From the NCBI RefSeq assembly GCF_030269605.1, contig NZ_BSTQ01000001.1, forward strand, positions 620,001 through 684,000: DNA of 64,000 nucleotides, in the 5' to 3' direction. A program made the translations under genes and the position numbers. The notes under the pieces are model-generated. The model had not been told where the DNA came from and made no database searches. It was given only the letters and a program-made list of their open reading frames with translations. Origin of the DNA: Lentzea sp. NBRC 105346. Lineage in GTDB: Bacteria; Actinomycetota; Actinomycetes; Mycobacteriales; Pseudonocardiaceae. Numbering within the stretch: the stretch's first letter is position 1; each line of letters begins with the position of its first letter. Shown here piece after piece: positions 1-64,000 of the stretch.

Positions 1-114
1 ATCCTGGGCTGCACGGAGATCGAGCTGCTCATCGGCCCGGACGACTGCCCGCTGCCGGTGTTCCCCACGACCCGCCTGCACGTCGAAGCCGCGGTCGACC
101 ACGCACTCGGGTAA
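1..114 (+). CDS. Aspartate/glutamate racemase family protein, C-terminal end (partial)
   Basis: Only the last 37 codons are in the window, and the 5' part lies upstream. The visible tail begins LGCTEIELL, which is the second catalytic-cysteine region of the Asp/Glu racemase superfamily. It is followed by the usual C-terminal segment PVFPTTRLHVEAAV. Family members are cofactor-independent racemases that use two cysteines. The substrate (aspartate, glutamate or hydantoin) cannot be told from this fragment. The TAA stop is followed by an 87-nt gap before the subtilase gene on the same strand. Confidence 0.75.
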   Translation: MLGCTEIELLIGPDDCPLPVFPTTRLHVEAAVDHALG

Positions 115-201
115 CCCTGGCAACTTTTCACACATTGCAACGTTTCGCGCACCCGGAACTGTGTTCAAGGGGAGGAAGCGAAACCGAACTGGGGAGTTCG
201 T

Positions 202-3200
202 GTGAAAAGACTTTCCTGGCTGGCCGCCATCGTCACGGCGGCCGCCACCCTGTCAGTACCAGCGCAGGCCGCACCGGCTCCGCCAGGTGCCGGCGTGACG
301 CTGCTGACCGGCGACCACGTCACCATCGAGGGCGACCGCGCCCGTGTCCGGCCCGCGCGAGGACGCGAGCACATCGCGTTCCGGCAGTACCAGGACGAAC
401 ACGGCGACCTGCACGTCGTACCGGCCGACGTGCAGCAGCGGATCTCGACCGGCCGGCTCGACCCGCGCCTGTTCGACATCACCGAACTGGTGCGCTCCGG
501 CTACGACGACGCGTCCAGCCCGGTCACACCGTTGATCGTCCAGGGCGGCATCAACGCGCAGGGCGCCACTCTGGCCAGCATCGGCGCCGTGGCGGTGGCG
601 GCACCGAAGGGCCAGCCGTTCCTGCAGACGATGAGCGACCAGAAGGTGTGGCTGGACGGCAAGGTCAGCGCCTCGCTCGACAAGAGCGTCCCGCAGATCG
701 GGGCACCACAGGCGTGGCAGGCCGGGTTCACCGGCAAGAACGCGACCGTGGCCGTGCTCGACACCGGCGTCGACGCCACGCACCCCGACCTCGCGGACGC
801 GGTGAGCGAGTCGAAGGACTTCACCGAGAGCCCGTCCGGCACCGACGACCGCGTCGGGCACGGCACGCACGTGGCGTCCACGATCACCGGTGAGGGCACC
901 TACCGCGGTGTCGCGCCGGATGCGAAGCTCGCGATCGGCAAGGTGCTCAACGACTTCGGCGGCGGCCGCGAGTCGTGGATCATCGCGGGCATGGAGTGGG
1001 CGGCGGCTCGCGCCGACGTCGTCAACATGAGCCTCGGCAGCCCGTGGCCCAGCGAGGGCGACGATCCGATGTCGCTGGCGCTCAACAAGCTCACCGAGCA
1101 GACCGGCGCGCTGTTCGTCGTGGCCGCGGGCAACTCCGGCCCGTCCGACGAGTCGATCGGCAGCCCGGCGGCCGCCGACGAGGCGCTCACCGTCGGCGCG
1201 GTGGACCGGCAGGACAACCTCGCCGACTTCTCCTCCCGCGGCCCGCGGTGGAACAACGGCGCGATCAAGCCCGACATCACCGCGCCGGGAGTCGGCATCG
1301 TCGCCGCGCGCGCGAAGAACGGGCAGTTCGGCAAGCCCGGCGACACGCACGTCGCCCTGTCCGGTACGTCCATGGCCACGCCACACGTCGCGGGCGCCGC
1401 GGCGATCCTCGCCGGGCAGCACCCGGACTGGACCGCGCCCCAGCTCAAGGCGGCGCTGATGAGCACCGCCAAGCCGAACGCCGAGCTGACCGTCTACCAG
1501 CAGGGCGCCGGTCGCGTGGACGTCGCGAAAGCCGTGACCACCACGGTCACCGCGTCGGAGGCGTCGCTGAACCTCGGCACCGCGTTGTGGCCGCACAACG
1601 ACGACAAACCCATGGTCAGGACCGTCACCTACCGCAACTCCGGCACCGCGCCGGTGACCCTGGACCTGTCGATCGCGATGAAGCCCGCCCCGCTGGCAAC
1701 CGTGTCACCGGCGAAGCTGGTCGTCCCCGCGGGCGGCACCGCCGACGCCACCGTCACCGTGAACACCGCGGTCGACGCACCGGACGCCCTCTACGGCGGC
1801 GTGCTGGACGCATCCGGCCTGCGGATCCCGATCGGGTTCACCAAGGAGGTCGAGAGCTACGACGTCGCGATGTCCTTTGTGGACCACGCGGGCGCGCCGA
1901 CCGGCAACTACTTCTACCGGTTCGTCTCGCACGACCGGCCCAAGGCGTTCCTGCGCTACGACGCGTCCGGCACGCTCGTGCAGCGCCTGCCCAAGGGCAA
2001 GTACTACTACGAGACATACATCCAGAACCCCGGCTTCACGCTGCTGACCCAGGTCGTCGAGCCCGCGTTCGAGATCACCGGCGCCACCACGCTGGTCAAC
2101 GACGCCCGCTCGGGCGAACAACCGGGCTTCAAGGTCGACAAACCCAACGCCAAGGTCGGGCAGGCCGACCTGCAGTTCCGGATGAAGCTGCCGTGGGGTG
2201 ACACGGGCCTCGGCATGTATCTGGGCAGCTTCGACTCGTTCCGCGTCACCCCGGCCAAGACGTCCTACCAGGACTTCCAGTACGGGCAGTCCGCGACGCT
2301 CGGCGAACCGGACGGCAACGGCGGCTTCACCGGCTCGCCGTACCTGTACCACCTGACCTACACCCACGAGGGCACCGTGCCGAAGGGCCTGGTCCGCGAG
2401 GTGCACGATCGCTCACTGGCCGTCGTCCGCTCGGTGGCGCACACCCACCGCGCCGAGTCGGTCGGTGAACGCGACGGCGTCGCGCGGGGCAAGCTGCCGC
2501 TGCACCTGACCGAGTACTACACGCCGGACACCCCGTGGACGGGCTCGCTGACGGAACTCGACGGCGACCAGCCGTTCCCGCCGGCGGCGACCCAGCTGTC
2601 CACCGCGCGGAAGTTCACCGGCCGCAGCACGGAACGCTGGAACGTCGCCGTGTTCGGCCCGGCGTTCCCCGAGTTCCCTGCCTACCCAGGGCGCTGGGCC
2701 TACCGCTCGGGCGACCAGGTGAGCATCAACGTGCCGATGTTCAGCGACCAGGACCCCAGGCACTACGGCGGCTCGAAGGTCGACTCGGCGCGCACGGTGC
2801 TCTCGCGCGACGGCAAGGTCGTGGCGGAAACCCCATACCAGGGCTCGGTCTACGGTCCGGTGCCCGAGTCGCCGGGCACCTACCAGCTGCACGCGGAGGC
2901 GGGCCGCGAGACCGTGTCGACGCTGTCCACCCGGATCAGCGCGGACTGGACGTTCACGTCGTCGCGGCCGGCGGGCACCGAGCGGGTCGCGTTGCCGCTG
3001 CTGGCCGTGCGGTTCGCGCCGAATCTGGACGAGTCCAACCGGACCGCCGCCGGACGCGGGTTCGCGTTCCCGGTGTACGTGCAGCGCAACGGTTCCACGG
3101 CCACCGACGTCAAGACGCCCGCTGTGCAGGTGTCCTATGACGACGGTGCGACGTGGCAGCCGGTGCGGCTGGTGCGGATCGGCGGCAAGTGGATCGCCGC

Positions 3201-3309
3201 CGTCGCGCACCCGAAGGACGCGAAGTTCGTGTCGCTGAAGGCCTCGGCGCACGACTCCGCCGGCAACTCCGTCGACCAGACGATCATCCGGGCTTACGGC
3301 CTGAAGTAA
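202..3309 (+). CDS. Secreted S8 family serine peptidase (subtilase)
   Basis: Encodes 1035 aa from a GTG preceded by GGGGAG at good spacing. The N-terminus is a Sec signal peptide (KR, hydrophobic stretch, cleavage near AQA-AP around residue 23). Residues of about 25-160 look like a propeptide. The catalytic triad is visible: Asp187 in VLDTGVD, His220 in GHGTHVAS and Ser390 in GTSMATPHV, with oxyanion Asn311 in AAGNSGP. The remaining 600 or so residues form beta-rich extensions with no membrane anchor, so the protein is probably an exported endopeptidase acting on extracellular protein. A perfect 42-bp palindrome directly downstream probably ends transcription. The substrate is unknown. Confidence 0.93.
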   Translation: MKRLSWLAAIVTAAATLSVPAQAAPAPPGAGVTLLTGDHVTIEGDRARVRPARGREHIAFRQYQDEHGDLHVVPADVQQRISTGRLDPRLFDITELVRSGYDDASSPVTPLIVQGGINAQGATLASIGAVAVAAPKGQPFLQTMSDQKVWLDGKVSASLDKSVPQIGAPQAWQAGFTGKNATVAVLDTGVDATHPDLADAVSESKDFTESPSGTDDRVGHGTHVASTITGEGTYRGVAPDAKLAIGKVLNDFGGGRESWIIAGMEWAAARADVVNMSLGSPWPSEGDDPMSLALNKLTEQTGALFVVAAGNSGPSDESIGSPAAADEALTVGAVDRQDNLADFSSRGPRWNNGAIKPDITAPGVGIVAARAKNGQFGKPGDTHVALSGTSMATPHVAGAAAILAGQHPDWTAPQLKAALMSTAKPNAELTVYQQGAGRVDVAKAVTTTVTASEASLNLGTALWPHNDDKPMVRTVTYRNSGTAPVTLDLSIAMKPAPLATVSPAKLVVPAGGTADATVTVNTAVDAPDALYGGVLDASGLRIPIGFTKEVESYDVAMSFVDHAGAPTGNYFYRFVSHDRPKAFLRYDASGTLVQRLPKGKYYYETYIQNPGFTLLTQVVEPAFEITGATTLVNDARSGEQPGFKVDKPNAKVGQADLQFRMKLPWGDTGLGMYLGSFDSFRVTPAKTSYQDFQYGQSATLGEPDGNGGFTGSPYLYHLTYTHEGTVPKGLVREVHDRSLAVVRSVAHTHRAESVGERDGVARGKLPLHLTEYYTPDTPWTGSLTELDGDQPFPPAATQLSTARKFTGRSTERWNVAVFGPAFPEFPAYPGRWAYRSGDQVSINVPMFSDQDPRHYGGSKVDSARTVLSRDGKVVAETPYQGSVYGPVPESPGTYQLHAEAGRETVSTLSTRISADWTFTSSRPAGTERVALPLLAVRFAPNLDESNRTAAGRGFAFPVYVQRNGSTATDVKTPAVQVSYDDGATWQPVRLVRIGGKWIAAVAHPKDAKFVSLKASAHDSAGNSVDQTIIRAYGLK

Positions 3310-3316
3310 GAACGGT

Positions 3317-3358
3317 CGTGAGTGGTTTCCGTCGCCATGGCGACGGAAACCACTCACG
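3317..3358. terminator. Perfect 42-bp palindrome between convergent genes
   Basis: The arms at 3317-3336 and 3339-3358 are exact reverse complements (20 bp) around a central AT. It lies 8 nt after the subtilase stop and 4 nt before the stop of the convergent YciI-like gene. It is therefore placed to terminate transcription from both sides. There is no T-run, as is common in actinobacterial terminators. It could alternatively be a mobile palindromic repeat. Confidence 0.75.
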
Positions 3359-3361
3359 AGG

Positions 3362-3784
3362 TCATTTCTGGTACGGCGCCAGGGTTTCCGGGTCCACGTC
3401 CGGCGCGCCCATGACCGGGTGCACCTCGATCGGCGCGTTCATGATCTGCCCACCGGGACCGGGCGCCGCCGACGCCCTGCGACAGATCTCGAGCAGCCGC
3501 TCCTCGGACGCCACGTCGACCACCCAGTACCCGGCGATGACCTCCTTCGCCTCGGCGTAGGGCCCGTCTTTCACGATCGGCGGCCCGTCGCCGTTCGCGG
3601 TCACGACACGGGCGCGCGCGGGGCCGCCCAGCCCCTCGGACTGCAGCAGCTCACCGTTGGCGGCGAGCTCGTCGTTCAACGCGCGCATGTGGTCGATCAT
3701 GCGCTGCATGTCCTCGGCCGACCACGCCGCGAGGCCCTCCCAGGCCTCCTGGTCGCCGCTGTAGGTGATCAGCATGTACTTCAT
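3362..3784 (-). CDS. YciI-like (DGPF domain) protein
   Basis: A 140-aa cytosolic protein. It opens MKYMLITYSGD and carries the family signature DGPYAEAKE followed by GYWVVDVASEERLLEICRR, giving the ferredoxin-like fold of the YCII/DGPF family. Such proteins often accompany ECF sigma factors and their enzymatic role is unclear. The ATG at 3784 is chosen because AGAGGA sits 7 nt upstream. The GTG two codons earlier would lie almost on that ribosome site. It converges on the subtilase, and a DinB-like gene lies just upstream on the same strand. Confidence 0.85.
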   Translation of the reverse strand: MKYMLITYSGDQEAWEGLAAWSAEDMQRMIDHMRALNDELAANGELLQSEGLGGPARARVVTANGDGPPIVKDGPYAEAKEVIAGYWVVDVASEERLLEICRRASAAPGPGGQIMNAPIEVHPVMGAPDVDPETLAPYQK

Positions 3785-3846
3785 CTGCACTCCTCTGAGT
3801 CACGCAAAATGAGTTGTGGCGGCGGTGCCGCTCGCGATGCCTGGGC

Positions 3847-4440
3847 CTACCGGTCCGCGCGGACGGGCGCTACCGGGTCGCGCCCGATCAGGCCGAGCAG
3901 CCGGTCCTGTAGCGGCGCGTCCTCGGGCACCTTCACCTCCGGACCGAACACCTCGACGTCGGGTCCGAACGCGCCGGGAGTACGGAACTTCTCCATGAGC
4001 TCGTCCGGGATCGCGCTCATCGACGCCCACATCCGCTCGAGATCGCGAGGGTCGATCGTCTCGTCCTGGCCGGTGGCTCGAGCGAGGTCCCAGCCGTGCA
4101 GCACCAGGTCGTCGCTCACCACCCGGTCGACGTGCTCCAGGAACGTCATCGGCCCGCTCGGCGTCTCGCACTCCTGCCCGGCCAGTTCCGAGTCGAGCAC
4201 CGCCTCGACGTCGGCGCGCGCCGACCGGTACGCGGCCAGCGGCTCGTCCGGCGCCGGGCTCAGCGACCGCCCGACCGGTCGGAGCATGGCGCCGTGCATC
4301 ATCACGATGTGGTCCACCACGTCCCGCGCGGTCCACTTCGCACACGGCGACGGGTCGCCCCACTGGTCGGGACGCACCGCCGCCACCTTGCGTTCGAAGG
4401 CGTCAGCGCGTCTGCGGTACCGCTCGACGATCTGGTCCAT
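3847..4440 (-). CDS. TIGR03086-like / maleylpyruvate isomerase N-terminal (DinB-like) protein
   Basis: Encodes 197 aa from an ATG with GAGAGGA 7 nt upstream. The N-terminal half has the mycothiol-dependent/DinB-like four-helix signature, with PCAKWTARDVVDHIVMMH around residues 35-52 and a later His in LHGWDLARATGQ. Family members bind a divalent metal through conserved histidines. Many are presumed thiol-dependent isomerases or transferases in mycothiol-producing actinomycetes. The specific reaction is unknown. It lies 62 nt upstream of the YciI-like gene on the same strand and diverges from the PIG-L gene across 88 bp. Confidence 0.8.
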   Translation of the reverse strand: MDQIVERYRRRADAFERKVAAVRPDQWGDPSPCAKWTARDVVDHIVMMHGAMLRPVGRSLSPAPDEPLAAYRSARADVEAVLDSELAGQECETPSGPMTFLEHVDRVVSDDLVLHGWDLARATGQDETIDPRDLERMWASMSAIPDELMEKFRTPGAFGPDVEVFGPEVKVPEDAPLQDRLLGLIGRDPVAPVRADR

Positions 4441-4528
4441 CGCGTCATCCTCTCGGGGGTTCCGGTCCTCCACACCTCCACGTCGAACGGGAAGGCCCGA
4501 AATCGACAACCCTGGTAATGGTGGACCG

Positions 4529-5200
4529 GTGACAACGATCGTGGCCTTCCACGCCCACCCCGACGACGAGGTCCTGCTGACCGGCGGCACCCTGGCCCGC
4601 GCCGGCGCCGACGGCCACCGCGTCGTCGTCGTGGTGGCCACCGACGGCATCATCGGGGAACACACCGAAGATCGCCTGAACGAGCTGCGGACCAGCGCCG
4701 CGATCCTCGGCGTGCACCGCGTCGTATGCCTGGGCTACGCCGACAGCGGCCACGGCCCGCTCCTTTACGACGACCCGCCGGACCGCACACGGTTCGTCCG
4801 CGCTCCCGTCGAGGAGGCCGCCGGCCGGTTGGCCGAGGTGCTGCGGGAGGAGTCGGCGTCCGTGCTGATCAGCTACGACGCCAACGGCGGCTACGGCCAC
4901 CGCGACCACGTTCAGGTCCACCACGTCGGCGCCCGCGCCGCCCAGCTGGCCGGCGTGACGCGAGTGCTGGAGGCGACGATGCCGCGCGAGCTGGTCCGTT
5001 CCGGCTACACGCCCCGCGCGCAGATCACCCACTCGTTCAACGTCCGCGGGTACGCCCGCAAGAAGCGCGCCGCGCTGGCCGCGCACGCCTCTCAGCTGCA
5101 CCGCGGCCGCAGTGGCCGAATCATGCGTTTGATCGTCCGGCTGCCGCTACCGTTGTTCGCGCTGCTGCTCGGGCGCGAGTGGTTCAGGACGGGGGCCTGA
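4529..5200 (+). CDS. PIG-L family deacetylase (LmbE-like)
   Basis: Encodes 223 aa from a GTG; no strong ribosome site is seen. The metal-binding AHPDDE motif is at residues 9-14, directly after the first beta strand. The second zinc motif is in GHRDHVQVHH around residues 130-140. This is the GlcNAc-PI de-N-acetylase fold, which includes MshB and Mca of mycothiol metabolism. The short length and the lack of the longer MshB insertions make a general N-acetyl-sugar or amide deacetylase more likely. The stop lies one base before the ATG of the following alpha/beta hydrolase, so the two are probably co-transcribed. Confidence 0.85.
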   Translation: MTTIVAFHAHPDDEVLLTGGTLARAGADGHRVVVVVATDGIIGEHTEDRLNELRTSAAILGVHRVVCLGYADSGHGPLLYDDPPDRTRFVRAPVEEAAGRLAEVLREESASVLISYDANGGYGHRDHVQVHHVGARAAQLAGVTRVLEATMPRELVRSGYTPRAQITHSFNVRGYARKKRAALAAHASQLHRGRSGRIMRLIVRLPLPLFALLLGREWFRTGA

Positions 5201-5201
5201 C

Positions 5202-5978
5202 ATGGCGGATCTCCAGATCGAGGGTGGCTCGCTGAGCTACGACATCGCCGGCTCGGGCGACCCGGTCGTGCTGCTGCACGGCGGCGCGGTCGACCGCACC
5301 ACGTGGGATGCCGAGTTCTCGGCGCTGTCGGCCACCCACACCGTGATCCGCTACGACGCCCGCGGCCACGGCCGGTCGTCCACGCCGGACGCGCCGTTCT
5401 CGCACTGGGAGGACCTCCGGCAGCTGCTCGACGGGCTCGGCGTCGACCGCGCGTCGCTGGTCGGCCTGTCCCAAGGCGGCCGCACCTCCGTCGACTTCGC
5501 CATCTCGCTGCCCGACCGCGTGGACAAGCTGCTCCTGGTCGCACCGGGTGTGAGCGGCATGGCGTTCCACGACCCGTTCGTCCTCGACCACATGGCCCGG
5601 ATCGGGTCCGCCAAGGACCTCGGCACCATCATCGAGTGCATCCTGCGGATGTGGGTGGACGGACCGTTGCGCTCGCCCGAGGACGTCCCGTATCGCGCCC
5701 GGTGCCGGTCGATCATGGCCGAGGGGTTCGCCCGGCACGGCAACTGGCAGCGGCACTACACGGAGATCGGCGTGATCTCCCGGCTCGGCGAGCTGCGGGC
5801 GCCCACCCTCGCCCTGGTGGGCGATCTCGACTCGGCGGACATCCGGCATGTCGTCGACCTGATCGTGAAGGACGCGCCGCACGCGCACATGCGGGTGGTG
5901 GAGGGGGCCGGGCACATGATCAACCTTGATCAGCCGGAGGAGTTCGGCCGCATCCTGCTGCGGTACCTCGGCCACTGA
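5202..5978 (+). CDS. Alpha/beta hydrolase
   Basis: Encodes 258 aa. The nucleophile elbow is VGLSQGG with Ser90. The acid is probably Asp in LVGDLDSADI near residue 207, and the base is His238 in GAGHMIN, giving the complete triad. HGG near residue 26 supplies the oxyanion loop. The protein is cytosolic with no signal peptide. It resembles the 3-oxoadipate enol-lactonase/esterase branch but the substrate is not determined. It is coupled to the PIG-L gene (1-bp gap) and converges on the frameshifted membrane gene, whose stop lies 1 bp beyond this gene's end. Confidence 0.85.
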   Translation: MADLQIEGGSLSYDIAGSGDPVVLLHGGAVDRTTWDAEFSALSATHTVIRYDARGHGRSSTPDAPFSHWEDLRQLLDGLGVDRASLVGLSQGGRTSVDFAISLPDRVDKLLLVAPGVSGMAFHDPFVLDHMARIGSAKDLGTIIECILRMWVDGPLRSPEDVPYRARCRSIMAEGFARHGNWQRHYTEIGVISRLGELRAPTLALVGDLDSADIRHVVDLIVKDAPHAHMRVVEGAGHMINLDQPEEFGRILLRYLGH

Positions 5979-6370
5979 TCAGTTCCCGAGCGTCAGGAAC
6001 GCGAACAGCTTGCCGTCCTCGGGCTCGTTCTTCAGCGTCACCTTGCCGCGGTGGGTGACCTCGATCTGATAGAACTTCGATCCCTTCGGGACGTCGGACA
6101 CCGGTATCGGGAACATGCATGAGGTGTTCTCGTAGGCGCTGACCTCGGCGCCGTCACGAATGTCCTGGTACCCGGAGTTCCCCCGGCAATGCCGAGCCGG
6201 TACGAAGGTCGATCGACGGACAGTGTCATGAACCCGCCGATCTCATAGCTGCCGGACGTCCTGATGACCACCACGGTCAGCACCGCGAGCAGCAGAACCG
6301 CCCCGACGGAACCGATCTTGATCCAGAACCGGCGCTGGAGTCGGTCGTCGTATCCCGACGCGGCGCGCAT
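5979..6370 (-). pseudogene. Small single-pass membrane protein gene with an apparent frameshift
   Basis: Read from the ATG at 6370, the frame gives a basic start, a transmembrane helix (VGAVLLLAVLTVVVI, residues 23-37) and a short external stretch ending MTLSVDR. Coding character then moves to another frame near 6205. That frame reads STFVPARHCRGNSGYQDI, then a 60-residue soluble tail ending AFLTLGN with stop at 5979. Restoring one base near 6205 would give one protein of about 130 aa. The break could be a real mutation or a sequencing error. No family is recognised. Confidence 0.55.
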
Positions 6371-6477
6371 AGGACGCAGTCACGGTTCCTTCCTCGTCCT
6401 GCCGTACTCGTGTCGGCCGAGCGCCCGAAAACATCAAAAGGCTTGCCCGGCTGCTCACCGATGGCACGATCACGCGT

Positions 6478-7293
6478 GTGGCCAACCGGATGACAACGCT
6501 GTGTTTCGAGACGTTCGGCTCCCCGGCCGCGCCGCCGATCCTGCTGATCTCCGGCGCGGCCGCGTCGATGGACTACTGGGAACCGGAGTTCTGCGAACGC
6601 CTCGCGGCCGAGCGGTACGTCATCCGCTTCGACCACCGCGACACGGGCCGCTCGCCCACTGATCCACCCGGCAAACCCGGCTACACGGGCGACGACCTGG
6701 TGTCGGACGCGGTCGGCCTGATCGACGCGGTCGCCGGCGGCCGGGCCCACGTCGTGGGAGTGTCGATGGGAGGCGGCATCGCCCAGTCCATCGCGGTCTT
6801 CCACCCGGACCGGGTCGCCGCGCTGACCCTGATCGCGACGAGTCCCGGCGGCGACGGCCTGCCGCCTCCGGCGGACCGGGCGCGAACGGCGTTCGACAAT
6901 CCCGAACCGGAGCCCGACTGGACCGATCCGGACGCCGTCGTCGACTACCTGGTCGAGATCGAGCGCCCGTTCGCCGGCCGCATCTTCGACGAGGAGGCGA
7001 CACGCGAGGTGGCCCGCCGCGTGGTCGCGCGGGCGACCAACGTCCAGTCGAGCGGCAACCACTGGCTGGTCGTGGGCGACGCGGGGGAGGACCCCGGCCC
7101 GCGGCTCGGTGAGGTGCGCGTGCCCACGCTCGTCATCCACGGCACGGACGACCCGTTGTTCCCGCCCGCCCACGGTGAGGCGCTGGCCCGCGCGATCCCT
7201 GGCGCACGGCTGCTGATGCTCGACGGCATGGGCCACCAGACGCCGCCGCGATCGACGTGGGACGTGGTCGTGCCCGCCATCCTGGACCTGTAG
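6478..7293 (+). CDS. Alpha/beta hydrolase
   Basis: Encodes 271 aa from GTG; an ATG four codons in (MTTLCFETFG) is an equally possible start, and neither has a clear ribosome site. The nucleophile is Ser96 in VGVSMGGG, with Asp in IHGTDDPLFPP and His in DGMGHQTPP completing the triad. The FDHRDTGRS segment after strand 4 is typical of the actinobacterial branch resembling the doxorubicin methylesterase/RdmC group. It is clearly paralogous to the hydrolase at 10562-11371. A hairpin follows the stop. Substrate unknown. Confidence 0.85.
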   Translation: MANRMTTLCFETFGSPAAPPILLISGAAASMDYWEPEFCERLAAERYVIRFDHRDTGRSPTDPPGKPGYTGDDLVSDAVGLIDAVAGGRAHVVGVSMGGGIAQSIAVFHPDRVAALTLIATSPGGDGLPPPADRARTAFDNPEPEPDWTDPDAVVDYLVEIERPFAGRIFDEEATREVARRVVARATNVQSSGNHWLVVGDAGEDPGPRLGEVRVPTLVIHGTDDPLFPPAHGEALARAIPGARLLMLDGMGHQTPPRSTWDVVVPAILDL

Positions 7294-7297
7294 CGGC

Positions 7298-7326
7298 ACC
7301 CGCGCCCTGGGGTGCAGGGCGCGGGT
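7298..7326. terminator. Hairpin between convergent genes
   Basis: Perfect 11-bp arms (7298-7308 and 7316-7326) enclose a 7-nt loop. The hairpin lies 4 nt after the hydrolase stop and 5 nt before the stop of the convergent small gene, so it can act for both directions. It has no T-run. Confidence 0.7.
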
Positions 7327-7331
7327 CAGCT

Positions 7332-7502
7332 TCAGCCCGCCTTCGGCGTGGGCTGGGGGAGCTTCGCCAGGAGCTTCTTCGTCGAACGGAGGATGTCGGC
7401 CTCGTTGTGGCCGAACTCCGAGAGGTAGTGGCGCAGCGCGTGACGGAGGAGTGTGACCTCCTCGTCCGTCACCTCGAGGACCTGATTGCTCATGAAGACC
7501 AT
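7332..7502 (-). CDS. Small hypothetical protein
   Basis: Encodes 56 aa (MVFMSNQVLEVTDEEV..., ending PQPTPKAG). GGAG lies 7 nt before the ATG at 7502; an internal ATG at 7493 would give 53 aa. Hydrophobic spacing in TLLRHALRHYLSEFG and ADILRSTKKLLAKL predicts two amphipathic helices and a charged, soluble, probably helical mini-protein. Codon choice matches its neighbours and the gene ends exactly at the shared terminator, which supports it being real. No family is recognised. Confidence 0.6.
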   Translation of the reverse strand: MVFMSNQVLEVTDEEVTLLRHALRHYLSEFGHNEADILRSTKKLLAKLPQPTPKAG

Positions 7503-7590
7503 GTTAGGACTCCGGTCGCTCTTCCTCTAACCACCGATAATGTTCACTTATCGGAGGTCAGAATCGGCAGGTCTCATAGCGTTGCGTTGC

Positions 7591-7610
7591 GTGTAGTAAC
7601 GTTAATACAC
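7591..7610. promoter_or_regulatory. Near-perfect 20-bp palindrome, candidate operator
   Basis: GTGTA at one end, TACAC at the other and AACGTT at the centre give 18 of 20 palindromic positions. It sits 25 nt before the GTG of the coiled-coil gene, in a locally AT-rich stretch that looks like a promoter. It could bind the product of that gene or another dimeric regulator. Confidence 0.5.
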
Positions 7611-7634
7611 ACGGAATTCTGCTACGATATTCAG

Positions 7635-8816
7635 GTGGAGACGAGCTGTAACTTCCCGGGCTGCACCCGGCCGGTTTTCCGAGGTAGCGGGCCTGGACGC
7701 CCGTCGGAGTACTGCGACCTGCCCGAACACACGCGGTGGCGGGCCTGGCGGGAACGGCAGCGCTTGCAGGAGGTGGCCGCGGAAGAACAGGCAGCCGTCA
7801 CCGTGACGAAACAGCCCGGTGGGACGGCGACCGCGAAAATGCGCGCCGAAGACCTCCTCGAGCGGTTCCGGGTGCTGTCGGAGCAGATGTCGCAGACGCT
7901 GGGCAACGCGGTGCGGGAGCTGTCGACGATCGCGGATCCGAGCGTCGCCGAGAGCCAGGTGCAGGCGGCCGAGGCGGAGGCGGCGCGCCGGGTCGCGGAG
8001 GCCGAGGCCGCGGTCGCCGCGGCGGAACGCCGGCGCCGGGACGCCGACGAGGCCCGCCGAGCGGCGGAGGAGGTCACCGAGCAGGCCGTGCGGGCCGCGG
8101 AGGAGGCCGACGACGCGGTGGACACGGCGTTCACCGAGCGCGACGAGGCGCGGGCCGAGGCCCAAGCGGCGGTGCAGCGGGCGGAGTCGGAGATCGCCGC
8201 GATCCGGGTCGAGGCGGCGGCCGCGGTCGACGAGATCCGGCGCGACGCCGAGGAGAAGGTCGCCCAGGCACAGGCCGAGGCGGTCAAGCAGGCCGAGCAG
8301 GCCCGGCGGCAGGCGGCCAAGGAGATCGAACAGGCCCGCGCCGCGGCACAAGCCGAGATCACCCAGGTACGGCAGGCGGCCATGGCCGAGATCGAACAGG
8401 CCAAGGCGGCGGCGAAAGCGGAGGTCGACCAGGTACGGGAGGCCACTGGGCTCCAGATCGCCCAGCTCCGCGAGTCCACCACGGCCGAGATCGAGCGCGC
8501 CGAAGCCGCGGCGTCCGAACGCGTAGAGCGCGCACAGCACGAGGCCGAGAGGTCAGCCCGAGACGCCGATCGGGCGGCATCGGAACGGGACGACGCGCGG
8601 GCACGGACCGAGCGGGCCGAGCAGTCGGCGCTGGATGCACGGGCGGAGCTGGCGCGGGTGCGCGCCGAGTTCGCCGAGCAGATCGCCCAGGTGCGCGACG
8701 CCGCTCAGGCGCAGGTCGCGGCGCTGGAGGAGGCCCGGACCCAGACGCTGGCGCGGGCGGAACGGGCGGAGCGGCAGCTCGACGAGGTGACCGCCGAGCT
8801 CCGCGCCCTGCGTTAG
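7635..8816 (+). CDS. Zinc-motif and long coiled-coil protein
   Basis: Encodes 393 aa from the GTG at 7635, chosen because the Cys-rich segment starts immediately after it. Residues 5-35 hold a probable zinc site: CNFPGC, then GRPSEYC and a His in PEHTRWRAWRER. From about residue 70 to the end the sequence is almost entirely Ala/Glu/Arg heptads (for example AEAEAARRVAEAEAAVAAAE), so a very long coiled coil is predicted. The layout resembles KfrA-like or other actinomycete DNA-binding coiled-coil proteins, but no precise family is recognised. Its stop overlaps the end of the convergent methyltransferase by 4 nt. Confidence 0.75.
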   Translation: METSCNFPGCTRPVFRGSGPGRPSEYCDLPEHTRWRAWRERQRLQEVAAEEQAAVTVTKQPGGTATAKMRAEDLLERFRVLSEQMSQTLGNAVRELSTIADPSVAESQVQAAEAEAARRVAEAEAAVAAAERRRRDADEARRAAEEVTEQAVRAAEEADDAVDTAFTERDEARAEAQAAVQRAESEIAAIRVEAAAAVDEIRRDAEEKVAQAQAEAVKQAEQARRQAAKEIEQARAAAQAEITQVRQAAMAEIEQAKAAAKAEVDQVREATGLQIAQLRESTTAEIERAEAAASERVERAQHEAERSARDADRAASERDDARARTERAEQSALDARAELARVRAEFAEQIAQVRDAAQAQVAALEEARTQTLARAERAERQLDEVTAELRALR

Positions 8817-9505
8817 ACGGCCTCCAGGACGAAGAACAGGAAGCACACGAAGGCTGTTCTGCCCGCGAGCTCCTCGGGGAACCGCTCGCGGGCACCCGGT
8901 GCCGGGTGTGGCTCGCTGATGACGGCCGTGCGGAAGCCCGCGGCAGTGAAGGCGTCGGTCATGGCGTGCAGCGGCCGATGCCAGTACGTCAGCACGGCTT
9001 TCTGGCCGTTGAAGACGTACTCGTCGGACCACTTGGTGATCGCGAAGTAGTCGGACTTGGGGTCGACCATCTTGAGGAGGATGGGGTGGTTGACCGACAT
9101 GATCAGCCGGCCGCCGGGCCGCAGCACGCGTCGCAGCTCGGCCAGTGGTGCGCTCCAGTCCTCCAGGTAGTGCAGCACGAGGGACGCGACGACATCGTCG
9201 AACGCGGCGTCGGGAAACGGCAGCGGTCGGCTGATGTCGGCGACCTGCAAGGCGGCGTCCGGACCCAGCCGCTGCCGGGCCAGCTCCACCATCTTGGCGC
9301 TGCGGTCGAAGCCGGTCACGGTGGCGCCCCGGTCGCGCAGAGCCGCGGTCAGGGGACCGGAGCCGCAGCCGGCGTCGAGGATTCGCCTGCCGGTCACGTC
9401 TCCGGCGAGGTCCAGGATCGCGGGCCGCGCGTAGTAGGCGTTGATGAGGCTGTGCTCGTTCTCGGCCGTGTACGCCTCGGCGAAGGTGTCGTAGTCGTTT
9501 TCCAT
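8813..9505 (-). CDS. Class I SAM-dependent methyltransferase
   Basis: Encodes 230 aa from the ATG at 9505, with AGGGAG at good spacing. Motif I is ILDAGCGSGPLT near residues 43-54. The acidic residue that follows is in GFDRSAKMVELA, and the post-I motif runs through FDDVVASLVLHYLEDW and LRRVLRPGGRL. This is the Methyltransf_11/25 fold acting on a small-molecule or unknown acceptor. It is paralogous to the gene at 36151-36840, including the shared LVLHYL.DWS.PL segment. A terminator-like hairpin separates it from the upstream secreted protein gene. Confidence 0.87.
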   Translation of the reverse strand: MENDYDTFAEAYTAENEHSLINAYYARPAILDLAGDVTGRRILDAGCGSGPLTAALRDRGATVTGFDRSAKMVELARQRLGPDAALQVADISRPLPFPDAAFDDVVASLVLHYLEDWSAPLAELRRVLRPGGRLIMSVNHPILLKMVDPKSDYFAITKWSDEYVFNGQKAVLTYWHRPLHAMTDAFTAAGFRTAVISEPHPAPGARERFPEELAGRTAFVCFLFFVLEAV

Positions 9506-9522
9506 GATCAGGCTCCCTGGTG

Positions 9523-9553
9523 AGGGGAACCCTTGCGGCACAAGGGTTCCCCT
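9523..9553 (-). terminator. Hairpin downstream of the secreted repeat protein gene
   Basis: Perfect 13-bp arms (9523-9535 and 9541-9553) around a 5-nt loop. It lies 11 nt past the stop of the leftward gene 9565-10500 and upstream of the methyltransferase start, so it probably separates two leftward transcripts. There is no T-run. Confidence 0.65.
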
Positions 9554-9564
9554 TCACGGATGGA

Positions 9565-10500
9565 TCAGCCGCGCCAGCGGACGCCGCGGCCGTGGGAGAC
9601 GCCCACGACGTTGTTGGAGCTGTTGACGGCCGAGGCGACGTTCACCGAGCCGTCGATGAGCAGGGGCGGCAGCGCGGTGGCCTGGCCGTCCTCCCAGCGC
9701 ACCGCCTGGGTCGTGCCATAGCGGGCCACGGAGCCGACGACGACGCCGTACTCGTTGATGCCCTCGGCGGAGCTGGACCGGGTGTCGAGCACGGTGCTGG
9801 TGCCGGTGTAGAGGTTCCAGCGCACCGCGTGGCCGTCGAGGGTGACGGAGATGTCGCCTCGGTCGTTCACCTTGTTCGCGGCGCTGACGCCGGTGCCCAG
9901 GCGGACGGTGGTGCCGTTCGACCAGGCCACGGCGTGCCGCTCACCGGCGGCGTTGGCGGACCAGCCGACGACCAGGCCTTCGGCGTTGACGCCGGTCGCT
10001 CCCGCCCGCGTGTCGTCGGGCAGCGGGGGCAGCAGGGACGGGCGCGAGCCGTCGGTGTTCCAGCGGACCGCGAACGAGTTGTACGAGTCGTCGCACGTTC
10101 CGACGATGACGCCACTGTCGTTGATGTCGTTGGCAGCGCACTGCTTTGCGGGCCCCGGCAGCCAGTCGATGTCGCCGTTGGTGTTCCAGCGCACGGCCCG
10201 GATGCCGGACTGGCCGACGACGACCCCGTTGTTGTTGATCGCCCTGGCGTTGGCGTTCAGGTCGGCGTCGAACGTGCCGAGGTCCACGGCGCTCCCGTTC
10301 GCGTACCACTTGACGGCGCGGTCGGCGGTGCGGCCGACGATGACGTCGTGGTCGTTGATGTCGGCCGGGTAGCCGATGCTGCCGTCAGGTGCCTTCTCGA
10401 GCTCGAAGACGTACGGCTCAGCGGACGCCGAGGTGGTGGACAGGGACAGGGCAAGGAGGCCGAGCGCGACGGTCGCACCCAGCTTTCTGCTGGTAGTCAA
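9565..10500 (-). CDS. Secreted HAF-like repeat protein
   Basis: Encodes 311 aa. The start is an unusual TTG at 10500 with GGGGGA about 6 nt upstream; no ATG or GTG lies nearby in frame. A signal peptide (RKLGATVALGLLALSLSTTSASA) ends near residue 27. The mature protein is built from about six repeats of the form IND.G.VVG......AVRW, each about 40 residues. These match the 'HAF family' extracellular repeats and predict a small beta-propeller. The protein is exported and likely structural or binding, and no catalytic residues are evident. It diverges from the hydrolase at 10562. Confidence 0.75.
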   Translation of the reverse strand: MTTSRKLGATVALGLLALSLSTTSASAEPYVFELEKAPDGSIGYPADINDHDVIVGRTADRAVKWYANGSAVDLGTFDADLNANARAINNNGVVVGQSGIRAVRWNTNGDIDWLPGPAKQCAANDINDSGVIVGTCDDSYNSFAVRWNTDGSRPSLLPPLPDDTRAGATGVNAEGLVVGWSANAAGERHAVAWSNGTTVRLGTGVSAANKVNDRGDISVTLDGHAVRWNLYTGTSTVLDTRSSSAEGINEYGVVVGSVARYGTTQAVRWEDGQATALPPLLIDGSVNVASAVNSSNNVVGVSHGRGVRWRG

Positions 10501-10561
10501 GATGAATCCCCCAGGATTGTTTGTGACTCACGATCAACCTTACCGGTGAAATACTCCTGGC

Positions 10562-11371
10562 GTGGCTGAACGGATCATCGTGGCCAACGGGGTCGAGCTG
10601 TGCGTGGAGACGTTCGGCCGGCCGACCGACGACGCGATCCTGCTGATTCACGGCGCGTCGGCCTCGATGCTGTGGTGGGAGGACGAGCTCTGCGAGCGGA
10701 TCGCGGCCGGGCGCCGGTACGTGATCCGGTTCGACAACCGGGACACGGGACGTTCGGTCAGCTACCCGGCGGGCGAGCCCGGCTACACGCTCGGCGACCT
10801 GGTGGACGACGCGATCGGTGTCCTCGACGAGCTGCACGTCGCTCGTGCGCACCTGGTCGGGCGGTCGATGGCCGGGGCGACGGTGCTCAAGGCGGCGCAG
10901 CTGTATCCGCGGCGCGTGCAGACGTTGACGCTCGTCACGACGACGTCGGGCGAGGAGGGGCTCTCGCCGATGGCTCCGGAGTTCGTCGAGTACGTGAGGC
11001 GAACGCCGTACGACATCGTCGAACACCTGGTCGGGTTGATGCGGGTGTACTCGAACAACTCCCCGTTTTTCGACGAACACGCGGTGCGCGCACTGTGCAA
11101 ACGGGACATCGCGCGCACCAACGACATCGCGGCGTGCCTGACGAACCACTTCCTGATCGACTTCGGTGAGCCGCCCGACCTGACGGAGATCTACAAGCCG
11201 GTGCTGGTGGTGCACGGCGACAGCGACCCGGTGTTCCCGCTGGACCACGGGTACGCGTTGATCGACGCGCTGCCGCTGGCGGCGTTGCTGGTGCTGGAGC
11301 ACACCGGGCACGAACTGCCCCGCTACACGTGGGACCGGTTCGTGCCGGCGTTGCTGCATCACACGGTCTGA
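10562..11371 (+). CDS. Alpha/beta hydrolase
   Basis: Encodes 269 aa from GTG. The nucleophile is Ser102 in VGRSMAGA, with Asp in VHGDSDPVFPLDH and His in EHTGHELPR. It shares the ETFG, CER.AA, RYVIRFD.RDTGRS and EPGYT segments with the hydrolase at 6478-7293, so the two are paralogues about 4 kb apart. The elbow here reads SMAG where the paralogue has SMGG. Its last 13 bp overlap the convergent PrmC-like gene. Substrate unknown. Confidence 0.85.
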   Translation: MAERIIVANGVELCVETFGRPTDDAILLIHGASASMLWWEDELCERIAAGRRYVIRFDNRDTGRSVSYPAGEPGYTLGDLVDDAIGVLDELHVARAHLVGRSMAGATVLKAAQLYPRRVQTLTLVTTTSGEEGLSPMAPEFVEYVRRTPYDIVEHLVGLMRVYSNNSPFFDEHAVRALCKRDIARTNDIAACLTNHFLIDFGEPPDLTEIYKPVLVVHGDSDPVFPLDHGYALIDALPLAALLVLEHTGHELPRYTWDRFVPALLHHTV

Positions 11372-12108
11372 CCGATCACCACCGTCGCGTCCTCTTCGGA
11401 CAGTACGCGCGCCGCCAAACCCGCCTGGGCGAAGCATTCCCGCAAAGCCGGGGCCTGGACGACCGAGGTCTCGATCAGCAGATGGCCGCCCGGCGCGAGC
11501 CACGACGGCGCCTCGCGGGCGACGCGGCGCTGGATGTCGAGCCCGTCGGTGCCGCCGTCGAGAGCCACCAGCGGTTCGTGGTCGCGTGCCTCGGGCGGCA
11601 TGAGCGGGATGGCCGATGTGGGCACGTACGGCGCGTTGACGACGAGCACGGAGATGGTGCCGCGCAACGACTCCGGCAACGCCGCGTACAGGTCGCCCTC
11701 GAAGACGCGTGGCAGGTTGCGTCGCGCGCAGCGCACGGCGGCGGGGTCGACGTCGGCCGCGTACACCGAGGAGAACGGGCGCGCGGCGAGCAGTGCGGCG
11801 CCGACCGCGCCCGAGCCGCAGCACAGGTCGACGATCACCGCGTCGTCCGCGGCGACCGAAAGTGCCTGGCGCACCAGGAACTCCGTGCGGCGGCGCGGGA
11901 CGAACACTCCGGGGTCGACGGCCACGCGCAGGCCGCAGAACTCGGCCCAGCCGAGCACGTGTTCCAGCGGCAGGCCCTCGACGCGCCGTTCGACCATGTC
12001 GTCGAGCTCGGCGGTGCTCCGTGCGGTGGAGATCAGCAGGCGGGCCTCGTCCTCGGCGAACACGCAGCCGGCCGCGCGCAGCCGCGCGACCACAGTGTCC
12101 TCACGCAT
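11359..12108 (-). CDS. PrmC-related N5-glutamine methyltransferase family protein
   Basis: Encodes 249 aa. Motif I is VIVDLCCGSGAVGAAL. The catalytic loop reads VVNAPYVPT, the NPPY-type motif of glutamine/adenine methyltransferases with Ala for the first Pro, as in the PrmC-related group TIGR03704. PLEHVLGWAEFCGL and VPRRRTEFLV match the N-terminal substrate region of PrmC. It is probably a paralogue of the release-factor methylase whose target may differ. The ATG overlaps the stop of the upstream tetR gene by 8 nt, so the two are translated from one mRNA. Confidence 0.83.
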   Translation of the reverse strand: MREDTVVARLRAAGCVFAEDEARLLISTARSTAELDDMVERRVEGLPLEHVLGWAEFCGLRVAVDPGVFVPRRRTEFLVRQALSVAADDAVIVDLCCGSGAVGAALLAARPFSSVYAADVDPAAVRCARRNLPRVFEGDLYAALPESLRGTISVLVVNAPYVPTSAIPLMPPEARDHEPLVALDGGTDGLDIQRRVAREAPSWLAPGGHLLIETSVVQAPALRECFAQAGLAARVLSEEDATVVIGQTV

Positions 12109-12661
12109 CGATGCCCAGATCCGATATACCCAGCGCGGACATGGCCGCCTCGACGGAGGCCTCGCGCAGCTCGTCCTCGGGCGCGGTCGGGAACTGCACG
12201 GTGCAGTCCTGCATGCCGCCGAGCGCGACGACGGCGCGGGTGGCCTGGCGCAGTGTGGGTTCCTGGCCCCAGATGAGCACGGCGAGGCGTTCGCGCCAGG
12301 TGACGACGCGTTCGATCAGGCCGAGCTCGTTGAGTGTGGTCAGCTCGGTGAGCAGCAGCATGATGTCGAGCCGGTGGCGGTAGTGGAAGTCGAAGAACCC
12401 CTCCAGCAGCTCGCGCGGGGTGACCGAGTCGCGCTGTTCCATCTCGAGCAGGAACGCCTCGCCGTCGTCGATGACCGGCTGCACGATGCTGCGGACCAGC
12501 TCCTCGCGCGAGGCGAAGTGGTAGTAGAGCGCGGGCTTGGTGAGGCCGAGCTCGTCGGCGATCTCCTGGAGGCTGGTCTTCTGCACGCCCTTCTGGGCGA
12601 ACAGCCCGCGCGCGACGGCGAGGATGCGCTGCTTGGTGTCTGACGGTCGTGGCACGGTCAC
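12101..12661 (-). CDS. TetR/AcrR family transcriptional regulator
   Basis: Encodes 186 aa. The N-terminal helix-turn-helix covers about residues 8-55, with LQEIADELGLTKPALYYHF as its recognition region and the usual ILAVARGLFAQKGV helix before it. The C-terminal half is a ligand and dimer domain of unknown specificity. The likely start is a GTG at 12661 with no Shine-Dalgarno, and a second GTG at 12655 is possible. Two TetR-type palindromes occupy the 74-bp gap to the divergent flavin monooxygenase. This suggests it represses both that gene and itself, lifted by a small hydrophobic ligand. Confidence 0.9.
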   Translation of the reverse strand: MTVPRPSDTKQRILAVARGLFAQKGVQKTSLQEIADELGLTKPALYYHFASREELVRSIVQPVIDDGEAFLLEMEQRDSVTPRELLEGFFDFHYRHRLDIMLLLTELTTLNELGLIERVVTWRERLAVLIWGQEPTLRQATRAVVALGGMQDCTVQFPTAPEDELREASVEAAMSALGISDLGIDA

Positions 12662-12673
12662 AGAATAACTGAC

Positions 12674-12687
12674 TTACCGGAAGGTAA
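12674..12687. promoter_or_regulatory. TetR-type operator candidate O1
   Basis: TTACC and GGTAA arms flank a GGAA spacer, between the divergent tetR and monooxygenase genes. Its reverse complement matches O2 at 13 of 14 positions. Its position next to the tetR start suggests autoregulation. Confidence 0.65.
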
Positions 12688-12701
12688 AAACCGGTGTAGT
12701 C

Positions 12702-12715
12702 TTACCTTCCGTTAA
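12702..12715. promoter_or_regulatory. TetR-type operator candidate O2
   Basis: TTACC-TTCC-GTTAA is the inverted copy of O1 with one change, centred 28 bp from it and 20 bp before the monooxygenase ATG. Two near-identical sites in one divergent promoter are typical of a TetR repressor binding as paired dimers. Confidence 0.65.
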
Positions 12716-12735
12716 GTAAGCGGAAGGGGGATGAC

Positions 12736-13953
12736 ATGCGGATTCTCATCTCGGGGGCGAGCATCGCCGGCCCGGTGCTCGCCTACTGGCTGACGCGGTA
12801 CGGGCACGGGGTGACCGTGGTGGAGCGGTCGCCGGTGCTGCGCAAGACCGGCGGGCACGCGGTCGACCTGTTCGGGCCCGCGATGGAGATCTCGGAGCGC
12901 ATGGGGGTGCTGCCGAAGATCGAGTCCATGGCCACCGGCACCGACCGGATGACCGTGTACCGCGACGGCGTGCGCAAGCCGACCACGGTCGACCTGACGA
13001 AGATCTTCCAGGCCACCTCGGACCGGCACGTCGAGATCATGCGCGACGACCTGAGCGAGATCTACTACGACGCCACCTTGAACGACGTCGAGTACGTGTT
13101 CGGCGACTCGATCACCTCGATCTCCGCCGATGGTGAGGTGTCGTTCGACAATGCCGAACAGCGTTCGTTCGACCTCGTCGTCGGCGCGGACGGGTTGCAC
13201 TCCAACGTGCGCAACCTGGTGTTCGGTGAGGTCGACAAGCACTGGATCGGCGCGTATCTCGCGGTGTTGTCGGTGCCGAACACCGCCGGGCTCGCGGGCG
13301 AGATGCTCGGGCACCTGGCGGTCGGCCGCATGGTGGGCATCTACGGCGCCCGGCACCTGGGCGACGCGCGCGTGGTGATGTTGTTCCGCACCGGCCAGGA
13401 GCTGGACTACCACTACCGCGACACCGCGCGGCAGAAGCAGCTGCTGCGCGAGCAGCTCGCGGGGATGCACCCGGACGTGGACGGCTGGCTGGCGCAGCTG
13501 GACGACGGCGGCGCGTTCTACTTCGACTCGATCACCCAGCTGCGGCAGGACACGTGGTCGCGCGGCCGGGTCACGCTGGTCGGCGACGCGGCCTACTGCC
13601 CCGGCCCGGCGGTCGGCGGCAGCACGAGCATCGCGGTGATCGGCGCCTACGTGCTGGCCGGCGAGATCGCGCGGGCCGGTACCGACCACGCGAAGGCGTT
13701 CGCCGCCTACGAACGGGAGATGCTGCCGCTGGTGCGGGAGAGCCGGAAGATGGCCGCCACGATGGCGAAGACGATCATCCCGTCCTCGAGGTTCGGGATG
13801 TGGGCGCTGAGCCGGGGCGCGCAGCTCGTGACGGCGTTGCCCACGCCGGTCGCGCGGTGGCTGGCGAAGCTCAACTCCGGCGGCCTGCGGTCGCTGGACG
13901 AGTTCGTCGTACAGGACTACTCAAGTAGGTCAGATTCTGTCACCCATGCGTGA
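12736..13953 (+). CDS. FAD-dependent monooxygenase (PHBH/TetX-like)
   Basis: Encodes 405 aa, ATG with GGAAGGGGG upstream. The dinucleotide-binding motif is GASIAGP (residues 7-13), then VVERSPVLRKTGG. The second FAD motif is VGDAAYCPGP with Asp284, and GADG.HS.VR near residue 150 is the DG-type motif. These define a class A flavin monooxygenase that hydroxylates an aromatic or polyketide-like substrate using NAD(P)H. The protein is cytosolic. It is divergent from tetR with two shared operators, an arrangement typical of inducible detoxification. The stop lies inside a palindrome just before the WYL regulator gene. Confidence 0.9.
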   Translation: MRILISGASIAGPVLAYWLTRYGHGVTVVERSPVLRKTGGHAVDLFGPAMEISERMGVLPKIESMATGTDRMTVYRDGVRKPTTVDLTKIFQATSDRHVEIMRDDLSEIYYDATLNDVEYVFGDSITSISADGEVSFDNAEQRSFDLVVGADGLHSNVRNLVFGEVDKHWIGAYLAVLSVPNTAGLAGEMLGHLAVGRMVGIYGARHLGDARVVMLFRTGQELDYHYRDTARQKQLLREQLAGMHPDVDGWLAQLDDGGAFYFDSITQLRQDTWSRGRVTLVGDAAYCPGPAVGGSTSIAVIGAYVLAGEIARAGTDHAKAFAAYEREMLPLVRESRKMAATMAKTIIPSSRFGMWALSRGAQLVTALPTPVARWLAKLNSGGLRSLDEFVVQDYSSRSDSVTHA

Positions 13954-13955
13954 CA
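13938..13955. promoter_or_regulatory. TGTCAC-N6-GTGACA palindrome, candidate operator of the WYL regulator
   Basis: Perfect 6-bp arms with a 6-nt spacer. The site covers the monooxygenase stop codon and lies 10 bp before the ATG of the WYL-domain regulator. That is a good position for autorepression, or for control of read-through from the monooxygenase gene. Confidence 0.5.
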
Positions 13956-13965
13956 TGCTCGGCCC

Positions 13966-14889
13966 ATGACCGACACGCCCGCCCGGCTGCTGCGCCTGTT
14001 GTCGTTGCTGCAGACACCACGCGAGTGGCCGGGCAGCGAGCTCGCCGACCGGCTCGGCGTCAGCATGCGCACGGTGCGCCGCGACGTCGACCGGTTGCGG
14101 GAGCTGGGCTATCCGGTCGAGGCGACGATGGGCGCGCTCGGCGGATATCGGCTGGTGGCGGGCACGGCGATGCCGCCGCTGCTGCTGGAGGACGACGAGG
14201 CGGTCGCGATCGCGGTCGGCCTGCGTTCGGCGCACGCGGTGGGCGGCGTCGAGGAGGCGGCGGTGCGGGCGCTGGCGAAGCTGGAGCAGGTGCTGCCGTC
14301 GCGGCTGCGGCGGCGGGTGGCGAACCTGCACGCGGCGACCGTGCCGATCGCGCAGGACGGGCCGGTGGTGGATCCCGAGGTGCTCACGACGATCTCCGGC
14401 GCGATCGCGAACCGGGAACGGCTGCGGTTCGCCTATCGCGCGAATTCCAGCGACGAAAAGCGGCACACCGAGCCGCATCGGCTGGTGTCGGCGGGCCGCC
14501 GCTGGTATCTGCTGGCGTTCGACCTGCGGCGCGATGACTGGCGGATCTTCCGGGTGGATCGGATGGCGGAGCCGTTCCCGACCGGTGCCCGTGCGACGCC
14601 ACGGGAGCTGCCCGCGGACGCGGTCACCTACTTCACGCGGCGGATGTACTCCTCGGCACCGGTCTACGAGGCGGACCTGACGCTGCACACGGCCGCGTCG
14701 AACGTGCCGGACGGGGTCGGCGAGGTGACGCCGGTCGGCGACACGTCGTGCCGGCTGCGGATGGGTGCGGACACCCTGGACTGGCTGGCGCTGCGGGTGA
14801 TCCAGCTGGGCTGTGACTTCGAGGTGCACTCGCCGCCCGAGCTCGTGGCGCGCTGCCACGAGCTCGGGCGGCGACTGTCAGACGCTTAG
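13966..14889 (+). CDS. HTH/WYL-domain transcriptional regulator (YafY family)
   Basis: Encodes 307 aa. The N-terminal winged helix (residues 1-60) reads [31 protein letters not shown] and [10 protein letters not shown]. The WYL domain lies in the second half, with [29 protein letters not shown]-type C-terminal domain ends the protein. WYL proteins sense a ligand, often nucleic acid or a small molecule, and usually regulate a neighbouring gene. Only 12 bp separate it from the flavin monooxygenase, so the two probably share regulation. Its 3' end overlaps the convergent M14 peptidase by 4 nt. Confidence 0.9.
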
Positions 14890-16526
14890 AACTGCAGGCT
14901 CCACTTGTCGAGGAACCCGGTGTCCTGGGCGTAGTTGTCCTTCACCCGCAGTTTCCACGTGCCGTTGGCGACCTCGCTGGAGGCGTCGACCGTGAAGGTC
15001 TGCAGCACGTTGTCCGCGCCGTCGCCGGTGGCGTAGTTCTTCAGCAGGTAGGTCGTGCCGTCCGGGGCGACCAGGTCGATGCGCAGGTCACCGCGGTAGG
15101 TGTGCTTGATGTCGACACCGACCTTGAGCGTGGCCGGCGCGTTGCCGGTCACGCCGGCCACGGTGACCGGCGACTCGATCTGGGCGAAGTCGCCGATCTG
15201 GAAGTCCGCGGCGTTCTCGAAGTACTTGCCGGGCGGGGTGGTGACGCCGCAGTACTGCTGTTCCTTGCCGATCGCCTCGTACGGGCAGTCGGCGCGGTCG
15301 AGCAGCTGCAGCACGGCGTCCTTGTTGCGCGAGGTCTGCGCGGGGATGACCTCGTCGGGCGGGTAGAACCCGCCGCCGCCGGACCCGCCGGGGTACATCT
15401 CGAAGGTGTAGGCGAACACGCCCTGGGTGCCCCACAGCCAGTCGGGGATGGTGCCGTCGGTGATGTAGAGGTCGCTGGACTGTTCGGGGGTGTAGCCGTT
15501 GGACTGCGCCATCGACCGCCCGATGGTGGCGAACGTGTCGTGCTGGTCCTGCGTGAGGCCCGGCGCGATGTCGTCGTAGGTCCAGCCCCACGGCCACAGG
15601 ATCAGCTCGCTGTAGGTGTGGAAGTCGATGGACGCGGTGATCTGCTGCTTGCCGCCGACGTTGCGGCCGCGCACGAAGTCGGCGACGACCTTCACCTCGG
15701 GCGCGGACTCGGCGCTGGGACCGCGGTAGGTCTCACTGCCGGTGCTGCCACTGGAACCGCCGCAGCAGCCCCACTTGTAGTTCCAGTTGCGGTTGAGGTC
15801 GGTGCCGACGTTGGCCGAACCGGCGTTGGGCTGCCGGTTCTTGCGCCACGACCGGTAGCTGCCGGTGGCGATGTCGTACTCACCGCCGTCGGGGTTGACG
15901 TCCGGGACGATCCAGATCTCGCGGGTGTTCACCAGGTCGCGCACGCGGGTCTCGGTGCTCTCGGTGAACTGGTGGATCAGGTAGAGCGCCATCTCGACGG
16001 TCAGGTGCTCGCGCGCGTGCTGGTGCGCGGTGAACAGCACCTCGGGCTCGTTCTCGTCGGTCGCGACGTTGTCGCTGATCTTGAGCGCGATGATGTCGCG
16101 GTTCTCGTAGGACTTGCCGATGACCTGCTTGGTGATCAGGTCCGGGTGGGCCGCGACGACCTGGTTGATCTCCGCGGTCATCTCGGCGTAGTTGTGGTAG
16201 TTCGCGTCGGCGGCCGGGAAGTCGAACGGCCCGACGTCCGCGCCCGCCTCCAGGCGCTTGGGGACCTCGACGACGTCGAAGCCCTGTTGCCGCAGCGTGC
16301 GGACCTCGGCGCCGGTCGCGGTGATCACGACGACGCCGTGCTCCTCGACCTCGTCGATGGCGGCACCGGCCTTCGCGATCTGGCTGCGTTGTTCGACGGT
16401 GCGCACGCCACTGACGGCGTACTGCGTGGACTTCGTGTCACCGGGCGCCGCGCCACCGGGGGTGGTGATCGCGAGGACCGTGATCGCGGCGGCGGCCGCG
16501 GCGAGCAGGGATCTGCGTCTTCTCAT
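14886..16526 (-). CDS. Secreted M14 zinc carboxypeptidase with C-terminal P domain
   Basis: Encodes 546 aa from the ATG at 16526 (MRRRRSLL), with AAGGGG 8 nt upstream. A signal peptide ends near GGAAPG around residue 27, and a propeptide follows to about residue 110. Zinc ligands are His170 and Glu173 in HAREH and His303 in DFHTYSEL. The catalytic Glu is residue 376 in [18 protein letters not shown] supplies the substrate-binding Asn/Arg. Residues of about 430-546 form a proprotein-convertase P domain ending [10 protein letters not shown]. This is a carboxypeptidase T-like exported enzyme that trims peptides outside the cell. Confidence 0.93.
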
Positions 16527-16645
16527 GGGTGTTACCCCTTCTGACCATGGCAGGGACATGGACCTGAAAGAGATGTAAATGCCTGGTGGGCCCGTCTGTC
16601 ATCCGCCATCCGAAGGGGACCATCTGGTGGAACGAATTTCTGTTA

Positions 16646-16657
16646 TGCCAATTGGCA
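16646..16657. promoter_or_regulatory. Perfect 12-bp palindrome upstream of the RNA ligase gene
   Basis: TGCCAATTGGCA lies 22 bp before the GTG of the RNA-ligase fusion gene, within the 153-bp divergent region shared with the M14 peptidase gene. The spacing fits an operator overlapping a promoter. The fusion protein's own ribbon-helix-helix-like N-terminus is an obvious candidate to bind it. Confidence 0.45.
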
Positions 16658-16679
16658 ACAGTCGGGTAGGGTCTCCGTC

Positions 16680-17477
16680 GTGACACGGGGACGACCGCGC
16701 AAGGACCCGGAGACGCTGCAGCGATGGACCCCGCCCGAGGGGTGGTCGCGACTGGTCGCCTGGATCTCGCCGGAGGAGAAGAAGGCGCTCAAGCACGTCG
16801 CGGTGGACGCGAACGTGTCGGTGGCCGACCTGGTCCGGTCGCTGGCGAGTGGGCTCGCGAACGGGGTGATCACGCACGAGGAACTACTGGGGCACGTCAA
16901 CAGGGGGAAACGGGTCATGGAGAAGATCCCGACGCTCTTCGAGAGAGACGAGCGGTTCAAGGTCGTCGACCGGCCGCGCGCCGAGTGCGCGTGGGTGTTC
17001 GACGGAGCCGGGGTGGGGACGGAGAAGCTCGACGGGACCAACGTCCGGCTCACCGTCCGCGCCGGGCAGTTGGTGCGGGTAGAGAAGCGGCGCAACCCGT
17101 CGAAGGCGCAGAAAGCGCAGGGGATCGTCGACGGCTGGTACGTCGACACCGTGGCGGACGCCGCCGAGGACAAGTGGATCCTGACGGCGGCGAACAACAC
17201 CGACGTGTCGGCGTGGCCGGACGGGGAGCACCCGTGTGAGGCGCTCGGGCCGCGTATCCAGGGCAACGCGCTGGCGTTGGACGAGCACCTGTGCGTGCCG
17301 TTCAACACCGCGGCGCCGGTGTTCACGGAGGTGCCGCGCACGTACGGCGAGCTGCGGGACTTCCTCGCGGAGCTGGACAGCCGCTACGCGCCGGGGCACC
17401 TGGCCGAGGGGATCGTGTTCCACCACCCGGACGGGCGGCGGGCGAAGATCAAGCGCAAGGACTTCCCGGCTGCCTGA
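16680..17477 (+). CDS. RNA ligase family protein with an N-terminal DNA-binding-like extension
   Basis: Encodes 265 aa. From residue 80 (MEKIPTLFERDERFKV) the protein matches DUF5565-type RNA ligases. Motif I is TEKLDGTNVRL with nucleophile Lys116, and motif V is KIKRKDF near the C-terminus. The 79 extra residues begin with an AT-hook-like RGRPRK and continue WSRLVAWISPEEKKALKHVA, then VSVADLVRSLASGL. That pattern fits a ribbon-helix-helix DNA-binding domain. No stop separates the two parts, but AGGGGG lies just before the internal ATG at 16917, so a separate ligase-only product is possible. A 26-bp-stem hairpin follows. Confidence 0.75.
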   Translation: MTRGRPRKDPETLQRWTPPEGWSRLVAWISPEEKKALKHVAVDANVSVADLVRSLASGLANGVITHEELLGHVNRGKRVMEKIPTLFERDERFKVVDRPRAECAWVFDGAGVGTEKLDGTNVRLTVRAGQLVRVEKRRNPSKAQKAQGIVDGWYVDTVADAAEDKWILTAANNTDVSAWPDGEHPCEALGPRIQGNALALDEHLCVPFNTAAPVFTEVPRTYGELRDFLAELDSRYAPGHLAEGIVFHHPDGRRAKIKRKDFPAA

Positions 17478-17483
17478 CCGTTT

Positions 17484-17550
17484 CGGAAACGCTATGGGGG
17501 GAGCTTTGCCAGCGCTGACCGCTTGCAAAGCTCCCCCCATAGCGTTTCCG
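17484..17550 (+). terminator. Long hairpin after the RNA ligase gene
   Basis: Perfect 26-bp arms (17484-17509 and 17525-17550) with a 15-nt loop, beginning 7 nt after the RNA ligase stop. The arms contain a run of six G paired with six C. This is strong enough to terminate transcription before the following FMN-binding protein gene. It is longer than needed and may be a repeated palindromic element of this genome. Confidence 0.7.
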
Positions 17551-17633
17551 GGGTGAACGCGGGTGGGAGGGGCCGGGTGACATGGCCGACGTCGTGGCCT
17601 ATCTGCGGCGGGTTCCGCTTGATACTGGAGGAC

Positions 17634-18212
17634 ATGGGTAAGACCTACGAGCGGATCGACGGCCGCCTGCGCGAGTTCATCGACAACCAGAAGATCTTCT
17701 TCGTGGCGTCCGCGCCGCTCGACGGCGACGGCCACGTCAACCTCTCACCCAAGGGCCGCGCGGGCACGTGGCAGGTGCTCGACGAGCGCACCGTGGCGTA
17801 TCTGGACTTCGGCGGCAGCCACGCGGAGACGATCGCGCACCTGCGGGAGAACGGGCGGATCACGCTGATGTGGTGCGCGTTCGACGGTCCGCCGAACATC
17901 GTGCGCGTGCACGGGCGCGGTGAGCCGGTGTTCCGCGACGACCCGCGGTTCGACGAGCTGATCGCGCGGTTCCCGCCCGCGGCCGACGGTCCGGGGCTGC
18001 GCGCGGTGATCGTGGTGACGGCCAAGCTGATCAGCGACACGTGCGGGTTCGCGGTGCCGTTCATGGACTACCGCGAGGAGCGCTCGCTGCACGCCGACTA
18101 CTTCGGGCGCACGTCCGATGCGGAGTTCCGCGCGTACTGCGAGTCCAAGGACCACAACGGTTCCAGCATCGACGGGCTGCCCGCGCTGCCCCTGCCGCTG
18201 CCGCCGCGTTAG
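17634..18212 (+). CDS. Pyridoxamine 5'-phosphate oxidase-like FMN-binding protein
   Basis: Encodes 192 aa from the ATG at 17634, next to GGAGG. IFFVASAPLDGDGHVNLSPKG near residues 22-42 and VAYLDFGGSHAETIAHLRENGRITLMW are typical of the PNPOx split-barrel fold that binds FMN or F420 at a dimer interface. The family includes actinobacterial flavin/deazaflavin oxidoreductases of unknown substrate. The protein is cytosolic with no signal peptide. A long hairpin separates it from the RNA ligase, so it is probably its own transcript. The stop overlaps the convergent M20 peptidase by 4 nt. Confidence 0.85.
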   Translation: MGKTYERIDGRLREFIDNQKIFFVASAPLDGDGHVNLSPKGRAGTWQVLDERTVAYLDFGGSHAETIAHLRENGRITLMWCAFDGPPNIVRVHGRGEPVFRDDPRFDELIARFPPAADGPGLRAVIVVTAKLISDTCGFAVPFMDYREERSLHADYFGRTSDAEFRAYCESKDHNGSSIDGLPALPLPLPPR

Positions 18213-19495
18213 CTCGACAAGAACCGGTCCAGCACGCGCACGCCGAAGTGCAGGCCGTCGACCGGGACGCGTTCGTCGACGCCATGCGCCATGGCGCGGT
18301 AGTCGAACCCGACCGGCAGCGACAGCGGTGAGAAGCCGTAGCAGTCGATGCCGAGCCGGCTGAACGCCTTGGCGTCCGTGCCGCCGCCCAGGCAGTACGG
18401 GACGACGACCGCACCGGGGTCCTCGTCGACGAGCGCGGCGGTCATCGCGGTGAACCACGGCGAGTCGATCGGCGCCTGCACGGGCGGCTGGTGTTCGAGG
18501 AACTCGCGGGTGACGTCCGGGCCGAGCAGCGAGTCGATGGTGTCGACGAGTTCGTCGACGGTGCCGGGCAGGGTGCGCACGTCAAGCTGCGCGGTGGCGG
18601 TGCCGGGGATGACGTTGACCTTGTACCCGGCCTGCAGCATGGTCGGCGTGGTCGAGTTGCGCACGGTGTTCTCCACCAGCGCGGCGGCGGGGCCGAGGCG
18701 GGCGATGGTCGCGTCGACGTCGGTGAGGTCGACCTCGACACCCAGTGCCTTGCCCGCGCCGACCAGGAACGCCTCGACCACGGGCGACAGCCGGACCGGG
18801 TGTTCGTAGGCGGCGATGCGGGCGAGGGCCTGCACGAGCTTGGTGACCGCGTTGGACGGGTTGCGCCGCGAACCGTGCCCGGCGCGGCCGGTGGCGGTGA
18901 GCCGCAGGTGCGAGGTGCCTCGTTCGGCGGCGCCGATCGGGTAGAGCCGGGTCCCGTCGACGTGGAACGAGAAGCCGCCGGACTCGCTGATCGCGGCCTG
19001 GCAGCCGGCGAAGTACTGCGGGTGGTGCTCGACGAGCCAGTGCGCGCCGAACTCGCCCTGGTCCTCCTCGTCGGCGACGAACGCGAGCACGATGTCGCGC
19101 CGCGGCCGCCGGCCCGTCGCGGCCCAGTCCGCGACGACGGCCAGCGTCATCGCGGCCATGTCCTTCATGTCGACCGCGCCGCGGCCCCACACGTAGCCGT
19201 CGCGGACCTCACCGGAGAACGGGTGCACGGTCCACTCGGCCGGGTCGGCGGGCACGACGTCGAGGTGCGCCTGCACCAGCAGCGCCGGCAGTTCCGGGTC
19301 CGTGCCGGGGATGCGCGCGAGCACGTTGGTGCGCCGCGGCGCCGGTTCCAGCAGGGTCGGGCGCACGCCCGCGGCGTCCAGGCGGGCGGCGACGAACTCG
19401 GCGGCCTCCCGTTCGCCCTCCGACGCGCCGCCGCCGCGGTTCGTGGTGTCGAACCGGATCAGCCGCGCGCACAGGTCCACGACATCGGTCGTCAT
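18209..19495 (-). CDS. M20 family metallopeptidase (ArgE/DapE/ACY1 type)
   Basis: Encodes 428 aa. Metal ligands are visible in VQAHLDVVP (His), GRGAVDMKDM (bridging Asp) and VADEED (Glu pair, one the general base). The dimerisation lid occupies the middle third. The family hydrolyses N-acyl amino acids or dipeptides with two zinc ions in the cytosol. The DppA-type peptidase gene lies 38 bp upstream on the same strand and the peptide ABC importer is divergent from it. A role in breaking down imported peptides is a reasonable inference. The exact substrate is not determined. Confidence 0.9.
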   Translation of the reverse strand: MTTDVVDLCARLIRFDTTNRGGGASEGEREAAEFVAARLDAAGVRPTLLEPAPRRTNVLARIPGTDPELPALLVQAHLDVVPADPAEWTVHPFSGEVRDGYVWGRGAVDMKDMAAMTLAVVADWAATGRRPRRDIVLAFVADEEDQGEFGAHWLVEHHPQYFAGCQAAISESGGFSFHVDGTRLYPIGAAERGTSHLRLTATGRAGHGSRRNPSNAVTKLVQALARIAAYEHPVRLSPVVEAFLVGAGKALGVEVDLTDVDATIARLGPAAALVENTVRNSTTPTMLQAGYKVNVIPGTATAQLDVRTLPGTVDELVDTIDSLLGPDVTREFLEHQPPVQAPIDSPWFTAMTAALVDEDPGAVVVPYCLGGGTDAKAFSRLGIDCYGFSPLSLPVGFDYRAMAHGVDERVPVDGLHFGVRVLDRFLSS

Positions 19496-19533
19496 ACCTC
19501 AACCGTATCTGTCCGCGTCAGGTGGAATCTTGA

Positions 19534-20361
19534 CTATCCGTAGATGCCCTCGATCGCGCCCGCGGCGATGGCGGTCACGATCTTGAACGCCTTCATGGCC
19601 TCGGTCATCGACGGCGCGTCGAACCCTACGCGGCGCACTGCGAGCTGCTCGACGGTGGGGATGACCGCGGCGGCGTCGGCGAGGTGCGCGGCGTCGAACT
19701 CGACCTCGATGCGGTGTGCCTCGACGATGCCGCTGCCGCGTCCGGCCCGGTGCATCGAGGCTGTCGCGGCCTCGGCGATCCGCTCGGCGGACACCTCGGG
19801 CGGCAGGCAGATCGCCGCGTAGCGGCTGACGCACTCCTTGACCGCGACGAGCTCGGCGCCGGGCGCGTAGTCCGCGGCGTCCTCGCAGGTCCGGTCGTCA
19901 CCGGTGACGAGCAGGACCGGCACGCCGTACTCGGCGGCGAGCGCGGCGTTGAGCCTGCCCTCGGAGGCGTGCACGCCGTCGAGCCACACGCCGGTGATCG
20001 AGTTCTCCAGGTAGGTGTGGGCGAGCACACCCTGGGCGCCGGCGGCGGCGTGGTAGCCGAGGAACACCACGCCGTCCAGGCCGGTGTCGACGCCCTGCAT
20101 CATCGACAGGGGCTTGTGGCGGCCGGTCAGCAGCCGGGCGCGCGGGTCGACGTCCTCGAGCAGGACATTGCGCTGTGAGCTGTGCGCCTCGTTGACCAGC
20201 ACGCCGGTCGCGCCCGCCGCCGCCAGGCCGCGCACGCAGGCGTTGACGTCGCCGGTGAGGAGCTTGCGGAACCGCTGCCACTGCTCGGTTCCCGGTAGAA
20301 CGTCCGCTGTCCACGTGACGCCCGACGCGCCTTCCATGTCCGCCGAGATCATGATCCGCAC
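19534..20361 (-). CDS. M55 family D-aminopeptidase (DppA-like)
   Basis: Encodes 275 aa from GTG. The N-terminal ISADMEGASG places zinc ligands at Asp8 and Glu10, and further ligands are expected in VLVNEAHSS and LGYHAAAG. The length and motif order match DppA of Bacillus, a decameric zinc D-aminopeptidase encoded with the dipeptide transporter. Here too it sits beside a Dpp-type ABC operon, divergent from it by 43 bp, and upstream of an M20 peptidase. It probably cleaves D-amino-acid-containing or wall-derived dipeptides in the cytosol. Confidence 0.9.
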   Translation of the reverse strand: MRIMISADMEGASGVTWTADVLPGTEQWQRFRKLLTGDVNACVRGLAAAGATGVLVNEAHSSQRNVLLEDVDPRARLLTGRHKPLSMMQGVDTGLDGVVFLGYHAAAGAQGVLAHTYLENSITGVWLDGVHASEGRLNAALAAEYGVPVLLVTGDDRTCEDAADYAPGAELVAVKECVSRYAAICLPPEVSAERIAEAATASMHRAGRGSGIVEAHRIEVEFDAAHLADAAAVIPTVEQLAVRRVGFDAPSMTEAMKAFKIVTAIAAGAIEGIYG

Positions 20362-20404
20362 CCGAGTAACGTAGCCCGTGATCGCTGGGGAGAGGGGTCA
20401 CACA

Positions 20405-22153
20405 ATGCGGGCGATAGCGCTCAGGTTCACGGCTGCCGTCATGGCCTTCACGTTCACAGGGAGTGTTCCGGCCGTAGCGGACGGTCCCGTCACGTTGAAG
20501 GTCGCGATCGTGCAGCAGATCGACTCGATGAACCCGTTCCTCGCGGTGTTCCAGTCGAGCACGGAGATCGGCCGGCTGATGTACGACCCGCTCACCACCT
20601 ACGCGCAGGACGACCAGCGCGTGGTGGAGGCGGTCGCGGCGAAGTGGGAGCCGTCGCCGGACAAGCTGACGTGGACGTTCACCGTGCCGGGCGGCAAGAA
20701 GTGGAGCGACGGGCAGCCGATCACCTCGCGCGACGTCGCCTTCACCTACAACCTGATGCTGACCAACGAGACCGCGCGCACCGCGAACGGCAGCTACGTC
20801 GCGAACTTCGAGTCCGTCACCGCGCCGGACGAGCAGACCGTGGTGATCAAGACCAAGGCGCCACAGGTGACGATGACGGCACTGGACGTCCCGATCGTCC
20901 CGGAGCACAAGTGGTCCTCTGTCTCGGACCTGAAGAACTACCGCAACGAGGATTTCCCGGTCGTCGGCTCCGGGCCGTTCATCCTGACCGACCACAAGCC
21001 CGGCGAGTTCATCAAGCTCAAGGCCAACAAGGACTACTGGCGCGGCGCGCCGAAGTACGACGAGCTGCACTTCGTGTACTTCAAGAACTCCGACGCGGCG
21101 GTGCAGGCGCTGGCCAAGGGCGAGATCGACCTGGTCAACCGGATGGCGCCCGCGCAGTTCGACTCGTTGCAGGGCAAGGAAGGCGTCGAACGCAACAAGG
21201 CGCGCGGCCGCCGGTTCAACGAGCTGCTGGTCAACCCCGGCGCGCAGAACAAGTCCGGTCAGTTCATCGGCGACGGCAACCCCGTTCTGCGCGATGTGCG
21301 GGTGCGGCGGGCCATCGCGCAGTCGATCGACCTCGAGAGCCTGGTCAAGCGGGTGTCGCTGGGGTACGCGGAGATCGGGACCGGGATCGTGCCGCCGGTG
21401 TTCGAGAAGTACCACTGGGAGCCGGCGCGGCGCCGGGCGTTCGACCCGGCGGCGGCTCGGGCGGCGCTGGACGCGGCCGGATATCCGCTGCGGGACGGGA
21501 CGCGGTTCTCGTTGCGGCTGATGGGCCGCTCGGGCCGTGCGTACGACGAGCAGGCGTCGGAGTACATCAAGACGTCGCTGGCCGATGTGGGCATTCGCGC
21601 CGAGGTGCAGCTGGTGTCGGACGACCAGCTGAATCAGGCGACGACCGCGGCGACGTACGACCTGGCGTTCAGCGGGTGGGGTGCGAACGTGGACCCGGAC
21701 TTCATCCTGGGGCTGCACACGTGCGCGCAGCGGCCGGGCCCGGACGGGACGGGTGGCACGACCGACTCGTACTTCTGCGATGCGGAGTACGACGCCCTGT
21801 ACGCGCAGCAGCTCTCGGAGTTCGACGAGGCTCGCCGGATCGATCTGGTGAAGCGGATGCAGGAGCGGTTCTACGACCAGGTGCCCTCGGTCGTGCTGTC
21901 GTACGAGAACGCCCTGGAGGCGTATCGGGGCGACCGGTTCTCTCGTTTTCCCGTTCAGCCCGCCAACGGTGGCGTCATCATGGCCCAGAACGGCGTGTGG
22001 GGTTACTACGGTGCGGTGCCCGCTCTCGCGGCGAGTTCGTCGGGTGGGGTTTCGGGTGTGGTGATCGGGATCGCCGTGGTGGCTGTGCTGGTACTGGTGT
22101 CCGGGGTGCTCGTGGCGCGGCGGCGCCGGGTGACGGCGGAGGAGCGCGAGTGA
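20405..22153 (+). CDS. ABC transporter substrate-binding protein, family 5 (peptide), C-terminally anchored
   Basis: Encodes 582 aa from the ATG at 20405, with GAGAGGGG 8 nt upstream. A signal peptide ends near AVADG (residue 26). There is no lipobox cysteine. The body is a class C (SBP_bac_5) binder, with SMNPFLAVFQS, KWSDGQPITSRDVAFTYN and VGSGPFIL. Unusually, a hydrophobic helix (VVIGIAVVAVLVLVSGVLVA, about residues 548-570) followed by RRRR lies at the C-terminus. The binder is therefore probably tethered as a type I membrane protein instead of as a lipoprotein. First gene of the importer operon. Confidence 0.92.
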   Translation: MRAIALRFTAAVMAFTFTGSVPAVADGPVTLKVAIVQQIDSMNPFLAVFQSSTEIGRLMYDPLTTYAQDDQRVVEAVAAKWEPSPDKLTWTFTVPGGKKWSDGQPITSRDVAFTYNLMLTNETARTANGSYVANFESVTAPDEQTVVIKTKAPQVTMTALDVPIVPEHKWSSVSDLKNYRNEDFPVVGSGPFILTDHKPGEFIKLKANKDYWRGAPKYDELHFVYFKNSDAAVQALAKGEIDLVNRMAPAQFDSLQGKEGVERNKARGRRFNELLVNPGAQNKSGQFIGDGNPVLRDVRVRRAIAQSIDLESLVKRVSLGYAEIGTGIVPPVFEKYHWEPARRRAFDPAAARAALDAAGYPLRDGTRFSLRLMGRSGRAYDEQASEYIKTSLADVGIRAEVQLVSDDQLNQATTAATYDLAFSGWGANVDPDFILGLHTCAQRPGPDGTGGTTDSYFCDAEYDALYAQQLSEFDEARRIDLVKRMQERFYDQVPSVVLSYENALEAYRGDRFSRFPVQPANGGVIMAQNGVWGYYGAVPALAASSSGGVSGVVIGIAVVAVLVLVSGVLVARRRRVTAEERE

Positions 22154-23100
22154 GGATCGCCGGGAAGCTCCTGGGGGCGGGGGTGAGCCTGGGGATGATC
22201 GTCGTCCTCGGGTTCCTCCTGTTCCGGGTGATCCCCGGCGACCCGGTCGTCTCGTGGGCGCGGGGCCGCCCGGTGACGCCGGAGATGCTGGCGTCGATGC
22301 GGTCTTCATACGGGCTGGACAAGCCGTTGTTCGTCCAGTTCCTGTCGTATGCCGGCGGGCTGCTGCACGGCGACATGGGCCAGTCGTTCTCCTACAACCG
22401 GCCGGTGCTGGACGTGATCGGCGAGCGGGTCGGGCCGACGCTGCTGCTGGTCGGCACCTCCACGGTGATCGCGGTGATTCTGGGGCTGTGGCTGGGGATC
22501 CGGTCGGCGTGGCGGCGTGCCTCGACGTTCGACCGGGTGTCCACGTCGGTGGCGCTGGCGTTGTGGTCGACGCCGACGTTCTGGCTCGGGATGCTGCTGA
22601 TGATCGCCACCGGGGACCTGTTCCCCAGCCGGGGTATGCGCGACACGGACACCGCCCCTGACTTCGTGTCGCAGTCGCTGGACGTGGCGCATCACCTGGT
22701 GCTGCCGTCGGTGACGTTCGTGGCGGTGGTGTACGCGCAGTACCAGCTGGTGATGCGGTCGTCGATGCTGGAGGAGATGCACGCGCCGTACCTGACGACC
22801 GCGCGGGCCAAGGGCCTGCGTGACGACCTGGTGCGGCGCCGGCACGCGGTGCCCAACGCGCTGCTGCCGGCGGTGACGCTGGTGTTCCTGCATCTGGGGC
22901 TGGTGGTGGCGGGGGCGATCACGACGGAGACGGTGTTCACGTGGCCGGGGCTGGGGCTGTTGTTCTACGACGCCCTGTCCGGGCTCGATCTGCCGTTGCT
23001 GCAAGGACTTCTGGTGGTGACCGCGGGAGCGGTGGTGGTGATGAACCTGCTGGCAGACCTGCTGTACGGGGTGCTCGATCCTCGGGTGCGTGCGGCATGA
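22150..23100 (+). CDS. Peptide ABC transporter permease (DppB-like)
   Basis: Encodes 316 aa. The GTG overlaps the stop of the binding-protein gene (GTGA), so translation is coupled. About six transmembrane segments are visible. RVIPGDPVVSWARG follows the first, as in DppB/OppB, and the cytoplasmic coupling loop carries TTARAKGLRDDLVRRRHAVP. It forms the channel with the next permease. The downstream gene starts after an unusually long 115-bp gap that contains a perfect palindrome. Confidence 0.93.
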   Translation: MRIAGKLLGAGVSLGMIVVLGFLLFRVIPGDPVVSWARGRPVTPEMLASMRSSYGLDKPLFVQFLSYAGGLLHGDMGQSFSYNRPVLDVIGERVGPTLLLVGTSTVIAVILGLWLGIRSAWRRASTFDRVSTSVALALWSTPTFWLGMLLMIATGDLFPSRGMRDTDTAPDFVSQSLDVAHHLVLPSVTFVAVVYAQYQLVMRSSMLEEMHAPYLTTARAKGLRDDLVRRRHAVPNALLPAVTLVFLHLGLVVAGAITTETVFTWPGLGLLFYDALSGLDLPLLQGLLVVTAGAVVVMNLLADLLYGVLDPRVRAA

Positions 23101-23106
23101 GGTGGC

Positions 23107-23123
23107 GTGAACGGGCCGTTCAC
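23107..23123. repeat. 17-nt perfect inverted repeat inside the importer operon
   Basis: GTGAACGG and CCGTTCAC flank a single G. It begins 7 nt after the DppB-like stop and lies well upstream of the DppC-like start at 23216. It could attenuate or process the operon mRNA, and its sequence could also be a dispersed palindrome. Nothing else is recognised in this gap. Confidence 0.5.
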
Positions 23124-23215
23124 TCGCGCTTGTCGCGTTTCCCCGCAACTTTTGCGTGCCAGAATTCGTTCCGCGAGGAAGGAAGCGCGGGGGGCAGCGG
23201 GCGGACGGGACTTCG

Positions 23216-24091
23216 GTGAGCGTCGTCTGGGAACGTCGGAGGACGGCGCTACGCTCCGGGTGGCGGGAGTTCACCGCCCAGCGTTCCGGGGTGGCCGGTC
23301 TGGTGGTGCTGGGCGTGGCGGTGGCGGTCGCCGTGCTCGGGCCGCTGCTGACCGGTGCGTCCGCTTTGGACGTGACACGGGTGGAGGCGGCCGCGTGGGA
23401 GCCGCCGGGGCCGGGTCACTGGCTGGGCACCGACCACACCGGACGGTCGGTGGCGCTGCTGGTGCTGAACGGCACGGGCGCCTCGATGCTGGTGGGGCTG
23501 ACGGCGGCGGCGTTGTCCGTGGCGATCGGTACGCTCGTCGGGATCGCATCCGGTCACTTCCGGGGCTGGCCGGCCTCGGCGCTGATGCGGGTCACGGACT
23601 TCTTCCTGGTCGTCCCGCAGCTGGTGCTGGCGATCGCGCTGTCGGCGGTGCTGCCGCGCGGCCTCGGGACGATCGTGCTGGCGATCGGCCTGACCTCCTG
23701 GCCGGCGACCGCGCGGGTGGTGCGCGCGCAGACCCTCGCCGTGGAGGCGCGCCCGTACGTCGAGCGCGCGCACGCCCTGGGCGGCGGGCACCTGCACGTG
23801 ATCGCTCACCACGTCGTGCCCGCGGTGCTGCCGCTGGTGCTGGTGAACACCACGCTGGCCGTCGCGTCGTCGATCGTCTCGGAGTCCACGCTGGCGTTCC
23901 TGGGTCTGGGTGACCCGACGCACCTGTCGTGGGGAACCCTGCTGCACCAGGCGCAGCTGTTCGGCGCGGTCTCGAAGGAGGCGTGGTGGTTCCTGCTGCC
24001 GCCGGGTCTGGGGATCATGGGGCTCGTGCTGGCGTTCACGCTGGTCGGGCGGGCTCTGGAGACGGTGATCAACCCGAGGTTGCGATCATGA
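23216..24091 (+). CDS. Peptide ABC transporter permease (DppC-like)
   Basis: Encodes 291 aa from the GTG at 23216 (VSVVWERRRTALRSGW), chosen because the region before it has no permease similarity. HWLGTDHTGRSVA is the typical DppC periplasmic motif. RAQTLAVEARPYVERAHALG precedes the coupling loop and ESTLAFLGLG follows it. Five to six membrane helices are seen. It pairs with the DppB-like subunit. The ATP-binding gene starts at the overlapping ATGA. Confidence 0.92.
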   Translation: MSVVWERRRTALRSGWREFTAQRSGVAGLVVLGVAVAVAVLGPLLTGASALDVTRVEAAAWEPPGPGHWLGTDHTGRSVALLVLNGTGASMLVGLTAAALSVAIGTLVGIASGHFRGWPASALMRVTDFFLVVPQLVLAIALSAVLPRGLGTIVLAIGLTSWPATARVVRAQTLAVEARPYVERAHALGGGHLHVIAHHVVPAVLPLVLVNTTLAVASSIVSESTLAFLGLGDPTHLSWGTLLHQAQLFGAVSKEAWWFLLPPGLGIMGLVLAFTLVGRALETVINPRLRS

Positions 24092-25734
24092 CGCCCGACA
24101 CCGCGGCTGTGGCCGCCAATTCCGCTTGCGGCTCTCATCCGGGCTCCGGCTCCGGCTCCGGCTCTGACTCGGACGCCGGTTCCGGTTCCGGTTCCGCGGC
24201 GATCTTGGAGCTGCGCGGTCTCACCGTCCACTATGGATCGCGCGCCGCGGTGCGGGACGTGTCGCTGTCGCTGGCCGAGGGGCAGACGCTGGGGCTGGCG
24301 GGCGAGTCCGGGTCCGGCAAAACCACGGTCGGTTTGTCTGTTTTGCGACTTTTGCCCAAATCTGCGTCGGTCAGCGGCGAGGTGTTGCTCGACGGCCAGG
24401 ACGTGGGCGCGATGTCGTGGGGCCGGCTGCGGGCGGCGCGGTGGGCGCAGGCGTCGGTCGTGTTCCAGGGGGCGATGCACGCGTTGAACCCGGTGCGCCG
24501 GGTGGGGGACCAGATCGCCGAGCCGATGGCGCTGCACGGGGTGTCCGGGTCGGTGGCCGAGCTGCTGGACCAGGTGGAGCTGCCGGCGGCGAAGGCGCGG
24601 TCGTACCCGCACGAGCTGTCGGGCGGCCAGAAGCAGCGGGTGATGATCGCGATGGCGCTGGCGTGCTCGCCGCGGTTGATCATCGCGGACGAGCCGACGA
24701 CGGCGCTGGACGTGATCGTGCAGGCGCAGGTGCTCGGGTTGTTGCGGCGTCTGGTGGCCGAGCGCGGGCTGAGTCTGCTGATGATCAGTCACGACCTGTC
24801 GGTGCTGACGACCACGTGCGACGACCTGGCGGTGATGCACCAGGGCGAGATCGTCGAACGGGGCCGCGCGGCCGAGGTGATCGCATCGCCCGCGCATCCG
24901 CACACTGCGGCTTTGGCGGCGGCGTTCCCGACGGTCGGCGCGCCGGAGTTCCGCTATGTCGAACGCTGTTCGACGTTGCCGACTTTGTTGTCGGTTGAGG
25001 ACCTCCGTGTGTCGTTCGGTTCGACAATGGCGGTCGACGGCGTGTCGCTGGAGGTGGGGCGCGGCGAGATCGTGGCGTTGGTAGGGGAGTCGGGGTCGGG
25101 GAAGACGACGCTGGCGCGGACGATCATGGGTCTGCAGCGGCCGTCCTCCGGTCGGGTGATCTTCGACGGGGTTCCGATCCCGTCGGGCGGCAAGGCGTTG
25201 AAGGCGTACCGGCGGCAGGTGCAGCTGGTGCTGCAGGACCCGTCGAGCGCGTTGAACCCACGGCATTCCGTGTACGAGGCGGTGGCCGAGGGCCTGCGCA
25301 TCCACGGCATTCCCGGCGATGAGGAATCGCTGGTCAAGGACGCTGTCGAGCGGTCGGAACTGCGTCCGGCCGAGGTGTACCTTTCGTCCCTTCCGCACGA
25401 ACTGTCCGGTGGGCAGCAGCAGCGGGTGGTGATCGCCGGGGCACTGGCGCTGCAGCCGCGGTTGCTGATCGCCGACGAGCCGGTCGCCTCGCTCGACGCC
25501 TCGGTGCGCGGGGAGATCCTGGCGCTGCTGCTCCGGTTGCGGCGCGAACTCGAGCTGGCAGCATTGATCATCACGCACGACCTGGGGCTGGCGTGGAACA
25601 TCGCGGACCGGGTTGCCGTGATGTACCAAGGCCGGATCGTTGAACAGGGCACGGTGGAACAGGTGCTGTTGGACCCTCGTCATGAGTACACGCGCAGGCT
25701 GCTGGCCGCGGTGCCGAGCACGACACGCGCGTGA
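24088..25734 (+). CDS. Fused dual ATP-binding protein of the peptide importer (DppD-DppF type)
   Basis: Encodes 548 aa with two complete nucleotide-binding domains. The first has Walker A GESGSGKTT, LSGGQKQR and Walker B LIIADEP. The second, from about residue 305, has GESGSGKTT, LSGGQQQR and LLIADEP. Before the first domain is a low-complexity Gly/Ser/Asp stretch (about residues 14-37), encoded by tandem GGCTCC- and GGTTCC-type codon pairs. One polypeptide thus supplies both ATPase sites for the two permeases. The reading frame overlaps its neighbours at both ends. Confidence 0.93.
   Translation: MTPDTAAVAANSACGSHPGSGSGSGSDSDAGSGSGSAAILELRGLTVHYGSRAAVRDVSLSLAEGQTLGLAGESGSGKTTVGLSVLRLLPKSASVSGEVLLDGQDVGAMSWGRLRAARWAQASVVFQGAMHALNPVRRVGDQIAEPMALHGVSGSVAELLDQVELPAAKARSYPHELSGGQKQRVMIAMALACSPRLIIADEPTTALDVIVQAQVLGLLRRLVAERGLSLLMISHDLSVLTTTCDDLAVMHQGEIVERGRAAEVIASPAHPHTAALAAAFPTVGAPEFRYVERCSTLPTLLSVEDLRVSFGSTMAVDGVSLEVGRGEIVALVGESGSGKTTLARTIMGLQRPSSGRVIFDGVPIPSGGKALKAYRRQVQLVLQDPSSALNPRHSVYEAVAEGLRIHGIPGDEESLVKDAVERSELRPAEVYLSSLPHELSGGQQQRVVIAGALALQPRLLIADEPVASLDASVRGEILALLLRLRRELELAALIITHDLGLAWNIADRVAVMYQGRIVEQGTVEQVLLDPRHEYTRRLLAAVPSTTRA
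24142..24195 (+). repeat. Gly-Ser-encoding simple repeat
   Basis: Three GGCTCC-type units, a short interruption and three GGTTCC-type units encode Gly-Ser pairs in front of the first ATP-binding domain. Such tracts change length easily by slippage in multiples of 6 nt without breaking the frame. Confidence 0.7.
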
Positions 25735-26423
25735 TCCCGATCGAACACGCCCGGTACCGGGCCGCGTTGACGCCTGCGGAGATCGGCCGCGGCGGCGCCG
25801 ACGGCTGGGTCGAGGTGCACGACGTGCCGACGCTCGCGTGGTGGCTGTGGAACGACCTCGGTCAACCGCCCGGTGTGCTGGGCGAGCTGGCCGAGGCGAC
25901 CGAGCCGGAGCACATCCTGGAGTTGTGCCGGGTCCTCGCGGTGACGTCGCGGGGCGACACGGCGGCGGTGTGGCGTTACTTAGCAGCGGACTGGAGCGGC
26001 ACGGGCGAACGGTCCGACGGGCGGCAGCGGTTCCTGCTGGACCGGGCGATGCGTGGTGAGGGCATGAACTGGCGGTCGTTCTCGGCGTTGATGGGCACCG
26101 ACCGGCCGGAGGACGTCGCCGCGGCGTTCGCCCGCGACGAGGATCTCGTCGGGGTGTCGGTGATCGGGCTGGCGATGTCCTATCCGGACCCGTGGATCGT
26201 GCTGCCGTTCGTGGCGCGCGCGATGGACCACAACCGGATCGAGGTGCGCGAGCAGGGCGCGACGGCGCTGGCACATGTGTTGCGGATTCACGGTGTGGTG
26301 TCGCCGGAGTGCCTGGAGGTGCTGCGCCGTTACCCCAACCAGCAGGCGGAGGACGACCTGTGGACGTTCATCCCGCATCGCCGGCTGCCGCTGTGGCTGT
26401 GGTGGCGGGTGCTGGTCTCGTGA
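25731..26423 (+). CDS. Hypothetical helical-repeat protein at the end of the importer operon
   Basis: Encodes 230 aa from a GTG overlapping the ATPase stop by 4 nt, so it is translationally coupled to the transporter genes. It is cytosolic, rich in Trp and Leu, and likely all-helical. Segments such as VLPFVARAMDHNRIEVREQGATALAHVL resemble HEAT-type repeats. No catalytic motif is seen and no family is recognised. The last 56 bp overlap the end of the convergent SARP gene. A role tied to the peptide importer is inferred only from position. Confidence 0.7.
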   Translation: MIPIEHARYRAALTPAEIGRGGADGWVEVHDVPTLAWWLWNDLGQPPGVLGELAEATEPEHILELCRVLAVTSRGDTAAVWRYLAADWSGTGERSDGRQRFLLDRAMRGEGMNWRSFSALMGTDRPEDVAAAFARDEDLVGVSVIGLAMSYPDPWIVLPFVARAMDHNRIEVREQGATALAHVLRIHGVVSPECLEVLRRYPNQQAEDDLWTFIPHRRLPLWLWWRVLVS

Positions 26424-29400
26424 AGGTCGCGATCAGCAGGCCCGGTTCGGGTTCGATCGTGCCGGCGCGTTCGAACCCGAGGCGTTCGTAGAGGGTGATC
26501 GCCGGGGTGTTGAGCGCCCCGGTGGCGACGGTGGTCGCGTGCGGCACCGCGGTGACGAGCGCGCGGGCGTGGCCGCGGCGGAAGTGCGCGGGGTCGACGC
26601 ACAGCCGGTCGATGTCGGTCCCGTCGTACGCGAGGAACGCCACCGGCAGGCCGTCGTCGCCGGTCACGCCGATCCAGGTGAGCGGCTGCGCGCACATCTC
26701 GTCGAGGGACTCGTGCAATGGCGGGATGTTGTCGTTGCCGATGAGGCCGGCTTCGATCCGGTATGCGGCCAGCTGGATGCGGTGCACGCGTGCGGCGACC
26801 TCGTCGTCGGTGAGGTCGAGCTCGACGACCCGGCCGCTCATCGCCTTGATCGCCACGTGGTCGCGCAGCGCACGGGCCCTGCTCAGTGCGTCGGTGAACA
26901 TCACGCGGTCATCGGTGATGCGGGCGCGGGTGAGCTGGATGTAGAGGCGGGTCTGCTCCGGCCCGTACCACCCGGACGGGCACTCCGACCATGCCAGGTC
27001 GCACAACTCCCGCGCCGCACCGAGCTCGCCCCGGCCGAGCGCGACCTCCGCCATCGCCAGGTGGATGTTGGCCAGCGACGCGTTCGCCCCGGCCCGGCGT
27101 GCGAGCCGCACCGCGGTGTCGAAATCGGCGTCCTCCCCGAGCGCGGCCGCGGCCCTCGCGCGTGTGCACAACAGGTCCGCCAGATCTTCGGCGGCGTCGA
27201 GCTGCTCCATCAGCTCCCGCGCCTCGTCGGCCTTGGCGATCGCCTCCCGCGGCCGCCCTTCGCGCAACGCGATCTCGGCCAGCTGTGACAACCCGAGCGA
27301 CGCACCCCACCGATCCCCGATCGCCCGGAACCGCTCCACGCCGTCCGCGAGTTTCCGTTGCGCGGCAACGGGATTCTGCTCCTGCAGTCCCGCGCCGAGG
27401 TCCGCGAGCGCCAGGCTCCACGGGTCGTCGCCGAGCAGCTCGTAGCGGCGTTCCATCTGGTCCTCGCCGACGCCGGTGGGCGCACCCGTCGCCATACCCC
27501 AGATCATCGTCATGATCGGATACCGCGGCGGCGCGACCATCGCACCCGTGAGCCGCTCGGTCAGCGCGCGCCGCGCCCGCTGGTCGCCGACCGCGACCGG
27601 CCACGCGATGAGCAACGCCATCGCGTACTCGACCTCCATGCCCGGCAAGGGTTTCTCGCCCGTGGCGCGCAGGAACTCATCCGCCAGCCGCGCCGCCTCC
27701 GTGCGCAGACCGCGAAACCACCAGTACGTCGTCAGCGCCGCGATCAACTCCAGCGCGAGCCGGTGATCATGCCCGATCGCCCACCGCACCGCGGCCGTCA
27801 GGTTGTCGTGGTCCGCCGCGAGCCGCCGTAGCCACTCGAGCTGCTCGCCGCGCCGCAGGTGCGGCTCCGCTTCGCGCGCCAGGTCCAGGAAGTACCGAGC
27901 GTGGTGCGTTCTGTCCGTTTCATCCGAAATGCCCGTTTCCTGGGTGGCGCAGAACGCGCGGATCGTGTCGAGCATGCGGTAGCGGTCACCGGTGAACTCC
28001 ACGAACGACTTCTCGACCAGAGCGTCCACATCGGACGACCCGCACACGGCGGCGATGGCGTCGAGCGAGGCGCCACCGGTGAACACCGTCAGCCGGGCGG
28101 CGAGCCGCTGTTCGGCTGGTGTGAGGAGATCCCAGCTCCACTCGACCACGGCCTGCAGTGTGCGGTGCCGGGGCGCCGCGGTGCGGCTGCCGCGGGACAG
28201 CAACGCGAACCGGTCGTCCAGCCGCGCCGCGATCTCCGTCAGCGGCAGGGACCGCACCCGCGCCGCGGCGAGCTCGATCGCCAGCGGCATGCCGTCCAGC
28301 GCCGCGCAGATCCGCTCGACCACACCGGCGTCCAGCACGACGTCCGGGCGGACCGCCACGGCCCGGTCGGTGAACAACCGCACCGCCGGCGCCGGCTCCA
28401 GCGGCGGGACCGGGCACAGCGTCTCGCCGGTGATGCCGAGCGCTTCGCGGCTCGTGGCGAGGACCCGCAAATTCAGGCACGCCGCCAGCAGCGCGTCCAC
28501 CACGGTAGCGGCTTCGGCCACCACGTGTTCGCAGTTGTCCACAACCAGCAGCACCGGCCGGTCGGCCAGCGCTGCGACCAACCGATCCATCGGGTCGACC
28601 GGTCCACCCGGCGACAGCAGACCGGCCTCCCGCACGCCCACCGCGGACAGCACCGCTCTGGCCACCGCCCCTGGCCCGCCCCCCGCGCTTCCTCTTTGCG
28701 GGACGCCCGAGGTTGCTTCCGGTGCCACGGTTGGTCGCGTCAACGGGCCGTTGACCACACCCAAATCCACGAAGAACACATCGTCAGGCTCCTGACCAGC
28801 GGTTTCGATCGCGAGCCTCGTCTTGCCCGCGCCACCGGGACCGATCAGCGTCACCAGACGCGACTCGCCCAGCCACTTCCCGACCCGCCGCACGTCGTCC
28901 GCCCGCCCCACGAACGACGTCAGCTGCGCCGGCAGCCGCCGCTGCGAACCACGCAGCACCTCCAGGTGCGCGGCCGCGAGCACGGGGGACGGGTCGACCC
29001 CCAGCTCGTCGGCGAGCAACCGCCGCGCCTCGAAGAACACCTCCAGCGCCTCCGCCGACCGGCCCGCCAGAGCCAGCGCCCGCATCAACGCCGCGCGCAG
29101 CGGCTCGTGCAACGGATGCTCCCGCACCGCCTCCGTCAGCCGTTCGACATCGCCGAACGCCATCAGGACCGAGAGTCGCAGTTCCTCCAGCTGCGCCCGC
29201 GCGTCGGCGACGAACGGCGCGTCCACGTCCGACAATGCCGAACCGCGCCACAACGACAGCGCCTCGGCGACGCGTCCGTTCGACAGGGCCGCACGGCATT
29301 CGGCAATGTCGACCGACGCGGCGGGAATCCGATACCCGGCCACACTGTGTTCGACCACCAGCGAGGGCAGCAGCCGCCGCAACCGCGACACCTGCGACTG

Positions 29401-29589
29401 CAACGCGTTCGAGGCGTTCGCGGGCACATCGTCGCCATAGAGCCCGTCGATCAACCGGGAGTGACTCACCACGGTCCCGGCGTCCAGAACCAGCATCGCG
29501 AGCAGAGCGCGCAGGCGCGGCGCACCGATCGGAACGAGCGTCCCGTCGGCGAGCCGCGCCTGCACCGGCCCCAGCAGGCCGAACCACAT
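26368..29589 (-). CDS. AfsR/SARP-type regulator with NTPase, TPR and C-terminal GNAT domains
   Basis: Encodes 1073 aa from the ATG at 29589. Residues 1-85 form an OmpR-like DNA-binding domain, with SNALQSQVSRLRRLL. Residues of about 90-230 are the bacterial transcriptional activator domain. Residues of about 240-540 are an NB-ARC/STAND ATPase (Walker A GPGGAGKTR near 246, Walker B LLVVDNCEH near 350). Helical TPR-like repeats run to about 900. Unusually, about 933-1065 read as a GNAT acetyltransferase: DRLCVDPAHFRRGHARAL is motif A and NTPAITLYERLGFERAG is motif B. The start overlaps the GrpB stop (TGATG). The target genes are unknown. Confidence 0.88.
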   Translation of the reverse strand: MWFGLLGPVQARLADGTLVPIGAPRLRALLAMLVLDAGTVVSHSRLIDGLYGDDVPANASNALQSQVSRLRRLLPSLVVEHSVAGYRIPAASVDIAECRAALSNGRVAEALSLWRGSALSDVDAPFVADARAQLEELRLSVLMAFGDVERLTEAVREHPLHEPLRAALMRALALAGRSAEALEVFFEARRLLADELGVDPSPVLAAAHLEVLRGSQRRLPAQLTSFVGRADDVRRVGKWLGESRLVTLIGPGGAGKTRLAIETAGQEPDDVFFVDLGVVNGPLTRPTVAPEATSGVPQRGSAGGGPGAVARAVLSAVGVREAGLLSPGGPVDPMDRLVAALADRPVLLVVDNCEHVVAEAATVVDALLAACLNLRVLATSREALGITGETLCPVPPLEPAPAVRLFTDRAVAVRPDVVLDAGVVERICAALDGMPLAIELAAARVRSLPLTEIAARLDDRFALLSRGSRTAAPRHRTLQAVVEWSWDLLTPAEQRLAARLTVFTGGASLDAIAAVCGSSDVDALVEKSFVEFTGDRYRMLDTIRAFCATQETGISDETDRTHHARYFLDLAREAEPHLRRGEQLEWLRRLAADHDNLTAAVRWAIGHDHRLALELIAALTTYWWFRGLRTEAARLADEFLRATGEKPLPGMEVEYAMALLIAWPVAVGDQRARRALTERLTGAMVAPPRYPIMTMIWGMATGAPTGVGEDQMERRYELLGDDPWSLALADLGAGLQEQNPVAAQRKLADGVERFRAIGDRWGASLGLSQLAEIALREGRPREAIAKADEARELMEQLDAAEDLADLLCTRARAAAALGEDADFDTAVRLARRAGANASLANIHLAMAEVALGRGELGAARELCDLAWSECPSGWYGPEQTRLYIQLTRARITDDRVMFTDALSRARALRDHVAIKAMSGRVVELDLTDDEVAARVHRIQLAAYRIEAGLIGNDNIPPLHESLDEMCAQPLTWIGVTGDDGLPVAFLAYDGTDIDRLCVDPAHFRRGHARALVTAVPHATTVATGALNTPAITLYERLGFERAGTIEPEPGLLIATFTRPAPATTATAAAGDAG

Positions 29590-30659
29590 CACGAACAGAG
29601 GCCCCGATAGATGATCTGCTCCACCACCAGCGCCTTCGCGTCCGCGTAGTCCTGCCCGTACTCCCACACCCGCGCGGCCAGCGAACGCTTCGTCTGCTCG
29701 TACAACGCCCGATCATCGGCATCGGCCCGCAGCTGGTCACGGAACACCAGCAGCCGATCGATGTCCTCGGCACCGGGGGACACCACGTGCACGTGCGTCT
29801 CGACATCCGAACGCTTCAGCAGCCGGTGCCCAGGACTCCGGTGCGACAACCAGAACCCCTCCGCCTGCAACGCGGGCACATAGGACGACTCATCAGCCGA
29901 ATCCGGCACCACCAGCAGAATGTCGATGACCGGCTTCGCCGCCAGCCCCGGCACCGCCGTCGACCCCACATGCTCGACCCGCACACCATCACCGAGCGCC
30001 GCACGGATCCGGCCCGAAAGCTCCGCGTACAACGCCGGCCACGACTCCGAATACGGAGCAATGTGGATGGTCGAGTTCAGCTTCTCGCGCGGCACCACAT
30101 GCTCGACCGGCGACGACGGCTCGATCGACGCCCGGATGATCCGATCATGGATCTCCCGGACCACCGCCCCCTTCGCGTCCGCGTACTCCTGGATGTACTC
30201 CCACTCGCGCGCCGCCAGCGCACGCTTCTCCCGCTCGTACAACAACCGGTCGTCGTCATGCGTCCGCAACCAGTCCCGGAACTGCAGATGCCGCTTGATC
30301 TGCGCACACCCCACCGGAAACACGTGCAGGTTGATGTTCGTGTCCGGCCCCTTCAGCAACCGGTGCCCGTGCCAGTCGGTCTCCCGGATCGTCAGCCGAT
30401 AACCGGCGCTCTCCAGCGGAACGACATAGGAGTCCTCATCCTCGGCGTCCGCGACCACCATCATGATGTCGATGATCGGCTTCGCCGCCAGCCCCGGCAC
30501 CGACGTCGACCCCATGTGCTCCAGCAGCACGACATCACCGAGAACCTCCCGGATCCGCGCCTCCTCACGCACGAACAACGACGGCCACCCCGGCGAGTAG
30601 TCCGCCAGGTCCACCGTCGCGTTCAACTTCGGCCGACCGCCCACATAGATGTCCGACAC
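29589..30659 (-). CDS. Tandem GrpB (UPF0157) domain protein
   Basis: Encodes 356 aa from the GTG at 30659, where GGGGAGGA stands at a workable distance; a TTG at 30701 touching the upstream stop is an alternative. Two GrpB domains (about 10-165 and 190-350) each carry the signature H.GST.VPGLAAKP.IDI followed by WE...YADAK. GrpB proteins belong to the nucleotidyltransferase-like superfamily, and most have one domain of about 170 aa. The actual reaction is unknown. It sits between ligD-pol and the SARP gene in one leftward operon and is coupled to the latter by TGATG. Confidence 0.87.
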   Translation of the reverse strand: MSDIYVGGRPKLNATVDLADYSPGWPSLFVREEARIREVLGDVVLLEHMGSTSVPGLAAKPIIDIMMVVADAEDEDSYVVPLESAGYRLTIRETDWHGHRLLKGPDTNINLHVFPVGCAQIKRHLQFRDWLRTHDDDRLLYEREKRALAAREWEYIQEYADAKGAVVREIHDRIIRASIEPSSPVEHVVPREKLNSTIHIAPYSESWPALYAELSGRIRAALGDGVRVEHVGSTAVPGLAAKPVIDILLVVPDSADESSYVPALQAEGFWLSHRSPGHRLLKRSDVETHVHVVSPGAEDIDRLLVFRDQLRADADDRALYEQTKRSLAARVWEYGQDYADAKALVVEQIIYRGLCS

Positions 30660-30697
30660 GATCCCATTCCTCCCCAGGTAGGCAGTCGGCCAGAATA

Positions 30698-31567
30698 TCA
30701 ACTACCGAAGAGATCGCCGAGGGTTTTCACCCGGTCCAACACATCATCAGCGAGAAACACCAGGTCATCGGGAGAGCGGCACTCCTCGACCTCGTCCCAC
30801 GTGATCGGCGCCGACACCGACGGCCGCTCCCGCGCCCGCAACGAGTACGGCGCCACCGTCGTCTTCGCCGGATTGTTCTGACTCCAGTCGATCAGCACCT
30901 TCCCGGTCCGCGCCGCCTTCGCCATCGTCGACACCACCTCCCGCGGCGTCTCCCGCGCCAGCCGCTGCGCGAGCTCCTTCGCATACGCCGACGTGTCCTT
31001 GCTCGGAGCCCGCGCGTACAACTGCATCCCCTTGGACCCCGACGTCTTCGCCCACGCGTCCACGCCGTCGTCCTCCAGCGCCGCCCGCAACCGCTGCGCC
31101 ACCCGGCAGCACTCCACCACCGTCGCCGGCGCACCCGGATCCAGGTCGAACACCAGCAGATCCGGATCCCGCCGCCCACCACGCGGCCCCGACGTCCACT
31201 GTGGAATATGCAGCTCCAGCGCCGCCAGATTCGCCAGCCACACCAACGTCGGCAAATCGTCGACCATCACGAAATCCGCGTAGTCGTTACCCCGGCTCGA
31301 ACCAGGAGTCTCGATCCGCACCGTCCGCACCCACTCCGGCGCATGCTGCGGAACGTTCTTCTCGAAGAACGACTCCCCACCCACCCCGTTCGGAAAACGC
31401 CGCAACGTCACCGGCCGATCCTTCAAGTGCGGCAACAACACCGGCGCGATCCGCCGGTAATAGTCGATCACCTCGGCCTTGGTGAACCCGTACTCCGGGT
31501 ACAGCTCCTTCTCCAGGTTCGTCAGCTTCAGCTGCCGATCCTCAACCCTCACCACCGTGGTCGACAA
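30698..31567 (-). CDS. ligD: NHEJ polymerase (LigD polymerase domain, AEP primase-polymerase)
   Basis: Encodes 289 aa, starting at a TTG at 31567 with GAGGAGG about 6 nt upstream. The start lies within the 3' end of the ligase gene (26-nt overlap). The metal-binding pair of the archaeo-eukaryotic primase fold is Asp141 and Asp143 in VFDLDPG. KLTNLEKELYPEYGFTKAEV and TSGSKGMQLYAR are also LigD-Pol hallmarks. The enzyme fills gaps and adds ribonucleotides at DNA ends held by Ku during non-homologous end joining. In mycobacteria this is the N-terminal domain of a single LigD; here it is a separate gene. Confidence 0.92.
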   Translation of the reverse strand: MSTTVVRVEDRQLKLTNLEKELYPEYGFTKAEVIDYYRRIAPVLLPHLKDRPVTLRRFPNGVGGESFFEKNVPQHAPEWVRTVRIETPGSSRGNDYADFVMVDDLPTLVWLANLAALELHIPQWTSGPRGGRRDPDLLVFDLDPGAPATVVECCRVAQRLRAALEDDGVDAWAKTSGSKGMQLYARAPSKDTSAYAKELAQRLARETPREVVSTMAKAARTGKVLIDWSQNNPAKTTVAPYSLRARERPSVSAPITWDEVEECRSPDDLVFLADDVLDRVKTLGDLFGS

Positions 31568-32999
31568 CGGCCACCTCCTCGGGCGTCTTGTCCGGCCGCA
31601 ACCCGCGCCACGCCGGGAACCGCATCCGCCCATCCGGCGTCCACTGCCGGAACACCACCTCGGCGACCAGCTCAGGACGCACCCAGCGCGCACCCTTCGC
31701 CCGCTCCCGCGGCACCTCGGTCACGAACGGCGACTTCTTCCGGTCCAGCGCACCCAGCCGCTCCGTCAGCACCCGCAGCTCCGCGTCACCGAACCCCGTC
31801 CCGACACTCCCGACGAACCGCAGCCCGCCACCCTCCGGGATACCCAGCAGTAGCGCCCCGATCACCCCCTGCCGCTTACCCTCACCCGGACGCCACCCGC
31901 CGATCACCACCTCCTGCGCCATCAGATCGGTGACCTTCCGCCAGTGCGGCGACCGCTGACCCGGCAGATACACCGAGTCCAGCCGCTTCGCCACCACCCC
32001 CTCGAGCCCCTGCTCCCGGCTCGCCGCCAGCACCGCCGCACCCTCACCCCGATACGACGGGGGAGTCAGCCAATGCGGACCGCGCAGCTCCAACCCCTCC
32101 AGCAGCTCCCGGCGCTTCGCGAACGGCACGTTCAGCATCGGCCGCCCATCCAGATGCAACAGGTCGAACACCAGCAACGTCACCGGCGTCGACTTCATCG
32201 CCCGCCGCGCCTGCGCCGCGTTCTGCACAACATGCATCCGCTGCTGCAACGCCGCGAAACTCGGCCGCCCACCCTGGATCGCGACGATCTCCCCGTCCAG
32301 CAACGCCTGCGTCGCCCCCAGTTGCTCACCCAGCCCCTGCAGCTCCGGATACGTCGCCGTCACGTCATTGCCCACCCGGCTGAACGCCTGCACCCGGCCA
32401 CCCTCGACCAGAAGGACCGCCCGCACCCCGTCCCACTTGAACTCATACGCCCACGCGTCGTCATCCGGCGGCAGGGGACCGGGGGAGGCCAGCATCGGCT
32501 TCAGCGACTCCGGCAGCTCCTGCCAGTCCGGCCGCGCCGCCTCGTGCCGGCGGCGCACCATCCAGTCCTTCGACCCGTGCTCCCGCTGGAAGAACACGAA
32601 CTCGCCCTGCGTCCGCTCACCGTGCAACACCACGTCGATCTCACGGTCGGACCACTTCACCGTCTCGTAGCGGCCGCGGTCCCAGATGAACATCCGCCCG
32701 CCGCCATACTCGCCCTTCGGGATCTCACCGTGAAAAGTCGCGTACTCCAGCGGGTGATCCTCGGTGTGCACGGCCAGCCGAATCGTCCCCGGCGTCGGCG
32801 GCAACCCCTTCGGCACCGCGAACGACACCAGCACCCCGTCCCGCTCCAGCCGCACATCCCAGTGCAACCGGCGAGCATGATGCTCCTGGATCACGAACGT
32901 GTCGTTGTTCCCCTTCGGCAACGCCGTGTCATCACCGGGGACAGGCTCCGGCGTCTTCGCCGGATCCCTCTTGCGGCGGTACTCGTCGAGCCCCGCCAT
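31542..32999 (-). CDS. ligD: ATP-dependent DNA ligase LigD (3'-phosphoesterase and ligase domains)
   Basis: Encodes 485 aa. Residues of about 30-150 form the 3'-phosphoesterase domain, with FVIQEHHARRLHWDVRLE, HTEDHPLEYATF and GEIPKGEYGGG. Residues of about 165-480 form the ligase domain, with nucleophile Lys188 in EFKWDGVRAVL, LLDGEIVA, GLEGVVAKR and WRKV. The enzyme trims 3' ends and seals breaks brought together by Ku. The ATG directly follows the ku stop (TAG-ATG), so ku and ligD form one transcript. The polymerase domain is carried by the next gene. Confidence 0.94.
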   Translation of the reverse strand: MAGLDEYRRKRDPAKTPEPVPGDDTALPKGNNDTFVIQEHHARRLHWDVRLERDGVLVSFAVPKGLPPTPGTIRLAVHTEDHPLEYATFHGEIPKGEYGGGRMFIWDRGRYETVKWSDREIDVVLHGERTQGEFVFFQREHGSKDWMVRRRHEAARPDWQELPESLKPMLASPGPLPPDDDAWAYEFKWDGVRAVLLVEGGRVQAFSRVGNDVTATYPELQGLGEQLGATQALLDGEIVAIQGGRPSFAALQQRMHVVQNAAQARRAMKSTPVTLLVFDLLHLDGRPMLNVPFAKRRELLEGLELRGPHWLTPPSYRGEGAAVLAASREQGLEGVVAKRLDSVYLPGQRSPHWRKVTDLMAQEVVIGGWRPGEGKRQGVIGALLLGIPEGGGLRFVGSVGTGFGDAELRVLTERLGALDRKKSPFVTEVPRERAKGARWVRPELVAEVVFRQWTPDGRMRFPAWRGLRPDKTPEEVAVVDHGGEG

Positions 33000-33809
33000 C
33001 TACGCGGAGCTGGCCTTTTTCTTCGTCGGCTTCTTCCGCCCGGCCTTCGCCTTCTCGACGCTGCGCTCCAACGCCGTCATCAGGTCGATGACCTCACCCT
33101 TGTCCTCGGTCTCCGGCTGCTCGGGCAACTCCGCACCCTCGGCCTTCGCCGCGATCACCTGCTCCAGCGCGTTGCGGTACTCGTCGTTGAACTCGGTCGG
33201 ATCGAAGTCCCCGGCCATCGACTCCACCAGCGACGTCGCCATCTTCAACTCCTGCGGCCGCACCTCGATGTCCTGGTCCAGGAAGTCGAACTCCGCCTTG
33301 CGGATCTCGTCCGGCCACAACATCGTGTGCAACACCAGCACGTCGTCCCGAGCCCGGATCGTCGCCAGCTTCTCCTTCTGCCGCATCGTGATCTTCACGA
33401 TCGCCAGCTGACCCGTCTTCGTCAGCGTGTCCCTGAGCAGCACATACGGCCGCGCCGCCGCCTTGTCCGGCTCCAGGTAGTACGTCGACTGGAAATAGAT
33501 CGGATCGATCTCCTCGGCGTCCACGAACTCCAGCACGTCGATCGCCCGGTCCGTCTTCACCGGCAGCTTCTCGAAGTCCTCGTCATCCATGATCACCATG
33601 CGGCCGTCGTCCAGCTCGTACCCCTTCGCGATGTCGGAGTACTCCACCTCGTTGCCGCACACCTGGCACACCCGCTTGTACCGGATGCGCCCGCCGTCCT
33701 CCCGGTGCACCTGATTGAACCGGAAATCGTGCTCCTCGACCGCCGAGTAGAGGCGCACGGCGATGGTCACCAGACCGAAGGAGATAGCCCCACGCCACAC
33801 GGATCTCAT
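33000..33809 (-). CDS. ku: DNA end-binding protein Ku
   Basis: Encodes 269 aa opening MRSVWRGAISFGLVTIAVRLYSA, the canonical start of bacterial Ku, with CQVCGNEVEYSDIAKGYEL downstream. The C-terminus is a short Lys-rich tail (KAGRKKPTKKK) that helps recruit LigD and bind DNA. Ku forms a homodimeric ring on double-strand ends and starts end joining. It leads the operon ku-ligD(PE-Lig)-ligD(Pol)-GrpB-SARP. A recombinase gene lies 80 bp upstream on the same strand. The 80-bp gap contains no obvious terminator. Confidence 0.95.
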   Translation of the reverse strand: MRSVWRGAISFGLVTIAVRLYSAVEEHDFRFNQVHREDGGRIRYKRVCQVCGNEVEYSDIAKGYELDDGRMVIMDDEDFEKLPVKTDRAIDVLEFVDAEEIDPIYFQSTYYLEPDKAAARPYVLLRDTLTKTGQLAIVKITMRQKEKLATIRARDDVLVLHTMLWPDEIRKAEFDFLDQDIEVRPQELKMATSLVESMAGDFDPTEFNDEYRNALEQVIAAKAEGAELPEQPETEDKGEVIDLMTALERSVEKAKAGRKKPTKKKASSA

Positions 33810-33889
33810 GACAACTGAGTACCCCTGAAATGGGATTTTCGCACTACAGTGTCACCCACATGGCCTAACGTTTTGGATCTGCCGGAAGC

Positions 33890-34915
33890 TCATGACTCCA
33901 TTGCGTTCAGCGCCCGGTACGTCCGGTTGGCCGCCACCGCCGCCCGCCGCTCCCGCGCCGTCGCCTCGATGTAGTTCTGCGACGTCGCCAGCGACGCGTG
34001 CCCCAGCAGCGCCATGATCTCGCTCGCCGAAGCACCGTCCTCGGCCAGCCGCGTCGCGAACGTGTGCCGCAACGCGTGCAGGTTCGCGCCCGTCGGCACC
34101 CGGTCGTGCAGCCCCGCCCAGCGGAAACACGACTTCACCAGGTACTCCAGCCCACCGCGCCCGATCGGCTCACCATGCCGGTCCCGCAGCAACGACGAGT
34201 CCCGGTCGAACCGCCCCTGCGGGAACCGCCGCCGGCACGACTCCAGGTACGCCGTGATGATGCGCTCCATCGGCGACTCGATCGGGATCGACCGGTCGCG
34301 GTTGCCCTTGCCCCGCACGTGCAGCCGCTGCTCACCCGGCCGGCCCACGATCGACGCCAGCGTCAACGTCCGCATCTCCGCGGATCGCAGCCCCGCGACC
34401 AGCCCCAGAGCGAGCACCAGGACGTCCCGCTCCGGCCACGGGTCCCGCCCCTTGCGGGCACCCTCCGCGGCCGCCGACAGCAGCTGCTCCGGGGTGTCCT
34501 CACCACGCAGCGGCTTCGGGACCAGGGGAGGGGTCTTCGGTCGCGCCACGGCGCCCATCGGGTTGCCCGCCAGCAGGTCCTCGGCCACGCAGAACGTCAG
34601 GAACTGGTTCCACGTCGACCACGCGCGCAGCACCGAGCTCTTCGCGTGGGTGTCGGCGAAGACGCCGAACGCCATGCGCAGGTTCGCGCCGGTCAGGTCT
34701 CTCACGTCGAGCTCTGTGACATCGACCTGGAGCGCGGAGGCGAGCAGGGCGTTCACCCCGGCCAGATCACGCTGGTAGGCCAGGGTCGTGTGCGGGGAGT
34801 CCTTCCTCGGTCGGCGGGCGAGGAAGAAGCTGTCCTGAGCGGCGAGCACTTGCACACTGATCTTGTACCGCACGGGTCTGACAGTTCCGGCACCGCACCC
34901 CTCGAAGTTGATCAT
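33890..34915 (-). CDS. Tyrosine recombinase (XerC/D-like integrase)
   Basis: Encodes 341 aa with the full catalytic set: Arg177 in AGLRSAEM, His280 and Arg283 in HALRHTFATR, His306 in LLGHASLATSQ, and nucleophile Tyr315. An N-terminal SAM-like core-binding domain spans about residues 30-140. The start is uncertain because no good ribosome site precedes the ATG at 34915. The length is close to Xer proteins but the N-terminus is about 20-30 residues longer. A dif-like site lies 286 bp upstream, with inverted repeats between. It could be a Xer-type enzyme, or the integrase of an element that uses dif. Confidence 0.9.
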   Translation of the reverse strand: MINFEGCGAGTVRPVRYKISVQVLAAQDSFFLARRPRKDSPHTTLAYQRDLAGVNALLASALQVDVTELDVRDLTGANLRMAFGVFADTHAKSSVLRAWSTWNQFLTFCVAEDLLAGNPMGAVARPKTPPLVPKPLRGEDTPEQLLSAAAEGARKGRDPWPERDVLVLALGLVAGLRSAEMRTLTLASIVGRPGEQRLHVRGKGNRDRSIPIESPMERIITAYLESCRRRFPQGRFDRDSSLLRDRHGEPIGRGGLEYLVKSCFRWAGLHDRVPTGANLHALRHTFATRLAEDGASASEIMALLGHASLATSQNYIEATARERRAAVAANRTYRALNAMES

Positions 34916-35110
34916 GGCGGGGCACAGGGGAGTTGTGCTGGATAATGGCGATTATGCATGAAACGTCCGTTTTGCCGGATTCTGAACCGGTGGGGATAAC
35001 GGCGGGATTTGCGGGGAATCCACGCGTAATAGACGGCACTTCCGTGCGTGTTCTAGACGACTCATCGATGCCGACCGCGCTCCGGCATCGCCGAGGGCTC
35101 AAGCGCACGG

Positions 35111-35158
35111 GCATCTGCAGGGGCCGCCGACCTGCCCGTCGGAGACGCCTGCAGATGC
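35111..35158. repeat. Inverted repeat with nested stem beside the dif-like site
   Basis: Perfect 11-bp arms GCATCTGCAGG (35111-35121) and CCTGCAGATGC (35148-35158). Between them lies a smaller stem, CCGAC (35127-35131) with GTCGG (35138-35142). Together they could form a branched hairpin or cruciform. It may be a recombinase accessory site, a terminator or an RNA structure. Confidence 0.6.
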
Positions 35159-35160
35159 TC

Positions 35161-35190
35161 TGCGAAGCCCCTTCTGGGACGATCTTCGCA
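35161..35190. repeat. Second inverted repeat beside the dif-like site
   Basis: TGCGAAG (35161-35167) and CTTCGCA (35184-35190) are perfect 7-bp arms with a 16-nt spacer, only 11 bp from the dif-like site. Function unknown. Confidence 0.5.
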
Positions 35191-35200
35191 GGTCACGTAT

Positions 35201-35228
35201 TACGCCGATAATCTACATTATGTCAAGT
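35201..35228 (+). other. dif: Putative chromosomal dif site
   Basis: A 28-bp sequence with the layout of bacterial dif. The XerC-side arm is TACGCCGATAA, the central six bases are TCTACA, and the XerD-side arm is TTATGTCAAGT. The XerD arm matches the Escherichia coli arm at 9 of 11 positions, and the ATAA-N6-TTAT core is exact. dif is where XerC and XerD resolve chromosome dimers at the replication terminus. Local strand composition also changes here. The site overlaps the longest possible reading frame of the next gene, whose true start is probably further in. Confidence 0.75.
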
Positions 35229-35264
35229 AACGTGGATCAGGACGCGTCAGGCACACTCCTCCAC

Positions 35265-36059
35265 ATGCGTTTCGCGATCTACGTCCCCTGTTATGGCGCC
35301 TACGGCGATCCCGCTGTGCTGAGCGAACTCGCGGTCACCGCCGAGGCGGCCGGCTGGGACGGCTTCTTCATGTGGGACCACGTCATCGGCGATCCGCTCG
35401 TCGCAGACCCCTGGGTCACCCTGGGCGCCATCGCCGCCCGGACCTCGACGATCACCCTCGGGCCGATGATCACGCCGGTGCCGCGGCGCCGGCCGTGGAA
35501 GCTGGCCCACGAGGCGAGCACGTTGCAGCGGTTGTCCGGCGGGCGGCTGATCCTCGGCGTCGGTATGGGTGTCCCCCGCGATTATTCGTCGTTCGGCGAA
35601 CCGCCGCAGAAGGGGCGGGCGAGCCGCCTCACCGAAGGCGTCGAGCTGGTCAAGAAGTTGTTGTCCGGCGAGGAGGTTCAGCACGACGGCGAGCACTTCC
35701 AGGCGTCCGGGGTGCGGTTCGCGCCGGTGGACGTGCCGGTCTGGGCCAGCGGGCTGTGGCCGCGCAAGGTGCCGTTCCTGGCGGCGAAGGACGCGGCGGG
35801 CCTGTTCCCCATCATGCGCGACGACGAGACCGGGTTCGCGGTGCCGACACCGGAGCAGGCGAAGCAGATGAAGGCCGAGTTCGTGGCCGCCGGCGGTCCC
35901 GCGGACGGTGATCTCGCGATCTGGGGTGGCGGGGCGCTGCCGGAGAAGGATCTCGTCGGTGCCTATGCCGAGGCGGGCGCGACGTGGTTGTTGCTGGACG
36001 GCTGGAAGTCCTCGGTGGACGAATTGCGCCGGAACATCGCGGCCGGTCCCCCGCGGTAA
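35265..36059 (+). CDS. LLM class flavin-dependent oxidoreductase
   Basis: Encodes 264 aa from the ATG at 35265 (MRFAIYVPCYG), which matches the usual start of the family. An upstream in-frame ATG at 35220 would place coding sequence across the dif-like site and adds no family similarity. AGWDGFFMWDHV, TSTITLGPMITPVPRR and SGGRLILGVGMG define the luciferase-like TIM barrel that uses F420 or FMN. It is shorter than most members (about 300 aa). Substrate unknown. The first rightward gene after the terminus-like site. Confidence 0.87.
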   Translation: MRFAIYVPCYGAYGDPAVLSELAVTAEAAGWDGFFMWDHVIGDPLVADPWVTLGAIAARTSTITLGPMITPVPRRRPWKLAHEASTLQRLSGGRLILGVGMGVPRDYSSFGEPPQKGRASRLTEGVELVKKLLSGEEVQHDGEHFQASGVRFAPVDVPVWASGLWPRKVPFLAAKDAAGLFPIMRDDETGFAVPTPEQAKQMKAEFVAAGGPADGDLAIWGGGALPEKDLVGAYAEAGATWLLLDGWKSSVDELRRNIAAGPPR

Positions 36060-36150
36060 CAGAGTGTCACTTTCGGCCCAGGGGTAATCCTTCCGCTGGT
36101 GTTCGGCGGAATCGGGTTGCTGATCATGCTGGATGGCTAGCCTGATCTTC

Positions 36151-36840
36151 ATGGGCATCGGGGTGTACGACGAGAAGGGTGCCGCGTACGCCGAGCACTC
36201 GGCTCGCAATCCGTGGAACGACCTGTACGACCGTCCGACGATTCTGGCGCTGGCCGGTGATGTGGCGGGTAAGCGCGTGCTGGACGTGGGGTGTGCGGCG
36301 GGTCATCTGACGGGTGCGTTGACACAGCGGGGTGCGTCGGTCGTCGGGGTGGACAGCAGTTCGGTGTTGTTGTCGATCGCGCGGTCGAAGTGGCCGGCGG
36401 AGTTCGTGTGGGCGGATCTGGCGGAGCCGCTGGACTTTCCCGATGGTTCGTTCGACGTGGTGACGGCGTCGTTGGTGTTGCACTACCTGCCGGACTGGTC
36501 CACTCCCCTGGCCTCGCTGCACCGGGTGTTGCGGCCGGGCGGGGTGCTGGTGATGTCGGTGCATCATCCGTGTGAGGACTGGCGGTGGTTCGACCTGCCG
36601 AACTACTTCTCGACGGAGCTGGTGACCGACGAGTGGGTGGTGGCCGGTGAGCGGATGGTGGTGCAGTACTACCACCGGCCGTTGAGTTCGGTGTTCGCTT
36701 CGTTGCGGGAGGCGGGTTTCGTGGTGCACGACATGGTGGAGCCGATGCCGTTGCCGGAGTGCGAGCAGGTGGATCCGCGGACGTACGAGAGTCTGACGAC
36801 GAAGCCGCGGTTTCTGTATTTCAAGGCTGTCGCGGGATGA
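36151..36840 (+). CDS. Class I SAM-dependent methyltransferase
   Basis: Encodes 229 aa from the ATG at 36151; an ATG at 36133 is possible and neither has a clear ribosome site. Motif I is VLDVGCAAGHLTGAL, the acidic turn is in GVDSSSVLLSIA, and FDVVTASLVLHYLPDWSTPL and HRVLRPGGVLVMS follow. It closely resembles the methyltransferase at 8813-9505 along its whole length. It probably modifies a small molecule. The stop overlaps the ATG of the HIT gene (ATGA), so the two are co-translated. Confidence 0.87.
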   Translation: MGIGVYDEKGAAYAEHSARNPWNDLYDRPTILALAGDVAGKRVLDVGCAAGHLTGALTQRGASVVGVDSSSVLLSIARSKWPAEFVWADLAEPLDFPDGSFDVVTASLVLHYLPDWSTPLASLHRVLRPGGVLVMSVHHPCEDWRWFDLPNYFSTELVTDEWVVAGERMVVQYYHRPLSSVFASLREAGFVVHDMVEPMPLPECEQVDPRTYESLTTKPRFLYFKAVAG

Positions 36841-37262
36841 CGTGCCCGATCTGTGCGAAGCATCGCGGTGAGGGTGATCTGGTCGGTCCGGTGTTGTGGG
36901 CCGACGACCTCGTTGTGGTGTCGCACATTGGTTCTGGGTTTCCTGGCTATGTGTTGGTGGAGACGCGGCGGCATGTGGCGTACTTCGATGAGCTGACGCC
37001 GGATGAAGTGGTGGCGGTGGCGCGGGCCGCGCATGGGGCGGCGCGGGTGTTGAAGGCGGTGCTGGAGCCGTTGTTCGTGTTCTCGTGCATCGTGGGGCGC
37101 GGGGTGGCGCATTTTCATCAGCACGTGTTCGTGCGTCATCCCGGTACTCCCCCGGAGCTGGACTGGACGTGGGTGGAGAGTCCGTTGTGGCCGGCCGCGG
37201 AGATCGAGGCGTTGTGCGACTCGCTGCGGGCGGGCATGACAGATGTCATGGCCGGGTCGTGA
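36837..37262 (+). CDS. HIT family protein (histidine triad)
   Basis: Encodes 141 aa. A zinc-like CPIC begins the protein at residues 3-6. The catalytic histidine triad is HFHQHVF near residues 94-100, preceded by GRGVA. HIT proteins hydrolyse or transfer nucleoside phosphoramidates, AMP-lysine or dinucleoside polyphosphates. Translation is coupled to the methyltransferase by ATGA. The gene ends 45 bp before the ABC transporter operon. Confidence 0.87.
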   Translation: MTCPICAKHRGEGDLVGPVLWADDLVVVSHIGSGFPGYVLVETRRHVAYFDELTPDEVVAVARAAHGAARVLKAVLEPLFVFSCIVGRGVAHFHQHVFVRHPGTPPELDWTWVESPLWPAAEIEALCDSLRAGMTDVMAGS

Positions 37263-37307
37263 CGGCTCGTACCGGTTCGGGGGCGCGCCGGGCGACAGGC
37301 TTGGCGC

Positions 37308-38219
37308 ATGACGGAAGCAACGGCTGTGCGGACCGGCGCCGCGGTGGCGATCAGCGGTCTGCACAAGGGGTTCGGTGAGGTTCGGGCGGTCGACGGTGTC
37401 GATCTGCTGATCTCGCCTGGGGAGGTCGTGGCGCTGCTGGGCCCGAACGGGGCGGGCAAGTCCACGACGGTCGACATGATGCTCGGGCTGACGAGGCCCG
37501 ATCGGGGGTCGGTGAGCATCTTCGGGCGGGCGCCGCGGGCGGCGGTGTCGGCCGGGGTGATCGGCGCGATGCCGCAGAGCGGGTCGTTGCTGGAGGATGC
37601 GACGGTCGCGGAGACGGTGGGGTTGATCGCGGCGTTGCACCGCGCTCCCCTGCCGGTGGCCACGGCGCTGGAGCGGGCCGGGGTGGCCGATCTGGCGGAC
37701 CGCAGGTGCACGAGGTTGTCGGGTGGGCAGAAGCAGCGGGTGCGGTTCGCGCTGGCGTTGGTGTCCGATCCGGATCTGCTGGTGCTCGACGAGCCGACGG
37801 TGGCGATGGATGTGGAGACGCGCCGGGAGTTCTGGCGGTCGATGCGGGAGTACACCTCGGGTGGGCGGACGGTGTTGTTCGCGACGCATTACCTGGAGGA
37901 GGCCGAGGAGTACGCGGACCGGGTGGTGCTGATGCGGTCCGGCCGGGTGGTGGCGGACGGTTCGGTGGCTCAGGTGCGGGCGGCGGTGTCGGGGCGGACG
38001 TTGCGGGCGGTGGTGCCTGGGGTGCGCCGGTCGGTGGTGGCGGGTCTGCCCGGTGTGCGTGGTGCGGAGACGAGGGGTGAGCAGGTCTCGTTGACCTGTT
38101 CGGACTCCGACGCGGCGCTGCGGGCGTTGCTCGCCGCTTTCCCGGATGCCCACGACATCGAGATCAGTGCGCTTGGCCTCGAGGACGCGTTCCTCGCGCT
38201 GACCGGAGAGGACGCCTGA
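37308..38219 (+). CDS. ABC-2 type transporter ATP-binding protein
   Basis: Encodes 303 aa. Walker A is LLGPNGAGKSTT (about residues 44-55), the signature is LSGGQKQRVRFA, and Walker B is LLVLDEPTVAMD. A DrrA/CcmA-like C-terminal extension follows. It powers the integral membrane partner encoded by the next gene, whose start overlaps its stop (TGATG). Together they form an exporter of a drug, antibiotic or lipid-like substrate. A sensor kinase and response regulator follow in the same operon and probably control the exporter, as in LiaRS- or DesKR-like modules. Confidence 0.92.
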   Translation: MTEATAVRTGAAVAISGLHKGFGEVRAVDGVDLLISPGEVVALLGPNGAGKSTTVDMMLGLTRPDRGSVSIFGRAPRAAVSAGVIGAMPQSGSLLEDATVAETVGLIAALHRAPLPVATALERAGVADLADRRCTRLSGGQKQRVRFALALVSDPDLLVLDEPTVAMDVETRREFWRSMREYTSGGRTVLFATHYLEEAEEYADRVVLMRSGRVVADGSVAQVRAAVSGRTLRAVVPGVRRSVVAGLPGVRGAETRGEQVSLTCSDSDAALRALLAAFPDAHDIEISALGLEDAFLALTGEDA

Positions 38220-38950
38220 TGAACCCGCGGTTTCTGATGCTGGAAGTGACGCGCGCGGTGCGCAGCACGCGGTACCTGATCTTCACGGTGGTGCTGCCGG
38301 CGGTGATGTTCCTGTTGTTCCTGAACCTGTACGGCGGTCAGGGCGGCTCGTTTCCGAACGGGTTGCCGGTGCGGACATCGCTGATGATGAACATGGCGTT
38401 GTTCGGTGTTCTTTCCGGACCGTTGGCGGTGGGTGCGCGGATCGCGGTGGAGCGGGGGTCGGGCTGGCAGCGGCAGCTGCGGCTGACTCCGTTGTCGGGC
38501 ACGGGGTATCTGCTGACCAAGGGTGCGCTGGGGATGCTGGTGGCGTTGCCGGCGGTGGTGCTGGTGAGCTTCATCGGCGGGGTGTTCGAGGGGGTCGAGC
38601 TGGAGCCGCTGCAGTGGCTGGCGCTGGAGGGCACGCTGTGGCTGGCGGCGTTGCCGTTCGTGCTGCTGGGCATCGTGGTCGGGTTGGTCTCCTCCCCCGA
38701 CGGGATGCAGGCGGTCACGGGTGGTGTGTCGATGGTGTTCGGTCTGCTGGGCGGTATCTGGATTCCTGCCGATGTTGCACCTGGGTGGCTCCGCGGTGTG
38801 ATGGAGGTGCTGCCCGTTTACTGGGTGAAGGAGCTGGCGCAGGCTCCGCTGGTGCCGGGGGTGAACGTGCCGATGGCGTTGCTGGTGGTCGGGGCGTGGG
38901 TGGCCGGTCTGGGGCTGGTCGCGGCGCGGCGGTTCCGGGCTCAGGCCTAG
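38219..38950 (+). CDS. ABC-2 type transporter permease
   Basis: Encodes 243 aa with six predicted membrane helices (for example YLIFTVVLPAVMFLLFL, LGMLVALPAVVLVSFIGGV and LPFVLLGIVVGLVS). GPLAVGARIAVERGSGWQRQL is typical of the ABC2 family cytosolic loop. It is the membrane partner of the preceding ATPase, with a 1-nt overlap. The sensor kinase gene starts 10 bp downstream. Confidence 0.9.
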   Translation: MNPRFLMLEVTRAVRSTRYLIFTVVLPAVMFLLFLNLYGGQGGSFPNGLPVRTSLMMNMALFGVLSGPLAVGARIAVERGSGWQRQLRLTPLSGTGYLLTKGALGMLVALPAVVLVSFIGGVFEGVELEPLQWLALEGTLWLAALPFVLLGIVVGLVSSPDGMQAVTGGVSMVFGLLGGIWIPADVAPGWLRGVMEVLPVYWVKELAQAPLVPGVNVPMALLVVGAWVAGLGLVAARRFRAQA

Positions 38951-38960
38951 GTTTTGCCGT

Positions 38961-40028
38961 ATGCGTGATCGCAACCGCTGGTGGCTGTTCGGCTCGCTGT
39001 TCATCCTGGTGTACCTGCCTGGCGTGATCATGGATATCGCCGGGCAGGACCGTCCTGGGTGGCAGCGGGCCGGGCTGATCGCGCTCGTCGTCGGGTACGC
39101 GCTGGGGTGGCTGTTCGCCCCGCCACTGATCTGGGATTCCGACAGCGAGGACCGCCGGACGGTGGTGTGCCTGGCGCTGACGGCGCTGGGGCTGGTGACG
39201 GTGGGGCTGCTGGGTCTCCCCTATGCCGGGCTGATGGTCTACATCATGGCGACGACGGCGATCGCGTTGCCGGCGCGGCGGGCGATCCTGATCGATGGTC
39301 TGGTGCTGGGTGGCCTGGCGGTGGCGATGGCGGTGACGCACGATCTGCCGCGCGATGGTGGTCAGCTGGGGACGTTGTTGTCGGTGACGCTGGGCATGCT
39401 GGCGCTGGGCCGGATGCTGCGGGCGAACAAGGCGCTGGAGGCGGCGCAGGAGGAGATCGCGGCGCTGGCGGTGACCGAGGAGCGCAACCGGCTGGCGCGG
39501 GATCTGCACGACGTCCTGGGGCATTCGCTGACGACGATCACGTTGAAGGCGGGGGTGGCGCGGCGGTTGCTGGAGAGCGATGACGTGCCGCGGGCTCGGG
39601 AGGAGGTGCGGGAGATCGAGAGCCTGACGCGGCAGGCGTTGGGTGATGTGCGGGCGACGGTGTCGGGGTATCGCGAGGTGTCGTTGTCGGCCGAGGTGGT
39701 GGGTGCGCGGGCGGCGTTGGACGCGGCGGGGGTGGCGGCGGATCTGCCGCACGCGGTGGACAACGTGCGGCCGGATCTGCAGGGCGTGTTCGGGTACGTG
39801 TTGCGGGAGGCGGTCACGAACGTGCTGCGGCACGCGGCGGCGTCGCGGTGTGAGGTGCGGCTGGGTGACACGTGGCTGGAGGTGCGGGACGACGGTCGTG
39901 GGGCCGGGGTGGGTCTGCCGGGGACGGGGTTGGCGGGTCTGCGGGAGCGGCTGGCGGCGGTGGGTGGCACGGTGGTGGCGGGGCCGTTGGCGGGTGGTGG
40001 TTTCCGGCTGCGGGCGGAGGTCGTGTGA
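38961..40028 (+). CDS. Sensor histidine kinase (NarL-type partner, HisKA_3)
   Basis: Encodes 355 aa. Residues of about 8-145 carry four to five membrane helices with no large external domain, so it probably senses the membrane or an intramembrane signal. The dimerisation/phosphoacceptor motif is ARDLHDVLGHSLT with His183. The ATPase domain has EAVTNVLRHA (N box) and GTGLAGLRERL (G box), ending GGGFRLRAEV. It probably phosphorylates the response regulator encoded next, whose start overlaps its stop by 4 nt. Confidence 0.92.
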   Translation: MRDRNRWWLFGSLFILVYLPGVIMDIAGQDRPGWQRAGLIALVVGYALGWLFAPPLIWDSDSEDRRTVVCLALTALGLVTVGLLGLPYAGLMVYIMATTAIALPARRAILIDGLVLGGLAVAMAVTHDLPRDGGQLGTLLSVTLGMLALGRMLRANKALEAAQEEIAALAVTEERNRLARDLHDVLGHSLTTITLKAGVARRLLESDDVPRAREEVREIESLTRQALGDVRATVSGYREVSLSAEVVGARAALDAAGVAADLPHAVDNVRPDLQGVFGYVLREAVTNVLRHAAASRCEVRLGDTWLEVRDDGRGAGVGLPGTGLAGLRERLAAVGGTVVAGPLAGGGFRLRAEVV

Positions 40029-40630
40029 TCAGGGTGTTGCTGGCCGATGACCAGGCGTTGGTGCGGGGTGCGTTCGCGGCGATGCTGGGGTTGGAGCCGG
40101 ACATCTCGGTGGTGGCCGAGGTGAGTTCGGGTGACGAGGTGGTGGCGGCGGCGTTGCGGGCGTCGCCGGATGTGGCGTTGCTGGATGTGCAGATGCCGGG
40201 GCGGGACGGGTTGTCGGCGGCGGCGGATCTGCGGGCGGCGTTGCCGTCGTGCCGGGTGATCGTGTGTACGACGTTCGGGCGGCCGGGCTATTTGGCGCGG
40301 GCGATGGCGGCGGGAGCGGCGGGGTTCGTGGTGAAGGACGCGTCGCCGGAGCAGTTGGTGGACGCGGTGCGGCGGGTGCATTCGGGGTTGCGGGTGGTGG
40401 ATCCGGTGCTGGCGGCGGAGTCGCTGGCGGTGGGGCGCTCGCCGTTGACCGAGCGGGAGCGGGATGTGCTGGCGTCGGCTCGTGATGGTGGGACGGTGGC
40501 GGATCTGGCGCGGGTGTTGCATCTGTCGGAGGGGACGGTGCGTAACCATCTGTCGTCGGCGATCGGGAAGACGGGGGCGCGGACGCGGGCCGAGGCGGTG
40601 CGGCTGGCGGAGGACAGTGGCTGGCTCTAG
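40025..40630 (+). CDS. LuxR/NarL family response regulator
   Basis: Encodes 201 aa from GTG. The receiver domain has acidic DD near residues 9-10 and phosphoacceptor Asp54 in LLDVQMPG, with Thr in VCTTFGRPGYL and Lys in VVKDASP. The C-terminal LuxR-type helix-turn-helix reads PLTERERDVLA and VLHLSEGTVRNHLSSAIGKTG. It probably controls the ABC-2 exporter operon in which it lies. Its start overlaps the kinase stop. Confidence 0.93.
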   Translation: MIRVLLADDQALVRGAFAAMLGLEPDISVVAEVSSGDEVVAAALRASPDVALLDVQMPGRDGLSAAADLRAALPSCRVIVCTTFGRPGYLARAMAAGAAGFVVKDASPEQLVDAVRRVHSGLRVVDPVLAAESLAVGRSPLTERERDVLASARDGGTVADLARVLHLSEGTVRNHLSSAIGKTGARTRAEAVRLAEDSGWL

Positions 40631-40718
40631 GGGCTGGCTCTGACTGATCCCGGTTGGGAGTGGTCCGTTTGGTGTGCTGCGGGTGCGGGGTCGGCGTGGT
40701 GGCCGGTTCAATGCGGTC

Positions 40719-41639
40719 ATGGCCGTTCCTCTGGTTGATCTGACGCCCTGGTTCGACGGATCCGGGCGGTCCGCTGTCGCCCGGCAGGTCGACGACGCGC
40801 TGCGCGACTCCGGGTTTCTGCTGGTGACGGGGCACGGTGTGCCCGATGGGTTGCGGGCGCGGACGCGGGAGCTGGCGCGCCGGTTCTTCTCGTTGCCCGT
40901 GGCGGACAAGCAGCGGTACGCCGTGACGGTCGGTGGGCGGGGCTGGTTGCCGCCGGGGGTGGAGGCGAACGGGTTCGCGGAGGGCACTCCTACTCCCCCG
41001 GATCTGAAGGAGTCGTACTCGCTGGGCGCCGAGGAGGGTTCGGACCCGTTCTGGTTTCAGCCCAATGTGTTCCCGTCCGAGGTGCCCGAGCTGGAGGCCA
41101 CGGTGCGGGAGTACGTGGGGCGGATGCGGGCGTTGTCCGACGAGCTGCTGACGATCTTCGCGGTGGCTTTGGGGCTGCCGGAGACGTTCTTCACGCGGCA
41201 TTCGGGGCGGCCGACGTACACGTTGAACATCAACCACTATCCGCCGATGTCGGCGGTGGGGACGCCGGAGCCGGGTCAGTTCCGGATCGGCCCGCACACG
41301 GATTTCGGGACGGTGACCGTGCTGGATCGCCAGTACGGGGTGGGCGGGTTGCAGGTGTTCAGTTCGGCCGGTGAGTGGGAGGACGCGCCGTTCGACCCGG
41401 CGGCGTTCACGATCAACATCGGGGATCTGATGGCGCGGTGGGTGTCGGATCGGTGGCGGTCGACGCGGCACCGGGTGTTGCCGCCGGACGCGAGCGCGCC
41501 GGATGAGGATCTGGTGTCGTTGATCTTCTTCTACGAGTGTGATCACGACGCGCGGATCGTGTCGCTGGACGGGCGTTATCCCGAGGTGGTGGCGTCGGAG
41601 TACCTGAAGGAGAAGCTGGACTCGATCACGGTGGGTTAG
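40719..41639 (+). CDS. Isopenicillin N synthase-like Fe(II) oxygenase
   Basis: Encodes 306 aa from the ATG at 40719 (MAVPLVDLTPW), the usual start of the DIOX_N/2OG-FeII family. The iron triad is His193 and Asp195 in PHTDFG, and His251 in STRHRV. NINHYPP lies upstream as expected. The family's RxS motif that binds the 2-oxoglutarate carboxylate appears here as LVS (in LVSLIFF), so the arginine is absent at the expected place. The cosubstrate use may therefore be unusual. Its 3' end overlaps the convergent methyltransferase by 14 bp. Confidence 0.87.
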   Translation: MAVPLVDLTPWFDGSGRSAVARQVDDALRDSGFLLVTGHGVPDGLRARTRELARRFFSLPVADKQRYAVTVGGRGWLPPGVEANGFAEGTPTPPDLKESYSLGAEEGSDPFWFQPNVFPSEVPELEATVREYVGRMRALSDELLTIFAVALGLPETFFTRHSGRPTYTLNINHYPPMSAVGTPEPGQFRIGPHTDFGTVTVLDRQYGVGGLQVFSSAGEWEDAPFDPAAFTINIGDLMARWVSDRWRSTRHRVLPPDASAPDEDLVSLIFFYECDHDARIVSLDGRYPEVVASEYLKEKLDSITVG

Positions 41640-42261
41640 GGGTCCAGACGGTCGCGGGGCGGGTGTCGGTGCTCTCCAGCGTCAGGGGCACGGGTACCGC
41701 GTATCGAACGAGTGCGGTGAATTGTGAGCGTGGCAGGTGTGCGCGTTCGGGATCGCCGACCAGCACCCGGCATTGTCGAACGCCGGCGCTGGCGCGGCGG
41801 AGGAACGGCATGACCCGTTCGGTGATGTCGCGGTCGTAGAAGGCGTCGCCGGCGAGGACGACGTCCGCTCCCCCGGCGTCGCCGGCGAGCTGGTCGCCTT
41901 CCAGGAGCTCGATGTGGACGTTGTTGGCTTGCGCGTTGAGTGCGATCGCGGCGAGCGAGAGCGGGTCGACGTCGTTGGCGATGACCCGTGCGGCTCCGGC
42001 GAGGGCGGCGGCGATCGCGACGAGTCCGGAGCCGGAGGCGAGGTCGAGGACGGTCTGGTCGCGGACGGTCTCCGGGTGGTCGAGCACGTAGCGGGCCAGG
42101 GCCTGTCCGCCTGCCCAGGGGAACGCCCAGAAGGGTGGCTGTTCGCGTTCGGTCAGTGCCCACAGGTCCATGGCCTCGGCGGCGCTGTGCAGCACGATCT
42201 CCGGGACCATCGGGACCGGCGTCGGAGTGGTGTGCGCGAGGACGAACTCTTCGGGCGGCAT
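41626..42261 (-). CDS. Class I methyltransferase (Nnt1/METTL20-like)
   Basis: Encodes 211 aa from the ATG at 42261. FWAFPWAGGQALARYVLDHP is the typical N-terminal segment of lysine methyltransferases of the METTL20/PrmA-like group. Motif I is VLDLASGSGLVAIAAALAG, followed by VIANDVDPLSLAAI and VVLAGDAFYD. It probably methylates a protein or small molecule. Only 21 bp separate its start from the divergent methionine aminopeptidase start. The far longer open frame that continues upstream is not coding. Confidence 0.85.
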   Translation of the reverse strand: MPPEEFVLAHTTPTPVPMVPEIVLHSAAEAMDLWALTEREQPPFWAFPWAGGQALARYVLDHPETVRDQTVLDLASGSGLVAIAAALAGAARVIANDVDPLSLAAIALNAQANNVHIELLEGDQLAGDAGGADVVLAGDAFYDRDITERVMPFLRRASAGVRQCRVLVGDPERAHLPRSQFTALVRYAVPVPLTLESTDTRPATVWTPNPP

Positions 42262-42282
42262 CCCCGTGATAGTAAAGACCTC

Positions 42283-43047
42283 GTGATCGAGCTCAAGTCC
42301 GCTGCCGAACTCGACGCGATGCGCGAGGCCGGGAAGGTCGTCGCCGCCGCGTTGTCCGCTGTTCGCGCGCACGCCGTGGCCGGGGTGTCGTTGCTGGAGC
42401 TGGACGACGTGGCCGCGTCGGTGATCGCCGACGCGGGTGCCGGGTCGTCGTTCCAGCACTATCACCCGCGGTTCGCGCCGACGCCGTTCCCGGCGGTGAT
42501 CTGCGCGTCGGTGAACGACGTGATCGTGCACGGGATCCCGGACGCCTACGAGCTGGCGGAGGGTGACCTGGTGAGCATCGACTGCGGTGCGCACGTCGAC
42601 GGCTGGCACGGTGACTCGGCGATCAGCTTCGTGGTGGGTGCGGGTGATCCGGCGGATGTGAAGCTGGTGTCGGTGACCGAGCGGGCGCTGGACGCGGCGA
42701 TCGCGCAGTGCGTGCCGGGCAATCGGCTCGGGGACGTGTCGCACGCGGTCGGGGTGATCGGGCGGGGTGCCGGGTACGGGATTTTGCGCGGGTTCGGCGG
42801 GCACGGCGTCGGGCGGGCGATGCACGAGGCGCCGAGCGTGGCGAACGAGGGCACGCCTGGGCAGGGGTTGCAGTTGCGGCCGGGGATGGTGATCGCGATC
42901 GAGCCGATGTTCATCGCCGGTGGGGTGGACACGCACTACGCGGCGGCGGACGGCTGGTCGTTGCACACCTCCGACGGCAGCCGGGCGGCGCACACCGAGC
43001 ACACGGTCGCGATCACGGAGTCCGGGCCGCGGGTGCTGACCGCCTAG
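42283..43047 (+). CDS. map: Type I methionine aminopeptidase
   Basis: Encodes 254 aa from GTG (IELKSAAELDAMREAG). Metal ligands appear in SIDCGAHVDGWHGD (two Asp), GFGGHGVGRAMHE (His), AIEPMF (Glu) and HTEHTV (Glu). His in HGIPD is the substrate-side residue. The enzyme removes the initiator methionine from nascent proteins. No ribosome site is evident and the promoter must lie within 21 bp of the divergent methyltransferase start, so a leaderless transcript is likely. Actinomycetes usually have more than one map gene. Its stop overlaps the convergent SDR gene by 4 nt. Confidence 0.93.
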   Translation: MIELKSAAELDAMREAGKVVAAALSAVRAHAVAGVSLLELDDVAASVIADAGAGSSFQHYHPRFAPTPFPAVICASVNDVIVHGIPDAYELAEGDLVSIDCGAHVDGWHGDSAISFVVGAGDPADVKLVSVTERALDAAIAQCVPGNRLGDVSHAVGVIGRGAGYGILRGFGGHGVGRAMHEAPSVANEGTPGQGLQLRPGMVIAIEPMFIAGGVDTHYAAADGWSLHTSDGSRAAHTEHTVAITESGPRVLTA

Positions 43048-43724
43048 AGCCCTCCCCCGACGCGGAGGATGGCGCCGGTGACGTAGGAGGCCTCGTCGCC
43101 GAGCAGCCAGGCGATGGCGGCGGCGACCTCGTCGGGTTCGCCGGCGCGGCCCAGAGGGATGCGGGTGGCGAGGCGGTCGGCGCGGTCGGGCATGCCGGAC
43201 AGGGTGTGGATCTCGGTGCGCGTGATGCCGGGTGCCACGGCGTTGACGCGGATGCCTTGGGGTGCGAGTTCTTTCGCGAGTCCGATGGTCAGTGTGTCGA
43301 TCGCGGCTTTGGACGCTGCGTAGTGCACGTACTCGCCTGCGCTGCCGGTGGTGGCGGCGCCCGAGGAGACGTTGACGATCGCTCCTTCGGTCATGCGTTG
43401 CGCGGCCGCGCGGGCGACGAGCAGCGCGCCCATGACGTTGACGTCGATCACCCTGCGCAGGTCTTCGATGCGCGCGTCCTTGAGTGGGCCGAGTGGGCTG
43501 GTGATGCCGGCGTTGTTCACCACTGCCGTCACCTGTTCGGCAATGTCGAACAGGCGCTCGACGTCGGCCTCGTTGGTGACGTCGGCCTGCACGGCGGTGA
43601 CGCCCTCGATCGGTTCGGGCTCGTGCTGCCGGTAGCTGATCACGACCTGGTGTCCCGCGGCGGCGAGCCGGCGTGCCGTCGCCGCGCCGATGCCGCGGCT
43701 TCCTCCGGTGATGACTGTGGCCAT
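43044..43724 (-). CDS. SDR family oxidoreductase
   Basis: Encodes 226 aa from the ATG at 43724. The NAD(P)-binding motif is TGGSRGIG (residues 6-13), then NNAG at about 70-73. The catalytic residues are Ser near 120-121, Tyr135 and Lys139 in YAASK. The C-terminal PGITRTE and ASYVTGAILRVGGG are classical. Probably a 3-oxoacyl or sugar-alcohol type reductase of unknown substrate. The divergent neighbour at 43775 shares a 26-bp palindrome in the 50-bp gap. Confidence 0.92.
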   Translation of the reverse strand: MATVITGGSRGIGAATARRLAAAGHQVVISYRQHEPEPIEGVTAVQADVTNEADVERLFDIAEQVTAVVNNAGITSPLGPLKDARIEDLRRVIDVNVMGALLVARAAAQRMTEGAIVNVSSGAATTGSAGEYVHYAASKAAIDTLTIGLAKELAPQGIRVNAVAPGITRTEIHTLSGMPDRADRLATRIPLGRAGEPDEVAAAIAWLLGDEASYVTGAILRVGGGL

Positions 43725-43738
43725 GATCCGAGCGTATA

Positions 43739-43764
43739 CTCGTACCCGGATATCCGAGCACGAG
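43739..43764. promoter_or_regulatory. 26-bp imperfect palindrome between SDR and small-protein genes
   Basis: CTCGT at one end, ACGAG at the other and CGGATATCCG exactly in the middle give a symmetric site, centred in the 50-bp divergent region. This is a good candidate operator for an unidentified dimeric repressor of both genes. Confidence 0.5.
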
Positions 43765-43774
43765 GGGGCGTTGC

Positions 43775-44113
43775 ATGAAGAAGAAACTGCTGTTCGAGAC
43801 ATCAGGGATCATCAAGGCGCCGCTCGAGCGGGTGGCGGACCTGCTGTTCGCCGACGGGCCGCCGACCGGGACGCACACGTCGGTGGACCGCAAGAACCAC
43901 ACGATCGCGTACTGGGGCAACTGGTGGTACCGCGGCGAGGACTCGCTCGAGCCGCATCCCGAGGGCACGCGGCTGGTGCACCGGGTGTTCAACATCGCGC
44001 CGCAGGGCAACCTGCCGGTCTACCTGGCGAACAAGCTGTTCATCGGGTACCAGGCCAAACTCGACGCAGGGATGCGCAAGCGCGTCGCCGAGTACACCGC
44101 AAGGCTGGGCTGA
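43775..44113 (+). CDS. Small SRPBCC-like hypothetical protein
   Basis: Encodes 112 aa, ATG with GAGGGGG 6 nt upstream. It starts KKKLLFETSGIIKAPLERVADLLF, which resembles the first strand and helices of START/SRPBCC ligand-binding proteins. Beta-strand-like HTIAYWGNWWYRG and TRLVHRVFNIAP follow, with a C-terminal helix. It is shorter than typical SRPBCC proteins (140-160 aa), so the assignment is tentative. It shares a palindrome-containing promoter region with the divergent SDR gene and precedes the sucrase-ferredoxin-like gene by 13 bp. Confidence 0.7.
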   Translation: MKKKLLFETSGIIKAPLERVADLLFADGPPTGTHTSVDRKNHTIAYWGNWWYRGEDSLEPHPEGTRLVHRVFNIAPQGNLPVYLANKLFIGYQAKLDAGMRKRVAEYTARLG

Positions 44114-44126
44114 CTACTCTGTACGA

Positions 44127-44993
44127 GTGACGCCCCGTTGTTCCGTGTTCTCCGCCGCGCTGGACGAGCCGCTCGCGGGCACCGCCGCGTCGGCGTCGGC
44201 GTGGCTTTGTCTGGAGCAGCCGGGACCGTGGGGCCGCGACGCTCTCGTGGAGAGCCATCTCGATCCGATGCTGGGCGCCGAACTGTCGCGTCGCGCGTCG
44301 GCCGCGGGTGTGCGGATGCTGCTGATCCGCCGCCCCGGCCGGCACGCCGACACGCATGAACCGGTGCGGCGTCAGGTGTTTCTCGCGTCGACCGCTCCTG
44401 GGGCGTCGTGGCTGGAGCAGGCGGTGCTGGCCGCCCCCGAGGAACTGCTGGAGCTGGACTTCGCCGCTCTCGGTGCCGGGCGGTCGGAGGCGTTCGGGAC
44501 GCCGGTGTCATCGCCGCTGGTGTTGGTGTGCACCAACAGCAAGCGCGACATGTGCTGTGCCTTGTACGGGCGGCCGATCGCTTCCGCGTTGGATCTGTGG
44601 GAGTGCACGCACACCGGTGGTCATCGTTTCGCGCCCACCGGGGTCGTGCTGCCGACCGGGTACCTGTACGGGCGGTTGGATCTGGACCTGGCCGTTCGGC
44701 TTACGGCCGGAGAGATCGTCGCGGACCGCTGCCGGGGCCGGTCGTGCTGGTCGCCGCAGGCTCAGGTCGCGGAGGTGGCCGTGCGGGCGGAGATCGGTTC
44801 GGTGCGTGACGAGCTGTCGATCGCCGCCGAGTCACCCGGTGCGGTGGTCGTCCGGCACTCGGATGGGCGCGAGTGGAAGGTCGAACTGCGCGAGGAGGCC
44901 GTGCCCGCGCGGCCGGCGAGCTGCGGCAAGTCACCCGATCCGGCTGTCGCCCTCGTGGCCGCCGCGGTCGCCGGCCTCGCCCGTGTGCGCTGA
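44127..44993 (+). CDS. Sucrase/ferredoxin-like (thioredoxin-like [2Fe-2S]) protein
   Basis: Encodes 288 aa. The cluster-binding region has VCTNSKRDMCC and WECTHTGGHRFAPTGVVLP, the hallmarks of the sucraseferredoxin-like family, plus CRGRSCW further on. Its thioredoxin fold probably binds a [2Fe-2S] cluster and serves electron transfer, though the partners are unknown. Spacing suggests it is co-transcribed with the small gene before it. Its last 63 bp overlap the end of the convergent tetR gene. Confidence 0.87.
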   Translation: MTPRCSVFSAALDEPLAGTAASASAWLCLEQPGPWGRDALVESHLDPMLGAELSRRASAAGVRMLLIRRPGRHADTHEPVRRQVFLASTAPGASWLEQAVLAAPEELLELDFAALGAGRSEAFGTPVSSPLVLVCTNSKRDMCCALYGRPIASALDLWECTHTGGHRFAPTGVVLPTGYLYGRLDLDLAVRLTAGEIVADRCRGRSCWSPQAQVAEVAVRAEIGSVRDELSIAAESPGAVVVRHSDGREWKVELREEAVPARPASCGKSPDPAVALVAAAVAGLARVR

Positions 44994-45560
44994 CGCTGCT
45001 GCGAAAAGTCCGACGCCCAGTGCGTACGGGTCGTCCAGGCCGATCGTGCGCAGTGTGTCCAGTGGCAGCGCGAGCATGGAGACGGCGACGCCGAGGAAGT
45101 AGGCGTCCAGCAGCCCGGCGTCGCGCACCGAGCTCGGCACCCCCGCCGCCTGGTGCAGTGCCGCGCCCGCCTCGGCGTTCGCGACGACCATGCCGCTCAA
45201 CGCCTGCCGTACACCGGGCCGGCGCACCGCCTCCAGGTAGAGCTCGACCATGGCGAGCATCTGCGTGGGGTCGTCGGCGACCGCGCGGCGCAGCAGTGCC
45301 GGGTAGAGCTCGCTGACGTCGGTCGGTGAGATGTCCGCGGGCGTGGTCTCCCGCAGCCGGTCGACGGCCGCGCGGTGCAGGGTGGTCATGCGGTGCGCGG
45401 CCGCCTCCAGGATGGCCTCACGGGTCTTGAAGTAGTTCTTCGTCGTGCCCTGCGGCACCCCGGCCTCACGATCGATCGCACGGTGAGTGAGGCCGCGGCC
45501 ACCCTCGACGGCGAGGATCGCGATGGCGGTGTCGCACAGGAGCTCACGACGGCTGGTCAT
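44931..45560 (-). CDS. TetR/AcrR family transcriptional regulator
   Basis: Encodes 209 aa. The helix-turn-helix covers about residues 5-52 (LLCDTAIAILAVEGGRGLT, AIDREAGVPQGTTKNYF). The C-terminal ligand-binding half is helical. The target is not known; a palindrome 23 bp upstream is a candidate operator. The last 63 bp run antisense to the sucrase-ferredoxin-like gene, the longest overlap in the window. Confidence 0.88.
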   Translation of the reverse strand: MTSRRELLCDTAIAILAVEGGRGLTHRAIDREAGVPQGTTKNYFKTREAILEAAAHRMTTLHRAAVDRLRETTPADISPTDVSELYPALLRRAVADDPTQMLAMVELYLEAVRRPGVRQALSGMVVANAEAGAALHQAAGVPSSVRDAGLLDAYFLGVAVSMLALPLDTLRTIGLDDPYALGVGLFAAASAHTGEAGDRGGHEGDSRIG

Positions 45561-45582
45561 TGGTCGGGAAGACTAACGTGAT

Positions 45583-45598
45583 CACCACGGACGTGGTG
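45583..45598. promoter_or_regulatory. CACCACG-GA-CGTGGTG palindrome
   Basis: Perfect 7-bp arms with a 2-nt spacer. It lies 23 bp upstream of the tetR start and 30 bp downstream of the leftward NlpC/P60-like gene stop. It may be an autoregulatory operator or a weak terminator. Confidence 0.45.
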
Positions 45599-45627
45599 CG
45601 GCGGGGTGGATCTTGTGAACGCGCTGG

Positions 45628-46113
45628 TCAGAAGTTGTTGAACCGGCGCGGCTGGTACTCGCCGCCGTTGAGGCCGTAGCTGAGCACCCGGTGGTCGGTG
45701 CCGTACCCGCCGCGCTGCTCGTAGGCCCAGTACGAGGTCTTGGTGGGGTCGTACCACTTCTCGAAGATGACGACGTGGCGGCCGTTGGCGTCGTCGCCGA
45801 TCTTGTCGATCACGAGGTCGGCGGGCTGCATGTCCCGGTAGGCGACGGGCTTGGTGTAGACGTCGAACAGGTCGATCGTGATCGGGCCGGGCTTGGGCAG
45901 CGCGGCGGCCATGCTCACGTAACCGGAGCAGTCCTGCCGGTAGCCGTCGAAGTACTGCGTCTGGCTGTAGGGCACCTGGTGGCCGTCGTAGGCGGTGAGC
46001 CACTTCGCGGCGCGCGCCAGGATCTGCAGCCGCGTCATCGACGTACCCGCCGCCTGCGCGGGGGCAGCGGTGAGGCCCATCAGGACCGCGACCAGCAGGA
46101 CGATCACTCTCAT
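45628..46113 (-). CDS. Secreted NlpC/P60-like hydrolase
   Basis: Encodes 161 aa from the ATG at 46113, with GGGAGC 7 nt upstream. A signal peptide ends at AQAAG near residue 22. YRQDCSGYVSMAAALP has the catalytic Cys of NlpC/P60 or CHAP-type enzymes, and RHVVIFEKW supplies the His. A third polar residue is not clear. The protein is probably exported and may cleave peptidoglycan stem peptides or another amide. It diverges from the amidase gene across 50 bp. Confidence 0.75.
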   Translation of the reverse strand: MRVIVLLVAVLMGLTAAPAQAAGTSMTRLQILARAAKWLTAYDGHQVPYSQTQYFDGYRQDCSGYVSMAAALPKPGPITIDLFDVYTKPVAYRDMQPADLVIDKIGDDANGRHVVIFEKWYDPTKTSYWAYEQRGGYGTDHRVLSYGLNGGEYQPRRFNNF

Positions 46114-46163
46114 CTGTGTGGCTCCCATTCCGTAGATCACCTGTCGGCGCTTAGGGTCGGTTC

Positions 46164-47582
46164 ATGGATCTGACCGAGATCTGTTTCGCCGGTGCGGCGC
46201 GTCAGGCCGAGCTGCTGCGCGCGGGCGAGGTGTCGTCGCGTGACCTCGTCGCGGAGTACCTGAGCCGCATCGACCGGTTCGATCCGCGGCTCAACGCGTT
46301 CCGCCTGGTCTTCGCCGACGAGGCGCTCGCCGCGGCCGCCTCCGCCGACGAACGGCGCGGCGAGGACCTGCCGCTGCTGGGCGTGCCGATCGCGGTGAAG
46401 GAGGACCTGGCGATCGCCGGGCTGCCCACCACGAAGGGCACCAACGCCGTGCGCACGCCCGCGCCGGAGGACTCCGCGGTCGTGAACCGGCTCAAAAAGG
46501 CCGGTGCGGTGATCATCGGCCGCACCCGCATGCCCGAGCTGGGCCTGTGGCCCTACACCGAGAGCGGCTGGGCCGGTCCGACGCGCAACCCGTGGTCGCT
46601 CGACCATTCCCCAGGTGGGTCCAGCGGCGGTTCGGCGGCCGCGGTCGCCGCGGGCCTGGCCGCCGCGGCGATCGGCACGGACGGCGCCGGGTCGATCCGC
46701 ATCCCGTCCTCGGTCACGGGCCTGTTCGGTCTCAAGCCGCAACGCGGCCGCGTGTCGCTGTTCCCCGACCGCGAGGGCTGGGGCGGCATGGTCGTCGCCG
46801 GCCCGATCACCCGCAACGTCGCCGACTGGGCGTTGATCGCCGACCAGATCCACGGCCCCGTCCCCGGCGACGCGCACGTGGCGCACCCGCCGCGCACCTC
46901 CTTCAGCGAGGCCGCGCGGACCGAACCCGGCCGCCTGCGCGTCGGGGTGTCCCTGCGGCCGTGGGGACCGGGCATCCCGATCGACCCGGAGGTCCGCACC
47001 GCGGTGCTCGACACCGCCACCCTGCTCGGCGACCTCGGCCACGACGTCGTGCGGCTCGACCCGCCCATGCGCGACCTGACCGCGTCCAACCTCTTCGCCG
47101 CGCGGTACCTGAACAACGCCTACGAGGCGCGGATGGAGCTCGAGTTCCCCGACGAGGTGGAGCCGCGCACCCGTCAGGCGGGCGAGCTGGGCCGGCGACT
47201 CCCCCGCGCCCTGGTGCGCAAGGCGCTGTCCGGGGATCGCGCGCTGACCGCGTTCGCCAACCGCGTGTTCGCCGACGTCGACGTGCTGCTGACGCCCGTG
47301 CTGACCCGCCCGCCGATCCGGGTCGGCGAGTGGGACCACCGGTCGACGTTCACCGCTTTGCTGGCCGCGTCGCGGTACACGACGTTCCTGCCGTTGTGGA
47401 ACATCGTCGGCAACCCCGCCGCCGCCGTGCCCGCCGGGCACACCGCGGCCGGGCTGCCGATCGGCGTGCAGCTCGTCGGGCGTCAGCACGACGAGTGCAC
47501 CCTGCTGCAGGTCTCGGCCCAGCTCGAACGCGCCCGGCCGTGGGCCGATCGCATCCCCCAGGCCTTCGCTCACGCCGGGTAG
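46164..47582 (+). CDS. Amidase signature family amidase
   Basis: Encodes 472 aa. The Ser-cisSer-Lys triad is complete: Lys79 in IAVKEDLA, Ser153 in PGGSSGGSAAA and nucleophile Ser177 in GTDGAGSIRIPSS. The spacing matches fatty-acid amide hydrolase and GatA. It is probably a free-standing aliphatic or peptide amidase, because no gatB or gatC lies nearby. The protein is cytosolic. The stop is followed by a 376-bp region with degenerate repeats and no gene. Confidence 0.92.
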   Translation: MDLTEICFAGAARQAELLRAGEVSSRDLVAEYLSRIDRFDPRLNAFRLVFADEALAAAASADERRGEDLPLLGVPIAVKEDLAIAGLPTTKGTNAVRTPAPEDSAVVNRLKKAGAVIIGRTRMPELGLWPYTESGWAGPTRNPWSLDHSPGGSSGGSAAAVAAGLAAAAIGTDGAGSIRIPSSVTGLFGLKPQRGRVSLFPDREGWGGMVVAGPITRNVADWALIADQIHGPVPGDAHVAHPPRTSFSEAARTEPGRLRVGVSLRPWGPGIPIDPEVRTAVLDTATLLGDLGHDVVRLDPPMRDLTASNLFAARYLNNAYEARMELEFPDEVEPRTRQAGELGRRLPRALVRKALSGDRALTAFANRVFADVDVLLTPVLTRPPIRVGEWDHRSTFTALLAASRYTTFLPLWNIVGNPAAAVPAGHTAAGLPIGVQLVGRQHDECTLLQVSAQLERARPWADRIPQAFAHAG

Positions 47583-47958
47583 AGTACTACGAACCCGTAC
47601 TATCCGAAACGGTTGTTGTTTGGGTCGAGGCTCGCGCGAACGGGCAACTCACCTGGGCTGAGTGGGGCAAAACGCGGGGGTCGAGAGGGCAACACGCGCC
47701 ACGGCCCGCCCTGAACGTACGGACCCGCCCCGCGCGAACGTACGACCTGGCGGGAACGTAGGACTCGCACTGCTGGAAGGTGGGACTCGCGCTCAGACCG
47801 AGGTGTGGACCGGCCTGAACTGAGGACTCGTCGGGGCTGAAGTGAGGACTCGCGGGATTTGTCGGACCCCGCCGGTACTGTCGGATTCGGGGGTGCGTCG
47901 ATCCGCCCGGAGGTGGGACGGGGGCGTCCGCTTTCAAGGTAGCGGGTGGGTCTGACAG
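47583..47958. other. Intergenic region with degenerate short repeats
   Basis: 376 bp between the convergent amidase and TPR-like genes. I see no supported gene. From about 47711 to 47857 it holds repeated variants of a GAAC/AAG-type stem followed by GGACTCGC, described separately. Near the amidase stop AGTAC and GTACT form a weak inverted repeat. Confidence 0.6.
47711..47857. repeat. Array of degenerate direct repeats (GGACTCGC-type)
   Basis: About six units of roughly 20 nt in one orientation. They include CTGAACGTACGGACCCGCC, GAACGTACGACCTGGCG, GAACGTAGGACTCGCAC, GGAAGGTGGGACTCGCGC, GAACTGAGGACTCGTCGG and TGAAGTGAGGACTCGCGG. Two more distant variants follow to 47890, and one resembling them occurs at about 55040. 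Spacing is irregular and units are not identical, so this is not a CRISPR. The origin is unknown. Confidence 0.6.
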
Positions 47959-49065
47959 TTATAGGCCGCGGCGCGTCAGGTCGTCGAGCAGTTGGCGGTC
48001 GGCTATGTGGCGAAGTTTTATGTGGTCCAGGTAGTCGGCGAACGCGTCGGGCTGCAGCGTCCGCAGCTGCTCCAGCCAGTCCAGCACCAGCTCCCCGTCC
48101 GCCGACGAACGGCGCGTCAGCTCCACCTCGACGACCCGGCGGTAGACCTCGACCGCGTGCGGACTGCCGTCCGCAGCGAGGTGCTGCAGCAAAGCAGAAC
48201 GCAGCGGCGGCCAGTCCGCGGTGTGCACGACCAGGGTGCGCAGCTTCAGGTACACCTCGAGCGACGGGTGGTCGAGGAAAGCGTTGTGGCACAACGCGAT
48301 CGCCCGCTCCGGCGCGCCCATGCGCAGGTACTCGTCGATGGCCACGTCGATCAGCCGCGGGGCGGCGCCGCGCCCACCGGTGGCGCGCAGACCGCGTTCC
48401 ACCCACTCCAGCGCCTCGGCGGAGCGGCCCGCGTCCTGCAGCACGGTCGCGACCTGCAGGTAGTGCCAGCCCGACGACAGGTCCCGCGTGAGCACCAGCA
48501 ACTGCAGGTCGACGTCCTCGGTGTACTCGGCGAGCTCCTCCATGATCCGCAGCAGCGCCCACCGGTTGCGGTCGTAGCGGCCGGTCTGCCCGAACCCGAT
48601 CACCGGCAACCGCTCGAACCGCGTCACGGCCAGATCGCGGTAGTAGGCCAGACCCTCGTCGTCGAGCACCGACGCGTACAGCGCGAGGCTCACGTCCGGC
48701 GCCTCGGGGTGCTCCAGCTGCAGGCGCAGCAGCCAGTCGGCGAGCCGGATCGGGTCGGGCGGGGCGAGCACGCACGCGCGGGCGTGGGTCTGCAGCACCC
48801 GGTGCGTCAGCTCGGTCAGCTCCACGCTGTGCGCGGGCGAGGCGGCGACGCCGTCGGCGAGCTGTTCGACGATCTGCTCGGTGAGCAGGACCAGTTCGAG
48901 ACCGGGATCGGTGAGCAGCAACGACTGCAGCTCCACCGACACCCCGACGAGCGCCTGCCACCGGGCGGGCCACTGCTCCTCCTCGCCGTCGAGGAGTGCG
49001 GTCGCCACCGTGGCGGGCAACGGATCCATCAGGTCATCCAACCTCATGGAACCGCGCTGTTCCAT
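47959..49065 (-). CDS. TPR-like hypothetical protein
   Basis: Encodes 368 aa from the ATG at 49065 (MEQRGSMRL); an ATG at 49047 is equally possible and neither has a clear ribosome site. The protein is predicted almost wholly helical. The second half resembles tetratricopeptide repeats, with YLQVATVLQDAGRSAEALEWVERGL, YLRMGAPERAIALCHNAF and HAVEVYRRVVEVEL. It is cytosolic and probably a protein-interaction scaffold; no catalytic motif is seen. A terminator-like hairpin separates it from the SPFH protein gene upstream. Confidence 0.75.
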   Translation of the reverse strand: MEQRGSMRLDDLMDPLPATVATALLDGEEEQWPARWQALVGVSVELQSLLLTDPGLELVLLTEQIVEQLADGVAASPAHSVELTELTHRVLQTHARACVLAPPDPIRLADWLLRLQLEHPEAPDVSLALYASVLDDEGLAYYRDLAVTRFERLPVIGFGQTGRYDRNRWALLRIMEELAEYTEDVDLQLLVLTRDLSSGWHYLQVATVLQDAGRSAEALEWVERGLRATGGRGAAPRLIDVAIDEYLRMGAPERAIALCHNAFLDHPSLEVYLKLRTLVVHTADWPPLRSALLQHLAADGSPHAVEVYRRVVEVELTRRSSADGELVLDWLEQLRTLQPDAFADYLDHIKLRHIADRQLLDDLTRRGL

Positions 49066-49074
49066 GAACCAATC

Positions 49075-49103
49075 GGGGCCATGTTCATCAAGAACATGGC
49101 CCC
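49075..49103 (-). terminator. Hairpin after the SPFH protein gene
   Basis: Perfect 12-bp arms (49075-49086 and 49092-49103) with a 5-nt loop, lying 14 nt past the stop of the leftward SPFH gene. It probably ends the nfeD-SPFH transcript before the TPR-like gene. Confidence 0.7.
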
Positions 49104-49117
49104 GCGGTCCGGTTTCG

Positions 49118-50278
49118 TTACTCCTGCTCGTCCGGTTGCTGCAACGAGCGTGGCGCGTCCGCCGTGAGCGGGCCGGGAACCTCCTTGCGCGCCACGGCTT
49201 CCGCGGCGGCGACGGCCTCGGCGACCTTCGGGTCGGGCTTGGTGTCGAACCAGTCCGCGATCGAGTCGTCGTCCTCCTCCGGCGCGGGCGCCGAGCCGGT
49301 GTCGGCCGGGGGCTCGTAGCGGAACACGCCGTCGTCGCCGGGGGCGCCGAGCATGCGGGCGAACCCTTCGAGGGCCTTGCCGTAGTCGGTGGGCACCATC
49401 CACACCTTGTTGGCGTCGCCCTGCGCCATCTGCGGCAGCGTCTGCAGGTACTGGTAGGCCAGCACCTCGGGCGTCGGGCGGCCGGCCTTGATCGCGGCGA
49501 ACACCTTCTCGATCGCCTTCGCCTGGCCCTGCGCCTGCAGGTAACGGGCGGCGCGTTCACCCTGGGCGCGCAGGATCGCGGACTGGCGGTCGGCCTCGGC
49601 GGCGAGGATCGCGGCCTGCTTGGCGCCCTCGGCGGCGAGGATCTGCGACTGCTTCTGGCCTTCCGCGGTCTTGATGGACGACTCCCGCTGGCCCTCGGCG
49701 GTGAGGATCATGGCGCGCTTCTCGCGGTCCGCGCGCATCTGCTTCTCCATCGAGTCCTGGATGGACGGTGGCGGGTCGATGGCCTTGAGCTCCACGCGGG
49801 CGACGCGGATGCCCCACCGGCCGGTCGCCTCGTCCAGCACGCCGCGCAGCTGCTGGTTGATCGAGTCACGGGAGGTGAGCGTCTCCTCCAGGCTCATGCC
49901 GCCGACGACGTTGCGCAGCGTCGTGGTCGCGAGCTGCTCGACACCGACGATGTAGTTGGAGATCTCGTAGACCGCCGCACGCGGCTCGGTGACCTGGAAG
50001 TACACGACGGTGTCGATGGACACGGTCAGGTTGTCCTGGGTGATCACCGGCTGGGGCGGGAACGACACGACCTGCTCGCGCAGGTCGATGCGGGCCCGGA
50101 CGCGGTCGATGAACGGCACGATGATGTTCAGGCCCGGTGCGGCGGTGCTGCGGTAGCGGCCGAGGCGCTCGATCACCGCGGCCTGCGCCTGCGGGATCAC
50201 CTGCACCGCCTTGATTGCGATGATCAGCACGAACAGTGCGAGCACCGCGATGACGATGATCGTCGGGGACACTCTCAT
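49118..50278 (-). CDS. SPFH/band 7 (stomatin/prohibitin-like) membrane protein
   Basis: Encodes 386 aa. A single N-terminal membrane helix (IIVIAVLALFVLIIAI) is followed by the SPFH domain with IERLGRYRSTAAPGLNIIVP and VELKAIDPPPSIQDSM. A long coiled coil rich in AEG/AEA repeats comes next, then an acidic tail. Such proteins form large oligomers in membrane microdomains and organise other membrane proteins. GGAGGA lies only 1 nt before this ATG and 7 nt before a GTG two codons on (50272), so the GTG may be the true start. It is paired with nfeD, 8 bp upstream. Confidence 0.92.
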   Translation of the reverse strand: MRVSPTIIVIAVLALFVLIIAIKAVQVIPQAQAAVIERLGRYRSTAAPGLNIIVPFIDRVRARIDLREQVVSFPPQPVITQDNLTVSIDTVVYFQVTEPRAAVYEISNYIVGVEQLATTTLRNVVGGMSLEETLTSRDSINQQLRGVLDEATGRWGIRVARVELKAIDPPPSIQDSMEKQMRADREKRAMILTAEGQRESSIKTAEGQKQSQILAAEGAKQAAILAAEADRQSAILRAQGERAARYLQAQGQAKAIEKVFAAIKAGRPTPEVLAYQYLQTLPQMAQGDANKVWMVPTDYGKALEGFARMLGAPGDDGVFRYEPPADTGSAPAPEEDDDSIADWFDTKPDPKVAEAVAAAEAVARKEVPGPLTADAPRSLQQPDEQE

Positions 50279-50286
50279 TCCTCCAC

Positions 50287-50712
50287 TCAGGACTCGGCTA
50301 GCACCACTGCTGTCGCGCCCGAGATCTCGATAACGGTGACGGCGGTCCCCGGTTCGATCACGAGCCCCTCGAGGGTGCGCGCGCTCCAGGTATCGCCGCC
50401 GATCTTCACCTGCCCGCCGTTTTCGTCCACAGTGGACAACGTGACGGCCTTGCTGCCCAGCAGGGCCTCGTGGTGCATCGGGACGCCCCGGCCGATCATG
50501 CGCCGCTTCACGACCGGCCGCGCGCCGACGATGAGTCCGAGGGAGGTCGCGGCGAACACGAAAACGCTCACCAGGTCGGCGGCACCCAGAGCGGACACCC
50601 CCGCCGCGGCCAGGGCGGCCGCGCCGAGCATGACGAGCACGAAGTCGCCGGAGAGGACCTCGGCGACCACGAGCAGCACTCCGACTATCAGCCAGATCAG
50701 CGCGGCGGCCAT
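50287..50712 (-). CDS. NfeD-like membrane protein
   Basis: Encodes 141 aa. Three to four hydrophobic helices (for example ALIWLIVGVLLVVAEVL and LVSVFVFAATSLGLIVG) are followed by a C-terminal OB-fold domain with LLGSKAVTLSTV and GTAVTVIEISGATAVV. NfeD proteins are partners of SPFH/stomatin proteins in membrane microdomains, and here the SPFH gene follows directly. Confidence 0.9.
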   Translation of the reverse strand: MAAALIWLIVGVLLVVAEVLSGDFVLVMLGAAALAAAGVSALGAADLVSVFVFAATSLGLIVGARPVVKRRMIGRGVPMHHEALLGSKAVTLSTVDENGGQVKIGGDTWSARTLEGLVIEPGTAVTVIEISGATAVVLAES

Positions 50713-50757
50713 GCCGCAAGTCTTACACCACGACGAGTGACCACAGCGGCTTTTTCA

Positions 50758-51567
50758 CTACTCCGCGTGGGTGGACGTGACGAAATCGATCAACTGCTCC
50801 ACCGACCCCAGCAGCGGCGCCTCCAGGTCACGGAACCCGCGCACCGCGCCGAGCACCCGCGCCCAGCCCTCGTAGGTCTCGCCCCAGCCCAGCGCCGCGC
50901 ACACGCCTTCCTTCCACGGCACGCCGCGCGGCACCACGGGCCACGCCGGGATGCCGAGCGCCGCGGGTTTCACGGCCTGCCAGATGTCGACGTACGGGTG
51001 GCCGGTGACCAGCACGTGCTCGTCGCGGATCGCCTCGACGATGCGGGACTCCTTGGAGCCGGCGACGAGGTGGTCGACCAGCACGCCGAGCCGCCGTCCG
51101 GGCCCCGTGCCGAACTCGGCGATCCGATCGGCGAGCTCGTCCACGCCGTCGAGCGGCTCGACGACGACGCCCTCGACGCGCAGGTCGTGTCCCCAGACGC
51201 GTTCGACGAGCTCGGCGTCGTGCTTGCCCTCCACCCAGATGCGGCTGTCGCGGGCCGTGCGGGCGCGGAGTCCCTCGACGCGCACCGAGCCGGACGCGCT
51301 GACCCGCGGCTTCTGTTGCTGTGGCGCGGGTTTGACGAGCGTGACCGGCCGGCCGTCGATCAGGAACCCGGCGGGCGCGAGCGGGAACAGCCGGTGCCCG
51401 CCGTGCCGGTCCTCCAGCACGACGTGGCCGTGTTCGAACCGCACGACCGCGCCGCAGAACCCCGACGCCGGGTCCTCGACGACCAGTCCGGGCTCGGCGG
51501 GCACCTCGGGCACCTTCTTGCGCTTGCCCGCGGCGAGAACATCGCGGCCGTAGTCGTGTGATCGCAC
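50758..51567 (-). CDS. DUF3097 family protein
   Basis: Encodes 269 aa from GTG (RSHDYGRDVLAAG). The pattern SRIWVEGKHDAELVERVWG followed by LDGVDEL and LGVLVDHLVAGSKES resembles a TOPRIM-like fold with acidic residues. The family is conserved in actinobacteria with unknown function. The protein is cytosolic. It is preceded by the kinase-like gene's stop 19 bp away in the opposite part of the same strand, so these leftward genes may be one unit. No reaction can be assigned. Confidence 0.87.
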   Translation of the reverse strand: MRSHDYGRDVLAAGKRKKVPEVPAEPGLVVEDPASGFCGAVVRFEHGHVVLEDRHGGHRLFPLAPAGFLIDGRPVTLVKPAPQQQKPRVSASGSVRVEGLRARTARDSRIWVEGKHDAELVERVWGHDLRVEGVVVEPLDGVDELADRIAEFGTGPGRRLGVLVDHLVAGSKESRIVEAIRDEHVLVTGHPYVDIWQAVKPAALGIPAWPVVPRGVPWKEGVCAALGWGETYEGWARVLGAVRGFRDLEAPLLGSVEQLIDFVTSTHAE

Positions 51568-51586
51568 GCGCCGACCCTAGACGGCG

Positions 51587-52342
51587 TCAGTCGAAGAAGG
51601 GACGGAAGGCGTCGACCCACAGCCTGAGGCGGTCGCCGTCGACGTGGCCGGACAAGGCCTCGATGCGGGCGTCGTGGTCCTCGGCGGCGTAGACCATGTC
51701 GACCGCGTCGACGGCCGGGTCGCCCACGCAGGGCCGCGGGTCGATCGCGACAGGCCCGCGGTCGCCGCCGTCCAGGACGTTGCCCAGATGCAGGTCGCCG
51801 TGCAGCAACACGGATGGCACGTCGTCGAGCGCCAGTTCCGCGGCGGCCCGGTGGTAGGGACCGACGTCGCGGCCGGTCTTCCTGCGCAGCAACGAGAACA
51901 CGAAGTCCACCCGGTCGCGCAACGGCGGGAACCCGTCCGCGGCGGGGACGTGCAGCTGCTCGAGCAGCAGCCGGCAGACCTCCAGCGAGAGGCCTTCGGC
52001 GGGCTGGGTGCCCGGTTCGATCGCCTCCAGCAGCAACGCCCCGGCGGGCAGGTCGGCGTCGAGCACCCCGACCATGGCGTCCACCGCGTCCCACGCGCGC
52101 AGCGCCCGGTACTCGGCGGTCGCGATGTCGGGTTCCGGTGTCAGTTTCAGCACGACGGGAGTGCCGCCGCGGTCGGCGAGGAACGTGCACGACGTGCCGC
52201 CGGGCATGTGCCGGCCGATGTCGAGGTGCCACTCGGCGGCCAGCCGGTCCAGCAGTGCCGGCAGGTCGTCGTCCAGCCATGTCGTGACGTCGTGGCCGAA
52301 CCGCCGGATCAGCCGGGTGCGCGCCAGCTCGTCGACCAGCAT
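51587..52342 (-). CDS. Aminoglycoside/hydroxyurea phosphotransferase-like kinase (APH(6) type)
   Basis: Encodes 251 aa. The catalytic loop is LLHGDLHLGNVL and the metal-binding Asp is in VAIDPRPCVGDPAVD. VVLKLTP supplies the ATP-binding lysine, and SFLRR-like segments match the streptomycin 6-kinase/APH(6) branch. It may phosphorylate an aminoglycoside or an endogenous sugar or amino-cyclitol. No antibiotic biosynthesis genes are nearby, so resistance is only a possibility. The start at 52342 lacks a clear ribosome site. Confidence 0.85.
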   Translation of the reverse strand: MLVDELARTRLIRRFGHDVTTWLDDDLPALLDRLAAEWHLDIGRHMPGGTSCTFLADRGGTPVVLKLTPEPDIATAEYRALRAWDAVDAMVGVLDADLPAGALLLEAIEPGTQPAEGLSLEVCRLLLEQLHVPAADGFPPLRDRVDFVFSLLRRKTGRDVGPYHRAAAELALDDVPSVLLHGDLHLGNVLDGGDRGPVAIDPRPCVGDPAVDAVDMVYAAEDHDARIEALSGHVDGDRLRLWVDAFRPFFD

Positions 52343-52347
52343 GATCG

Positions 52348-52782
52348 TCAAGCTAGCTGATCGGCCTCGGCCTGTCTGCGCCATTGGTAGTCGGCGAGCG
52401 CGTTTCTCCAGCCGGCGTGCGCGGCGAAGCACTCGTCGAGCAGCTCGGCGTGGTGCTCGCCGCCGAGGACGACGACTTTCCCGCCGTGCACCCACATGCC
52501 GCGCGGCAGCTCGGCGTGGACATCGTCATCGGCGATGACCAGGCGGTCGCACACCAGGCGCTGGGTGCGGCCGCTGTCCTTGTGGACGATGAGCGCGGGG
52601 GTGTCCAGGTCGACGGATTTCACGCGCACGTTGCGGTACACGCGAACGCCGATCTCACCGAGTCCCGTGGCGTCGACCTCGCCGATGAGGTCGACGGGTC
52701 CGAAACGGTGCGCGACCCGAGTGGCCGCGACTACGCCGACCTGCCCCGATCCGACGACGATGATCCGTTCGGTGTAAGCCAT
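52348..52782 (-). CDS. Short NAD-binding (lactate/malate dehydrogenase N-terminal-like) protein
   Basis: Encodes 144 aa from the ATG at 52782; an ATG at 52809 is possible. The Rossmann motif IIVVGSGQVGVVAATRVAHRF stands at residues 7-27 and GKVVVLGGE appears later. This matches only the coenzyme half of LDH/MDH-type enzymes, and the catalytic C-terminal domain is missing. It may be a remnant, or a stand-alone nucleotide-binding protein. It ends 5 bp before the APH-like gene start, so they are probably co-transcribed. Confidence 0.65.
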   Translation of the reverse strand: MAYTERIIVVGSGQVGVVAATRVAHRFGPVDLIGEVDATGLGEIGVRVYRNVRVKSVDLDTPALIVHKDSGRTQRLVCDRLVIADDDVHAELPRGMWVHGGKVVVLGGEHHAELLDECFAAHAGWRNALADYQWRRQAEADQLA

Positions 52783-53027
52783 GTTGACCGCATTTCCCGC
52801 ATAGCGCATTCAATTGCGTTTTCCCTGGTCACGGGCAACGTAAAGGACTGATGATCTAGGCGTCAATCGCCCAAAACAATGACCGATCTCAATAGGGATA
52901 TAACAATCGGTGAGGAATATTTCATTCGGGCCCGATCGAGACGCGGATAGCGGAAAAACTGAACCGTCCTCGGGATGCCGCGCGTGGTGTTGGTTACCAC
53001 TCCGCCACCAGTGATTCGAGGATCCTC
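52783..53027. promoter_or_regulatory. AT-rich divergent promoter region
   Basis: 245 bp with clearly higher A+T than the rest of the window, including ATAGGGATATAACAATCGG near 52890 and AATATTTCATTC near 52915. It separates two divergent genes and probably holds their promoters. No gene, repeat array or RNA is recognised. Confidence 0.45.
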
Positions 53028-53441
53028 GTGACCACTCTCGAACGGCCGGACCTGCGGCTGGCCCGAACCTCACTGCAGTACGCCATCGACTACGGCTGGA
53101 CCACCGAGGTGCGGGGCGCCCGCCTGGTGTTCGGGTCCAGCACCCACGTCGTCGGGATCGCGGTCCCCTCGGCGGACTTCTCGCCGCTCGTCACGCACCT
53201 GTCGGCGCACCGGCTGTCCTACCCCGTGCTGCGCCTGCCCGAGCGGCCCGCGGATCTGGTGTTCCTCGCGACCACGCACACGCTGGCCGCCGCGCCCTGG
53301 CCGCTCGTGGACGTGGCCCTGCCGCCCAGCCACACCGAGTCCGGTCCCGTGACCTGGGTGGTGCCGCCGCGCCGCAGCCCGAACCCCGTTCCGGCGCTTA
53401 CGACTCTGCTGGCCGCGATGCGGTCGCAGTCCGGCAGGTAG
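53028..53441 (+). CDS. Hypothetical protein (possible prim-pol-like N-terminal fragment)
   Basis: Encodes 137 aa with a Shine-Dalgarno-like GAGGATC upstream of the GTG. SLQYAIDYGWTTEVRG is reminiscent of the opening of bifunctional primase/polymerase-like proteins of actinomycetes, but no catalytic acidic residues follow. The rest is Pro-rich with no motif. Codon bias supports it being coding. The AT-rich region before it suggests it has its own promoter. No family is firmly recognised. Confidence 0.6.
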   Translation: MTTLERPDLRLARTSLQYAIDYGWTTEVRGARLVFGSSTHVVGIAVPSADFSPLVTHLSAHRLSYPVLRLPERPADLVFLATTHTLAAAPWPLVDVALPPSHTESGPVTWVVPPRRSPNPVPALTTLLAAMRSQSGR

Positions 53442-53489
53442 CCGGTAGGTGATGGTGCGTGTGAGCCCGTCGACGCGCACCAGCCCGGC

Positions 53490-53506
53490 GTTCGGGGATG
53501 TCGAAC
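53490..53506. repeat. Imperfect copy of the GTTCGAC-type palindrome
   Basis: GTTCGGG-GAT-GTCGAAC lies between convergent genes, 55 nt before the perfect copy at 53561. Confidence 0.4.
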
Positions 53507-53560
53507 CGCGGATGTCATTGTCGAACGGCGCCGGGTGTGCCACTGCGGATCGGTGTCGCC

Positions 53561-53577
53561 GTTCGACGATGTCGAAC
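53561..53577. terminator. GTTCGAC-GAT-GTCGAAC palindrome between convergent genes
   Basis: Perfect 7-bp arms around GAT, 22 nt past the stop of the leftward gene at 53600 and on the far side from the rightward gene ending at 53441. It may terminate the leftward transcript. Related arms in the opposite order occur at 24958-24974 inside the ABC ATPase gene. Confidence 0.45.
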
Positions 53578-53599
53578 GCGGTTCGCGAGGGTCGTTGGA

Positions 53600-54394
53600 T
53601 CAGAACGCGGGCCAGGGAATCGCCGGCCACTCGCCGGACGGTTCCGGATGCACGCCCGCGGCGAGGAGTTTCTCGGTTCGTTCCGCGATCGCGCGGACTT
53701 CCGCGCGCGTCAGGTGGTCGTGCAACTGTTCGCCGAGGCCGCCGTCGAGGCCGGATCTGAGCCGGCGCAACGCCTCCAGGCCCTCGTCGGGGACGGGCTC
53801 GCCGAGCCAGCCCCACAGCACGGTGCGCAGCTTGTTCTCGGTGTGCAGGCAGATGCCGTGGTCCACGCCGTAGACCGCGCCGTCCAGCGCGTGCAGGACG
53901 TGCCCGCCCTTGCGGTCGGCGTTGTTGACCACGACGTCCATCACCGACATGAGCCGCATGCGCGGGTGGTCGGCGTGCACGAGGACGGCCGGATCGCCGT
54001 AGCGGTCGTGGGCGTGCAGCACCGTGCGCCAGCCGGGCTGGACGTCGCCGACCGCGACGATGTCGACGAGCTCGTCGGTCTCGCGGGTCTCGATCCACAG
54101 CTGGACCATGCCGGTGCCGAACGGGCCGGGCCGCAGCACGGTCGGCGGCACGAGCCCGAACCCGCCGGCTTCGGAGATCAGGTAGGTGGCGACCTCGCGG
54201 CCGGCGAGCGTGCCGTCCGGGAAGTCCCAGAGCGGCCGCTCACCGCGGACCGGTTTGTAGACGCACTGCGCGTCCACGCCGTTGTGGCTGATACGGCAGA
54301 ACAGGGTCGCGTTGGACGCGTCCACCAGCCTGCCCTCGACCTCGATGCGGCCGTGCGTGAGGAGTTCGACAGCGCCGGCGGCGTCGTCGGCCAT
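53600..54394 (-). CDS. SCO1664 family protein (kinase-like fold)
   Basis: Encodes 264 aa. CVYKPVRGERPLWDFPDGTLAGREVA, VMDVVVNNADRKGGHVL and YGVDHGICLH match the SCO1664 family, which has a PI3/4-kinase- or HipA-like fold. The residues in NNADRKGG and DHG fit the catalytic and metal-binding loops. The biochemical role is not established. The ATG overlaps the DUF3090 stop (TGATG), and these two genes are a conserved actinobacterial pair. Confidence 0.88.
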   Translation of the reverse strand: MADDAAGAVELLTHGRIEVEGRLVDASNATLFCRISHNGVDAQCVYKPVRGERPLWDFPDGTLAGREVATYLISEAGGFGLVPPTVLRPGPFGTGMVQLWIETRETDELVDIVAVGDVQPGWRTVLHAHDRYGDPAVLVHADHPRMRLMSVMDVVVNNADRKGGHVLHALDGAVYGVDHGICLHTENKLRTVLWGWLGEPVPDEGLEALRRLRSGLDGGLGEQLHDHLTRAEVRAIAERTEKLLAAGVHPEPSGEWPAIPWPAF

Positions 54395-54966
54395 CAGTCC
54401 TCGTCGGCTTCGGTGCGCCGGTACCCGTTCTGCCGCGGGCAGATGTGACCGTCCGGGTCGAGCGGCTCGGCACACAGCGGGCACGGCTTGCGCCCGGCGT
54501 TGACGACCCGGTCGGCCCGGTGCGCGAACGCGCGCGCCGCGCTCGGGCTGAGGAACACCCGCACGGCGTCGGGGCCTTCCTCGGTGTCGTCGAGCACGAC
54601 GGCCTCGTCGACCTCCTCCTCGGAGATCGCGAGGAGTTCGATCACGACGGCCTTGGACTCGGCGTCCCAGCCGAGCCCCATGGTGCCGACGCGGAACTCC
54701 TCCTCGACGGGGACGTCCAGCGGATCGACGTCGACGTCATCGGCGGGCGGCTCGTCGGGCACGTCCGCGCCGAAGCGCCGGTGCACCTCCTCGAGCAGCG
54801 ACCCGATGCGCTCGGCGAGCACGGCGACCTGTTGCTTCTCCAGCGCGACGCTGATCAACCTGCTCTGCTCGGAGGCCTGCAGGTAGAACGTGCGGTCGCC
54901 GGGTTGCCCGACTGTCCCGGCGACGAACCGGTCGGGCTGGCGGAATACGTGAATGACGCGAGCCAT
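54394..54966 (-). CDS. DUF3090 family protein
   Basis: Encodes 190 aa opening ARVIHVFRQPDRFVAGTVGQPGDRTFYLQ. A long acidic middle (DVPDEPPADDVDVDPLDVP) follows. The C-terminus has CPLC...HICPR, a likely zinc knuckle. The family is confined to actinobacteria and of unknown function. It is translationally coupled to the SCO1664-family gene. A histidine-phosphatase gene that often accompanies this pair elsewhere is not seen here. Confidence 0.9.
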   Translation of the reverse strand: MARVIHVFRQPDRFVAGTVGQPGDRTFYLQASEQSRLISVALEKQQVAVLAERIGSLLEEVHRRFGADVPDEPPADDVDVDPLDVPVEEEFRVGTMGLGWDAESKAVVIELLAISEEEVDEAVVLDDTEEGPDAVRVFLSPSAARAFAHRADRVVNAGRKPCPLCAEPLDPDGHICPRQNGYRRTEADED

Positions 54967-55087
54967 GGCAACTACGACCCTAGGCCACGCGGAGATCGAC
55001 GGCAGGTCTCCCCCCTCGATTCGGGTTTCGCCGGGGGTGAATTGTGGACTCGCGCCACAGGTGGGTACGCGCGTGTAGGTTCAGCGT

Positions 55088-56974
55088 GTGGTGAAGATCG
55101 CTTCGTACGGCACCTGGACATCCCCGATCACCGCTGAGGAGGCCGCCGCGGCCGGCGGCGGACTGCAGTGGGTCGACCTGCACGGCAAGTCCGTGTGGTG
55201 GGCGGAGAGCCGCCCCGCGGAGGGCGGCCGGGTCGCGCTCGTCCGCGACGGCGCCGACGTGCTGCCCGCGCCGTGGAACGCGCGCAACCGGGTGCACGAG
55301 TACGGCGGCCGGCCGTGGGTGGTGCTGGACGACGACCTGGTGGCCTTCACGCACTGGGACGACCAGCGCGTCTACGTGTTCTCCCCCTCCGGGGGCGAGC
55401 CCCGGCCGATCACGCCCGCACCGCAGCGCCATCACGGCCTGCGCTACTCCGACCTGACGGCGGGCCCGGACGGCGAGGTCTGGTGCGTGCGGGAGACGAT
55501 CACCGGTGACGCGCGCACGGACGTGCGCCGCGAACTGGTGGCGCTGCCGGTGCCCGGCGGCGAGCCCCGTGTGCTGATGGCGTCGCACCACTTCATGAGC
55601 GGGCCGAAGCTGTCGCCGGACGGCACGCGGTTCGCGTGGATCGGCTGGAACCACCCGCAGATGCCGTGGGACGGCACCGAACTGTGCGTGGCCACCGTCG
55701 GCTCCTCGTCGTTCGAGGTGCTGGCCGGTGGCGTGTCCGAGGCCGTGTGCCAGTTCGAGTGGGAGGGCTCCTCGCTGCTGGCGCTGACCGACCCGGACGG
55801 CTGGTGGAACCTCTACCGCATCGGCCTGGACGGCAGCCGCGTCAACCTGGCGCCGTGCGCCGAGGAGCTGGGCGGCCCGATGTGGCGGCTGGGCAACCGC
55901 TGGTTCGCGGCGCTGTCCCCCGGCCGCTATCTGGTGCTGCGCAGCGGGCGTCTGGCGGTGCTGGACGAGCGCAGCGGCACGGTGACCGACGTCGAGACCG
56001 ACCTGCCGACGTGGAGCGCGAACCTGGCGGTGCACGAGGGCGTCGTGGTCGACGCGGCGGCGGGCCCCTCCTCGGAGTACGCCGTGGTGCGCCTGGACCT
56101 GTCGAACGGGACGCTGACGCGCCTGACCGGCTCCACGCCGCCCTACGAGGCATACCTGCCGGTGCCGCAGGAGCGGATGTTCGGTGAGATCCCGGCCTAC
56201 GTCTATCCGCCGACGAACCCGGACTTCGCGGGCCCGGACGACGAGCTGCCGCCCTACGTGGTGCACGTGCACGGCGGGCCGACCGGGCGAGCGCTGCCCG
56301 TGCTGGACATCGACATCGCGTACTTCACCAGCCGCGGCATCGGTGTGGTGGCGGTGAACTACGGCGGCTCGACCGGGTACGGCCGGGCGTTCCGCGAGCG
56401 GCTGCGCGAGCAGTGGGGCGTGGTGGACGTCGAGGACTGCGCGTTCGTCGCGCAGGCGCTGGCGAAGGAGGGCACGGCGGACCCGGCGAGGCTGGGCATC
56501 CGCGGCGGTTCGGCGGGTGGCTGGACGTCGGCGGCGTCGATGACGTCCACGTCGGTGTACCAGGGGGCGATGATCGCGTTCCCGATCCTGGACCTGGCGG
56601 GGTGGACGAGCGACGGCGGCGAGACGCACGACTTCGAGTCGCGCTACGTCGAGGGCCTGGTCGGTCCGCTTCCGGAGGCGGCCGAGCGGTATGCGGAGCG
56701 GTCGCCGTCCAACAAGGTCTCGCACCTGGCGGGCCCGGTTCTGCTGCTGCAGGGCCTGGAGGACGAGATCTGCCCGCCGGAACAGGCGGACCGCTTCGTT
56801 GCCGCGTTGGACGGCAGCGGAATCCCGCACGCCTACCTGACGTTCGAGGGCGAACAGCACGGCTTCCGCAAGGCCTCGTCGATCCAGGCGGCGCTGGAGG
56901 CCGAGTTGTCGTTCTACGGGCAGGTGTTCGGGTTCACGCCGGACGGGGTGCCGGTGCTGGAGCTGCGCCGCTGA
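55088..56974 (+). CDS. Prolyl oligopeptidase family (S9) serine peptidase
   Basis: Encodes 628 aa from GTG, with an alternative GTG one codon later and no ribosome site. The N-terminal two thirds form a beta-propeller with repeated blades (for example SGPKLSPDGTRFAWIGW). The C-terminal alpha/beta hydrolase has Ser475 in RGGSAGGWTS, Asp in LQGLEDEICPP and His in EGEQHGF. YVVHVHGGPTGRA supplies the oxyanion loop. It is a cytosolic dipeptidyl aminopeptidase/acylaminoacyl peptidase-like enzyme that trims short peptides. The DUF3090 gene is divergent. Confidence 0.93.
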   Translation: MVKIASYGTWTSPITAEEAAAAGGGLQWVDLHGKSVWWAESRPAEGGRVALVRDGADVLPAPWNARNRVHEYGGRPWVVLDDDLVAFTHWDDQRVYVFSPSGGEPRPITPAPQRHHGLRYSDLTAGPDGEVWCVRETITGDARTDVRRELVALPVPGGEPRVLMASHHFMSGPKLSPDGTRFAWIGWNHPQMPWDGTELCVATVGSSSFEVLAGGVSEAVCQFEWEGSSLLALTDPDGWWNLYRIGLDGSRVNLAPCAEELGGPMWRLGNRWFAALSPGRYLVLRSGRLAVLDERSGTVTDVETDLPTWSANLAVHEGVVVDAAAGPSSEYAVVRLDLSNGTLTRLTGSTPPYEAYLPVPQERMFGEIPAYVYPPTNPDFAGPDDELPPYVVHVHGGPTGRALPVLDIDIAYFTSRGIGVVAVNYGGSTGYGRAFRERLREQWGVVDVEDCAFVAQALAKEGTADPARLGIRGGSAGGWTSAASMTSTSVYQGAMIAFPILDLAGWTSDGGETHDFESRYVEGLVGPLPEAAERYAERSPSNKVSHLAGPVLLLQGLEDEICPPEQADRFVAALDGSGIPHAYLTFEGEQHGFRKASSIQAALEAELSFYGQVFGFTPDGVPVLELRR

Positions 56975-57618
56975 TCACGTGCGTCAACGGGGGTCCCCTG
57001 GCTCGGGTCACCGCGCTGATCGGTGGTGGCGGCTACGCCGAGGTGGTGACCGCGCCCGCGGTGCTGGCGATCGACGCGGCCGGAGTCGGGACGCGCGAGG
57101 CCGCCGGGTTCGGGCGGGTCACCCCGACCGCCTACGACCTGATCAACTCGGCAGCTCGGGTGCGCGGCGGGGACAGCGTGCTCGTTCACGCCGCCGCCGG
57201 TGGAGTCGGCTCGCTCGCCGGTTCGGCTACCACGACGTGCTGGTGCGGGACCAGTTCCCCGACGCCCTCGGCGACGAGACGGTCCGACGTGATCCTGGAT
57301 CCGGTCGGCGGCGCGACCAGGGGCGGGGAACCTGGCCCGGCTGGCGCCGCACAGCCGGATCGTGGTGTACGGCAACCTCGCCGCCTTCGAACCGGTCACC
57401 GTGTCGGCCAACGACCTGCTGATGCGGGGACACCTACAACAGCAACGTGGCGAGCCGGACCCGGCCGCAGACGCTGGCCGCCGGCGCCGTGCGGGCGATG
57501 GCCCTGGTCGCCGGCGGGTCGGTGCGCATCGACGTCACCGCCGAGTGACGTCGAGACCGCGATCGCGAACCTGTCAGGCGGGGCGACCCGCGGTAAGAGC
57601 GTGGTCCGCGCCGGGTAA
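56975..57618 (+). pseudogene. Decayed quinone oxidoreductase (zinc-independent MDR family)
   Basis: The N-terminal part of the enzyme (about the first 80 residues) is absent. Similarity begins with LARVTALIGGGGYAEVV and GDSVLVHAAAGGVGSLA (NADPH site). It then jumps among three frames: YHDVLVRDQFPDALGDE, DVILDPVGGATR, RIVVYGNLAAFEPVTVS, NSNVASRTRPQTLAAGAVRA, and finally SDVETAIANLSGGATRGKSV. At least four frameshifts are needed to join these. This is an inactive remnant, co-directional with the S9 peptidase 1 bp upstream, and followed by a T-tailed hairpin. Confidence 0.85.
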
Positions 57619-57686
57619 CGGTTCACAGCGATTTGATCAGGCGCTGGTAGTACTTGCAGTCGCCTGGCACCGACGACGAAACAGGT

Positions 57687-57715
57687 GTCCCCCGGCTCGG
57701 GGGACCCCCGTTTTC
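57687..57715 (+). terminator. Rho-independent-like terminator after the pseudogene
   Basis: Perfect 8-bp GC arms (57687-57694 and 57698-57705) with a GCT loop, followed by CCCCCGTTTTCT. It is the most classical terminator shape in the window and probably ended the transcript of the decayed oxidoreductase gene. Confidence 0.75.
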
Positions 57716-57783
57716 TACTCTGCCACGCGACACCGACAGTGCGGGCGAGCACCGAAGGCCCCTGTGGACAAGTGGGTGACCGG

Positions 57784-58632
57784 ATGATGTTGCGGCAGGG
57801 TGATCGGGTCGCGCTGGTCTCCCCCGCGGGCCCGGCCGCGCCCGACCTGGTGGCGCAGGGGGTGGCGATCCTGCGGTCGTGGGGCCTCGCGGTCGACGAG
57901 CCGGTGCTCGCCGGCGGGCCGCCGGACAAGCTGAACTATCTGGCGGCAAGTGACGCGGCGCGGGCGGCCGAGTTCACGGCGGCGTGGCTGAACCCGGAGG
58001 TTAAGGCCGTGATCTGCGTGCGTGGCGGCTACGGCTGCATGCGGATGGCCGACCAGGTGGACTGGGCGTCGTTGCCGCCGAAGCTCTTCGTCGGGTCGAG
58101 CGACGTCACGACCTTGCACGCGGAGCTGCACACCCTCGGCAGGTCCTCACTGTTCGGGCCGATGCCGGGCACCGAGGCATTCGTCAAGGATCCGGTGGCG
58201 CAGGCGAACCTGAAGCGGGCCCTGTTCGCGCCGAAGCTGTGGTTCGACGGCGGCGCGACGATGGCGCCGGGGGTGGCGCGGGGTGTGCTGATCGGCGGGA
58301 ACCTCACGCTGCTCGCGGCGAACATCCCGCAGTTCACGCCGCCGCACGGCGCCATCGTGCTGCTGGAGGACATCGGTGAGGAGCCGTACCGGGTCGACCG
58401 GATGCTGACCCAGCTCATCAGGGCCGGGTTCTTCGACGGGGTCGCCGGGCTGCTGCTCGGCAGCTGGACCGGCTGCGGCGATGTCGGCCCCGTGCTCGAG
58501 GATCGGCTGCGGCCGCTGGAGGTGCCGATCCTGAGCGACTTCGGGTTCGGGCACTGCGCGGGCCAGCTCAGCCTGCCACTGGGTGTGCGGGCCGAGCTGG
58601 ACGCCGATCTGCGGACGCTGAAGATCCTCTAG
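57784..58632 (+). CDS. LD-carboxypeptidase (S66 family, LdcA/MccF type)
   Basis: Encodes 282 aa from the ATG at 57784, adjoining a second ATG. The nucleophile is Ser in VGSSDVTTLH, the Glu is in EDIGEEPYRVDRML and the His is in FGFGHC near the C-terminus, in the order expected for the Ser-Glu-His triad of S66 peptidases. VSPAGPAAP at the N-terminus and RGGYG are family marks. The enzyme recycles murein tetrapeptides in the cytosol or, like MccF, cleaves peptide-nucleotide antibiotics. Its stop overlaps the convergent propeller protein by 4 nt. Confidence 0.9.
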   Translation: MMLRQGDRVALVSPAGPAAPDLVAQGVAILRSWGLAVDEPVLAGGPPDKLNYLAASDAARAAEFTAAWLNPEVKAVICVRGGYGCMRMADQVDWASLPPKLFVGSSDVTTLHAELHTLGRSSLFGPMPGTEAFVKDPVAQANLKRALFAPKLWFDGGATMAPGVARGVLIGGNLTLLAANIPQFTPPHGAIVLLEDIGEEPYRVDRMLTQLIRAGFFDGVAGLLLGSWTGCGDVGPVLEDRLRPLEVPILSDFGFGHCAGQLSLPLGVRAELDADLRTLKIL

Positions 58633-60161
58633 AGGCCGAACGCGAGCAGCACGTGCGGGTGCGGGCTGCCGTAGTCGGGCGCGTAGCCGGACTGGACGTA
58701 GACCATGCCGCGCGAGATGACGGCCCCGCCGCCGGTTCCGGAGATGGCGCCACCGCGCCCGGTCAGCCCGTTCACGCCGACGACGTCGGCGATGGTGTCG
58801 TAGGTCCACAGCACGGCACCGGAAGCGGCCGAGTAGGCGCGGAACTTGCCGTCGACACCACCGAGATACACCACACCTGGGGTGGTGGAGACGGCGACAC
58901 CGAACGCCGGGGCGCAGTCGGGATGCCCGGCCACCCCACCGGTGGTGCAGCCCGAGGCGGGTGCCGGGGTCTCCCAGAAAACGTTGCCCGTGAGCGGGTC
59001 GACGGCGAAGAGCTTGCCGGGATCGGCGTAGTAGGTGGCGATGTAGAGGCGCTTGCCGTCGTAGCTGGAGCCCCACTGGATGCCGGACACGCCGCCGCTG
59101 GGCAGCGGGACGCCGAGCTGCCGCCGCCACACCACTTCACCGGTCGTGGCGTCGAAGACGTGGTAGACACCGGACTTCTGGCCGACTCCGACGAGTTTGC
59201 GGCCGCCCGCGGTGAACAGGTTCGGGGTGGCGCCGATGTCGTAGTCGAGGTTGGTGCCGTCCTTGAGTCCCGGGCAGTAGCCGTCGGGGTCGGGTTCGTT
59301 GCACGCGGTGCGCCACGTGTCGGCCTTGGTCACCTGGTTGCGCCATCGGGGTGTGCCGGTGCGCAGGTCCAGGGCGAGCAGGGTGTCGAAGTCGCCGCCG
59401 ACGCCGGTGTAGTTCTGGCCGGTGCCGACGTAGAGCGTGCCGGTGCGGGCGTCGATGACCGGTGAGCTCCACACCCCGGCGCCGGAGGGCTCGAACCGCG
59501 GGACGCCGTTGGGCCAGGTGCCGTTCTGCTGTGGCGGCGGCACGGTGTAGTAGCGCCACGCCAGGGCGCCGGAGTTCGCGTCCAGGGCGTCGAGGTGGCC
59601 GCGGAAGGTGCAGCACGGGTGGTCGCGCGGCAGGGTGTTCTCGCCGCTGGACACGCCGACGTAGACGCGGCCGTCGTGCACGATCGGCGAGCTGGTGACG
59701 ACCGCGGTCGGGGTGGTGTCGATCTGCTGGTGCCACACCTGGTGGCCGGTGCGCTGGTCGAGTGCGTAGACGTGGCCGCCGATCGTGCCGAAGTACACCT
59801 TGCCACCGGCGACGGCCGGACCGTCGGAGTTGATCAGCGGCCGCGGGAGCGTGAACGTCCACCGCTCGGCGCCGGTGCGGGCGTCGCGGGCACGGAACTT
59901 CCCGTCGGGCCCGCCGAAGTAGATGGTGTCGCCGGCGACGGCGGGCTGACTGCGCAGGAACGCACCCTGCGCCTCGTACGTGAACGCCCATTTGAGCTTG
60001 AGTTTGCCGACGGTGCGCGGGTTGAGCCGCCACTCGGCGGCGTTGTGGCGGCTGCCGGCGAGATCGTGCTGCCAGCCGGGCCAGTCGGCGGACCGGGACG
60101 CGGAGACGGGCGCGGCGCTGGTGATCAGGATGACGGCGGCCGCGGCCAATGGTTTCAGCAT
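58629..60161 (-). CDS. Secreted PQQ-binding-like beta-propeller protein
   Basis: Encodes 510 aa from the ATG at 60161, with AAGGGGGAA upstream. A signal peptide ends near VSASRS (residue 22). The mature part is an eight-bladed quinoprotein-type propeller with repeated W docking motifs such as AVAGGKVYFGTIGGHVYALDQ and VIDARTGTLYVGTG. Several cysteines (for example HPCCTF, ACNEPDPDGYC) suggest disulphides outside the cell. It resembles PQQ-dependent alcohol dehydrogenases in fold, but I cannot verify the PQQ-ligating residues. It may be a dehydrogenase or a scaffold. Confidence 0.85.
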   Translation of the reverse strand: MLKPLAAAAVILITSAAPVSASRSADWPGWQHDLAGSRHNAAEWRLNPRTVGKLKLKWAFTYEAQGAFLRSQPAVAGDTIYFGGPDGKFRARDARTGAERWTFTLPRPLINSDGPAVAGGKVYFGTIGGHVYALDQRTGHQVWHQQIDTTPTAVVTSSPIVHDGRVYVGVSSGENTLPRDHPCCTFRGHLDALDANSGALAWRYYTVPPPQQNGTWPNGVPRFEPSGAGVWSSPVIDARTGTLYVGTGQNYTGVGGDFDTLLALDLRTGTPRWRNQVTKADTWRTACNEPDPDGYCPGLKDGTNLDYDIGATPNLFTAGGRKLVGVGQKSGVYHVFDATTGEVVWRRQLGVPLPSGGVSGIQWGSSYDGKRLYIATYYADPGKLFAVDPLTGNVFWETPAPASGCTTGGVAGHPDCAPAFGVAVSTTPGVVYLGGVDGKFRAYSAASGAVLWTYDTIADVVGVNGLTGRGGAISGTGGGAVISRGMVYVQSGYAPDYGSPHPHVLLAFGL

Positions 60162-60219
60162 GGTGATTCCCCCTTCACACCGCGAAGCCTGGCAGCGGTG
60201 CGAGGGGTGGCACGATCCG

Positions 60220-60822
60220 CTAAAGATCCTGATCTGCGCTACCGATGGTGGACCGTCCGTTAGCCGATCGGTTGATGCGCTGTTCCTGGGTGACGCGGCG
60301 CAGCAGTTCGGTCTGCTCGGCGATGCCGGCGACCTCGGCGGCCAGGCGGGGGTGGGCGTTCCGCAGGTGGGGGTGGGCGTCGGCGAGCGGGCCGAGGAGC
60401 GTGGCGGCGTCGTCGGCGGCGAGCGCGTTGTGGACGTTCTGGTCGAACTCGCCGACGAGGCCGGCGATGCGGCGCAGGGTGGCGGCGTTGCGGCGGGCCC
60501 AGTCACGCACGGCGCGGTCGCCGGCACGCTGGTCGCGTTCGGCCTGCACCCGCTGGTCGCCGGTGCCCTGGTGACCGGTCTGCCGCACGCGCAGGTAGCG
60601 GCGTTCGGCGGCCTGGCGGCTCGCGACGCCCAGTGCGGGGGCGAGCGCGGCCCAGCTGACGCCGATCTCGCGGGCGGTCGCGATCAGCCGCGGCTCCCAT
60701 TCGTCCAGCTCGTCGCGCAGCTGGCGCAACATCTCGAGGGCGAGCAGCACCTCGGCGCGGCTGACTTCGCCGGCCTCGCCCGTGGCGGTGTCGCGGACGG
60801 TCTCATAGTCCTCGATCCCCAT
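60220..60822 (-). CDS. HSP18 (RheA-type) transcriptional regulator
   Basis: Encodes 200 aa, predicted largely helical. [32 protein letters not shown] is a helix-turn-helix region at about residues 48-82. It is divergent from an hsp20-type gene across 103 bp, the arrangement of rheA and hsp18 in Streptomyces albus, and the gap contains a RheA-type operator. It probably represses the small heat shock gene and itself, with release on warming as in RheA. The thermosensing part cannot be verified from sequence. Confidence 0.83.
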
Positions 60823-60847
60823 GTCACCCTCTCGACGACATCAGAGT

Positions 60848-60866
60848 TGTCATCGTTACGACGACA
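60848..60866. promoter_or_regulatory. RheA-type operator between the HSP18 regulator gene and hsp18
   Basis: TGTCATC-N5-GACGACA matches the published RheA site TGTCATC-N5-GATGACA with one change. Additional half-sites GACGACA at 60834-60840 and TGTCGTG at 60899-60905 flank it. It is well placed to repress both divergent genes. Confidence 0.8.
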
Positions 60867-60890
60867 TGGTACAACGGAATCAGCGCGCGT

Positions 60891-60903
60891 CGACAACATG
60901 TCG
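60891..60903. promoter_or_regulatory. CGACA-N3-TGTCG palindrome before hsp18
   Basis: Perfect 5-bp arms, 22 bp before the hsp18 ATG. It shares the GACA/TGTC half-site of the main operator and may be a second binding site for the regulator. Confidence 0.5.
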
Positions 60904-60925
60904 TGCTGATTCGAGGAGGTGTCAG

Positions 60926-61360
60926 ATGTTGATGCGCACCGACCCGTTCCGTGAGCTGGACCGGCTGACCCAGCAGGTGTTCGGCACGCCGGGTACCTGG
61001 TCCCGTCCGACGGCGATGCCGATGGACGCCTACCGGGCGGGTGAGGAGTTCGTGGTCTGCTTCGATCTTCCGGGCGTCACTCCCGACGCGATCGAGCTGG
61101 ACGTCGAACGCAACGTGCTGACCGTGAAGGCCGAACGCCGTCCGGTCACCGACGACAACGTCGAGATGCAGGTGTCCGAGCGGCCGCTGGGCGTGTTCTC
61201 CCGCCAGTTGTTCCTCGGCGACACCCTGGACACCGACAGGATCAAGGCCAACTACGACAGCGGTGTGCTGACGTTGCGCATCCCGATCGCCGAGAAGGCC
61301 AAGCCCCGCAAGATCGAGATCGGCTCGGCGGACACCGGCCGCAAGGAGATCGACGCGTAA
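60926..61360 (+). CDS. hsp18: Hsp20/alpha-crystallin small heat shock protein (HSP18)
   Basis: Encodes 144 aa from the ATG at 60926, with GAGGAGG 6 nt upstream. The alpha-crystallin domain covers about residues 35-130, including [20 protein letters not shown] and the conserved [16 protein letters not shown] (the G.L motif) near the end. It forms large oligomers that hold unfolding proteins during heat stress. The gene has a RheA-type operator upstream and its regulator gene is divergent. Confidence 0.95.
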
Positions 61361-61374
61361 ACGGGCGGTACGCG

Positions 61375-61659
61375 GTGACGGCCCGGACTCTCGACCGCGA
61401 GTTCGCCGATCTGGTGCTCACCGATCCCGAACTGCTGCGGGCCGAGTTCGACGACATCGTGGCGGGCTGGGACGACGTGCCGCCGATCCCGGCCCCGCGC
61501 CCCGCACCGCCCGGCGGCGCGGGCCTTCCCCCGGTACGCGGCATGCCCTGGCCACCCGAAATCCTCGGTGTGACCTGGGGAGCCAGGCAGCGGTCTCCGC
61601 CTCGGCGGGTACCCCTGCGGGATGCGGCCTGTCGAAGTGAGACGGTCCCCGTGCGGTGA
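61375..61659 (+). CDS. Small hypothetical protein downstream of hsp18
   Basis: Encodes 94 aa from GTG, 14 bp after hsp18. The first half (MTARTLDREFADLVLTDPEL, then FDDIVAGWDD) reads like real coding sequence with an acidic helical character. The second half is Pro- and Arg-rich and disordered, so the gene may end earlier or the tail may be low-complexity. It probably shares the hsp18 transcript. No family is firmly recognised. Confidence 0.5.
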   Translation: MTARTLDREFADLVLTDPELLRAEFDDIVAGWDDVPPIPAPRPAPPGGAGLPPVRGMPWPPEILGVTWGARQRSPPRRVPLRDAACRSETVPVR

Positions 61660-61680
61660 TCCGCGCGGGGGCCGTGGCGC

Positions 61681-62430
61681 GTGGCGGATAAGATCCTGGC
61701 CGCCATGAGACCCCAGCCCCAGTGGTCGGCGGTGGACGTCTACGCGTCCAACTCCGACATCTACGCCGACCCCCGGATGGTGGAGCGGGTGGACTACCGG
61801 CGCCGTTTCAAGCGGCACCGCCCCCGCACGTCCGCGACGATCCTCGCCCCGCACGGCGGCGGCATCGAGTTCGGCACGTCCGAGCTGTGCCTGGCGATCG
61901 CCGGCTATCACCCGGCGACGCGGGTGCCGATCGGGCAGACCTACGACTACTGGATGTTCGAGGGGCTGCGCTCCTACGCCAACGACCTGCTGCACGTCAC
62001 GTCGTCGAACTGCGACGACCGGGTGGCGCTGGAGATGGTGTCGGAGTCGAGCCACGCGCTGGGCCTGCACGGGTGTACGGCGGTGGCGGCGGGCTTACCC
62101 GACTACGCGCGCGCGGTGCTGGTGGGCGGGCGCGACGCGGTGCTGCGGGGACTGCTGCTGACCCGGTTGCGGCGGGCGGGGTTCCAGGCGATCGACGCGA
62201 TCGACCACCCCGAGCTGGGCGGCTACGACCGGACCAACATCGCGAACCGGACGAGCCGCAAGCGGGGTGCGCAGCTGGAGCTGACGACGCCGCTGCGGGC
62301 GGCGATGTTCGAGACGAACACGCGGTCGGAGCGCAAGACCTCGACGACGGCGGTGTTCTGGGACTTCGTGGCGGCGACCCGATGCGCGATCGCCGCCACG
62401 AGGCCCGGCAGACAGCAGAGCCAGAACTAG
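61681..62430 (+). CDS. Poly-gamma-glutamate hydrolase family protein (PghP-like)
   Basis: Encodes 249 aa from GTG; an ATG at 61705 ([15 protein letters not shown]) is also plausible. [15 protein letters not shown] is the zinc-binding motif of the phage PghP/DUF867 fold, which resembles carboxypeptidases, and HALGLHGC supplies the later His. The family hydrolyses gamma-glutamyl polymers in phages and occurs widely in bacterial genomes with unknown role. No signal peptide is present. The stop overlaps the convergent acyl-CoA dehydrogenase by 4 nt. Confidence 0.85.
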
Positions 62431-63641
62431 CTGTACTTCTTGAGCTCCCGCTTGGCGAGCGACATGCGGTGCACCTCGTCGGGCCCGTCGGCCAGGCGCA
62501 GCGTGCGGGTGCCCGCCCACAGGTCGGCCAGCGGGGTGTCCTGGCTGACGCCACCGGCGCCGTGGGCCTGGATGGCCTTGTCGAGCACCCACTCGGTCAT
62601 CGCCGGCACGGCGATCTTGATGGCCTGGATCTCGGTGTGCGCGCCCTTGTTGCCGACGGTGTCCATCAGCCACGCGGTCTTGAGCACGAGCAGGCGGGCC
62701 TGCTCGATGCGGACGCGGGACTCGGCGATCCACTCCTGCACGACGCCCTGCGCGGCGAGCGGCTTGCCGAACGCGACACGCGACTGAGCCCGCTTGCACA
62801 TCAGCTCGAGGCCACGTTCGGCCATGCCGATCAGGCGCATGCAGTGGTGGATGCGGCCGGGGCCGAGGCGGGCCTGCGCGATCGCGAAGCCCTCGCCCTC
62901 ACCGGCGATCAGGTTCTCCGCCGGCACGCGGACGTTGTCGAACACGATCTCGGCGTGCCCGCCGTGCGTGCCGTCGGGGTAGCCGAACACGTGCATGCCG
63001 CGGACGACGTTGACGCCGGGGGTGTCGCGCGGCACCAGGATCTGCGACTGCTGGCGGTGCCGCTCGGCGGTCGGGTCGGTCTTGCCCATCACGATGAAGA
63101 TCGCGCAGTTGGGGGCCATCGCGCCGGAGGCGTACCACTTGCGGCCGTTGATGACGTAGTGGTCGCCGTCGCGTTCGATGCGCGTGGAGATGTTGGTGGC
63201 GTCCGACGATGCCACGTCCGGTTCGGTCATGCAGAACGCCGACCGGATCTCGCCGTCGAGCAGCGGCTGCAGCCACTGCTTCTTCTGCTGCTCGGTGCCG
63301 AACATCGCCAGCACCTCCATGTTGCCGGTGTCCGGCGCGGCGCAGTTGAGCGCCTCGGGGGCGAGGTGCGGGCTGCGGCCGGTGATCTCCGCCAGCGGCG
63401 CGTACTGCAGGTTCGTCAGGCCGCCGCCGTGCTCGGCGTCGGGCAGGAAGAGGTTCCACAGGCCGCGCTTGCGGGCCTCGGCCTTGAGCACCTCCATCAC
63501 CGGGGTGCGGGCCCACGGGTCGGTCGCCGCGGCGACCTCCTCCTCGAGGGTGGCCTCCGCGGGATAGACGAACTCGTCCATGAACTGCAGCAGCTTCTCC
63601 TGCAGCTCCACCGTCTTGGCGTCGTACGCGAAGTCCATCAC
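62427..63641 (-). CDS. Acyl-CoA dehydrogenase
   Basis: Encodes 404 aa. [16 protein letters not shown] is the flavin/substrate signature ([10 protein letters not shown]), [19 protein letters not shown] follows, and the C-terminal helical domain has [22 protein letters not shown]. The active-site Glu appears to lie in the helical domain and was not checked by alignment. It oxidises acyl-CoA with FAD and passes electrons to ETF. The ATG overlaps the upstream phosphotransferase stop (ATGA), so the pair resembles the split bacterial version of the ACAD10/11 arrangement. Confidence 0.93.
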
Positions 63642-64000
63642 TGCTCCTTGCTGGCGGCGAGGCCCTGCACGACGAGCGGCAGGGTGAACTGTCCGAGCTT
63701 CTCGAAACCGGCGCCGACGGTCTTGCCGGTGGTGAAGCGGTAGTGGATCCCCTCGAGGATCACGGCGAGCTTGAAGTAGCCGAACGCGATGTACCAGCCG
63801 AGGTTCTTCACGTCGGTGCCGGTGCGATCCGAATAGCGTTCGACAATGTCGTCCGCGCTGAGGAATCCCGGCAGCGAGGGGACGGTGCCGGTGATCGGGT
63901 CGTTCTCGATGTTGAGCCCGGCCCAGTAGACGTAGAGCAGGCCGAGGTCGGCGAGCGGGTCGCCGAGCGTGGACATCTCCCAGTCCAGCACGGCGGTGAT
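63638..64000 (-). CDS. Phosphotransferase family (ACAD10/11 kinase-like) protein, partial
   Basis: Only the C-terminal 120 codons lie in the window and the start is beyond 64000. [20 protein letters not shown] contains the metal-binding Asp of the aminoglycoside-phosphotransferase fold (DWE). [18 protein letters not shown] and the tail [14 protein letters not shown] are typical of the family linked to acyl-CoA dehydrogenases. In such systems the kinase phosphorylates 4-hydroxyacyl-CoA before dehydrogenation and loss of phosphate. It overlaps the acyl-CoA dehydrogenase gene by 4 nt. Confidence 0.88.

Follow-up and report, generated by a model that had tools for sequence, protein, structure and literature searches.

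Organisation of the locus

The stretch of DNA analysed (the window) comprises 64,000 nucleotides from contig NZ_BSTQ01000001.1 (positions 620,001 to 684,000, forward strand) of the draft genome of Lentzea sp. NBRC 105346, a member of the Pseudonocardiaceae, and coordinates are those of the window unless stated otherwise. The following genes and features are found at the locus:

30698–31693, minus strand: LigD primase-polymerase domain protein, a neighbour
31542–32999, minus strand: LigD-type ATP-dependent DNA ligase with a 3'-phosphoesterase domain, a neighbour
32480–35571, no strand: interval in which the strand of the octamer CGGGGGA[CTG] changes, a polarity of the FtsK-orienting type
33000–33809, minus strand: Ku-domain protein, adjoining the recombinase; a neighbour that is not assigned to the module proposed below
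33890–34915, minus strand: third Xer-like tyrosine recombinase (341 aa, Pfam PF00589)
34935–34962, no strand: second Xer-type site, GTGCTGGATAATGGCGATTATGCATGAA, with an ATAA-N6-TTAT core like that of dif (core 34942–34955)
35201–35228, plus strand: dif, with an 11-bp XerC-side arm, a 6-nt centre and an 11-bp XerD-side arm
35265–36059, plus strand: luciferase-like monooxygenase gene on the XerD side of dif; a neighbour and not part of the module

The Ku, LigD ligase and LigD primase-polymerase genes (30698–33809) form a non-homologous end joining group that borders the recombinase and dif and is kept in Lentzea. Members of the Ku cluster (c2) and of the ligase cluster (c23) are also found in the vicinity of the recombinase in certain other genera.

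The dif site

The 28-mer TACGCCGATAATCTACATTATGTCAAGT is located on the plus strand at 35201–35228, exactly where the initial annotation had placed a site with two Xer arms and a 6-nt centre, and its XerD-side arm shares 9 of 11 positions with the corresponding arm of E. coli, the same count as reported there. With up to three mismatches allowed it occurs once in the window, confirming the single occurrence claimed earlier, and not at all in 100 shuffles. A search of the whole genome (9.39 Mb, a draft of 67 contigs), which the same annotation had proposed, returned one copy and no better or additional dif match at up to three mismatches.

When 150 genomes of the family were searched with the same tolerance, 51 contained one site each and the other 99 none that close, and the reversed 28-mer, used as a control, gave no matches in the 150 genomes. 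A stricter dif pattern matched at least 119 contigs, nearly all of them labelled Actinomycetota, and by hand count the site is identical at 25 of 28 positions to the proposed dif of Frankia alni, the sequence of which was taken from the available part of PMC3025954. The genome encodes a XerD (345.7 bits, above the model cut-off of 329.6), a XerC candidate (307.8 bits, below the model cut-off of 335.15) and an FtsK_gamma domain (84.7 bits, above the cut-off of 30.6).

An ATG at 35220, inside dif, opens a reading frame that is in frame with the luciferase-like gene. The likelier start of this gene is the ATG at 35265, which makes dif intergenic, and with that start the site would lie outside any well-supported gene start, as had been stated.

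Judged by its sequence, 35201–35228 is a real actinobacterial dif and the presumed substrate of XerCD. It corresponds to the actinobacterial XerCD/dif system of Kono et al. 2011 (PMC3025954), as far as the available passages of that paper describe it, in the 11-6-11 layout, the single copy and the presence of genes for XerD and a XerC candidate. No difference from those passages was found for dif itself, and they contain neither a second site nor a third recombinase.

Two further elements were noticed close to dif. The sequence CAGGTC is situated a few bases to its left (35189–35194) and recurs before dif, with small changes, across several genera of Pseudonocardiaceae, including a locus without the recombinase (L138). 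A 21-bp inverted repeat (86%) is located at 35111–35158, between the second site and dif.

The replication terminus

In this draft genome dnaA is found on a contig other than that of dif, and the position of the terminus was therefore tested through octamer polarity and through the distance between dif and dnaA in relatives. The octamer survey covered the whole contig of 1.197 Mb (57 stretches together with the window) and all octamers present 120 times or more. Strand bias about dif was strongest for CGGGGGAG, with 120 of 121 copies directed toward dif (z 10.8, against 5.9 for the next best), and for the pooled octamers CGGGGGA[CTG] (197 copies, 18 exceptions) the strand reversal falls between 32480 and 35571. 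In 74 genomes of the family [ACT]GGGGGAG is directed toward dif in 154 cases versus 10 to the left of the second site (the palindrome described below) and in 116 versus 0 to the right of dif, and no copy was found between the two. An inward polarity that reverses at dif is the behaviour of FtsK-orienting sequences according to the accessible text of PMC13277299. Octamers of the CGGGGGAG type appear to behave in this manner and represent a putative FtsK motif.

A dnaA gene was present in all 28 relatives searched, and in the 25 that consist of a single contig and were used for the distances the dif locus lies at 0.448–0.499 of the circle from dnaA, the palindrome position standing in for dif in 11 of the 25; G085, G069 and G072 were left out, the last two having more than one contig.

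The single copy, the octamer reversal at the site and the position of the relatives' locus opposite dnaA all support the earlier placement of the replication terminus in this window. The shift in strand composition that had been cited with it is real in so far as GC skew changes sign locally near 35 kb, but it is weak as evidence for a terminus. The local change tracks gene orientation, with minus-strand genes on the left and plus-strand genes on the right. An extremum of cumulative GC skew at dif, suggested as a check, did not appear; the peak is situated at ~380 kb of the 1.197 Mb contig, ~275 kb to the left of dif, and because of this distance GC skew was rejected as a terminus marker.

A chance resemblance, with the 28-mer not being dif at all, is barely credible. 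The draft state of the genome, with dnaA on a separate contig, leaves some room for it, but it is opposed by the single copy, the conservation in the family, the octamer reversal and the antipodal position in relatives.

A second Xer-type site and a third recombinase

The ATAA-N6-TTAT core had been described as exact in dif, and it is, but a second such core at 34942–34955 went unnoticed, and with it both the second site (34935–34962) and the recombinase gene (33890–34915). Exactly two such cores are present in the window, one in each site, and none would be expected from shuffles. The second site is located 266 bp from dif on its XerC side, and the start of the recombinase gene is only 19 bp away from it. 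It forms a palindrome in which 8 of 12 arm positions are symmetric in the window and 12 of 12 in many relatives. In Lentzea the palindromes are imperfect (8 or 9 of 12), other genera have a perfect or near-perfect palindrome, such as TTCATGCATAAT-N4-ATTATGCATGAA, and the consensus of the arm is approximately TTSRTGSATAAY.

A counterpart of the second site was found in all six other Lentzea genomes fetched, 279–296 bp from dif, and a search of 297 genomes revealed it within three mismatches in 24 of 24 genomes of the genus, this one included. The own genome contains one palindrome, and among the matches listed the 76 family genomes with a palindrome have one each, except G059 and G127 with two.

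The product of the recombinase gene has the complete catalytic set R-K-H-R-H-Y (R177, K203, H280, R283, H306 and Y315), and in an alignment of 91 sequences these residues are invariant in every row that covers them (88–91 rows). Its scores fall below the equivalog cut-offs of the NCBIfam models for XerC (152.1 versus 335.15 bits) and XerD (123.1 versus 329.6 bits) as well as for XerS (51.6 versus 267 bits), and it is 31% identical to the XerC candidate and 29% identical to the XerD of the same genome. As classified by the curated cut-offs, the third recombinase is neither XerC nor XerD. In-frame stops were seen in two of 78 homologues in the family, one stop in G001 and two in G011, the assembly of the latter being 74% complete.

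Co-occurrence of gene and site

In the 150 family genomes the recombinase was scored at E≤1e-50 and the site by the exact pattern TGSATAA-N6-TTATSCA, which was composed after examples had been seen. The recombinase was found in 78 genomes and the exact palindrome in 76, all of them among the 78, while the other 72 have neither (Fisher p 3e-41, uncorrected for ancestry and with related genomes counted). In the two remaining recombinase-bearing genomes, G011 and G131, the palindrome is degenerate and located at -523 and -252, respectively, relative to dif. When these are counted, 22 genera have both traits throughout, 23 have neither and a single genus is mixed, gene and site being present in the same one of its genomes.

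A similar picture was obtained from the at least 119 contigs chosen by dif alone, of which 24 showed a second symmetric core (7–12 of 12 positions) within 1.5 kb of dif, and in 22 of these 24 loci the recombinase is encoded in the same stretch (within 8 kb). The two exceptions are Kibdelosporangium, whose recombinase lies where the stretch ends, ~2.3 kb from dif, and Rhodococcus SMB37, in which the sole match is a homologue of 41% identity located elsewhere. Loci lacking the second site gave only weak recombinase matches, of 37–45 bits in three cases. In a set of 14 named genomes the recombinase was detected in nine at E≤1e-40 and was absent at this threshold from Amycolatopsis tucumanensis, Pseudonocardia eucalypti, Labedaea, Mycolicibacterium frederiksbergense and Prescottella defluvii. 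Near dif, the loci of A. tucumanensis, Labedaea and Prescottella defluvii showed no second site, and neither did the stretches of P. eucalypti and M. frederiksbergense, which end within 330 bp on the XerC side.

A scan of 396 genomes across the phylum at E≤1e-60 returned the recombinase in the own genome and in G500 only, the palindrome of G500 being placed 35 bp from the gene; since this threshold misses the Rhodococcus homologues of 39–42% identity, the scan understates the range of the recombinase. A short palindrome pattern was present in 13 of the 396 genomes (the own genome, G500, G334 with three copies and ten others), and 11 of the 13, several of them AT-rich, have no recombinase at E≤1e-60, so that the pattern by itself cannot serve as a diagnostic beyond the family. 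Two palindromes of the same design were observed on contig C2 of G334, a genome of another family, at 107712 (in L279) and 124897, the first being perfect (12 of 12); the contig is perhaps a plasmid.

Covariation between recombinase residues and site arms was also analysed, using rows that carry the ATAA/TTAT core, with the row of G500 carrying the dif core. Associations were perfect only for a minority state of five or two rows and otherwise reached at most 0.44, and they were moderate once clades were considered. As the perfect associations are confined to minority states, covariation was set aside as evidence.

The palindrome is tied to dif and not to the gene

In all 74 family genomes with both sites in the fetched stretch, the palindrome is situated on the XerC side of dif at -256 to -1071 bp. 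It is found on this side in 78 of 78 recombinase-bearing genomes of the family and within 1.1 kb of dif in 77; in G001 the distance is ~-650 bp and in G017 it is 3.3 kb. Four Nocardiopsis genomes likewise have the palindrome on the XerC side (-271 to -573), and sites on the XerD side were identified in five Micromonospora (+390 to +447), G500 (+459), Allonocardiopsis (+1293) and Rhodococcus SMB37 (+417).

The recombinase gene does not share this constancy. In the clade of 49–55% identity the gene is remote from the site in all 24 genomes: in 12 the two share a contig but are separated by 120 kb or more (in G079, for instance, the gene is at 4999245 and the site at 4876395), and in the other 12 the gene is on another contig. 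In G023 the two are 531 kb apart. The proximity of palindrome and dif is retained in G023 and throughout the clade of 24 despite the distant gene. Two genomes with the gene on another, short contig (G010 and G061) were left out of this argument. The genes flanking the site differ between genera, according to a simple GC3-based gene caller. The palindrome belongs near dif rather than to the recombinase gene.

AT-rich palindromes are typical operators, and the site might accordingly be only the operator or promoter of an autoregulated recombinase gene, located near dif because the gene is. Its location shortly before the gene start in the window and in the six other Lentzea genomes, and upstream of the homologues on eight of nine plasmids (see below), agrees with such a role. 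Gene and site do separate in the 24 genomes of the clade and in G023, which makes this explanation quite improbable, and the ATAA-N6-TTAT core that the palindrome has in common with dif also speaks against it.

Between the palindrome and dif, [CT]GGGGGA[CTG] was observed in 36 of the 74 genomes, always directed toward dif and in 32 of the 36 located 48–61 bp from the core of the palindrome, and the looser GGGGGA points toward dif in 43 cases versus 2. The octamers in this interval are directed beyond the palindrome, at dif, and would not guide FtsK to the palindrome; the latter was therefore rejected as an FtsK target.

Relatives on plasmids and phages

Homologues of the recombinase with 30–39% identity were found on 60 plasmid records, 57 of them from Mycobacterium, Rhodococcus or Mycolicibacterium. 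Nine circular plasmids of Rhodococcus and Mycolicibacterium, with homologues of ~33–39% identity, were examined for sites. Seven carry a palindrome with the same core 34–873 bp upstream of the recombinase gene, the palindrome of an eighth (L424), at -40, deviates from the core in one base, and on L427 none was found within 8 kb of the gene. The plasmid recombinases resemble the chromosomal pair in that a site of this design precedes the gene in eight of nine cases; they differ in being plasmid-borne and in forming a separate clade in a quick tree, the deep joins of which are unsure because of long branches, and one of the nine has a dif-like site in addition. This is L419, a plasmid of M. rufum, in which GTGCTTGATAACGATCGTTATGTCAACT is located at 6008–6035, ~30 bp past the end of the recombinase gene, and which apparently combines a XerCD-type site with a palindrome; no dif-like site was found in the other eight plasmid stretches. 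Phage records gave four homologue matches at 28% identity, and a scan of IMG/VR, sensitive to close relatives only, returned no match to the recombinase.

The presence of homologues on plasmids could also point to a mobile element that integrates next to dif, with the recombinase as its integrase and the palindrome as its attachment site, and the review PMC5357621, in the passages available, names several mobile elements that use dif. We regard this as very unlikely because the second copy of the site is missing, one palindrome being present in the own genome and, among the matches listed, in nearly all others, so that there is no attL/attR pair, and because the same arrangement with syntenic flanks is shared by all six other Lentzea genomes fetched. 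The four phage matches at 28% and the empty IMG/VR scan for close relatives also count against it.

A putative second Xer module near dif

We consider it probable that the locus combines the XerCD/dif of the terminus (35201–35228) with a second, independent module of Xer recombinase and site (33890–34915 and 34935–34962) that would recombine sister copies. The dedicated tyrosine recombinase would bind, as a homo-oligomer, both mirror-image arms of its own site and exchange strands across the 6-nt centre between two sister copies. With one site per chromosome the natural substrate would be the pair of sister chromosomes, and the reaction may amount to dimer resolution or unlinking, presumably at division; the module might make some use of FtsK. 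Resolution of sisters by one enzyme is suggested by the one site per chromosome, the symmetric arms, the complete catalytic set and the plasmid counterparts. The module as a whole draws on the strict co-occurrence of gene and site in the family, the steady nearness of the palindrome to dif even with a distant gene, the invariant catalytic residues, the gene-and-site pairs of circular plasmids and the position of the locus opposite dnaA in 25 relatives. Counted against it were the imperfect palindromes of Lentzea, the site 3.3 kb from dif in G017, the placement of the site on the opposite, XerD side of dif in five Micromonospora, G500, Allonocardiopsis and Rhodococcus SMB37, the in-frame stops in two homologues and plasmid L427 with no palindrome within 8 kb of its gene. 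Further points against it are the octamers directed past the palindrome, the moderate covariation of residues and arms, the related genomes included in the co-occurrence count and the 11 genomes of the phylum scan that have the short pattern but no recombinase at E≤1e-60.

The second module would either recombine sister chromosomes or mark the terminus at a site kept near dif. The latter, in which the palindrome-bound recombinase serves chiefly as a landmark or roadblock (unloading SMC complexes, for instance) and not for recombination, is the main competing explanation, although an unlikely one. It is favoured by the fixed place near dif and the one copy in nearly all genomes with a palindrome, among the matches listed, and also by the role of XerD in SMC unloading in B. 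subtilis, as cited in the available part of PMC11898615. The conservation of all catalytic residues, which a pure roadblock would not need, argues against it, and the plasmid homologues with their sites fit resolution better.

To our knowledge bacterial chromosomes are generally described with one dif system, either XerCD or a single-recombinase alternative. The latter are represented by XerS/difSL of streptococci and lactococci and XerH/difH of epsilon-proteobacteria, described as alternatives to XerCD in the accessible passages of PMC5357621. Compared with what those passages give, the proposed module is similar in consisting of one recombinase with its own site, the gene often adjoining and the site present once per chromosome. 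It differs in that the own genome retains dif together with XerD and a XerC candidate, that the arms of the new site are near mirror images around the 6-nt centre and that the gene can be distant. The loxP site of Cre has symmetric arms. Cre/loxP of phage P1, for which dimer separation is cited in the available text of PMC8138268, thereby resembles the proposed module, one enzyme acting on symmetric arms, and Cre resolves a circular replicon; unlike Cre/loxP, the new module is Xer-type in sequence, has a dif-like core, is chromosomal and is placed near dif.

A third recombinase with its own site near dif has apparently not been described before. Among the open-access titles and openings of abstracts listed, none mentioned an additional palindrome close to dif or a third recombinase acting at the terminus of these bacteria, and neither is mentioned in the passages available of PMC3025954, PMC5357621, PMC8138268, PMC5993296, PMC11898615, PMC13277299 and PMC4210621.

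In a wider form, for which we see the balance as even, many Pseudonocardiaceae and members of Micromonospora, Nocardiopsis and Allonocardiopsis, perhaps also of Rhodococcus, would possess XerCD/dif together with a one-enzyme system related to plasmid resolution, whose mirror-symmetric site is selected to stay within about 1 kb of dif and which may act as a backup or stage-specific resolver, for example during hyphal septation. The system is defined by one gene and a site of 28 bp, and as gene and site co-occur strictly in the family their recognition is directly testable in E. coli. It would link a gene-and-site pair of plasmids to the chromosome terminus, and the conserved third recombinase with its second site suggests an extra component of terminus processing in these actinomycetes.

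What the first reader, a model, noticed from the sequence alone, without database searches (positions are those of the whole stretch)
35201..35228. A dif-like site places the replication terminus in this window
The 28-bp sequence has both Xer arms and a 6-nt centre. Its XerD-side arm TTATGTCAAGT matches the E. coli arm at 9 of 11 positions, and the ATAA-N6-TTAT core is exact. It is a single occurrence lying outside any well-supported gene start, and strand composition shifts at the same point.
Basis: partly seen in the sequence, partly recalled or inferred. Interest (0 to 1): 0.8.

Follow-up and report, generated by a model that had tools for sequence, protein, structure and literature searches.

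The report
Second Xer system beside dif

Summary
The 28-mer at 35201-35228 is a genuine dif: 25 of 28 positions match the published Frankia dif, and it is single-copy in the 9.39-Mb assembly. It lies in the 4.7-kb interval where a KOPS-like octamer reverses; 120 of 121 copies on its 1.197-Mb contig point at it.

The new part is next door. A third Xer-type recombinase (33890-34915, minus) and a second 11-6-11 site (34935-34962) lie just left of dif, although XerC- and XerD-type proteins are encoded elsewhere. Of 200 family genomes, 107 carry the recombinase and all 107 have a site match; 88 of the 93 others have none. The site was near dif in the 82 of those 107 genomes whose positions I saw, also where the gene has moved away. 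Micromonospora and kin show a mirror image (43 of 44; the 44th had no dif match). A relative whose contig looks linear lacks dif, site and recombinase. Best reading: a second, single-recombinase resolution system parallel to XerCD/dif. Binding and catalysis are inferred, not shown.

The parts
35201..35228 (+). dif: XerC arm 35201-35211, centre 35212-35217, XerD arm 35218-35228
34935..34962 (.). second Xer-type site, imperfect inverted repeat 11-6-11 (GTGCTGGATAA-TGGCGA-TTATGCATGAA; 7 of 11 arm pairs here, 9.9 of 11 on average in 37 genomes); only match in the window, one place in the assembly at up to 1 mismatch
33890..34915 (-). third Xer-type tyrosine recombinase, 341 aa, six catalytic residues present, transcribed away from dif
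32480..32487 (+). nearest KOPS-like CGGGGGAG left of dif, pointing at dif (left edge of the polarity flip)
37147..37154 (-). nearest KOPS-like CGGGGGAG right of dif, pointing at dif (right edge of the polarity flip)

Best explanation
The window holds the terminus landmark of a (presumably circular) Lentzea chromosome with two Xer-type sites. The first is a canonical dif for XerC/XerD. The second, 266 bp away, is an 11-6-11 inverted-repeat site that is most likely recombined by the third Xer recombinase encoded beside it. Proposed mechanism: KOPS-like motifs bring FtsK to this point; sister copies of the second site are paired by two dimers of one recombinase, which exchanges strands across the asymmetric 6-bp centre and resolves chromosome dimers or unlinks sister termini, in parallel with or as back-up to XerCD/dif. 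Shown by computation: dif identity, the polarity flip, gene-site co-occurrence, site-dif linkage independent of gene position, catalytic residues present, and a family separate from XerC/XerD. Inferred: that the recombinase binds and recombines this site, that FtsK takes part, that the chromosome is circular, and that the role is dimer resolution.
For: 107 of 107 recombinase-bearing family genomes have a site match and 88 of 93 others do not. In a second, partly overlapping draw of 298 genomes of the order, 77 of 77 with the recombinase at E 1e-60 have an exact site match. The site was 261-3,323 bp from dif in 64 of 64 listed pairs and near dif in 18 more genomes. Where the gene is elsewhere the site stays at dif (G023 537 bp; G034, G012, G101), and no site lies within the 3-4 kb read around 10 of 10 displaced genes. 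Mirror arrangement in 43 of 43 Micromonospora-type genomes with a dif match. Catalytic R-K-H-R-H-Y in 64 of 64 proteins aligned. Two XerC/XerD-type proteins of at least 212 bits elsewhere in 36 of 36 genomes. G022, whose contig ends form a perfect inverted repeat over the 20 kb read, has no dif, site or recombinase match. Of 8 distant homologue loci read, 6 have an exact-core site upstream of the gene. Best fold matches are XerA and XerH, one of them XerH on a palindromic difH.
Against: No binding, cleavage or recombination was tested. XerCD/dif appears complete, so a second system is not needed a priori, and 93 of 200 family genomes lack the recombinase. The window's own site is the least symmetric seen (7 of 11 arm pairs). 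19 of the 107 genomes have more than one match to the site pattern, and in the order draw 11 of 221 genomes without the recombinase at E 1e-60 have an exact match (8 of family f8, 3 draft Micromonospora). In Micromonospora the site overlaps the start of the gene, so regulation is possible there. The linear-chromosome contrast rests on one assembled contig; G060 of that genus also lacks all three but its topology is unknown. One of 8 distant homologue loci has no site and one only a relaxed one. The structure model is moderate (pTM 0.53) with TM-scores below 0.5. Genomes are related, so the Fisher p-value is too small.
Confidence: 0.6

Rival explanations
1. The third recombinase binds its site mainly as an architectural or regulatory factor (for XerCD recombination at dif, SMC unloading or terminus positioning), and recombination at its own site is rare or absent.
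For: The site stays within about 0.3-3.3 kb of dif. A paper cites XerD as an SMC unloader at dif in B. subtilis (PMC13342612, passages).
Against: All six catalytic residues are present in 64 of 64 proteins, and the site has the 11-6-11 geometry of a recombination site.
Confidence: 0.17
2. It is a domesticated or still active integrase with its attachment site, left by an element that inserted beside dif.
For: Distant homologues (34-39% identity in the 20 of 60 records listed) sit on large Mycobacteriaceae and Rhodococcus plasmids, most of those read with a similar site upstream. Terminus regions attract mobile elements (PMC2731167, passages). 19 of 107 genomes have an extra match to the site pattern, not examined.
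Against: In the own assembly only one site match and one dif. No phage homologue at E 1e-20. Side and orientation of the gene are fixed in 70 of 70 linked family genomes and mirrored in 43 of 43 others, and the site persists at dif without the gene.
Confidence: 0.12
3. The second site is the operator or promoter element of the recombinase gene.
For: In the window it ends 19 bp... upstream side of the start codon: site 34935-34962, gene start 34915. In Micromonospora it overlaps the gene start.
Against: In G019, G190, G055, G017 and G006 gene and site are 3-8 kb apart, and in G023 and the diverged group much further, with the site at dif; no copy near the displaced genes (10 of 10).
Confidence: 0.04
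4. The linkage is plain synteny inherited by descent, without functional coupling.
For: All genomes are related, so counts are not independent.
Against: In the 41 regions the recombinase family is near dif in 17 genus groups, the next gene family in 8 (most regions were chosen for having the recombinase, so this ratio is biased). Side is mirrored between families, and the site stays when the gene leaves.
Confidence: 0.07

Closest known systems
XerCD/dif of Actinobacteria (Frankia alni dif, PMC3025954, passages)
   Same: The 28-mer at 35201: geometry, 25 of 28 letters, single copy, terminus
   Different: Nothing tested here differs except the GC-skew criterion; it is an ordinary dif
XerS/difSL and XerH/difH single-recombinase systems (PMC5357621, passages)
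   Same: One recombinase gene next to its terminus site; roughly symmetric site; XerH is among the best fold matches
   Different: Those species use the single system as the alternative to XerCD; here XerC/XerD-type proteins and a canonical dif are present too. XerS model scores 51.6 bits against a cut-off of 267. Centre is 6 nt; difSL has an 11-bp centre
Single-recombinase dif/Xer system of Legionellales (PMC9765430, passages)
   Same: One recombinase acting at a terminus site of about 30 bp
   Different: That paper reports no XerC or XerD orthologues there; other lineage; its recombinase was not compared here
Plasmid Xer-type recombinases of Mycobacteriaceae and Rhodococcus
   Same: Fall with the third recombinases and apart from XerC/XerD in the tree; similar ATAA-N6-TTAT inverted repeat upstream in most of those read
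   Different: A clade of their own, 34-39% identical; on plasmids; role untested
IMEX elements that integrate at dif (named in PMC5357621, passages)
   Same: Extra Xer-type site at the terminus
   Different: No element boundaries or duplicated dif seen; own recombinase

Membership tests
dif (XerCD chromosome dimer resolution site) | 28 bp, two 11-bp arms and 6-bp centre, ATAA/TTAT core | tested here: met
dif (XerCD chromosome dimer resolution site) | single copy per chromosome | tested here: met
   up to 3 mismatches, assembly 98% complete
dif (XerCD chromosome dimer resolution site) | at the reversal of FtsK-motif-like polarity | tested here: met
   the octamer was picked by its polarity and its recognition by FtsK is not shown
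dif (XerCD chromosome dimer resolution site) | opposite oriC | tested here: inconclusive
   Not possible in the own 67-contig assembly; met in relatives (13 at 0.471-0.519)
dif (XerCD chromosome dimer resolution site) | at the GC-skew shift | tested here: not met
   Local shift has the wrong sign and the cumulative maximum is 277 kb away. Weak criterion: in Proteobacteria the distance ranges up to 199,612 bp (PMC2731167, passage)
dif (XerCD chromosome dimer resolution site) | XerC and XerD encoded in the genome | tested here: met
   XerD at C19 345 bits, over cut-off; XerC-type at C7 308.8 bits, below the 335 cut-off, which 0 of 36 genomes reached
dif (XerCD chromosome dimer resolution site) | XerCD binding and dimer resolution | not testable with these tools
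   -
Single-recombinase Xer systems (XerS, XerH type) | recombinase gene adjacent to a terminus site | tested here: met
Single-recombinase Xer systems (XerS, XerH type) | replaces XerC/XerD in the genome | tested here: not met
   36 of 36 genomes searched have two XerC/XerD-type proteins
Single-recombinase Xer systems (XerS, XerH type) | protein belongs to the XerS family | tested here: not met
   51.6 bits against 267
Single-recombinase Xer systems (XerS, XerH type) | one protein recombines the site | not testable with these tools
   -
XerC or XerD equivalog | score over the NCBIfam cut-off | tested here: not met
   152.1 of 335.15 (XerC), 123.1 of 329.6 (XerD); outside the 12 XerC/XerD rows with 100/100 support
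Integrase of an element at dif | duplicated att site or element boundaries | tested here: not met
   one dif and one second-site match in the assembly

The most novel reading that the evidence does not exclude
Many Pseudonocardiaceae and Micromonosporaceae chromosomes carry two independent Xer systems at one terminus: XerCD/dif and a third recombinase with its own inverted-repeat site kept within about 0.3-3 kb of dif. They work together on circular chromosomes and are lost together when a chromosome becomes linear.
Probability: 0.6. Interest if true: 0.85.

Novelty: new variant of a known kind. Interest (0 to 1): 0.75.

Why it matters
In the papers seen, bacteria use either the XerC/XerD pair or one single recombinase for dimer resolution. 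A site-linked second system beside a complete XerCD/dif asks why one is not enough, perhaps because of large, multi-genome hyphae (speculation). It gives a clean genetic test (delete either, both or neither), a possible sequence marker of circular topology, and a possible new site-specific recombination tool for actinomycetes.

Tried and rejected
GC skew as terminus evidence: rejected, wrong sign locally and peak 277 kb away. Operator hypothesis for the second site: rejected as sole role. Phage origin: no homologue in 50,697 phage records at E 1e-20. Relatives in the wider phylum: 3 of 396 genomes at E 1e-50, all three of the same order. Family genomes with a site match but no recombinase: five. 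G030, G044, G077 and G106 show no exact-core second site in the about 10 kb on either side of dif; G094 has a one-mismatch match 18.6 kb from dif. Inverted repeats between second site and dif in Lentzea were seen but not explained. The tBLASTn scan of fetched loci was superseded by genome searches. First ORF extractions for the tree took wrong frames and were redone. The symmetry count used a 30-letter frame and a shifted centre; it was redone and only one search is used. GGGGGAG was searched in papers with FtsK and Streptomyces: 0 occurrences in the ten listed.

Biases: most regions were chosen because gene or dif positions were known (7 of 40 chosen for having no linked recombinase). The octamer CGGGGGAG was picked as the most polar of 8,444 octamers counted on either side of dif; its breakpoint was then fitted freely. 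Counts use positions I copied. One search listed positions for only part of its 112 genomes, so 64 of 107 pairs were counted there, and 24 of the 34 diverged recombinases were typed in. The dnaA-dif distance was computed for 13 of the 19 relatives, those with contig lengths then known (G014 has 2 contigs). Later checks gave G059 0.501 and, with rounded lengths, G120, G146, G085 about 0.50 and G052 about 0.555; G184, in 3 contigs, was left out. Seven of 60 plasmid records were read. Three of the 73 closer recombinase matches carry a stop flag in the match (G001, G011, G190).

Full report
What is there. The 28-mer TACGCCGATAATCTACATTATGTCAAGT is at 35201-35228. The Frankia alni dif, seen in passages of PMC3025954, differs at 3 of 28 positions. 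The core pattern occurs once in the window and in 0 of 100 shuffles, and the 28-mer with up to 3 mismatches once in the 9,385,835-base assembly. In the family, 156 of 200 genomes have the 20-bp core with at most 1 mismatch; 35 of the other 44 have a form with up to 3 mismatches of a 22-letter pattern, some of which may be chance. The genus is Lentzea by inference: relative G051 of the same genus has a contig of 327,507 bases, as has Lentzea xinjiangensis in the named set.

Is it the terminus? I joined all of contig C1 (1.197 Mb) and counted octamers left and right of dif. The most polar one, CGGGGGAG, points at dif in 120 of 121 copies; with the break left free, the best fit lies between C1:652,480 and 657,147, which contains dif (window 32480-37147). 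In 41 regions of about 10 kb on each side of dif (own region included), GGGGGAG points at dif in 324 of 334 copies. In 13 relatives dif lies at 0.471-0.519 of the contig from dnaA; of further ones checked later G052 is nearer 0.555 with a rounded length. The own genome is in 67 contigs, with dnaA on C11, so this test was done only in relatives. GC skew does not help: it flips minus to plus at dif, between divergently transcribed genes, and the cumulative maximum is at C1:377,855.

The neighbour. A search for XerD in the own genome gave XerD on C19 (over the cut-off), a second strong protein on C7 that scores 308.8 bits to XerC, and a third tyrosine recombinase 285 bp from dif, window 33890-34915 minus, among 16 matches. 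It is Pfam Phage_integrase and scores 152 bits to XerC and 123 to XerD, far under the cut-offs. All six catalytic residues are present in it and in all 64 proteins aligned. In a tree of 64 proteins the third recombinases and their plasmid relatives are separated from 12 XerC/XerD rows with 100/100 support; the program warns that long branches meet, naming three plasmid rows. A predicted structure (mean pLDDT 74.8, pTM 0.53) matches XerA, XerH and XerD, with query TM-scores of 0.39-0.48.

The second site. Aligning 23 Lentzea stretches (5 exact duplicates among them) showed an invariant block TGCTGGATAATGGCGATTATGCAT left of dif. It is a second ATAA-N6-TTAT site, window 34935-34962. Counted on 28-letter sites picked by that core alone, its arms pair at 9.9 of 11 positions on average in 37 regions (range 7-11; outer, unforced positions 5.9 of 7), against 5.2 of 11 (1.3 of 7) for dif in 41. 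The centre is fully symmetric in 0 of 37. The window's own copy is the least symmetric, 7 of 11. In the window the pattern TGSATAA-N6-TTATSCA occurs once, with 0 of 100 shuffles, and at one place in the own assembly.

Co-occurrence and linkage. Of 200 family genomes, 107 have the recombinase at E 1e-40 and 112 a match to the site pattern at up to 1 mismatch. All 107 with the recombinase have a site match; of 93 without it, 5 do and 88 do not. By the counts, 88 of the 107 have one matching place and 19 more than one; the extra places were not examined. Of the 73 closer recombinases (66-100% identity), 71 share a contig with dif; 70 of these lie within 12 kb, all on the XerC-arm side and transcribed away, and G023 is 531 kb off. 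A diverged group (49-55% identity, 34 genomes) is unlinked: of 24 typed, 14 share dif's contig at 143 kb to 3.8 Mb and 10 are on other contigs. Yet the site was 261-3,323 bp from dif in 64 of 64 pairs counted, median 480, and near dif in 18 further genomes: 82 of the 107, which is every one whose position I saw. Around 10 displaced genes no site is present in the 3-4 kb read. The site follows dif, not the gene.

Other families. In a draw of 298 genomes of the order (it shares genomes with the family draw), 77 have the recombinase at E 1e-60 and all 77 an exact site match; of the other 221, 11 have an exact match: 8 of family f8 and 3 draft genomes of genus g60. One of the f8 genomes, G206, has a weaker homologue (E 4e-54) with the site just upstream. 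Genus g60 of family f15 is Micromonospora: the contig length 7,061,565 of G321 is that of M. soli. Of 44 recombinase-bearing genomes of f15 and f9, 43 have a dif match at up to 2 mismatches. In all 43 the site lies 331-1,405 bp and the gene 392-1,440 bp from dif, now on the XerD-arm side, the gene again transcribed away. G336, the 44th, has its site match 1.7 Mb from its recombinase. Exact GGGGGAG copies between site and dif occur in 7 of the regions, all f15 or f9, 27-45 bp from the site and pointing at dif; in two g16 genomes a copy about 21 bp outside the site points away from dif. In the phylum draw no genome outside the order had a match at E 1e-50, but Kribbella proteins of 75-79% identity exist, context unseen. 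Homologues were found in 60 plasmid records, the 20 listed at 34-39% identity. Of 8 distant homologue loci read (seven plasmid records and G206), 6 have an exact-core site upstream, 1 only a relaxed one and 1 none.

A natural experiment. In genus g22, G089 has dif, site and recombinase. G022 and G060 have none of them at the thresholds used. The two ends of the single 11.79-Mb contig of G022 are identical in inverted orientation over the 20 kb read, as in linear chromosomes. G060's topology is unknown; the start of its contig C1 does not resemble those ends.

Mechanism. I take the second site and recombinase as a single-recombinase Xer system for dimer resolution or terminus unlinking, beside XerCD/dif. 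The linkage to dif, the catalytic residues and the joint absence fit this; binding and catalysis are untested. It works like XerS/difSL or XerH/difH but is not a member: XerC/XerD-type proteins are present (36 of 36 genomes, none over the XerC cut-off) and the protein fails the family cut-offs.

Novelty. Searches of the open paper library (between 2 and 20 papers listed each) showed no listed paper on a third Xer recombinase or second site next to dif in actinomycetes. I read passages only, of PMC3025954, PMC5357621, PMC13342612, PMC9765430, PMC8138268 and PMC2731167. Most subscription papers are not held, so this is not proof of absence.

Noticed in passing
L311 and L321 (G022:C1 ends): Inverted repeat, perfect over the 20 kb read, at both ends of an 11.79-Mb contig: a probable linear chromosome in this family, without a dif match.
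   Followed up: partly
window 30698-33809: Ku and a split LigD (ligase/phosphoesterase and polymerase parts as two genes) directly behind the recombinase; Ku also near dif in some other genera.
   Followed up: partly
L275, L276, L261: A further Xer-like recombinase near dif, at about 2-4 kb in G256, G397 and G078 and roughly 11-110 kb in several other genomes.
   Followed up: no
L297:3892-3919 and 5008-5035: Mycolicibacterium rufum plasmid with the second-site-like repeat upstream and a dif-like site downstream of the recombinase homologue, a pairing like that on the chromosomes; not seen in the other plasmid loci read.
   Followed up: partly
window 35060-35200: Three inverted repeats between second site and dif, partly conserved in Lentzea.
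   Followed up: no
Kribbella, another order by recall, has recombinases 75-79% identical to the window's: a likely transfer.
   Followed up: no
family f8: Eight f8 genomes have one to four exact matches to the second-site pattern without a close recombinase; in G206 one lies beside a distant homologue.
   Followed up: partly
genera g3, g5, g24: Relatives with altered dif arms or no dif match at all, some of them incomplete genomes.
   Followed up: no
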